Positions 1 through 22,851 of a DNA stretch of 22,851 nt are shown piece by piece. Made by a program: the position numbers and the translations under genes. This DNA comes from a virus, in the IMG/VR virus record IMGVR_UViG_3300033571_011710, positions 1-22,851 of that record. One strand, 5' to 3'. The notes under the pieces were generated by a model. That model ran no database searches, was not told the DNA's origin, and saw only the letters and a list, made by a program, of their open reading frames with translations. Each line of letters starts with the position of its first letter. The first letter of the stretch is position 1.

Positions 1-573
1 GCGCAGGCCCTTCATCCGGGGGTCGAGCGGGTTCTGGAACTCGTCCGTGAACAGGCAGGACGTGCCAAACGCGCCAAGGCTCACGTAACCATCGTGCTGG
101 TTCGCGTGATACCCCGACTGCGCGGCGTACCTGTAATAGAACATCGAGTCGTTGATCTGGTCGAACCACAACTGAACGTCGCGGCGGCGCATCAGGTTCT
201 GGTCCGGATGGCGCAGCCGGTGCCACTTGTTGTTGGCCGGCGTCAGCATCGACTCCATCGCCGCGCTGAACTTCCAGAGCGCGGCGTTCGCCGTTACGTC
301 GTACATTTCCTGGTTGCGCTTGGCACCAGGAACCATATTGCCTTGCTGGTAGAAACTGGTCGAGTAGTAGGGCAGCACCTTGCGCGCCACCTCTTCCCAA
401 TGCCGCTCCCAGATGCCGCGCCGGCTTTCCAGCACCACGAACTCGCGCAGGAGTTCGCCGGCAATCCTCTGCCTCTCCTGCGGATCGCTTGATGCATCGT
501 CCTTCTTGCGTGGCGGCAACTCACCAAACGGTGACGTTGTCTTTTCCGCCATCAGCGGCATCGTTTCGGGCAT
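1..573 (-). CDS. Phage portal (head-tail connector) protein, N-terminal part
   Basis: Partial gene: the first 191 codons are here and the rest lies beyond the left edge. The product forms the dodecameric portal ring at the capsid vertex, through which DNA is packaged and to which the tail attaches. After a charged N-terminus come the features of the T7 gp8-like connector family: an aromatic segment WERHWEEVARKVLP (about residue 55), then PGAKRNQEMYDVTA and WKFSAAMESMLTPANNKWH (about 80-118). Conserved FSAAMESMLTP and the following WH are typical of this family and point to a podovirus-type head. The ATG at 573 directly abuts the stop of the preceding gene (574-576), which suggests translational coupling; in-frame ATGs at 561 and 552 are alternatives. 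It follows terminase in the minus-strand late operon, as expected. Family assignment is firm from the motifs; the exact start is less certain. Confidence 0.9.
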   Translation of the reverse strand, partial: MPETMPLMAEKTTSPFGELPPRKKDDASSDPQERQRIAGELLREFVVLESRRGIWERHWEEVARKVLPYYSTSFYQQGNMVPGAKRNQEMYDVTANAALWKFSAAMESMLTPANNKWHRLRHPDQNLMRRRDVQLWFDQINDSMFYYRYAAQSGYHANQHDGYVSLGAFGTSCLFTDEFQNPLDPRMKGLR

Positions 574-822
574 TTACATCCCCAACAGTGTCTTCGAGGT
601 TCTGCCGCCAGCCTGCGGCAAAGGAGGCGGGCCAGCACCTAACGAGGTAGGCGCTGCTGGCGCTGCCGGCGTCCCGCCGCCATCCGGTGACTGAACGCCA
701 AACTTCTTGTCATAGGCATCCCAGAACGGCTTCATCCGCTCGGCAATCTTCGGGAAACGCTGCATCATGGACTGCCGCTGGGACTGCATGAACGCGCGGC
801 CAGTCGCAGTTCTCATCGACAT
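574..822 (-). CDS. Small late-operon protein with C-terminal GGRTSK-LLG motif
   Basis: An 82-aa protein of unknown function between terminase and portal. The N-terminal half is Arg/Gln/Met-rich and probably helical (QSQRQSMMQRFPKIAERMKP). A Gly/Pro/Ala-rich linker follows, and the protein ends GGRTSKTLLGM. This end resembles the end of the gene just upstream (GGRTSTILTGG, then KTSKVLLGG), so the two may be related or share a partner. The ATG at 822 is preceded by a GGGGGG ribosome-binding stretch six bases away, which overlaps the 3' end of the previous gene. The stop abuts the portal start. Short Pro/Gly-rich proteins with such ends occur between terminase and portal in other podovirus-like genomes as far as I recall; their role is not known to me. 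Confidence 0.75.
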   Translation of the reverse strand: MSMRTATGRAFMQSQRQSMMQRFPKIAERMKPFWDAYDKKFGVQSPDGGGTPAAPAAPTSLGAGPPPLPQAGGRTSKTLLGM

Positions 823-824
823 GG

Positions 825-1064
825 CTAACCCCCCAGCAGCACTTTTGAGGTCTTCAGCTTGTCCTGCTCCTCGCCATCGCCACCCGTCAAAATCGTGGAC
901 GTTCGGCCACCCATCATCGCGGCCAGAGCCGCCTTCGTGGTCTCGGCCCCGACATCCTTCATCGTCGGCGCATCGGGGGCTGGCGGGGGCGTGGACGCCT
1001 TCTTGCTCGGCACCAAACCGATCGCGCGGCCAATGCTTCTGACCGCCTTGCCTATGAACGACAT
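825..1064 (-). CDS. Small late-operon protein, GGRTSTILTG motif
   Basis: A 79-aa protein of unknown function directly after large terminase. It opens MSFIGKAVRSIGRAIGLV, a short amphipathic or weakly hydrophobic helix. A Pro/Ala-rich stretch and an alanine-rich segment follow, then GGRTSTILTGG and a final KTSKVLLGG. The final motif recurs in the next gene (574-822). The ATG at 1064 has a GGAG sequence about eight bases upstream. Gene order (terminase, two short proteins, portal) suggests a minor virion or assembly role, but that is inferred only from position. Confidence 0.75.
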   Translation of the reverse strand: MSFIGKAVRSIGRAIGLVPSKKASTPPPAPDAPTMKDVGAETTKAALAAMMGGRTSTILTGGDGEEQDKLKTSKVLLGG

Positions 1065-1091
1065 CGTGTTACTCCGGCTGAATTGCTCAAA

Positions 1092-2645
1092 TCACAATAC
1101 CTCATAATCCAGATCCCGCGCAACGCGGTTACGGGTCACCGCATTTCCACGGCCATGCGCCGCGTTCAGCCGCGCCACTGGCTGCGCAAACGTCAGCGCC
1201 AGCGCCTCGGCGTGGTCCGGACTCGCCAGCCCGCGCCGCTTCATCTCGTCCTTGCTCTCCAGCTGCACCTTGTTGCTCGTCGGGTGGTAGCGGTACTCCG
1301 GGCTGATGAGGTCGGTCTGCAACTCGGAGTTCTCGGGGATCGCCCCCGTTCCCAGCCACTCCCGCAGCCGGCCCCATATCTCCACGCGCTTGTTGTAGTA
1401 CGTGTCCGCGTCGGTGGGGGATGACCCCATCTGCACCTCGATCACCTTGTATCCCCACGCCTTCAGGTTATCGACCACGCCCCCGCCAACCCCGTTGCCG
1501 TCCACGAAGATCGCGTTGACGTTGTGCTTCTGCGCCTGCTCGGCCACGATCGTCGCAAGCTGTACGGTGTCGATCGACTTGTAGGCCAACCATGGAATGA
1601 CCCGGGCGTCGCGGCCCTTGCGGAAGGCGATGACGCTGCGGTCCTCGCCAAAGCGGGCCACGTCCACCCCCATCACCAAGGGAGCGCCAACGTCGGGGAT
1701 GGCTTCGCGGGTGGCGGCTGAGTACGCCAGGTCCTTGCCGATGAACTGGTTCGCGCCCTTGTTCGGGAACTCACCCTTCACCTCAACGCGGGCTTCGTCG
1801 CTGTCATCGCCATACTGTGCGATGATCTTGTCGAACGTGCCTCGGTCCGTCCCCTCAACCGTGCGGCTGTCGATGTTGCGGCACTTCCAGAAGTTACGGT
1901 CCTTGTGGAAGCACTCAAAGAAAGGACCGGAATTTCGGCGCGGGTTAGAGAACACGAACCAATAACGATCAGGGATCGGCTCGGTGAAGAAGCCCTCGGA
2001 AACCGTCCAGATGGGGCGGGGAATGCCCGACGCCTCGTCGAAGATCAGCATCACACCAGCGTGATTGTGGATGCCGGCAAAAGCGTCCGGGTTCTCTTCC
2101 GACCACAACTGGGCCGAAGCGTACCAGTAACCAAGGTCGATCTTAAGATCCCGTTTGACGGCTTCACCAAACCACTCGGCTGGGCGCAGGGACATCGCGT
2201 TAACTTCCCACCAGTGGGAGTTGATCGCGAGTGCGGTCCACTTGCCGATCTCCGCCATGGTGCGGGACCGTAACTGCTGCTCGGTGTTGGCCGTTACGAT
2301 CGTGGTGCTGCCCAGCCGGGTACTCATGAACCATAGGGTGAGCATCGAGACGAGGGCGGATTTGCCAATGCCTCGTCCGGAGGCGTCGGCAGAGCGCCAC
2401 ATCTCCATGAGGGAGCGGTTCGCCGCGCGGAGTTCGTTGGCCTTGATGTGCCGCTCCATCTCCTGGAGCGTCTCTTTCTGCCACCCGCGCGGCCCATTGT
2501 ATTGCTCAAGGGGGGTGTTTTTCTTGCCCCACGGAAACGCATAGAGGGCAAAATTGAGCGGGGATGCGTGGATCTGCGGGGACCACAGATCCACCATGAG
2601 CCGTTGCTCTGACTGGGCGTCGTAGAGGGGCTGTTGTTTAGCCAC
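1092..2645 (-). CDS. terL: Terminase large subunit (packaging ATPase/nuclease)
   Basis: A 517-aa motor protein that pumps DNA through the portal and cuts the concatemer. The N-terminal ATPase has a Walker A-like loop SGRGIGKSA (about residues 89-97), Walker B with catalytic Glu in VMLIFDEASG (198-207), and a coupling motif SNPRR (233-237). The C-terminal RNase H-like nuclease shows acidic positions in MGVDVARFGED (D328), IFVDGNGVGGG (D382) and SPDHAEAL (D477). The length is normal for the family. The start is a GTG at 2645, overlapping the preceding 59-aa gene by eight bases, so translation is probably coupled. An ATG reading a different frame nearby is a shadow. It lies between the small terminase and portal genes, the classic packaging order. 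Confidence 0.95.
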   Translation of the reverse strand: MAKQQPLYDAQSEQRLMVDLWSPQIHASPLNFALYAFPWGKKNTPLEQYNGPRGWQKETLQEMERHIKANELRAANRSLMEMWRSADASGRGIGKSALVSMLTLWFMSTRLGSTTIVTANTEQQLRSRTMAEIGKWTALAINSHWWEVNAMSLRPAEWFGEAVKRDLKIDLGYWYASAQLWSEENPDAFAGIHNHAGVMLIFDEASGIPRPIWTVSEGFFTEPIPDRYWFVFSNPRRNSGPFFECFHKDRNFWKCRNIDSRTVEGTDRGTFDKIIAQYGDDSDEARVEVKGEFPNKGANQFIGKDLAYSAATREAIPDVGAPLVMGVDVARFGEDRSVIAFRKGRDARVIPWLAYKSIDTVQLATIVAEQAQKHNVNAIFVDGNGVGGGVVDNLKAWGYKVIEVQMGSSPTDADTYYNKRVEIWGRLREWLGTGAIPENSELQTDLISPEYRYHPTSNKVQLESKDEMKRRGLASPDHAEALALTFAQPVARLNAAHGRGNAVTRNRVARDLDYEVL

Positions 2646-2817
2646 GCGACCAACTCGCGGCGACGATCGGCTCGTCCGGGTTGGTGGCGTCGGTGACTGT
2701 TACCACGCGCACTGACTCCGATCGGAAGATCTTCTCGGCTGCGTCCATTGCGGCGGCGAGGGTGGCGTAACCCAGCGTCTGGGTTTCGCTGCTCTGGGTG
2801 AACTCGACCTGAAACAT
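2638..2817 (-). CDS. 59-aa hypothetical protein upstream of terL
   Basis: A short gene beginning MFQVEFTQSSETQTLGYATL and ending VAASWSRG. It has an excellent ribosome-binding site (AAGGAG, five bases before the ATG) and its last eight bases overlap the GTG of terL. The predicted pattern is a strand, a helix (AAAMDAAEKIF), two short strands (VRVVTVTDA) and a polar end, so it should fold as a small alpha/beta domain. No family is recognised. The strong signal followed by overlap suggests that it also serves to drive terL translation. Confidence 0.7.
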   Translation of the reverse strand: MFQVEFTQSSETQTLGYATLAAAMDAAEKIFRSESVRVVTVTDATNPDEPIVAASWSRG

Positions 2818-2826
2818 TGTGGCTCC

Positions 2827-2841
2827 TTGTTACCGTAACAA
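2827..2841 (-). promoter_or_regulatory. Inverted repeat TTGTTAC-C-GTAACAA, possible operator
   Basis: A perfect 7-bp inverted repeat around one central base lies directly before the ribosome-binding site of the 59-aa/terL/portal genes. The stretch beyond it (2842-2870) is very AT-rich (TATAAAA on the minus strand) and could hold a promoter, although no good -35 box is seen. Related GTTAC/GTAAC half sites occur ahead of other operons in the window (3541-3563, 10680-10699, 18778-18796). Function as a repressor or activator site is inferred. Confidence 0.45.
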
Positions 2842-2861
2842 CTTCCTGATTTTTATTTTAT

Positions 2862-2885
2862 AAAAAATTTCCGGGCGTGACGCCC
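2862..2885 (-). terminator. Possible weak terminator after the small terminase gene
   Basis: On the minus strand GGGCG-TCA-CGCCC forms a 5-bp GC stem, followed after GGAAA by a run of six T. This sits between the small terminase gene and the 59-aa gene. The short stem and the gap before the T-run make it a weak candidate; it might act as an attenuator. Confidence 0.3.
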
Positions 2886-2913
2886 CCGAGAATACCGCGA
2901 GCCAGGAATTTCC

Positions 2914-2965
2914 GGGGGTACCCCCGCCCCCCTCCCCCCTCCTGCGATTCGAGGGGGTACCCCCC
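2914..2965. repeat. Two GGGGGTACCCCC palindromes flanking a C-rich (minus-strand G-rich) tract
   Basis: GGGGGTACCCCC occurs at 2914-2925 and again at 2953-2964, separated by a tract that is nearly all C on the plus strand (2926-2942). Each palindrome is self-complementary and also complementary to the other. The minus strand carries closely spaced G5-G6 runs that could form a G-quadruplex. It lies in the gap between small and large terminase genes. A packaging (cos/pac) site, an RNA structure in the late transcript, or both are possible; nothing in the sequence alone decides. Confidence 0.6.
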
Positions 2966-2978
2966 TGCCGGCGAGCGA

Positions 2979-3437
2979 TTAGTTATCGCTGGGCTCTAGC
3001 GTGATTTTCTGCGGAATCGCTTGTGTTTCTGCGTGCTCAATCGTTAGCTGGTCGCTCACTGGACGCGGAATACGCGCGCGTGCTTCGGCGAGCGTCGAAC
3101 CAATATCAATTGTCTGAGTGACGTTGAGGTCTATTCGCTCGCCGTAACGCCTCGCGTTATGCTTGCTCGCGACCCATTGCCTTGCACCGATTTGATTGCG
3201 CGCACGGTGCGGGTCCTTGTTCTCATCATCCGCGATCACGATGATCTCATCCGCGTACAAATCAGCGCGAATTTCTAGTGCGCGACCGTAAGCAAGAGCC
3301 AATTCTCGATCACCTGACAGGATAGCGTTCAGCGTCGATCCTGACAGGCTAGCATCTGCAAGCGCTGATTTGAGCGTTGATCCGTTGGCTATCGCCTCGA
3401 TAGCTTTCCGCGCGCGTTCTTTGGGTGTTTGGGCCAT
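2979..3437 (-). CDS. terS: Terminase small subunit
   Basis: A 152-aa protein that would recognise the packaging site and recruit the large subunit. It has an N-terminal helix-turn-helix region (ANGSTLKSALADASLSGSTL) and then the pattern typical of P22-like small terminases: YGRALEIRADLYADEIIVIA, DDENKDPHRARNQIGARQW and ASKHNARRYGERIDLNVTQ. The family usually shows exactly this RADxxADEI, ARxWxASK and YGERIDLN series. The start may be the ATG at 3437 or the GTG just before it at 3440; no clear ribosome-binding site precedes either, so the start is uncertain. It is the first gene of the minus-strand block and is divergent from the small-gene operon starting near 3598. Confidence 0.85.
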   Translation of the reverse strand: MAQTPKERARKAIEAIANGSTLKSALADASLSGSTLNAILSGDRELALAYGRALEIRADLYADEIIVIADDENKDPHRARNQIGARQWVASKHNARRYGERIDLNVTQTIDIGSTLAEARARIPRPVSDQLTIEHAETQAIPQKITLEPSDN

Positions 3438-3528
3438 CACAATACGATAATACGTGCCAGGAAAACGCGCAAATCCGACGTAACATCAATGGGTTAGCAC
3501 ATAGGGTGCGACAACTTAACTCAGGGGT

Positions 3529-3563
3529 GTTGCGTTTATCGTAACACATGGCTATGTTGTTAC
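3529..3563 (+). promoter_or_regulatory. Candidate promoter and operator of the small-gene operon
   Basis: A possible -35 box TTGCGT (3530-3535) is followed after 17 bases by TATGTT (3553-3558). Overlapping it is a near-perfect inverted repeat: GTAACACAT (3541-3549) against ATGTTGTTAC (3554-3563), with one base inserted in one arm. The first part, TTGCGTTWATCGWAAC, is shared with the leader of the second plus-strand operon at 7525. Between this site and the first gene a hairpin GCAGCG-ACGG-CGCTGC (3568-3583) sits just before the GGGAGG ribosome-binding site. Promoter and operator roles are inferred. Confidence 0.5.
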
Positions 3564-3597
3564 TCAGGCAGCGACGGCGCTGCGGGAGGATTAGACC

Positions 3598-3879
3598 ATG
3601 AAAAACCAATTCGCTGAAGCAGGCTTTCCGCTCACTCACCAAGGCGGGAACGTGTACGCGTATCAAATGCAAATTGGCGACCGCTTTATCCTGATTACTG
3701 AAGAAATGGGCGGTTATTGTGTCGGGCTTCATTCGGCGGTCGACTGCATCACGTATGCCGACATTCCTGATGTCGGGGCGGACACGGCAGGCACGGCGAT
3801 ATTGTTTGCGCAACGCCTCGTCATAGCTTGCTACGTCCGCGCCGTTACCCGCGCCATTACCCGCGCAATGTCAAATTGA
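3598..3879 (+). CDS. 93-aa hypothetical protein, first gene of small-gene cluster
   Basis: Unrecognised protein. It reads as a small alpha/beta domain: beta-strands around NVYAYQMQIGDRFILITEE, a Gly-rich turn, and a helical C-terminal third rich in Ala, Ile and Val that ends in a basic tail (RAVTRAITRAMSN). The ribosome-binding site GGGAGG lies eight bases before the ATG, inside the leader pattern GGAGGATTAGACCATG that is repeated with small changes ahead of most genes in this cluster. It is the first gene after the divergent control region, so probably the earliest expressed of the cluster. Confidence 0.75.
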   Translation: MKNQFAEAGFPLTHQGGNVYAYQMQIGDRFILITEEMGGYCVGLHSAVDCITYADIPDVGADTAGTAILFAQRLVIACYVRAVTRAITRAMSN

Positions 3880-3893
3880 AGGAGGGACACGAT

Positions 3894-4100
3894 ATGAACG
3901 CGATACAAATCACCGACAAATGGGTTTCAATTCTCGGTATAGGGTTTAACCCCGACACACGCGGCGACGAATATGGTTCGCCAGCATTGAGCGCGGCGCT
4001 TGTCGCGGAATATGAGCGCGACATGCAAACGCTATTCAGCGTCTCGCAGGATGCCTCCGCGGAATGCATCGCGGCTTGGAAGCGTGCGGGCCTTATTTGA
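3894..4100 (+). CDS. 68-aa hypothetical protein
   Basis: Unrecognised small protein starting MNAIQITDKWVSILGIGF. The C-terminal half is helical (LSAALVAEYERDMQTLF) and ends in WKRAGLI. The start at 3894 was chosen because AAGGAGGGACACGAT precedes it; an in-frame upstream start at 3828 lies inside the previous gene and has no such site. The gap to the previous stop is only 14 bases. Confidence 0.7.
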   Translation: MNAIQITDKWVSILGIGFNPDTRGDEYGSPALSAALVAEYERDMQTLFSVSQDASAECIAAWKRAGLI

Positions 4101-4152
4101 CCGCGCCTAACGCATTGTGATTATCGAAACACAGAAACAGGGACATATTGCC

Positions 4153-4842
4153 ATGACAAACAATTATCGCGTTCACCTGACACACAAATCACGCAACGAA
4201 AAGACCGGACCGATCCCGGTCAGCACAACAACGCAAGAAACATGTCCCTCGAATTGTCCGCTCGCGGGCAAGGGCTGTTATGCTAAAGGCGGTCCTTTGG
4301 CTATTCACTGGAAAGCTGTGACAGAGGGTAAGACCGGAGTTACGTGGCGCGATTTCACGCAAGCCATTGCCGCATTGCCGCAAGGCATACTGTGGAGGCA
4401 TAATCAGGCGGGCGATTTGCCCGGAAACCGCGTGAAGATTGACCGAGGCGCACTTGACGCTCTTGTTGTCGCGAACACGGGCAAGCGCGGGTTCACCTAC
4501 ACCCATTACTCGCCCACTCCGGACAATGCGCGCGCCATTGCAGACGCTAATACGCGCGGATTCACAATCAATCTGTCGGCGAATAATCCGGCACACGCGG
4601 ACCGCTTGGCCGCGCTCAATATCGCTCCCGTGGTCACGGTGCTACCTGCTAGCGTTGACGGTAACGCGACGCGCACACTTGCCACGCCTGAAGGGCGCAC
4701 GATTGCTGTGTGTCCTGCAACGTACAAAGACACGTCGTGCGCGGCGTGCAAGCTTTGCGCGGTTCGCGACCGTAACGTGATTGTCGGGTTTCCGGCACAT
4801 GGTGCGTCAAAGAAAGCCGCGAGTGCAATCGCGGCCGCTTAA
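4153..4842 (+). CDS. Cys-rich phage protein of the DUF7227-like family
   Basis: A 229-aa protein of a family I recognise from phages of Alphaproteobacteria and whose function is unknown. The N-terminus has KTGPIPVST and then CPSNCPLAGKGCYA, with Cys spacing C-x3-C-x6-C. The middle shows alternating strands and helices (LWRHNQAGDLPG, RGFTYTHY, FTINLSANN, APVVTVLP), as in a barrel-like alpha/beta fold. The C-terminus adds VCPATYKDTSCAACKLCAVR, a second Cys cluster. The two clusters could together hold zinc or an Fe-S centre, and a distant link to other Cys-containing phage families such as Gp88 is conceivable; both are inference. The ATG at 4153 fits the start of conserved sequence better than the GTG at 4117, but no strong ribosome-binding site precedes either. 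It is the only long gene in a cluster of very short ones. Confidence 0.8.
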   Translation: MTNNYRVHLTHKSRNEKTGPIPVSTTTQETCPSNCPLAGKGCYAKGGPLAIHWKAVTEGKTGVTWRDFTQAIAALPQGILWRHNQAGDLPGNRVKIDRGALDALVVANTGKRGFTYTHYSPTPDNARAIADANTRGFTINLSANNPAHADRLAALNIAPVVTVLPASVDGNATRTLATPEGRTIAVCPATYKDTSCAACKLCAVRDRNVIVGFPAHGASKKAASAIAAA

Positions 4843-4861
4843 TGTAGCGCATGGCGCGTGC

Positions 4862-4875
4862 TAGGCGCGCGCCTA
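4862..4875. repeat. Perfect 14-nt palindrome TAGGCGCGCGCCTA
   Basis: A self-complementary sequence lies in the 70-base gap between the Cys-rich gene and the next small gene. It could be a protein-binding site or an RNA hairpin that separates the two genes. There is no T-run after it, so an intrinsic terminator is unlikely. Confidence 0.5.
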
Positions 4876-4912
4876 ACCCTGCATTAACGCGGGACAACAG
4901 GAGGGATAGAAC

Positions 4913-5203
4913 ATGCCGCTTTCAATCACGTATGAGAATTGGACGTACGAAGACCTCGACGCAGGCGACACGGACGATAAAGGCTATCTGTATGATGCCT
5001 GCGACCTTTGGACGTTTATCAGCGAGTTAGGGTATGTGACGCACGTCGAGCGCGCGCACAATGGCGCAACGTTATATTGCGAATCACAGATTACGGATTA
5101 CACGCGAGGCGTCGAGACAGTACTCGCTGGGCACATCAAGGGCACACCCGCCACAGTCGAGCGTATCGTGCGCTTGCTTCGCGCGCGGGGCGTGCCAGCC
5201 TAA
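4913..5203 (+). CDS. 96-aa hypothetical protein
   Basis: Unrecognised protein. The N-terminal half is acidic and rich in aromatic residues (ENWTYEDLDAGDTDDKGYLY, then LWTFISELGYVTHVE), and the C-terminal third is a basic helix (ATVERIVRLLRARGVPA). It could be a small globular DNA-mimic-like or adaptor protein, but nothing in the sequence proves this. The ATG is preceded by AGGAGGGATAGAAC, the cluster's standard leader. The stop codon lies in the loop of an inverted repeat (5192-5212). Confidence 0.75.
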   Translation: MPLSITYENWTYEDLDAGDTDDKGYLYDACDLWTFISELGYVTHVERAHNGATLYCESQITDYTRGVETVLAGHIKGTPATVERIVRLLRARGVPA

Positions 5204-5259
5204 ACCTGGCACCCAAAAAACAGACAGACTGAGCAGTAACCACGCCCAAAATTTTGGGC
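5192..5259. repeat. Two inverted repeats around and after a stop codon
   Basis: GTGCCAG (5192-5198) and CTGGCAC (5206-5212) form a perfect 7-bp hairpin whose loop carries the TAA stop codon of the preceding gene. Further on, GCCCAAAATTTTGGGC (5244-5259) is a perfect 16-nt palindrome. Parts of this gap recur between 6598 and 6700, including CCACGCCCAAAATT and ACTGAGCAGTA. There is no T-run on the plus strand, so these look more like mRNA-stability or protein-binding structures than terminators. Confidence 0.55.
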
Positions 5260-5279
5260 AGCAAATTGGAGGGATAGAT

Positions 5280-5531
5280 ATGAGCAAAATCACGCTGACA
5301 AATGATTTTCACGACACTACCGCCGTTCTGCGTGCGTTAGACGTTTACGGCGGGGGGCACATTTCCGGGCCGCCCGCGTACCAGAAAGTTTCGATCCGGG
5401 CATGGCGCGCGGCAATGCGCAAGCTGTGCCCGTTCAACGATTGTCAATGCGGACGGCTTAAGATCGATGGACGCGCGCCACGACATGAAACGGTTTACTA
5501 CAACGGGCGCATTGACCACGTACGGATTTAA
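5280..5531 (+). CDS. 83-aa hypothetical protein with CPFNDCQCG
   Basis: Unrecognised protein beginning MSKITLTNDFHDTTAVLRAL. The middle has a Gly-rich turn (DVYGGGHISGPP) and a segment LCPFNDCQCG with three cysteines (C-x4-C-x-C), and the end is YYNGRIDHVRI. The cysteines might bind a metal, but there are too few to say. The start at 5280 was chosen because GGAGGGATAGAT precedes it; longer in-frame versions start inside the upstream gene. Confidence 0.7.
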   Translation: MSKITLTNDFHDTTAVLRALDVYGGGHISGPPAYQKVSIRAWRAAMRKLCPFNDCQCGRLKIDGRAPRHETVYYNGRIDHVRI

Positions 5532-5544
5532 GGAGGGATAGAAC

Positions 5545-5745
5545 ATGAAAACGCGATACACTTTTTATTTTGAGGGGGAGCCTCAATTCGCAGGCAATGA
5601 TCCGCGCGAGTACACAGCTCACCTGTTGCGCGCATGGCGCAAGGGCGCACAAGGCGTAACGTTGAAGCGTTTAGGCTTTGGTCATTACCGCGTCGAGGCC
5701 CTTTCAGGCAACGTTGCCGGCATCGTGAAGCGTGCAGAGGGCTGA
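5545..5745 (+). CDS. 66-aa hypothetical protein
   Basis: Unrecognised small basic protein, MKTRYTFYFEGEPQFAGN at the start and GHYRVEALSGNVAGIVKRAEG at the end. The pattern is strand, helix (YTAHLLRAWRKGA), strand, strand. It has the cluster leader AAGGAGGGATAGAAC directly before the ATG and begins 13 bases after the previous stop. Confidence 0.7.
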   Translation: MKTRYTFYFEGEPQFAGNDPREYTAHLLRAWRKGAQGVTLKRLGFGHYRVEALSGNVAGIVKRAEG

Positions 5746-5747
5746 CC

Positions 5748-5951
5748 ATGACCGACCCAGAAACCGCGCTTGATTTGATGACGTACGAACAAGCGAAGCG
5801 CCACGCCCTGGCCCTTGCACTCGCCACGGGGGCGGAAATCGCCGTGGTGCATTGCGGCGAAGATTATTATGTCGCCAAGAGCGCCAGCATTGCCCGGAAA
5901 AATTACCCACAAGACATTGAAAGTATCATCAGGCCAAGAGGGAGGGGCTGA
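5748..5951 (+). CDS. 67-aa hypothetical protein
   Basis: Unrecognised small protein, MTDPETALDLMTYEQAKRHA at the start, then an Ala/Leu-rich helix (ALALALATGAEIAVVHC) and EDYYVAKSASIARKNYPQ. The helix is too short and interrupted to be a clear membrane span. The ATG at 5748 follows the previous stop by only two bases, and the previous gene's end supplies a GAGGG ribosome-binding stretch. Co-translated with its neighbours by position. Confidence 0.65.
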   Translation: MTDPETALDLMTYEQAKRHALALALATGAEIAVVHCGEDYYVAKSASIARKNYPQDIESIIRPRGRG

Positions 5952-5952
5952 C

Positions 5953-6126
5953 ATGCTCACAATAAAACTAACGCGCGACGAGGCGCGCTTGATTGACCGC
6001 GCCATATGCGACGCGATGGAAGCGATACGCACTGACATAAAGCGCGGGCGTCCTACCATGAACTACCTGGAAGAGTTTGCGAAATGCCGCGCCATACTGC
6101 GCAAGCTAGATTGTTGGGAGGGTTAG
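5953..6126 (+). CDS. 57-aa hypothetical helical protein
   Basis: Unrecognised, predicted almost wholly helical: MLTIKLTRDEARLIDRAI, then CDAMEAIRTDIKRGRP and LEEFAKCRAILRKLD. The leader GGGAGGGGCTGAC precedes the ATG at 5953, which is why this start was preferred to in-frame starts inside the previous gene. A helical bundle or a small dimeric protein is likely. Confidence 0.65.
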   Translation: MLTIKLTRDEARLIDRAICDAMEAIRTDIKRGRPTMNYLEEFAKCRAILRKLDCWEG

Positions 6127-6128
6127 AC

Positions 6129-6347
6129 ATGAGACAGTTTCGGTTTAAGCGCCACGACGTGACGCTATACACAAACGATAGCGGCAACGGATTGTTTGAG
6201 GACGAACGGTCTAACGTAACAGGCATGATTACAGGTAGCTATCGCCAGATATTGGGAACCGGGCAATTCAGCGTTGCCGGGATGACTGAGGAAGGGGCGC
6301 GGCGCAAAGTGTGGCGCGAGGCGCAACGCATGTGGGGGATGGTGTGA
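6129..6347 (+). CDS. 72-aa hypothetical protein
   Basis: Unrecognised small protein with a beta-rich N-terminal half (FRFKRHDVTLYTND) and a basic helical end (TEEGARRKVWREAQRMW). The ATG is preceded by GGAGGGTTAGAC, again the cluster leader. Its stop codon overlaps the start of the next gene as GTGATG, so the two are probably translated together. Confidence 0.65.
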   Translation: MRQFRFKRHDVTLYTNDSGNGLFEDERSNVTGMITGSYRQILGTGQFSVAGMTEEGARRKVWREAQRMWGMV

Positions 6348-6544
6348 TGCGCCGCCAAACCGCAATCCTCTTTTCCCGCGACCCTGACCGCACCATTCGC
6401 TTGGTCCTATGGTGCGCGCGCCTCCGCCTAGGCTTTTACTTGGAGCGTGTCGCGCCTGGTTACGCCCTGGTTCATATCGCCACGCGGGAAGGGGCAGCAC
6501 TCGCGCACCGGACAAGCGCAACGCCCCTGTACACTTTCCCCTGA
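6347..6544 (+). CDS. 65-aa basic hypothetical protein
   Basis: Unrecognised, Arg-rich protein: MRRQTAILFSRDPDRTIRLV, then LWCARLRLGFYLERVAPGYA and an Ala/Thr-rich end. It overlaps the previous gene's stop (ATGA-type coupling, start at 6347). It is the last gene of the small-gene cluster; an inverted repeat GGCCGGC/GCCGGCC follows at 6572-6592. The evidence for expression is the overlap and position, not any family match. Confidence 0.5.
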   Translation: MRRQTAILFSRDPDRTIRLVLWCARLRLGFYLERVAPGYALVHIATREGAALAHRTSATPLYTFP

Positions 6545-6571
6545 CACTCGCCGCATCAGACCAAGCCCCGG

Positions 6572-6592
6572 GGCCGGCCTCACAAGCCGGCC
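6572..6592. repeat. Inverted repeat GGCCGGC-7-GCCGGCC
   Basis: A perfect 7-bp GC stem with a 7-base loop lies about 30 bases after the last plus-strand gene of the small-gene cluster. No T-run follows, so it may work with Rho or stabilise the mRNA end rather than act as an intrinsic terminator. Confidence 0.45.
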
Positions 6593-6640
6593 ACTCGCCA
6601 CGCCCAAAATTCCGGGCGACACTCGCCACGCCCCAAAACG

Positions 6641-6677
6641 AAAAAGGGGGCCGACCCTTACAGCCGACCCCCAAAAA
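6641..6677 (-). terminator. Probable terminator of the minus-strand membrane micro-genes
   Basis: Read on the minus strand this is TTTTTGGGGG, an internal part with GGGTCGGC repeated, then CCCCCTTTTT. The G5/C5 stem followed by five T resembles an intrinsic terminator, and it lies about 25 bases beyond the stop of the 59-aa membrane protein gene (6702-6881). The outer stem is short and the loop long, so strength is uncertain. Confidence 0.45.
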
Positions 6678-6701
6678 GTAACAAACTGAGCAGTACCCCC
6701 G

Positions 6702-6881
6702 CTAGCCTATCGTGGTCTCCCACACCGCTCGCGCCCAGTCAGCGAAGGCAACGACGCCGACGCCCAGGGCCACGAGCCAGAACAGTTCGAGCCACACCTC
6801 CCAAGATCGACGCCCCCAGCCATACTTCGGGCGACGCAACACCCGACCCGGCTCACTCTCAACGCGGCGCACCCGGATCAT
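6702..6881 (-). CDS. 59-aa single-pass membrane protein
   Basis: A short minus-strand gene, MIRVRRVESEPGRVLRRPKY at the start. It has a very basic N-terminal part of about 25 residues, then a hydrophobic span WLELFWLVALGVGVVAFADW (about 29-48) and a short polar end. The charge pattern predicts the N-terminus inside the cell. Its ATG overlaps the stop of the gene before it (ATGA), so both are translated from one message. No family is recognised. The position beside the control region suits a lysogeny, superinfection-exclusion or lysis-control role, but that is a guess. Confidence 0.6.
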   Translation of the reverse strand: MIRVRRVESEPGRVLRRPKYGWGRRSWEVWLELFWLVALGVGVVAFADWARAVWETTIG

Positions 6882-6973
6882 ACAACACCCCCAACGATCA
6901 GGATCAGCCCGACCATCAACATTGTGTTAACAACAACGCTCAGCAAAACCGCAATCCTATCCGACAATCTCAT
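6878..6973 (-). CDS. 31-aa membrane micro-protein
   Basis: A very short gene with a near-perfect ribosome-binding site (AGAGGAGG, eight bases before the ATG at 6973). The product MRLSDRIAVLLSVVVNTMLM continues as a hydrophobic segment to VGLILIVGGVV: almost the whole peptide is one transmembrane helix behind a short basic start. It overlaps the 59-aa membrane gene by four bases (ATGA). Two coupled tiny membrane proteins with a strong start signal are unlikely to be chance. Function unknown. Confidence 0.6.
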   Translation of the reverse strand: MRLSDRIAVLLSVVVNTMLMVGLILIVGGVV

Positions 6974-7041
6974 CGCAATAGCCTCCTCTCAATTGAAGCG
7001 CCCCTCTCGGCGCGCAACAACCCTAACACCAACGTCCTAAG

Positions 7042-7058
7042 ATTGCGTTAACGTAACC
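7042..7058. promoter_or_regulatory. ATTGCGTTAACGTAACC element
   Basis: This contains the palindrome CGTTAACG and resembles the TTGCGTTWATCGWAAC sequence of the two plus-strand operon leaders with a deletion in the middle. It lies about 70 bases upstream of the minus-strand micro-gene start at 6973, a suitable place for a promoter or operator of those genes. Confidence 0.35.
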
Positions 7059-7110
7059 GCTCAAATTTTAGCGAAACACATCCAAACGCGGTGAGGGCCG
7101 CCCCCGATCC

Positions 7111-7378
7111 TCTAACATCTCTATTTCCTCTGTTTCGAAAATAGAAACCGAAAACCCATATAAATCAATGGCTTAGTACCCTATTTCTATCTTTCTCTTT
7201 TCTCTAATAATAATAATAATATATAATATATAGGTATATATACCCCCATGTTACGTATACCCCGTATATATAAGGATTTGGCCGCGATGTTAGAAACGTT
7301 AGAAAACACAGAAACCTCAACAATATCAAAGGCTTAACCCCTCTAAATCCGTTTCTGAGATGCTAGAATGTTAGAAAA
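7111..7378. repeat. Dispersed GTTAGAAA repeats around the AT-rich core
   Basis: ATGTTAGAAA occurs at 7287-7296 and 7368-7377, CGTTAGAAAA at 7297-7306, a variant ATGCTAGAA at 7360-7368, and the reverse complement TCTAACAT at 7111-7118. Two copies are directly adjacent (7287-7306). Spacing is irregular, so these are not classic iterons, but clustering in one non-coding region suggests binding sites for an initiator or repressor. Confidence 0.45.
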
Positions 7379-7523
7379 ACCCCCCTCCAATGGCGCAAAA
7401 CCGCCATTCCCGTGGCCCCCGCCCATCTCCAACATCAATCCCCGGACGCAAACGCCCTGACAATGGCCGCAATGCGCCACATCAAAATCAACCATTTCGC
7501 CCCCGCACCCCTCAATTTTACCC

Positions 7524-7553
7524 GTTGCGTTAATCGAAACTCATTGTTACGCT
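7524..7553 (+). promoter_or_regulatory. Candidate promoter of the replication operon
   Basis: TTGCGT (7525-7530) and TACGCT (7548-7553) are separated by 17 bases, about 40 bases before the first gene of the operon. The sequence TTGCGTTWATCGWAAC beginning at 7525 is shared with the promoter region at 3530, and a TTGTTAC half site (7544-7550) follows in both. The -10 box is poor, which fits a promoter that needs an activator. Confidence 0.45.
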
Positions 7554-7595
7554 CCAGCCGAATCAAAACCCGATCAAGAACGGAGGCCACCCAAA

Positions 7596-7928
7596 ATGCC
7601 CAAACCCCGCAACACCGGCCTCTATGGCCGGCCCAAGTACAACCAGGCCGCAAAAGTCATCGCCCGCTTTGGTGGTGAAGCCGCGTTGAGCCGCCTTCTC
7701 AACATCTCAAGGATCAGCGTCTACCGCTGGCAATACTCTCGCCCGTATGGCTCTGATGGTCTGATCCCGACTGCCAAGGTGGAGCGCATCAAGGAACTCG
7801 CGCGCAGCCACGGCGTCCTTCTCAGGCCCGAAGACTGGGTTCCCGAGACTAACCGCTGGGACGGCAACACCCTTCAGCCGCTCGAAGCGAACCGCAAAGC
7901 CTACATGCCAATGGGGGTGGATGAATGA
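7596..7928 (+). CDS. Helix-turn-helix regulator, YdaS/Cro-like
   Basis: A 110-aa probable DNA-binding protein. The HTH is at about residues 27-48 (AALSRLLNISRISVYRW), followed by SDGLIPTAKVERIKELAR and a short GVLLRPEDW motif; this order is typical of small Cro/YdaS-like regulators common in Alphaproteobacteria and their phages. Such proteins act at the phage switch or turn on the replication operon. The ribosome-binding site CGGAGG precedes the ATG. As the first gene after the control region it may regulate its own operon. Oddly, the C-terminal LEANRKAYMPMG is nearly identical, at DNA level too, to a segment within the DUF3310 gene at 9017-9052. The stop overlaps the next start by four bases. 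Confidence 0.8.
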   Translation: MPKPRNTGLYGRPKYNQAAKVIARFGGEAALSRLLNISRISVYRWQYSRPYGSDGLIPTAKVERIKELARSHGVLLRPEDWVPETNRWDGNTLQPLEANRKAYMPMGVDE

Positions 7929-8167
7929 GTAACGATCTCGTTGAGGAAGTGGCGCGGGCGATATGTTTCAATCGAAACGCGCCAACTTGTGTATGCACAA
8001 AGGAAACCGGGTGTCTGGCTAGCGTGATGGTTCGCGTTGATGCCACGCAAGCCCGCGCAGCCATCGCTGCCGTGGCTGAGTGGCTGGATAGTCAAGTTCA
8101 TATGGATGACGAAAATCAGCAGGTTCTTATTGCCGCCCTGCGCGAAGCGCTGGAGGACAAGGGATGA
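7925..8167 (+). CDS. 80-aa hypothetical protein
   Basis: Unrecognised small, mainly helical protein. It begins MSNDLVEEVARAICFNRNAP, has a CVCTKETGC segment (three Cys) and a long helix TQARAAIAAVAEWLDSQ. Such proteins with LVEEVARAIC and an alanine-rich second helix are common near phage replication genes, without an assigned function that I know. Both ends overlap neighbours by four bases (ATGA), so it is part of one translationally coupled chain. Confidence 0.7.
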   Translation: MSNDLVEEVARAICFNRNAPTCVCTKETGCLASVMVRVDATQARAAIAAVAEWLDSQVHMDDENQQVLIAALREALEDKG

Positions 8168-8475
8168 GTGACAAAGACATCGTCAAAATGCTGCGCAAGA
8201 TTGAAGGCACATCGTTACCCATCAGCGTGTGGAAACACCACGCGCTTCGAGCGGCAAGAGAGATAGAGCAAAGCCGCATCGACCTTCAGGAATATTGCCG
8301 CGACGTCGAGGTGCTGACTGAGGAGCGCGACCGCCTGAAGGCGGCACTGGTGCCTTTCGCAAAACTTGAGACATGGCGCGGCGCACATGACCCGGCAGAA
8401 GGAACCATGCGAACGAGGGTTGTCACCGTCCCAGAGATTGAAGCCGCACGCAAAGCACTGGAGGCCAAGGAATGA
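8164..8475 (+). CDS. 103-aa coiled-coil hypothetical protein
   Basis: Unrecognised protein. After MSDKDIVKMLRKIEG, a long charged helix runs from ALRAAREIEQ to LTEERDRLKAAL, a likely coiled coil of about 45 residues. The end VPEIEAARKALEAKE is again helical. Its start overlaps the previous gene (ATGA) and its stop overlaps the resolvase gene. Probably an accessory protein of the replication operon; no function can be named. Confidence 0.7.
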   Translation: MSDKDIVKMLRKIEGTSLPISVWKHHALRAAREIEQSRIDLQEYCRDVEVLTEERDRLKAALVPFAKLETWRGAHDPAEGTMRTRVVTVPEIEAARKALEAKE

Positions 8476-8981
8476 CCTACCCCACCAATCTTATCGGCAT
8501 AGATCCTGGCTTTAGCGGCGGCATCGCCGTGGTCAGCCCCGAGTTTGACCTGATCGCCGTCCACCCGATCCCGATCGTCAAAACCAAGGTCAGCACCGCG
8601 ATCGACGCCCCCGCCCTCGCCAACCTGATCGACGCCACCCGCTGCCGCACAGCCTACATCGAGTTCGTGGTCAGCCGCCCCCGCCAGGCGAACCAATTCA
8701 CGTTCGGCCTCAACACCGGCGTGATCCATGGCGTGGTCCAATGCCTGGGCCTGACCCTGCATACGGTCTCTGCGCCTCGCTGGAAGGCAGGCGTGGGCCT
8801 TGGCCGCTCCGCCCCTGACCAGACCACCTCCGAGACCAAAGCCCGCTCACGCGCCTTGGCAGCGCGAATATGGCCCCTCTATGCCGACCGCTTCGCCAAA
8901 GCCAATGCCGACGGCCTGGCGGAGGCCGCTCTCATTGCGCTGTTTGGCGCTGGCCTCGAAAACGAGAAGGAAACCGCATGA
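8472..8981 (+). CDS. RuvC-like Holliday junction resolvase
   Basis: A 169-aa RNase H-fold nuclease that would cut branched recombination or replication intermediates before packaging. The first strand carries IGIDPGFSGGIA with D11, AYIEFV carries E64, and the C-terminal ADGLAEAALIALFG carries D147 with E151, matching the acidic set of the RuvC family. KAGVGLGRS and KARSRALA supply the usual basic, DNA-facing residues. The length fits phage RuvC-like proteins. The start overlaps the previous gene, and the end overlaps the DUF3310 gene (ATGA). It works with the nuclease, ssDNA-binding protein and endonuclease VII encoded further on. Confidence 0.85.
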   Translation: MTYPTNLIGIDPGFSGGIAVVSPEFDLIAVHPIPIVKTKVSTAIDAPALANLIDATRCRTAYIEFVVSRPRQANQFTFGLNTGVIHGVVQCLGLTLHTVSAPRWKAGVGLGRSAPDQTTSETKARSRALAARIWPLYADRFAKANADGLAEAALIALFGAGLENEKETA

Positions 8982-9262
8982 AGAAGACAGACCGCGTCAA
9001 CAACCCCGCGCACTACCTCGAAGAGAACCGCAAAGCCTACATGCCGATGGGGAAGACCGACCGCGTCAACAACCCCGCGCACTACACCCAGCACCCAAGC
9101 GGTGTGGAGGCGATCCAGATCACCGAGCATTTCGGGTTCAATCTGGGCAACGTCATTAAGTATGTTTGGCGCGCAGACCTGAAGGGTGAAGCTCTGGAGG
9201 ATCTCAAGAAAGCGCAGTTCTACCTGAACCGCGAGATCCAAAGGCGGCAGACCGGGCAGTGA
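8978..9262 (+). CDS. DUF3310 protein with duplicated N-terminus
   Basis: A 94-aa protein. The core GVEAIQITEHFGFNLGNVIK, YVWRADLKGE and LEDLKKAQFYLNREI is the hallmark of DUF3310, a common phage family next to replication genes whose function is unknown. The N-terminus is unusual: the family's normal opening KTDRVNNPAHY occurs twice, at 8984-9016 and 9053-9085 (32 of 33 bases identical), with LEENRKAYMPMG between. That insert is 34 of 36 bases identical to the end of the HTH gene at 7881-7916. The second copy has its own ATG (9041) that may be the ancestral start. The stop overlaps the GTG start of the helicase gene. Confidence 0.85.
   Translation: MKKTDRVNNPAHYLEENRKAYMPMGKTDRVNNPAHYTQHPSGVEAIQITEHFGFNLGNVIKYVWRADLKGEALEDLKKAQFYLNREIQRRQTGQ
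8984..9085 (+). repeat. 33-bp direct repeat (period 69 bp) in the DUF3310 gene
   Basis: Copies at 8984-9016 and 9053-9085 differ at one base and keep the reading frame. The 36 bases between them match 7881-7916 in the HTH gene with two differences. Both parts look recently copied. Confidence 0.95.
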
Positions 9263-10656
9263 CCGACCTCTTCCCGTACCAGACGGAAGGCGCGCGGTGG
9301 CTGTCAACGAAGCCGCACGCCCTGCTGGCCGATGAGATGGGCCTTGGCAAGAGCGCCCAAGCCATTGCCGCGTGCGACCACATCAACGCCACCAATATCC
9401 TGGTGGTCTGTCCGGCTTCCGTCCGCGTGAACTGGACGCGCGAGTTCGCGCGCTTCAGCACGCAGACCCGCCCGATCACCCTGATCGAGACCGGCAAGGT
9501 CGCGCCCCAACCCGGCATCAACGTGGTCTCTTATGACCTGATCGCCGGCAACGAGAAGCTGCGCAAGCAACTGAAGGACCGCCAATGGTGCGCCCTGATC
9601 CTTGATGAGGCGCAGTACCTGAAGGAGCGCACCGCCAAGCGGACCAAAGCCATCTATGGTCACAACAAGCACCCCGGCATCGCTCACTCAGCCCGCTACG
9701 TGTGGCGTCTCAGTGGCACGCCCATGCCCAACAACCCCAGCGAACTCTACACCCACCTGAAGTCAGCCGGTGTGGAGACGCGCAGCTACTATGACTTCGT
9801 GTTCCAGTACTGCGACGGGTTCGAGGGGAATTGGGGCTACCAGATCACGGGGACCAAGCAGGAAGCCATCCCGGCGCTGCGCCAGCAGCTATCGCAGATC
9901 ATGTTACGCAGGAGGAAAGAGGAAGTGGCCGTTCAATTACCCCCGATCGTATTCCACGAGATTACCGTCCCCAAAAATGACGTGGAGGTTGATCCCTGGT
10001 TTTACGAGAACTGGGCGCAGCTTGACCGCAACCCCGGCAAGGCGGTGGCGATGTTTCTGGATCAACTCAACGAGCAGAACCAGACCCTCGCCAAAAGCCT
10101 CAACGCGATCCAGCAATCCAGCCACTACAACTCACTCGACGCGCTGCGGCTGATCGAGAGTTACGCGAAGAGCACCAGCACTCTCAGGCGCTACATTGGC
10201 CTCGCCAAGCTGAACGCCTGTTTGGACATCATCGAAGAGGAACTGAAGACCAACCAGTACGCGAAGATCGTGCTGTTCGCGGTGCACGCACAGGTGATCG
10301 AGCAGACCCGGCAGCGGTTCCGCAAGTTCGGCGCTGTTACGCTGTTTGGTGGTACGCCACCCGAGAAGCGGCAGCGCCACATCGACATGTTCCAGAAGGA
10401 CAAGCACTGCCGCGTCTTTGTGGGCCAGGTGGTGGCTGCGGGGACCGGCATCACCCTGACCGCCGCGCATGAGGTGGCGTTCCTTGAGGCGTCATGGGTG
10501 CCGGCGGACAACGCCCAGGCGGCGATGCGGGTTCACCGGATTGGCCAGGTCGAGAAGGTGCGCTGCCGGTTTTTTGTCTGCGCCGACACGGTGGACGAGC
10601 AAGTGATGCGGGTGGTTGCGAAAAAATCACGCGACATCGCAAAAGTGCTTGACTAA
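9259..10656 (+). CDS. SNF2-type DEAD/DEAH helicase
   Basis: A 465-aa superfamily 2 ATPase. Motifs in order: Q-like FPYQTEGARW, motif I ADEMGLGKSAQAI (about residues 24-36), motif Ia VVCPASV, motif II LDEAQY (115-120), motif III LSGTPMPN (151-158), and in the second RecA domain FVGQVVAAGTGITLT and motif VI QAAMRVHRIGQ (about 420-430). This HRIGQ end is characteristic of the SNF2 branch. It is short, without extra DNA-binding domains, as is normal for phage versions. It probably remodels or translocates on DNA during replication or recombination. The GTG start at 9259 overlaps the previous stop (GTGA). No other stand-alone replicative helicase is seen apart from the Prim-Pol/helicase at 16373. 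Confidence 0.92.
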   Translation: MTDLFPYQTEGARWLSTKPHALLADEMGLGKSAQAIAACDHINATNILVVCPASVRVNWTREFARFSTQTRPITLIETGKVAPQPGINVVSYDLIAGNEKLRKQLKDRQWCALILDEAQYLKERTAKRTKAIYGHNKHPGIAHSARYVWRLSGTPMPNNPSELYTHLKSAGVETRSYYDFVFQYCDGFEGNWGYQITGTKQEAIPALRQQLSQIMLRRRKEEVAVQLPPIVFHEITVPKNDVEVDPWFYENWAQLDRNPGKAVAMFLDQLNEQNQTLAKSLNAIQQSSHYNSLDALRLIESYAKSTSTLRRYIGLAKLNACLDIIEEELKTNQYAKIVLFAVHAQVIEQTRQRFRKFGAVTLFGGTPPEKRQRHIDMFQKDKHCRVFVGQVVAAGTGITLTAAHEVAFLEASWVPADNAQAAMRVHRIGQVEKVRCRFFVCADTVDEQVMRVVAKKSRDIAKVLD

Positions 10657-10679
10657 GGCGAAGCCCCTGCTAATCATTG

Positions 10680-10699
10680 CCGTTATCACAACGTAACGG
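10680..10699. promoter_or_regulatory. Inverted repeat CCGTTA-8-TAACGG
   Basis: A 6-bp inverted repeat in the 52-base gap after the helicase gene overlaps the ribosome-binding site (GGGAG) of the next gene. It belongs to the group of GTTA/TAAC symmetric sites in this window. It could be an operator or an RNA hairpin that controls translation of the next gene. Confidence 0.35.
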
Positions 10700-10708
10700 G
10701 AGATCATC

Positions 10709-11143
10709 GTGAAATTCGAAATTAATACCGACAACATGACGTATTTCGACCTTTGGCTGCTGAAGAACGTGGTTCGGTTGATGGACGAGCAGGCGCAGAA
10801 CCCGATCGATCTCAACGAGGAGACGATCGACACCGACCCCCAGCCGCAGCCGCAGGAAGCCAAGCGGCGCAAGAAGAAGAGCGACCACCTGAAGGTGGTC
10901 GAGACGCCCGAGCCGGAAGCGCCGGCCCCGGAACCCGAAGCCACACCAGTACCCCCCGCCGCCGAGCCGGAACCCACCGGCCCCGTGCTGACCGTGGACG
11001 ATATGCGCGCAGCCCTTCACAGCTTCTCACGCAAGCAAGGCGTGCCGGCGAGCGCGGAGTTGCTGAAGAAGTTTGACGCCAGCCGCATCAGCGACCTGAA
11101 CCCGGCGCGCTACGCCGACTTCCTGAAGGAGTGCGGCCAGTGA
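10709..11143 (+). CDS. 144-aa hypothetical protein with Pro/Glu-rich linker
   Basis: Unrecognised three-part protein: an N-terminal helical segment (MTYFDLWLLKNVVRLMDEQ), a basic patch KRRKKK, a Pro/Glu/Ala-rich flexible linker of about 35 residues, and a compact C-terminal domain (LTVDDMRAALHSFSRKQGVP then ASRISDLNPARYADFLKEC). The C-terminal pattern recurs at the ends of other phage replication-associated proteins as far as I recall, but its role is unknown. The start is a GTG at 10709 with GGGAG eight bases upstream. Its stop overlaps the nuclease start, which suggests that the two products act together. Confidence 0.75.
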   Translation: MKFEINTDNMTYFDLWLLKNVVRLMDEQAQNPIDLNEETIDTDPQPQPQEAKRRKKKSDHLKVVETPEPEAPAPEPEATPVPPAAEPEPTGPVLTVDDMRAALHSFSRKQGVPASAELLKKFDASRISDLNPARYADFLKECGQ

Positions 11144-11877
11144 AGTTTCGCTGCTCCTCACTCCACCTCATCATGGGAGAACCACGCAAGAAAGGCGAGG
11201 TTCTGTCCGAGACGGCGAAGAGCGCCATCCTCAAGATGGCGAAGCAGATCGTGTACGGTGTCGAGTTCTCCATCAGTAACAAATACGTTTCCAAGGGTCT
11301 CGCCGTGGAGCAGATGTCGATCGACCTTCTGAACCGCGTGCGCGGCACCAGCTACACCAAGAACGACGAGCGCAAGACCAACGAGTGGATCACCGGCGAG
11401 GCGGACATCGTCACCGACACGCACGGCGTCGACATCAAAAGCCCGTGGTCTTTGGAGACGCTGCCGCTGACCGCTGAAGAGGGCGACAAGCCTGAGTACG
11501 AGTGGCAGGCGCGCGGCTACATGATGCTTTACGACCTGCCCCGGTGGGAGATCGTTTATGTCGGGGTGGATACGCCGCCAGAACTCTGCAAATGGGACCC
11601 GCCCCAGATGCACGCTTTCTGGCGCGTGCCGCCACACAAGCGGATCACCACCGTCAACTACAGCCGCGACCAGGCGCTTGAAGACAAGATCAAGGAGAAG
11701 TGCGAGGCCGCAGCGGATCTTCTCAAGCAGTTGGTCTTCCTGCGCGGTAGCCTTGACGATCTCAGCATTGAACTCAACCCGGCCCTGAAGGACTGGCAGC
11801 TTGAGCCAACCGATTGGACCGCCCGGTCCAATGACGCCGCCAAAACGGCATTTTTTGACGAGGACTATTTGAAATGA
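11140..11877 (+). CDS. PD-(D/E)XK nuclease (recombination exonuclease-like)
   Basis: A 245-aa nuclease. The family's opening CSSLHLIMGEPRKKGEVLSE is followed by YVSKGLAVEQMSIDLL (E57), WITGEADIVT (D89) and GVDIKSPWS (D98, K100): the E, D, (D/E)XK set of the lambda-exonuclease/YqaJ-like superfamily. The product probably resects double-strand ends or processes replication intermediates. The GTG at 11140 was chosen over 11131 because AAGGAG sits eight bases before it and it overlaps the previous stop. The next gene encodes a single-strand binding protein; nuclease plus ssDNA-binding protein is a standard phage recombination pair. Confidence 0.85.
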   Translation: MKFRCSSLHLIMGEPRKKGEVLSETAKSAILKMAKQIVYGVEFSISNKYVSKGLAVEQMSIDLLNRVRGTSYTKNDERKTNEWITGEADIVTDTHGVDIKSPWSLETLPLTAEEGDKPEYEWQARGYMMLYDLPRWEIVYVGVDTPPELCKWDPPQMHAFWRVPPHKRITTVNYSRDQALEDKIKEKCEAAADLLKQLVFLRGSLDDLSIELNPALKDWQLEPTDWTARSNDAAKTAFFDEDYLK

Positions 11878-12419
11878 GCAAGATTGTTACACCGACATTT
11901 CGTGCAGCCTTTTGCGGTCTGTTCCGCCCGTCTGCTCCCCGCGAGAACCCGGACGCGAAGAAGAAATTCTCCGTGCGCGCCGTGTTCATGCCGGATACCG
12001 ACGTCTCCGAATTGAAGAAGGCAGCGGCTGCGATCGTGGCCGAGAAGTGGGGCAAGAACCCGCCGAAGAACCTGCGCTCGCCGTTCCGCTTGAACGAGGA
12101 ACTCGACAACCCGATCCCCGGCATTCCGGATGACGCGGTGGTCATGACGTTCAGCGCCAACGAGGACCGCCGCCCTGGCCTCGTGGACAAGAACCTGAAC
12201 GACATCATCGACGAGAGCGAGGTGTATTCGGGCGCTTGGTTCCGCGCACAGGTGCGGCCTTACGCCTATGAAGCCAGCGGCAACCGTGGCGTCGCGTTCG
12301 GTCTGGAGAACGTGCAGAAGATGCACGACGATGACCCGATCGGCGGTGGCCGCATGCCGGCCAGCAAGGTCTTCACCAAGGTCGAGACCGCCGACACGGC
12401 AGAGGATGTGTTCGGCTAA
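11874..12419 (+). CDS. DUF2815 ssDNA-binding protein
   Basis: A 181-aa protein with the features of the DUF2815 (Enc34-type single-strand binding) family: a beta-rich start KIVTPTFRAAFCGLFRP, then KKKFSVRAVFMPDTDVSELK, the helix AAAAIVAEKWG, the central WFRAQVRPYAYE and VAFGLENVQKMHDDDPIGG, and an acidic tail (ETADTAEDVFG). Acidic ends are common in SSB-like proteins and recruit partners. It should coat single strands during replication and recombination. Start and stop overlap neighbours (ATGA with the nuclease, TAATG with endonuclease VII). Confidence 0.85.
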   Translation: MSKIVTPTFRAAFCGLFRPSAPRENPDAKKKFSVRAVFMPDTDVSELKKAAAAIVAEKWGKNPPKNLRSPFRLNEELDNPIPGIPDDAVVMTFSANEDRRPGLVDKNLNDIIDESEVYSGAWFRAQVRPYAYEASGNRGVAFGLENVQKMHDDDPIGGGRMPASKVFTKVETADTAEDVFG

Positions 12420-13024
12420 TGGACGGGGAGAACCATACCCTGTTTGACGGTCTTCCCGGCTTCGAAATGAGCCGGGAAGAACTTAAGCGGCTGCGCACGC
12501 GGGAATACTTCCGCGAATATAATCGCAAGCGCCTGGCAGATCCTGCGTATCGCGAACGGGAGCGCGAACGGCAGCGCGAACGGCAGCGCAAGCGCAGGGC
12601 AGATCCTGCGCATCGCGAACGGGAGCGCGAACGGGAGCGCGAACGGCAGCGCAAGCGCAGGGCAGATCCTGCGTATCGCGAACGGAAGCGCAACCTTGTT
12701 CGCAAATGTTTGTACGACTTAACGCCGTCGCAGCACCAAGATTATTTGCTGAAACAGAAAGGTGTCTGTGCCATCTGCGAGCGGCCAGAAAAAATAAAAA
12801 GAAAGGGCGTAACAATGTCGTTGTCGGTTGACCACTGCCACCAAACAGAAGAAGCCCACGGCATGAAATTCGCTGTGCGCGGTCTGCTCTGCAAAAGTTG
12901 CAACACGGTTCTGGCACGCGCAACGGCGCACCGTAGCTGGTTCAAGAAGGCGAAAATGTACATCGAAGAGTTTGAACGTGGGTTGAAACTCAAACTCATG
13001 GCAGCAGGAATAAAACATGATTGA
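12419..13024 (+). CDS. Endonuclease VII-like HNH nuclease with Arg-rich repeats
   Basis: A 201-aa protein. The C-terminal part is a recombination endonuclease VII domain: CAICERPEK (C117, C120), the metal-binding MSLSVDHCHQ (D138, H139, H141), VRGLLCKSCN (C158, C161, N162). This family resolves branched DNA or nicks specific sites. Residues about 40-90 are a tandem repeat of a 21-aa Arg/Glu/Gln unit (ADPAYRERERERQRERQRKRR in its first copy, less its last residue), a long charged helix likely to bind nucleic acid or dimerise. The DNA repeat unit is 63 bp. The start overlaps the DUF2815 stop by one base. A resolvase of RuvC type is also present, so the two may act on different structures. Confidence 0.85.
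   Translation: MDGENHTLFDGLPGFEMSREELKRLRTREYFREYNRKRLADPAYRERERERQRERQRKRRADPAHRERERERERERQRKRRADPAYRERKRNLVRKCLYDLTPSQHQDYLLKQKGVCAICERPEKIKRKGVTMSLSVDHCHQTEEAHGMKFAVRGLLCKSCNTVLARATAHRSWFKKAKMYIEEFERGLKLKLMAAGIKHD
12536..12690 (+). repeat. 63-bp tandem repeat in the endonuclease VII gene
   Basis: Copies at 12536-12598 and 12599-12661 are 61 of 63 bases identical, and a partial third begins at 12662. Inside each copy are 12-bp sub-units encoding Arg-Glu-Arg-Glu or Arg-Glu-Arg-Gln. The near identity indicates recent expansion, and the frame is preserved. Confidence 0.95.
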
Positions 13025-13226
13025 CCTTCCCCAGCGCCGCCTCTGCGTCACTGAGCAAGTGGGTCCGTTCGCGGTCTCCGTTGGGTTCATACAGGACCAC
13101 ACCGGCGAGTGGACGGTACCGTGTGAAGTGTTCGTGCAAGCGCGTGGGAAAACCGGCACGGAACTGGACGGCTACCTCTACGAGATCGGGGTGAAGGCGT
13201 CCAAGCTGATGCAGGGGAAGAAGTGA
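13017..13226 (+). CDS. TSCPD-like small protein
   Basis: A 69-aa protein. The segment PCEVFVQARGKTGTELDGYL then EIGVKASKLMQ follows the pattern of TSCPD-type domains (xxEVFIxxGKxGSDLExxxxDxGVxxSxxLQ), which also occur at the ends of ribonucleotide reductases and as stand-alone small phage proteins. Function of the stand-alone form is unknown. It begins within the last eight bases of the endonuclease gene with AGGA upstream. The assignment rests on this pattern only. Confidence 0.65.
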   Translation: MIDLPQRRLCVTEQVGPFAVSVGFIQDHTGEWTVPCEVFVQARGKTGTELDGYLYEIGVKASKLMQGKK

Positions 13227-13227
13227 A

Positions 13228-13704
13228 ATGTCCGCGCGGTTCCAAGAAATCGCGCGCCGTTACACCCCGCCATTCATCAAGGTGCGGTTCAAGCGCCGGC
13301 GGAATGGCAAGGTGGTCCTGGCCCCGGCACACGCATGCCTTCTAAGGGAAGAGATGCTCGTGCCAAGGCCAGACACCATCGAAGGACTGGCCTACTACCT
13401 CCACGAATGCGCGCACTTCTGGCTTCGTCACTTCACGGATGGCGAGGCGTGCAGCCAGAAGATGCGTGACCTCTACACCGGCGGCGCGACGGACAGCCTC
13501 GCCAAGCAGGAATACGAGGCGGAGCAGTGGACGATTGCAACACTGCGTCGTGAAGGTGTTGCGGTCCCCGAGCGTGTCCTGCGGGACATGCGGGATTATG
13601 TTGAGGCGTGCATTAACCATTGTGACGTGGACCCCCCTCGCCGGGTGAAGCGATTCGTGCGAAAATCACAACGCGGCAAAGCCCGCCGCAAGAAGGAGAG
13701 TTAA
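13228..13704 (+). CDS. Zincin-like metallopeptidase (HExxH)
   Basis: A 158-aa protein with LAYYLHECAHFWLRHF, which contains an HExxH zinc motif (H59, E60, H63), and a downstream acidic helix KQEYEAEQWTIATL that may supply the third ligand, as in the ImmA/IrrE-like group. The C-terminus is strongly basic (KRFVRKSQRGKARRKKES), suggesting contact with DNA or a DNA-bound target. ImmA/IrrE-like peptidases cleave repressors; this phage version could act on a host or phage regulator, though this is inference. It lies one base after the previous stop, in the replication operon just before the lysis genes. Confidence 0.7.
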   Translation: MSARFQEIARRYTPPFIKVRFKRRRNGKVVLAPAHACLLREEMLVPRPDTIEGLAYYLHECAHFWLRHFTDGEACSQKMRDLYTGGATDSLAKQEYEAEQWTIATLRREGVAVPERVLRDMRDYVEACINHCDVDPPRRVKRFVRKSQRGKARRKKES

Positions 13705-13705
13705 C

Positions 13706-13894
13706 ATGGTCACTCAGGATTTTATCTTTTCGATGATCCGCCACTTCCTCACGCTGGGGGCAGGCTGGCTCGTCGCCAAGGGCATCGCCGACGCCGGAAC
13801 GGTGGAGACGCTGGTGGGCGGTGTGATGGCCGCGGTCGCGGTCGGGTGGTCGTGGTTCAAGAACCAGCCGCCGAAGCCGCCCGCGCAGGGTTAA
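13706..13894 (+). CDS. Pam3-gp28-like putative holin
   Basis: A 62-aa membrane protein: MVTQDFIFSMIRHFLTLGAG, then WLVAKGIADAGTVETLVGGV and MAAVAVGWSWFKNQPPKPP. Two hydrophobic segments (about 8-26 and 34-51) with a short polar turn, and a basic, Pro-rich cytoplasmic end, fit the small holin family I know as Pam3_gp28. It would permeabilise the inner membrane so the endolysin can act. Its ribosome-binding site AAGGAG is clear. The adjacent spanin genes confirm a lysis cassette; the endolysin is elsewhere (20977-21501). Confidence 0.8.
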   Translation: MVTQDFIFSMIRHFLTLGAGWLVAKGIADAGTVETLVGGVMAAVAVGWSWFKNQPPKPPAQG

Positions 13895-13898
13895 CCCG

Positions 13899-14237
13899 GT
13901 GCCGTCTCTCAGGACTGCCGCCGTCGTTCTGGTCCTTCTGGCCGTCGCTTATGGCGGCTGGGTTGCCAACGGCTGGCGCATCGACGCTGCGAGGGCTTCG
14001 GTCCTCGCAGATCGACTGCGCGACGAGACGGTGAAGCGGGTCAATGGCGAGCGGGAGCGCGTGCGCCTACAGCGTGAACTCGATGACCGGAAAGACAAGG
14101 TGGTCGAGCGGGTAAAAACCATAACCAGGACGATCGTGCAGCATGTGCCGGAAAACCCTGACTGCAATCTGCCTGACGATGTTGCTGGCGTCTTGCAGCA
14201 GTTCCGTGAGGGGCAGTTGTCCAACCCCTCCAAGTAG
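13899..14237 (+). CDS. Rz-like inner-membrane spanin
   Basis: A 112-aa protein with an N-terminal transmembrane anchor (TAAVVLVLLAVAYGGWVANG) and a long charged periplasmic coiled coil (RDETVKRVNGERERVRLQRE and on), then PDCNLPDDVAGVLQQF. This is the Rz-like i-spanin layout. With its o-spanin it fuses inner and outer membranes at the last step of lysis, so the host has an outer membrane. The start is a GTG at 13899, four bases after the holin stop. The o-spanin gene begins inside it in another frame. Confidence 0.8.
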   Translation: MPSLRTAAVVLVLLAVAYGGWVANGWRIDAARASVLADRLRDETVKRVNGERERVRLQRELDDRKDKVVERVKTITRTIVQHVPENPDCNLPDDVAGVLQQFREGQLSNPSK

Positions 14238-14406
14238 CTTGTTGACCCCGGCGGCACCGTTGTCGCTGCCGGGTCAGCCGCCCGCAAAGACGTTGCGGGA
14301 GGTGACGACGCAGTATGTGGAGGACATTGGGAAGTACGAGGATTTGAGAGCGAAGCACAACCAGTTGGTTGGTTGGTGGAGCGAGTATTGTTTGGATGGA
14401 AAGTGA
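14143..14406 (+). CDS. Rz1-like outer-membrane lipoprotein spanin
   Basis: An 87-aa lipoprotein: MCRKTLTAICLTMLLASCSS has a basic start, a short hydrophobic core and the lipobox LASC, with the lipid-bearing Cys at residue 18. The mature part is Pro-rich at first (PTPPSSLLTPAAPL, PGQPPAK), as usual for o-spanins, then helical. It begins inside the Rz-like gene in another frame, overlaps it by 95 bases and extends beyond it. This partly nested arrangement is diagnostic. Its stop overlaps the GTG start of DNA polymerase (GTGA), an unusual coupling of a lysis gene to replication. Confidence 0.85.
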   Translation: MCRKTLTAICLTMLLASCSSSVRGSCPTPPSSLLTPAAPLSLPGQPPAKTLREVTTQYVEDIGKYEDLRAKHNQLVGWWSEYCLDGK

Positions 14407-16376
14407 CAATTTTACATCTCGATTTCGAAACCTATTCTCAGGCTGAACTGCCAGCGGTTGGCCTCGACAATTACGCAAGTCATCCCAGCACGGGTGTGCA
14501 TTGCCTGGGCTTTGCGTTTGACGATGACGAAGTGAACCTCTGCGCCGATGTCGGCAGCGCGCACACCGACTTCACCGAACTCATGCAGCATGTGCTGATG
14601 GGCCGCGAGGTCGTGGCTCACAACGCGGCGTTTGAGTTGGCGATCTGGAACAAGGTCTGCGTTCCCCGCTACGGTTGGCCGGAACTGCGACCGGAGCAGA
14701 TCCGCTGCACGATGGCGCAAGCCTACGCCATGGGCCTGCCGGCGAGCCTTGAGAAGGCAGCGCCAGCACTTGGCATTGACGAGAGCAAGGACATGGCCGG
14801 CAGCCGCGTCATGCTGCAACTCGCGCGGCCAAAGACGGACGGCACGTTCTGGACCTACGGCGACAACCCGGAGAAGTTCGAGCGGCTCTACGACTACTGC
14901 CGCCAGGACGTGGAGGTCGAGCGCGAACTTGACAAGCGCCTGATGCGGCTGTCGCCTTACGAAGCCCGCGTCTGGCGGCTCGATCAGAAGATAAACGGTC
15001 GTGGCGTGCGCGTGGATCTGCCGTCGATCAAGAAGGCGGTCAAGCTGGTCAACGCCGAGAAGCAGCGCCTTGATGCCGAGATGGGTGCGCTGACCGATAT
15101 GGCGGTGGCGCGCTGCACCGAGACGCAGGCGCTTGTGAAGTGGGTGCGCGAGCAGGGCGTGCAGATCGACGGTGTCGCCAAGCGCGACGTGATCGACGCG
15201 CTGAACGACGAGAGCCTGCCGCCGGTGGTTGGCGAGGCGCTGCGGCTGCGCCGCGAGGCGGCGAAGTCCTCGACGGCGAAGCTGACCGCCATGCGCGATC
15301 GGGCGTCGGCTGATGGCCGGGTGCGTGGCTGCTTCCAGTACCACGGCGCAACGACGGGGCGCTGGGCGCACCGTGGCATCCAGCCCGGTAACTTGCCGCG
15401 CCCTCGTGTTGGAATAACGCCGGAAAACGTACATGAGATGATTGATATGTTAAGCGATCGCGATTTGCTTGACATGACCTACGGCCCGGTCCTCGACGCG
15501 ATGGCGGATTGCGTGCGCGGGATGATAACCGCCGCGCCAGGCTACCACCTGATCTCGGTCGATTTCAGCGCGGTCGAAGCCCGCGTTCTGGCGTGGCTGG
15601 CCGGGGAGGAGAAGGTTCTCGGCATCTTCCGGACGCACGGCAAGATTTACGAACACGCAGCCGCCGGCATCTACAACAAGCCGATCGACAAAGTGAGCAA
15701 AGACGAGCGGCAGATCGGCAAGGTGGCCGTGCTGGCGCTGGGGTTCGGCGGCGGCGTCGGCGCGTTCCAGAGCATGGCGCGGGTCTACGGCGTCACCGTG
15801 GATGACAAGAAGGCTGACGAGATCAAGAGCAAGTGGCGGTTGGCGCATCCGGCCATCGTCAAATACTGGAACAGCCTTGAGACGGCGGCGATCGACGCCG
15901 TGGATCTCGACCACGGCGCGGCGCGGAGCGCCGGCCCCAAGGGGCGGGAAGTCACCTTCAAGAAGGATGGCAGCTTCCTCTGGTGCAAGCTGCCGAGCGG
16001 TCGCGTTCTCTGCTACCCGTATCCCGTCACGCGCGCCACCGACACGCCGTGGGGCGAGCAGCGAAACGCGCTGCACTTCCACGCCGTCAACATCGCCAAC
16101 CAGTGGGAGGAAACCTCCACATATGGCGGGTCTCTCGCAGAGAACGTCACGCAGGCTGTCGCGCGCGATCTGTTGGCCGACGCGATGCTGCGCCTGGAGG
16201 AGGCCGGCTACAACACAGTGATGCACGTCCACGACGAGATCGTGGTCGAGGTGCCGGAAGGTGCGCCCTCCGACACGCTGAAGAAGATCGAGGCGCTGGT
16301 TTCAACACCGCCCGCATGGGCCAACGATTTGCCGCTGGCCGCAGAAGGCTGGCGGGGGTTCAGGTATCGCAAATGA
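14403..16376 (+). CDS. DNA polymerase I family (A) with 3'-5' exonuclease
   Basis: A 657-aa replicative polymerase. The N-terminal proofreading exonuclease shows HLDFETYS (D7, E9), VAHNAAFELAIW and YDYCRQDVEVE. The polymerase part shows the family A motifs: A, LISVDFSAVEARVLAWLAGE (D387); B, RQIGKVAVLALGFGGG on the O-helix; C, MHVHDEIVVEVPE (H610-D611-E612). In motif B the residue four after the Lys, normally Phe or Tyr, is Leu, and the next aromatic position is Phe. The GTG at 14403 was chosen because it overlaps the Rz1 stop and begins directly at the exonuclease; a longer in-frame version starts inside Rz1. There is no 5'-3' exonuclease domain. It is followed, with overlap, by the primase/helicase gene. 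Confidence 0.93.
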   Translation: MTILHLDFETYSQAELPAVGLDNYASHPSTGVHCLGFAFDDDEVNLCADVGSAHTDFTELMQHVLMGREVVAHNAAFELAIWNKVCVPRYGWPELRPEQIRCTMAQAYAMGLPASLEKAAPALGIDESKDMAGSRVMLQLARPKTDGTFWTYGDNPEKFERLYDYCRQDVEVERELDKRLMRLSPYEARVWRLDQKINGRGVRVDLPSIKKAVKLVNAEKQRLDAEMGALTDMAVARCTETQALVKWVREQGVQIDGVAKRDVIDALNDESLPPVVGEALRLRREAAKSSTAKLTAMRDRASADGRVRGCFQYHGATTGRWAHRGIQPGNLPRPRVGITPENVHEMIDMLSDRDLLDMTYGPVLDAMADCVRGMITAAPGYHLISVDFSAVEARVLAWLAGEEKVLGIFRTHGKIYEHAAAGIYNKPIDKVSKDERQIGKVAVLALGFGGGVGAFQSMARVYGVTVDDKKADEIKSKWRLAHPAIVKYWNSLETAAIDAVDLDHGAARSAGPKGREVTFKKDGSFLWCKLPSGRVLCYPYPVTRATDTPWGEQRNALHFHAVNIANQWEETSTYGGSLAENVTQAVARDLLADAMLRLEEAGYNTVMHVHDEIVVEVPEGAPSDTLKKIEALVSTPPAWANDLPLAAEGWRGFRYRK

Positions 16377-18538
16377 GCAGATTGGCAATCGCGCTCGAAC
16401 TCGCAGCGCGTGGTTTTCATGTCTTCCCGTGCAAGCCGAACGAGAAGTTGCCGGCGATCACGGACTTTCCGAACCGCGCCACGCGCGACGAGGATCAGAT
16501 CAAGCGGTGGTTCGTGGATGAAACCCGGAACATCGGCATCAGTACATCACGGTATGGCGATGACAAGGCGCTGCTGGTTGTAGACGTTGACACGAAGGGA
16601 CAGAACAATGGCGAGCATTCGATCCTTACTCTCGAACTTGAAGGCTACGGATTCCCGGCAACCTTCGAACAATCCACCCCCAGCGGGGGAAGGCACCTTG
16701 TTTATCTCACCGATGTTCCCGTCAGGCAGGGAGTCAACAAGCTGGGAGGAGGGATCGACATCCGATCGCGTGGCGGCTACATCGTCGGCCCCGCCAGCGA
16801 AATCAACGGGCGTATCTATCGCGCTAATGCGCTACCGATTGCGAAGGCCCCGACTTGGCTGGTGGAGAAACTGGGAACTGACGCAGGACCACGTCCTGAT
16901 CTTTCTGGTTCTCTGGGCGGTGTTTCAAGTCATCGTGCAAATCATCGCGCTCTGGTTTATCTGGCCCAGGCTCCCGTAGCGGTTGAGGGGCAGGGCGGCG
17001 ATGCGACCACGTTCAAGGTCGCCGCCGCCCTGAAAGACCTGGGATGCGACGAAGCCACCGCCTTCGACCTGATGGCGGCGCACTGGAACGAGAAGTGCGA
17101 GCCGCCGTGGCCGCTGGCTGAGTTGAAAGCCAAGGTCCGTAACGCCTACCGCTATGGTCGCGAGCCTGCCGGCAGCCGCGCGCCGGAGGCGGTCTTCGAC
17201 AAGGTCGAGACCAAGGACGAAGAGGATGGCGGCGACGAGCCGGGTCATCCGGTCGAGCGCGTCAACATCGAGTACGCATTCATCAAGGCGGGCGCGTTCA
17301 TCATTCAGGAGACCACCGACCACCACGGTCGGTTCGACACGCTGCGCCTGTCCCCGTCCGAGATGCATTCATGGTTTGCCAACAAGACGATGACGGTCGG
17401 CAAGAAGACCGCGCCGATCAGCAAGTTCTGGATGGAAGATCCACGGCGCAGGGAATACGACCGGGTCGTGTTCAGCCCGCTGAACCAGATTTCAGCGCGC
17501 TTCTACAACCTGTGGCGCGGCTTCAAGTATGAGCCGGCGGACACGTCGAACCACCCCACCGTGGACGCCTTCCGCGAACACCTTCTTGAGAACGTCTGCC
17601 GGCGCAACGAGGAGCAGGCGCGCTGGCTGACCGGGTTCTTCGCCCACCTGATCCAGTACCCCGGCGTCAAGCCGCTGACGGCTCTGGTGTTCAAGGGCGA
17701 GAAGGGCGTCGGCAAGAACGCCTGCGTTGAGCGCGTCGGCGCTCTGGTCGGCACGCACTTCATGGTGGCTGACAGCGATCGCTACCTCCTGTCCAACTTC
17801 AACAGCCACCTGGAAAGCAACCTGTTCTTCGTTCTGGATGAGGCATCGTGGGCCGGCGACAAGCGTGCGGAGGGTCGGCTGAAGGGTCTCATCACCGGTA
17901 CTGAACACGTCATCGAGCGCAAGGGGATGGAACCCTACCGCGTGGACAACCTCACCCGCGTGGCGATCCTGGGCAACGAGGAGTGGCTGGTTCCTGCCAG
18001 CGTGGACGAGCGGCGCTTTGCCGTCTTCGACGTAGGCGACGGGCGCAAGCAGGACCGCCGTTTCTTTGAGGACATGCGCCTTGGCATGGAGGCGGGCGGC
18101 TACTCGTATCTTCTGCGCTACCTCATGGAGATCGATCTCAGCACCTTCGACGTTAACGGCGTGCCGAAGACCGTGGCGCTGACCCATCAGAAGCACCAGA
18201 GCCTTGAGCCGCTCTACGAGTGGTGGCTGGATTGCCTCGCGGAGGACGAACTGGTGGGCGCTACGTTCGAGACGGCGCTGCCTGAATATGTCTGCCCCAA
18301 GCGGGTGCGCGAGGCGTTCTTCAACTGGGTCAAGCAGCGGCAGATCCGATCTCGCCTGCCCAACAAGAAAAATTTCTTCCCCTTGCTGCGCAAGGCAGCG
18401 CCCAGCTACATCAAGGTCAAGAAGCAGGTGAACCCTGATGACTCAACCTACGCGATGCACAATCCCGGCATCGAGATCCTGCGTGAAGATTGGGAAAGCT
18501 ATATCGGCGGTCCCTATGATTGGAGTGAACATGGATAA
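16373..18538 (+). CDS. Prim-Pol (AEP) primase fused to SF3-type helicase
   Basis: A 721-aa replication protein. The N-terminal archaeo-eukaryotic-type primase/polymerase has VVDVDTK (D71, D73), SGGRHLVY (H108) and GGIDIRSRGGYIVGPAS (D129). A PriCT-like helical region follows (NHRALVYLAQ to PPWPLAELKAKVRNAY, about 185-265). The C-terminal DUF5906-like helicase has Walker A FKGEKGVGKN (about 440-449), Walker B FFVLDEASW (about 484-492) and VDERRFAVFDVGD. One protein therefore can unwind and prime, like phage NrS-1-type replicases. The ATG at 16373 overlaps the polymerase stop, so polymerase and primase/helicase are made together. Confidence 0.92.
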   Translation: MSRLAIALELAARGFHVFPCKPNEKLPAITDFPNRATRDEDQIKRWFVDETRNIGISTSRYGDDKALLVVDVDTKGQNNGEHSILTLELEGYGFPATFEQSTPSGGRHLVYLTDVPVRQGVNKLGGGIDIRSRGGYIVGPASEINGRIYRANALPIAKAPTWLVEKLGTDAGPRPDLSGSLGGVSSHRANHRALVYLAQAPVAVEGQGGDATTFKVAAALKDLGCDEATAFDLMAAHWNEKCEPPWPLAELKAKVRNAYRYGREPAGSRAPEAVFDKVETKDEEDGGDEPGHPVERVNIEYAFIKAGAFIIQETTDHHGRFDTLRLSPSEMHSWFANKTMTVGKKTAPISKFWMEDPRRREYDRVVFSPLNQISARFYNLWRGFKYEPADTSNHPTVDAFREHLLENVCRRNEEQARWLTGFFAHLIQYPGVKPLTALVFKGEKGVGKNACVERVGALVGTHFMVADSDRYLLSNFNSHLESNLFFVLDEASWAGDKRAEGRLKGLITGTEHVIERKGMEPYRVDNLTRVAILGNEEWLVPASVDERRFAVFDVGDGRKQDRRFFEDMRLGMEAGGYSYLLRYLMEIDLSTFDVNGVPKTVALTHQKHQSLEPLYEWWLDCLAEDELVGATFETALPEYVCPKRVREAFFNWVKQRQIRSRLPNKKNFFPLLRKAAPSYIKVKKQVNPDDSTYAMHNPGIEILREDWESYIGGPYDWSEHG

Positions 18539-18725
18539 CCACATCTACATGACCCCGCAGGAACTGGCCCGCCGGCTGCGGATCTCGACCGGCACCCTCG
18601 CCAACTGGCGGCTGCGCGGTGAGGGGCCGAAGTTTATGAAGATCGGGAAGAAGGTCTTGTATCCGATGGACGAGGTGGCGGCTTACGAGCAGCAGGCGCT
18701 GCGGCAGAACACCGCATCCGCCTGA
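18531..18725 (+). CDS. Excisionase-like helix-turn-helix protein
   Basis: A 64-aa protein with the winged-helix DNA-binding pattern of excisionases and MerR-type proteins: MTPQELARRLRISTGTLANW, then LRGEGPKFMKIGKKVLYPMD and a short helix. Such proteins steer the integrase toward excision. The start at 18531 has GGAG just before it and lies within the last eight bases of the helicase gene. It is the gene directly before the integrase, the usual place for xis, but it is cotranscribed with replication genes, so it should be made during lytic growth when excision is wanted. Confidence 0.8.
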   Translation: MDNHIYMTPQELARRLRISTGTLANWRLRGEGPKFMKIGKKVLYPMDEVAAYEQQALRQNTASA

Positions 18726-18751
18726 TTAACAGTCTTTGTTGATTGGATATA

Positions 18752-18796
18752 TTGACATCACCCTGCATCATCACACATAACAATATCAGATTGTTA
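18752..18796 (+). promoter_or_regulatory. Integrase promoter with overlapping inverted repeat
   Basis: TTGACA (18752-18757) matches the -35 consensus; CATAAC (18776-18781), 18 bases on, is a plausible -10 box. A perfect inverted repeat, TAACAAT-5-ATTGTTA (18778-18796), overlaps the -10. A regulator bound there would block the integrase promoter. The half site resembles TTGTTAC at 2827-2841. It may instead be an arm site for integrase. Confidence 0.5.
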
Positions 18797-18801
18797 CGGT
18801 C

Positions 18802-18850
18802 TGCAACGGCCACCGCATTTCACTGACCGTTGCGACCAGTGCGCGACCAG
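18802..18850. repeat. Inverted and direct repeats before the integrase, possible attachment region
   Basis: GCAACGG (18803-18809) and CCGTTGC (18827-18833) are inverted; GCGACCAG occurs at 18832-18839 and 18843-18850, an 11-bp period. Short inverted and direct repeats next to int and xis are expected at an attP site, but the core cannot be identified without the host junction. Confidence 0.3.
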
Positions 18851-18862
18851 CGGGAGGGTGCA

Positions 18863-19981
18863 ATGGAACTCAACGAGAAGAACATCAAGGCGGCTCAACC
18901 GGGCGACGTGCTGCGGGACGCGACGGTGCGCGGGCTGCATCTGCGCTGCTTCCCCGAAAGCAAGGGGTTCTACCTCTTTTACCGCACCAAGGCCGGCCAG
19001 CAGCGCAAGCCGAAGCTGGGCAACCACGGCCAGATCACGCTGGCTCAGGCGCGCAAGGTCGCGCAGGAGATGCTGGCCGAAGTGGCGGCGGGCCGTGACC
19101 CATCCGCCGCCCGCGCCGAGGAGCGAGCCAAACCCACCGTGGCCGATCTCTGGAAGGAGTACTACCAACGGCACGCCTCCCGTATCAAAAGTAGTAAGAC
19201 CTATGAGCGGCAGTGGAACCAGCACGTCGAGCCACGCCTTGGCCGGCTGAAGATCAAGGATGTTACCTTTCCCATGATTGCCGACATGCACGAAGCGATG
19301 GCCGGAACGCCGATCGAAGCCAACCGCGTGCTGGCCTTCGTGTCCGCGATGTTTGGCTACGCCTGCCGCCCTCTGGAGTGGCTCGACCGCAGCCCGGTGC
19401 GGGGCGTGAAGCGGTACAAGGAGACCAAGCGCCGGCGGTATATGTCAGGCGAGGAGACGGCGCGCATCGCCGAGATCCTCGACCGGGAGGCGGGCGACAA
19501 CCCGGCCAGCGTGGCGTTCCTGTACCTCCTGATCCTCACCGGGGCGCGCAAGGGCGAGATCGCGTCTGCGCGCTGGGACTGGATCAAGGGTAACGTGATC
19601 CATCTCCCAGACAGCAAGACGGGCGAGAAGCAAGTCTATCTGCCAGAGCCTGCAATGGACGTGCTGGCCCGCCTGCCGCGCACGAGCGGCACCATCACCG
19701 GCATCCTCACGCCCCAGAAGCTGTGGGAGCGCATCCGAACGGAGGCCGGGTGCCCGGATCTCCGGATGCACGATCTGCGCCACAGCTTCGCGTCTGCGGC
19801 CATGTCCGCCGGTCTGTCCCTGGCGCAGATCGGGGAACTGCTGGGCCACAAGTCCACGCAGACCACCAAGCGTTACGCCCACCTCGTTGAGGAAGCGGCA
19901 ACGGCTGCGGCCACCGCCACGGCGGACCAGATCCTGATGCGCGCAAGAAAAAGCCCCGCTCTGGAGGGAGAGCGGGGCTAG
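18863..19981 (+). CDS. int: Tyrosine recombinase (phage integrase)
   Basis: A 372-aa integrase that joins phage and host DNA at att sites. It has an N-terminal DUF4102-like arm-binding domain (about 1-80; GLHLRCFPESKGFYLFYRTK), a SAM-like core-binding domain (about 95-180), and the catalytic domain with R229 (LTGARKGEI), K252 (DSKTGEK), H303-x-x-R306 (HDLRH), H329 (LLGHK) and the nucleophile Y338 (TKRYAH). The ATG at 18863 has GGGAGGG five bases upstream; a TTG at 18830 is an alternative. The last 30 bases of the gene form the stem of a terminator used by the opposite strand. Confidence 0.93.
   Translation: MELNEKNIKAAQPGDVLRDATVRGLHLRCFPESKGFYLFYRTKAGQQRKPKLGNHGQITLAQARKVAQEMLAEVAAGRDPSAARAEERAKPTVADLWKEYYQRHASRIKSSKTYERQWNQHVEPRLGRLKIKDVTFPMIADMHEAMAGTPIEANRVLAFVSAMFGYACRPLEWLDRSPVRGVKRYKETKRRRYMSGEETARIAEILDREAGDNPASVAFLYLLILTGARKGEIASARWDWIKGNVIHLPDSKTGEKQVYLPEPAMDVLARLPRTSGTITGILTPQKLWERIRTEAGCPDLRMHDLRHSFASAAMSAGLSLAQIGELLGHKSTQTTKRYAHLVEEAATAAATATADQILMRARKSPALEGERG
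19947..19979 (-). terminator. Strong terminator of the minus-strand late operon, inside int
   Basis: AGCCCCGCTC (19952-19961) and GAGCGGGGCT (19970-19979) form a perfect 10-bp stem with an eight-base loop. On the minus strand it is followed by TTTTTCTT, as in an intrinsic terminator. It lies about 45 bases after the stop of the minus-strand metallophosphoesterase gene and within the coding end of the convergent integrase gene. On the plus strand no T-run follows, though the hairpin may still protect the integrase mRNA. Confidence 0.8.
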
Positions 19982-20023
19982 TTGTGATGCCGGGGGAGGA
20001 GGAACCGGCACCGCGGGGATTTG

Positions 20024-20980
20024 TTATTTCTCAATCTTAAACAATTCGCCCCTGAAATCAACGCCTTCCTTAACGACGCGGACCACCTCCGGCCACAGCA
20101 ATTCTCCGTCTTTGAAGGTTAACACGATGAACCCCGATCGCCAGTTGGTGGGGTTGTGTTCCAGATAGTCGGAGAACTGCGGCCCGCTTGGCTCTGCCAG
20201 TGTGCCTGTGTCCACACCCCAGCGCGTGCCGTCGTAGTCATCGAATGGCGTGACCTTCAGGCTATGGAGATGCCCCGTCACCATCGTCTTGCCTGACCAC
20301 AGGGTGTTGTTGTGCGTGGCGTGGACGCCGCCCTTGAACCGATGCTTGATGACCACGTCACCGTTGATCCAGAGCGACCAGCACGTCTGCCACTTGGGGA
20401 AGTGGCTCGCAAACCCGAACCCCTCGACGCCCTCAAACTCTCCGGCGTGCGCGGACAATTTGTTTTCGAACCGCGCATCGTGGTTGCCCAGCGGCCAGAT
20501 CAGCTTGGCGATGCCGGCGACCTTCTCGATCGCGGCCAGGTGATCCTGGCAAGCCTTCAGTTCCTGCACCACGGACGGTCGCTGCTGCCAACCGATGCGG
20601 GGGTGACGGCTGATGGACGCGCCGTCGAAGCAGTCGCCGTTGTTGACGATCGCGACCGGCTTCAGTTTGCGGATGAATTTGAGGAGGGCGAGATACGCCG
20701 TGGTGTCGATCCCCGGCCAGAAATGCGCGTCACTGAAGACGATAACCACGCCATTCTCGATGTTTAGGGTCTGGCGATCGGGGTGGGCGATGTAGTCAAA
20801 ATTCCTGAAGTGTTCAGCGTGGTGGTGGTTGGTCTTCAGCGCGATCTTGTATTTATTCTCCATCCGTCGCCGTCTCAGGTGGACGCCACGGACATCAAGA
20901 CCTAGCCGTTTGGCTACGAGCGCCGGCCTCTTCAGTTCATTCCATGCCTGTATAAATTCATCGTCCGTCCATTTTCTCAT
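20024..20980 (-). CDS. Calcineurin-like metallophosphoesterase with N-terminal HTH
   Basis: A 318-aa protein. Residues 1-40 (DDEFIQAWNELKRPALVAKR and RLGLDVRGVHLRRRR) look like a helix-turn-helix that would let the protein sit on DNA. The rest is a binuclear metallophosphoesterase: FSDAHFWP (D84, H86), NNGDCFDG (D116), PLGNHDAR (N166, H167) and MVTGHLHS (H237, H239). This layout recurs in phages, where the enzyme is often encoded near lysis genes; the substrate is unknown, possibly a nucleic acid or nucleotide. The start overlaps the endolysin stop (ATGA). It is the last gene of the minus-strand late operon before the terminator. Confidence 0.88.
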   Translation of the reverse strand: MRKWTDDEFIQAWNELKRPALVAKRLGLDVRGVHLRRRRMENKYKIALKTNHHHAEHFRNFDYIAHPDRQTLNIENGVVIVFSDAHFWPGIDTTAYLALLKFIRKLKPVAIVNNGDCFDGASISRHPRIGWQQRPSVVQELKACQDHLAAIEKVAGIAKLIWPLGNHDARFENKLSAHAGEFEGVEGFGFASHFPKWQTCWSLWINGDVVIKHRFKGGVHATHNNTLWSGKTMVTGHLHSLKVTPFDDYDGTRWGVDTGTLAEPSGPQFSDYLEHNPTNWRSGFIVLTFKDGELLWPEVVRVVKEGVDFRGELFKIEK

Positions 20981-21501
20981 GACACCCCTTTGTGAGCCAA
21001 CCCAAGAGCCGAAACCCGCACCTCCTCGACGCGGTTACGCCAGCCCTTCCCAAACACTCTCCAGATCGTCAAACGCTGCAAGAAGCCCAGCCGCCTAGCG
21101 CAGAAATCTTCGATGAACTTCTGCCGGTCCATCGACCGGATGGCGGCGATCGTCTTCGGGCCGAAGCTGCCGTCCTGCTCGACGCCGGCCACGGCCTGCG
21201 CCCACCGCGTGGCGCGTGGCGGGCCTGAGTTCACGGCGGCATCGAACACCACATAATCGACGCCGGTCGGCAACTCGTCCCCACGGATGGCGTCCCAGTA
21301 CCGCTTGCGGTAGAACAGCGAAACGTCTTCCGGGGTCAGGTCGCGCATTTCCTGCTCCGTCACCTTGCGCCCGGTCCAGGACTGCCACGCCGCGCGCGTA
21401 ACGCCCAGGTTGGTCATGCCGCCCGGATCGAGCGGGTGGTTGACGTAACCCCCCTCATGCTTCAGCACGGCGGCGAACGCCTTCCAAAAATTCTCTTTCA
21501 T
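20977..21501 (-). CDS. GH108 endolysin (lysozyme-like muramidase)
   Basis: A 174-aa cell-wall hydrolase. The N-terminal catalytic part has the family signature KHEGGYVNHPLDPGGMTNLG (E16 as catalytic acid), and the C-terminal part has a helical wall-binding-like region (AVNSGPPRATRWAQAVAGV, DGSFGPKTIAAI). It cleaves the glycan of peptidoglycan at lysis. There is no signal peptide, so it needs a holin. The ATG at 21501 was chosen because it shares a base with the previous stop; an upstream in-frame start lies inside the previous gene. The holin and spanins are on the other strand at 13706-14406. Confidence 0.92.
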   Translation of the reverse strand: MKENFWKAFAAVLKHEGGYVNHPLDPGGMTNLGVTRAAWQSWTGRKVTEQEMRDLTPEDVSLFYRKRYWDAIRGDELPTGVDYVVFDAAVNSGPPRATRWAQAVAGVEQDGSFGPKTIAAIRSMDRQKFIEDFCARRLGFLQRLTIWRVFGKGWRNRVEEVRVSALGLAHKGVS

Positions 21502-21713
21502 CAGCCTAACCGGATGTGTGTGGCGACCCACGAAACCGTGCCGCCAAAGAGTGATGCGAACATCATCCCGGCCCACAGCCCCCCGCGCGATTTGTTCGCC
21601 ATCTCAAGCAGCGCCTTCACGTCCTTCTGGAGATCCGTGACCTGTTTCTCCATCGTTTCGACTTGCTTCATGAGAGCGCCAAACTGTACGGGGTTCATTT
21701 CGTGGTCAGGCAC
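21501..21713 (-). CDS. Coiled-coil, tail-anchored membrane protein (XhlA/holin-like)
   Basis: A 70-aa protein. The first half is a coiled coil (FGALMKQVETMEKQVTDLQK then DVKALLEMANKS), followed by a hydrophobic span (GLWAGMMFASLFGGTVSWVA) and a short basic end. This is the layout of XhlA-type haemolysin/lysis accessory proteins and small holin-like proteins. Next to the endolysin it is probably a lysis partner or a second holin. The start is the GTG at 21713 with GGAG six bases before it; an ATG five codons later is an alternative. Its stop overlaps the endolysin start. Confidence 0.75.
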   Translation of the reverse strand: MPDHEMNPVQFGALMKQVETMEKQVTDLQKDVKALLEMANKSRGGLWAGMMFASLFGGTVSWVATHIRLG

Positions 21714-21724
21714 GGCTCGCTCCT

Positions 21725-22357
21725 TTAATCGTAGATGACGTTGACGCTACCCAGATCGAATGTGTCGGTGCCGTTGCTGGTGGTGACACGGACGAATGTC
21801 AGCGCGCCTGCAAGCGTGACCTGTCCTGCTGTCGTGAAGGTTCGCGCGACAGCCGTCTGCGTGAAAACACCGTGAACGACCCAGATGTTGGCGGCGGCGT
21901 CCAACAAGCTGATGTCCATCGCGCCGCTATACAATTCAGCCGCTGCCGGGACGCTGTTGTAGATGTCGAAACCGGCGGTCTGGCTGGCTGTCGAAACTGC
22001 CGCCGACGCCATGACGCTACCCGCGCCAAGGTAGCCGCTCGTGGCGGCACCGCCCGACGTTCCAAGCCTGACCCGGATCAGCGCTGTGCCGCTAAGGCTG
22101 ACGCCGTTGAACATGACGCGGATGCGCCGCGCCCACGAGGGAATAGTGAAGTCTTTCTCCGTGCCGCTGGCCGTGGTCTGCACCGTCGCCAGCGTGAGGG
22201 GCTGGGACAGCTTCGCCGGCGTGACGTTGGCGTTGAGGATCTTGACCGTCGTGACGGCATCCGCCGCCAGTTCCGCCGCCCCAACGGCGTTTGCTGCGAT
22301 CAACGTTGCGTTGACCGCATCAGTGGCAATCACGTCGTTGGTAACGAACTGGGTCAT
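21725..22357 (-). CDS. Tail-fibre or tail-tip structural protein
   Basis: A 210-aa protein. The N-terminal third is Ala/Val/Thr-rich with repeated short strands (NDVIATDAVNATLIAANAVG, LAADAVTTVKILNANVTPAK), a common stalk pattern of phage fibres. The rest is beta-rich with Gly, Ser and Thr (FTIPSWARRIRVMFNGVSLS, and LRxRLGTSGG-like segments) and ends TFDLGSVNVIYD. It is probably a receptor-binding or appendage domain of the tail. It overlaps the previous gene by four bases (ATGA). Function is inferred from composition and position. Confidence 0.65.
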   Translation of the reverse strand: MTQFVTNDVIATDAVNATLIAANAVGAAELAADAVTTVKILNANVTPAKLSQPLTLATVQTTASGTEKDFTIPSWARRIRVMFNGVSLSGTALIRVRLGTSGGAATSGYLGAGSVMASAAVSTASQTAGFDIYNSVPAAAELYSGAMDISLLDAAANIWVVHGVFTQTAVARTFTTAGQVTLAGALTFVRVTTSNGTDTFDLGSVNVIYD

Positions 22358-22512
22358 GTCACGGGTTCAACCTCATGGAACGCCGCGACCACTTTGACGC
22401 CGTCAACATCGAGCCAGACTTGTGACGAGCCGGGAACGGGGTTCAGGTCGATGACGGTGGCGATGCGGTTAAAGAAGGGGCCGTCTTCGGTGATGCGGAC
22501 TTTGTTTTTCAT
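22354..22512 (-). CDS. 52-aa hypothetical protein between fibre genes
   Basis: A short gene with an excellent ribosome-binding site (AGGAGGAACC right before the ATG at 22512). The product, MKNKVRITEDGPFFNRIATV then DLNPVPGSSQVWLDVDGVKV, is beta-rich with no recognised family. It ends with a four-base overlap to the next fibre gene, so it is translated as part of the tail operon. It may be a small tail or chaperone protein; that is a guess from position. Confidence 0.7.
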   Translation of the reverse strand: MKNKVRITEDGPFFNRIATVIDLNPVPGSSQVWLDVDGVKVVAAFHEVEPVT

Positions 22513-22520
22513 GGTTCCTC

Positions 22521-22851
22521 CTACGACGATGCGACCAGGCCAAGGTCTTTGAGGGCTTTGACGATGTCGCTGATGCGATACGCCCTTGTTCCAACGCCGC
22601 CCGTAAACGTGCTTGCGTCGTTGACCGCCGTGCCTGTTCCGGCGGTGAACCCTGTCGTTGTTCCTGTGGTGTTTGGCTGCGCCACGGGCGTAGCCGCAAA
22701 GAAGCCGATGCCCGTGTTGTTCAGTTCCAGTCGGGTCGTGCTGTTGACCTGATACCGGAAATAAGACGCGGAACTGTCCGAGTTCCAAAGCATGCCGTCT
22801 GTGGCACCCGTCAGCAGCGAAGCGGTGAAGTTGACGGAAGCCGTCTTGAAC
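22521..22851 (-). CDS. Tail-fibre protein, C-terminal part
   Basis: A gene open to the right edge; about 110 codons are visible. The reading begins (at the edge) FKTASVNFTASLLTGATDG and continues MLWNSDSSASYFRYQVNSTT, LELNNTGIGFF and AATPVAQPNTTGTTTGFTAG. It ends with GTRAYRISDIVKALKDLGLV. A beta-rich, Thr/Gly/Asn-rich region followed by a short C-terminal helix (YRISDIVKALKDLG) is a common ending of phage tail-fibre or spike proteins. The N-terminal part lies outside the window, so size is unknown. Confidence 0.8.
   Translation of the reverse strand, partial: FKTASVNFTASLLTGATDGMLWNSDSSASYFRYQVNSTTRLELNNTGIGFFAATPVAQPNTTGTTTGFTAGTGTAVNDASTFTGGVGTRAYRISDIVKALKDLGLVASS

Follow-up and report, generated by a model that had tools for sequence, protein, structure and literature searches.

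The closest described systems are the cos phages HK97, D3 and lambda, whose deposited linear ends served here as a yardstick, and terminase-linked packaging sites are a known class of element. The core of lambda cosN is two-fold symmetric. In the lambda cos site (cosQ-cosN-cosB), a GGG lies 27 nt before the cut, with a GGGGCGG core and an A/T-rich stretch after it. In HK97 (NC_002167), a G9 run ends 42 nt before the right end of the record, and is followed by an A/T-rich stretch and a T-run, beside terS. For D3 (AF165214), GGGGTGGGGCGGG ends 39 nt short of the last base of the sequence used, which is one base shorter than the record. A fourth cos phage, PaP3, has a weak likeness to this arrangement, with only a GGGG 28 nt before the record end. 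Sf6 packages by headful, and it is the gp1 and gp2 proteins of this phage that the small and large terminase subunits (TerS and TerL) of the locus described here resemble.

The window, i.e., the whole stretch of DNA that was analyzed, is the record of one virus, 22,851 nt long and probably a fragment. On its minus strand, reading leftwards, terS (3440-2979) is followed by a 161-nt gap, a 59-aa ORF (2817-2641) and terL (2645-1092). The product of terS is an Sf6 gp1-like terminase small subunit, with matches to phrog_1482 (3e-22), Pfam Sf6_terminase (70 bits, cutoff 27) and the PDB entries 4dzp (6e-6) and 3hef (3e-5). The terL product, the terminase large subunit, matches phrog_2 (5e-40) and, by profile, Sf6 gp2 (1e-5), and scores 21.4 bits against Pfam Terminase_6C, slightly below the cutoff of 22.6. 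These matches confirm the earlier note's reading that terminase genes flank the site. The 59-aa ORF, between the candidate packaging site and terL, is kept in four relatives (L002, L009, L010 and L016, 40-80% identity). Directly ahead of it, at 2828-2840, is a perfect palindrome, TGTTACCGTAACA, present in one copy (against an expectation of 0.14 if two mismatches are tolerated), and strings resembling it were seen by eye ahead of terL in L003, L006 and L009. A tyrosine integrase (Pfam Phage_integrase) is found at 18830-19981 of the window, so the phage is probably temperate.

Read on the terminase strand, the element consists of a palindrome, GGGGGGAGGGGGGCGGGGG merging into a second palindrome, a spacer, GGGGGCGTCACGCCC and AAATTTTTTATAAAATAAAAAT. 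The palindromes are two exact copies of the same 12-nt sequence, GGGGGTACCCCC, at 2914-2925 and 2953-2964, 39 nt apart from start to start and with 27 nt between them, as had been noticed before; 100 dinucleotide shuffles of the window gave no copy. The first on the terminase strand (2953-2964) forms the upstream flank, and the second (2914-2925) is built from the final G-run of the tract and a C arm. The sequence between them had been described as almost pure C, a slightly generous wording, with a C-run at 2926-2942 and mixed sequence beyond. The G-tract GGGGGGAGGGGGGCGGGGG (2921-2939, minus strand) is the most conserved block among the relatives and is proposed to be the cosQ-like or terminase recognition part. 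It is also the most G-rich 26-mer in the window, with 20/26 G as compared with 16 for the runner-up elsewhere. A spacer (2888-2913, minus strand) separates the G-tract, with its C arm, from the core box GGGGGCGTCACGCCC (2873-2887, minus strand), which spans 34-48 nt past the tract, with its centre at 41, and is the proposed cleavage region. The previously noted small hairpin with a T-run is present on the minus strand as GGGCGTCACGCCC followed by GGAAATTTTTT (2873-2885). Finally, the A/T tract AAATTTTTTATAAAATAAAAAT (2849-2870, minus strand) lies 51-72 nt past the G-tract.

The same layout, in which an upstream site 27-42 nt from the cut, known or proposed, is followed by a core and an A/T-rich stretch, is found at the ends of HK97, D3 and lambda and in the window and its relatives. 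The D3 GGGGTGGGGCGGG closely resembles GGGGGTGGGGGC of the window. The HK97 TerS binds +15 to +29 (PMC10370121), and its site would fall 57-71 nt past the HK97 G-run, compared with 51-72 nt for the A/T tract of the window. HK97 differs from the window in its core sequence and in having the site before terS; the comparison is of layout alone, and homology of the sites is not claimed. Similarly, D3 has a C-rich core and a site before terS, the likeness being drawn from its ends as deposited, and lambda is without a long G-tract. Among seven phages with a distant TerS, inspection by eye found the tract-then-A/T arrangement near terS in none; in one of them, RHph_I1_23, a 16-G 26-mer lies inside a small annotated gene. 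A literature search, with subscription journals mostly outside its reach, returned no description of the site in the phage family of the window, of its strings, or of a G-tract in cos.

Relatives were gathered from 60 TerL and 25 TerS proteins of the viral collection, 8 TerL from genomes, 80 further TerL and named phage records. Dropping TerL near-duplicates (>93% over 300 nt) left 122 loci, and the tallies skip loci with less than 300 nt (HMM test) or less than 400 nt (composite test) upstream of terL. An HMM trained on 14 hand-picked elements matched 35 of the 101 non-training loci at E<=10. All 35 top matches were on the terL strand, 31 of them within 1.5 kb upstream of terL and the other four 1.57-2.29 kb upstream. 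Just 15/101 held-out loci matched at E<=0.05; many single matches are therefore weak, and it is their placement that carries the evidence. Independently of the training set, a composite rule (16 G in 26, then 9 A/T in 10 after 30-75 nt) found a G-tract with an A/T tract no more than 1.6 kb upstream of terL at 59/115 non-redundant loci (46/101 non-training), while 20 shuffles gave 0-4/115. Composite matches were 22-fold denser there, with 61 in 167 kb of upstream sequence versus 29 in 1,772 kb elsewhere, and seven of these 29 were on the opposite strand of the upstream stretch. The rule gave no match in 56/115 loci, some of which show the element by eye though below the threshold (e.g., L030, L047, L086 and L108). 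Among these 56 are SPN1S, AF, Ab31 and two Vibrio phages, all of them related isolates in which the tract was not seen; nor was it in Epsilon15-type isolates. Searching the viral collection for the G-tract with the commonest core, G5-N28..58-CGGGGTCCCTACG, yielded seven stretches, six of them at terS-terL and the seventh within a tail-gene ORF. Across the family, A/T tracts start at a median of 44 nt past the G-tract.

The conserved unit is thus made of the G-tract, some 40 nt with the core box, and the A/T tract, and the palindromes are incidental parts. A C arm directly follows the G-tract in only 11/75 scored loci; this scoring took only loci whose best 26-mer has at least 16 G, and some of those maxima are not the element. 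On this count the palindromes were rejected as a functional unit, and the emphasis that the earlier note put on them is not supported. Near the position of the first palindrome, relatives often carry another GGG..CCC or C-rich string (judged by eye, uncounted), and exact copies of GGGGGTACCCCC also occur in L009 and in the GenBank phage MW202898 (TerL 54% identical). The core box reads GGGGTCCCTACG in most close relatives. Two-fold symmetry is present in the core box of the window itself; among 61 elements whose A/T tract lies at 28-65 nt, symmetric arms of at least 4 were no commoner at the position of the core than in shuffles. A conserved dyad was rejected for lack of family-wide support in these elements, hence the name "box". 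Three loci (L104-L106) that match only the core box and T-run, without a terminase, were also set aside.

Several relatives have endonuclease genes between the element and terL. PDDEXK_5 is found at 4363-5001 of L002 (slightly below cutoff) and at 4344-4782 of L004 (above cutoff), and NUMOD4 together with HNH_3 in L071, L072 and L107, the last being a locus on scaffold 31 of Ensifer adhaerens ST2 that has the element. Three other loci (L109, L110 and L111) are on contigs filed under a Pacearchaeota MAG; they have a TerL of the same phage type as the window and are probably binned phage DNA.

We consider the region 2849-2964 to be most likely a DNA packaging site, and with reasonable probability one of the cos type. 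A packaging role was already suggested in the earlier note, and that part of its proposal finds good support in the family-wide conservation beside terS and terL, on either side of terS, and in the cos-end spacing of HK97 and D3. The analysis shows that the element is conserved, linked to the terminase genes, constant in orientation and spacing, and similar to deposited cos ends; that it is bound and cut, and what its parts do, is what we infer from here on. The terminase, with the small subunit leading, would recognize the G-tract, core and A/T layout in concatemers, and its large subunit would cut the two strands in a staggered manner at the core box (2873-2887) or next to it; on the terminase strand this is some 40 nt past the G-tract. 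As in HK97, the TerS ring may grip the A/T tract (2849-2870), and the G-tract, like lambda cosQ, may halt the motor at the next copy.

A pac site, i.e., a headful recognition point where one cut starts a series and the genomes are permuted, is the less probable but still plausible alternative. The terminase does resemble gp1 and gp2 of Sf6; the assignment to a headful family is by sequence, and the Pfam family may not be headful only. Moreover, when relative contigs longer than 34 kb were examined, only one ended in the element and the others were opened elsewhere, one of them (G020) with overlapping ends, so that DNA crossing the site was present in those samples. Against a pac site stands the G-tract, core and A/T spacing, which is that of HK97 and D3 at their cos ends as deposited, as does the one full-length contig that ends in the element. 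This contig (L160, 37,613 nt) is about as long as related long contigs, and both of its ends are inside the element: on the terminase strand one end reads ..GGTCACGTC, 22 nt past the G-run, and the other TATTTTTTTAAAA.., in the A/T tract. Judged from the relative L158, the two ends omit about 25 nt holding the core box. Assemblies can break at low-complexity sequence, and the break of L160 beside an A/T run could be an artefact of this kind. The contigs of L064 and L066 both end 19 nt past the tract, but they have 123 nt in common and come from the same sample. In the L160 subgroup, repeated GTTAGTGAG..ACTAAC palindromes were observed directly upstream of the G-tract (L205, 1-260, the end of the L160 contig).

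Contig ends were also sought with the pattern TAAC-N0..20-GGGGGGTGGGGG, which gave at least 120 stretches; the 80 loci L215-L294 were analyzed and L295-L333 left out. A TerL match at E<=1e-5 was found in 16 of the 80. Twelve of these have at least 50% identity and carry the G-tract upstream of terL and on the terL strand, and the other four are weak (23-35% identity), three of them on the opposite strand. None of the 12 strong loci within L215-L294 had a contig end in the element, and some of these contigs had already been counted. The cos reading is ranked ahead of the pac reading because of the cos-end spacing and the L160 ends, which were weighed against the contigs opened elsewhere, the Sf6-like terminase, PaP3 and the seven phages with a distant TerS.

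It is improbable that the region is instead an RNA element lying between terS and terL (a terminator, a hairpin or a G-quadruplex) and lowering terL expression; an RNA fold or G-quadruplex with this effect was also proposed in the earlier note. The transcribed strand does carry a terminator-like hairpin with a T-run, and its G-runs could fold. However, the RNA fold of that strand is no better than shuffles (z -0.27), and Rfam gave no match for the region, which also holds no tRNA. The hairpin is not retained in most close relatives, with GGGGTCCCTACG in its place; by eye, among 14 aligned elements, a stem with a U-run of the intrinsic terminator type is found in the window and L002 only. A canonical G-quadruplex motif, with four runs of at least 3 G and short loops, is absent from the window tract, which has three runs, and present in 31/75 loci, with the C arm limited to 11/75. 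Position is also telling. Among the 60 loci where terS was recognized, the element follows terS in 30, precedes it in 10 and was undetected in 20, so that it adjoins the terminase genes in 40/60, next to the 59/115 found by the composite rule. An mRNA device setting the terS:terL ratio is not expected upstream of both genes, as in those 10 loci, and an element that stays with the terminase genes whatever their order is in keeping with a DNA packaging site and not with an RNA regulator. Neither an RNA fold nor an obligatory G-quadruplex is supported.

It is very unlikely that the region is a replication origin whose A/T tract serves for unwinding: a G-rich tract does adjoin an A/T-rich one, but the element is linked to the terminase and not to the primase and polymerase genes at 14.4-18.5 kb, and the cumulative GC skew turns at about 11-12 kb, not at 2.9 kb. 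Chance low-complexity sequence, which a GC-rich phage with shorter G-runs elsewhere in the window might produce, is contradicted by the shuffle tests and the held-out HMM test and can be practically dismissed.

Returning to the packaging-site reading, it may come as a surprise that the G-tract is equally far from the cut, known or proposed, in HK97, D3 and the phage family of the window. We tentatively raise the possibility that a G-tract placed some 40 nt ahead of the cut, with an A/T tract after it, is a common "stop and cut" signal of unlike terminases (the Sf6-like podophage family, HK97 and D3, with lambda cosQ as a short form). The layout would make the function of the G-tract directly testable in HK97, D3 and the family of the window. 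Packaging sites are rarely annotated in metagenomic phages, and a recognizable layout beside terS and terL would predict genome ends and help to separate cos from pac candidates. If the signal is indeed shared, the cos sites of uncultured phages would be predictable from sequence alone.

Follow-up and report, generated by a model that had tools for sequence, protein, structure and literature searches.

Proteins of the DUF3310 family (PF11753; phage SaV-like or "nucleotide kinase" PHROGs 236, 11324, and 2781) include the lactococcal SaV protein (PMC8306868) and, according to PMC10700055, gp1.7 of phage T7, and some of them slow host growth on overexpression (PMC8306868, PMC10700055). Phage genomes become mosaic through illegitimate and homeologous recombination (PMC2327257), and the junctions left by template switching usually or often show 2-5 bp of microhomology (PMC2621351). 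The locus analyzed here lies in a 22,851-nucleotide stretch of DNA (the window), which is a single metagenomic virus record (IMGVR_UViG_3300033571_011710). Our analyses suggest, with a probability of about 0.75, that the DUF3310 gene of this phage underwent a recent in-frame duplicative insertion of 69 nt by illegitimate recombination or replication.

Repeats at the start of the DUF3310 gene

The features concerned are given below, where X and Y denote the two repeated segments and L082 the closest relative.

7596-7928, plus strand: HTH gene (Cro/YdaS-like, "carph-isopro" HTH domain), whose 3' end is the source of X; weak family matches; 96% amino acid identity in L082
7881-7916, plus strand: X1, the original 36-nt segment (LEANRKAYMPMG) in the HTH gene; same segment at the end of the L082 HTH gene
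7925-8167, plus strand: small orphan gene 1, 80 aa; matched nothing in Pfam, PHROG, NCBIfam, or phage records; GC3 0.54; absent from L082
8164-8475, plus strand: small orphan gene 2, 103 aa; no match in protein families, phage records, plasmids, or viral contigs; GC3 0.62; absent from L082
8472-8981, plus strand: RuvC-like Holliday junction resolvase gene (predicted); phrog_1770, E 3.8e-24; synteny; 61% amino acid identity to L082
8978-9262, plus strand: DUF3310 gene with a 23-residue N-terminal insertion, 94 aa; PF11753, E 2.6e-17, residues 30-84
8978-9016, plus strand: Y1, first copy of the DUF3310 start (MKKTDRVNNPAHY), with the start codon and preceded by a purine-rich AGAAGGA
9017-9052, plus strand: X2, 36 nt copied from the HTH end (LEENRKAYMPMG); 34/36 to X1
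9047-9085, plus strand: Y2, the DUF3310 start repeated ([MG]KTDRVNNPAHY), running on into the conserved domain

The locus runs X1, two small genes, RuvC, Y1, X2, Y2, and the body of DUF3310. Y1 and Y2 are identical at 36 of 39 bases (32 of 33 over the KTDRVNNPAHY codons), and X2 fills exactly the space from Y1 to the KTDRVNNPAHY block of Y2. The coordinates and identity of X1 and X2, and the place of X2 between two nearly identical 33-nt blocks, are as given in an earlier sequence-only reading of this DNA, and the paired copies support its view that they are the footprint of a duplication; the 23-residue lengthening of the DUF3310 protein that it proposed is likewise borne out. Compared with a normal DUF3310 gene, the insert is 69 nt (23 codons) long, 36 nt from the HTH end and 33 nt from the DUF3310 start, with the frame kept. 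X1 and X2 are also in the same reading frame. The X1/X2 and Y1/Y2 pairs together show three differences over the 69 inserted bases, and the sequence shared exactly at the junctions amounts to 0 and 1 nt, in line with illegitimate joining. At one Y site, the codon is ACC in Y2, as in relatives L085 and L097, and ACA in Y1, in keeping with Y2 being the original domain start. About 1e-9 pairs of 36-mers as good as X1/X2 are expected by chance in the 22.8-kb window, and there is no third copy of X on either of its strands, the next best match having at least 15 mismatches. A stricter DNA pattern for X found no match anywhere searched, whereas a degenerate one matched the L082 contig alone among 2.9 million viral contigs, by which X as a widespread repeat is rejected. 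The X-Y junction, for which the peptide pattern KAYMPMGK was scanned in viral and genome collections, is carried by none of the relatives examined.

The window protein belongs to the DUF3310 family by its PF11753 score of 63.0 bits against a gathering cut-off of 24.0, residues 30-84 corresponding to profile positions 1-60, i.e. from Y2 onward. A single N-terminal DxVNxPxHY motif at the domain start is an observed habit of the family and not a formal criterion. The window protein has two copies, 23 codons apart, whereas all other members examined have one; the DUF3310 proteins of the fetched loci carry one motif of this type at their start, and no DUF3310 gene of the 199 fetched loci has two NxPxHY motifs besides that of the window. 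The doubled motif is an insertion on top of the DUF3310 family and no argument against membership. Because AGAAGGA lies shortly upstream of the ATG at 8978 and the internal ATGs at 9041 and 9047 have no comparable site at a suitable spacing before them, the 94-residue form is probably the one made. The structure predicted from 36 sequences has a confident helical core (pLDDT ~83-98, residues 41-94) after a low-confidence start (~50-63, residues 1-40), and this low confidence over the first ~40 residues suggests that the extra residues belong to an N-terminal tail preceding the conserved core, a position that may tolerate an insertion; we infer that the longer protein still works. A structure search with the predicted model returned no usable match.

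The HTH protein matches Pfam P22_Cro and YdaS_toxin and NCBIfam carphisopro, all below the curated cut-offs, and the RuvC-like protein is assigned to the resolvases, as a prediction, by its phrog_1770 profile match and by D11, E64, and D147, which are invariant in the alignment. The two small orphan genes (7925-8475) overlap each other. The next gene after DUF3310 encodes an SNF2-type helicase, as in the gene order of the relatives, and further downstream lie genes for an exonuclease, an Enc34-type ssDNA-binding protein, endonuclease VII, and a family A DNA polymerase. Within the endonuclease VII gene, three tandem 63-nt units (window 12512-12700) encode an Arg/Glu-rich repeat of the RKRRADPA type.

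Gene order in relatives and the age of the insertion

The sole close relative found was contig IMGVR_UViG_3300015613_000298 (loci L082 and L120), in which HTH, RuvC, DUF3310, and helicase follow one another in this order, with amino acid identities of 96, 61, 75, and 91%, respectively. Its HTH gene terminates in its own version of X, LEANRKAYVPMGVDE, which makes X part of the HTH gene; its RuvC gene starts at the HTH stop, with neither of the small genes present, and its DUF3310 protein has a single normal N-terminus, MKKKDAINPDHY. Six bases distinguish X1 from the L082 version, of which X2 shares five with X1 and one with L082. On the evidence of these five X1-specific bases, the comparison shows that X was copied within the window lineage, after its split from L082. 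The HTH gene differs by 13% between the window and L082, and set against this figure, the three differences in 69 inserted bases indicate that the insertion is younger than the split without being brand new. The sequence-only reading had also taken the footprint to be young, which agrees with this low difference and with the fetched DUF3310 relatives, none of which has a two-copy N-terminus.

Similarity to L082 falls sharply at the HTH stop codon, and divergence from L082 is far greater in RuvC and DUF3310 than in HTH and the helicase gene on either side. This pattern fits homologous replacement of the block, RuvC plus DUF3310 having probably been swapped for homologues in the window or the L082 lineage; because the window and L082 remain paired with each other in the RuvC tree, the source of the swap would have been a phage of the same broad group. 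The wider set of HTH-bearing relatives comprises 13 distinct contigs (L082-L091, L096, L097, and L107). RuvC directly follows HTH in 11 of these 13 and stands between HTH and DUF3310 in all seven contigs showing all three genes, whereas HTH adjoins DUF3310 in none of the relatives examined, which argues that RuvC is an old resident between the two. X is absent from the variable C-termini of the other HTH relatives. Within the block, only the two small genes (7925-8475) look like arrivals, because they are absent from L082, have no relatives in the collections listed above, and are low in GC3 (neighbors, 0.74-0.84); either they were gained in the window lineage or they were lost in L082. The proposal that the whole 1-kb block is a recent arrival therefore holds for the two small genes but not for RuvC, which is resident in relatives; RuvC itself may have been swapped for a homologue, given its 61% identity between flanks at 96 and 91%. 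A transposon or cassette with a 36-nt target duplication is rejected, since RuvC is ancestral and no transposase or integrase was found in 7925-8977 among Pfam and PHROG profile matches; a block absent in relatives, short direct repeats, and a transposase do not occur together here.

Other repeats were seen in the two genomes. A dispersed intergenic repeat (..CAAAAA..ACAGACTGAGCAGTAACCACGCC..) occupies two sites per genome, at 5212-5245 and 6669-6702 of the window and at 4262-4301 and 5418-5457 of L120. A short inverted repeat, GCCCAAAATTTTGGGC, adjoins it at the first site, and part of it (GACAGACTGAGCAGT) recurs where the L120 DUF3310 gene ends. Non-coding positions 5330-5385 of L120 hold two identical tandem 28-nt units, CACGCCCAAAATTCCGGGCGACACTCGC.

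Possible routes to the insertion

We infer a molecular route that would begin with the arrangement HTH-(small genes)-RuvC-DUF3310. Once past Y, the start of DUF3310, DNA synthesis or joining would have switched to the HTH 3' end ~1.1 kb upstream, copied 36 nt there (X), and then moved forward to DUF3310 codon 3 to continue, giving Y-X-Y. Alternatively, a tandem duplication of 7881-9016 followed by loss of the second RuvC block would give the same product, as would an unequal exchange with an HTH::DUF3310 fusion; the three are not told apart by the sequence, and no intermediate was found among the relatives examined. What the comparisons show under any of them is that X came from the HTH gene of the window lineage, after the L082 split, with RuvC already present.

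The unequal exchange would have involved two phages, one with a deletion fusion HTH(X)::DUF3310(Y) and the other with the normal HTH-RuvC-DUF3310 order, recombined so that the end of Y was joined to the start of X. This would yield exactly X-B-Y-X-Y in a region that does recombine, as judged from RuvC and DUF3310 diverging between well-conserved neighbors, and in a phage that encodes an exonuclease, an ssDNA-binding protein, and endonuclease VII. It is nevertheless unlikely, as it requires a fusion phage without RuvC, of which none was found in the viral and genome collections scanned, as well as a Y-X join without homology. Less probable still is the model of the sequence-only reading, in which DUF3310 directly followed HTH, its start nested in the HTH 3' end, until 7925-8977 (two small genes and RuvC) was inserted with a duplication and split them. 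X1 and X2 do flank the block as direct repeats, and the small genes are atypical in GC3 and missing from L082. However, the position of RuvC in L082 and the other relatives speaks against a direct ancestral order, and with X2 read in the HTH frame, X joined directly to Y would be an in-frame HTH::DUF3310 fusion and the ancestor a fusion protein, which leaves no nested start. That reading had itself named the lack of any genome with the two genes adjacent as grounds for refuting it, and the loci available contain none.

A chimeric metagenomic contig, created in assembly or in the library, would account for a structure known from one record, with an X-Y junction seen in no other viral contig examined, but it is improbable given that the copies differ at several positions, that neither junction breaks the frame, and that two independent false junctions would be required. 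A functional shared peptide (a tag or interaction motif) arising independently in both proteins has next to nothing to recommend it beyond a peptide almost unchanged between copies (one replacement, A to E), as neither the other HTH relatives nor any other DUF3310 protein seen has X, and peptide-level convergence is rejected by the DNA identity, which extends to third positions.

Viewed in this way, the 69-nt insertion is a minor and ordinary by-product of phage genome rearrangement and no trace of a lost gene order. It provides a clean example of a phage protein acquiring a new N-terminal segment from an unrelated neighboring gene in one or two steps, and because a close relative without the insertion exists, its source, target, and rough age can all be read. 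It also illustrates that repeats flanking a block are alone no proof of the recent arrival of that block. A far-fetched extension is that recombination forms coexist in the phage population, exchange between X1 and X2 removing the small genes and RuvC to leave an in-frame HTH::DUF3310 fusion and exchange between Y1 and Y2 restoring a normal DUF3310 gene, as a switchable module in which the fusion would alter regulation or host takeover. The insertion as such raises no major question.

Comparison with known systems

Like other members of the DUF3310 family, the window protein matches the whole Pfam model; unlike any other member examined, it has 23 extra residues at its N-terminus, with KTDRVNNPAHY present twice and a fragment that comes from another gene. 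As in the templated insertions attributed to FoSTeS-MMBIR (PMC2621351), the insert is a short copy of a nearby locus with the insertion site duplicated on its flanks, so that it qualifies as a templated insertion. On the other hand, its junctions of 0 and 1 nt fall short of the 2-5 bp of microhomology by which MMBIR/FoSTeS is recognized, although later mutation could have erased some of it, and the locus is in a phage; the insertion works like template switching and is not classed as MMBIR. From the point of view of phage mosaicism (PMC2327257), the RuvC/DUF3310 block, far more diverged than its flanks and with a sharp left boundary at the HTH stop codon, is of a familiar kind, to which the window adds a small duplicated footprint inside a gene.
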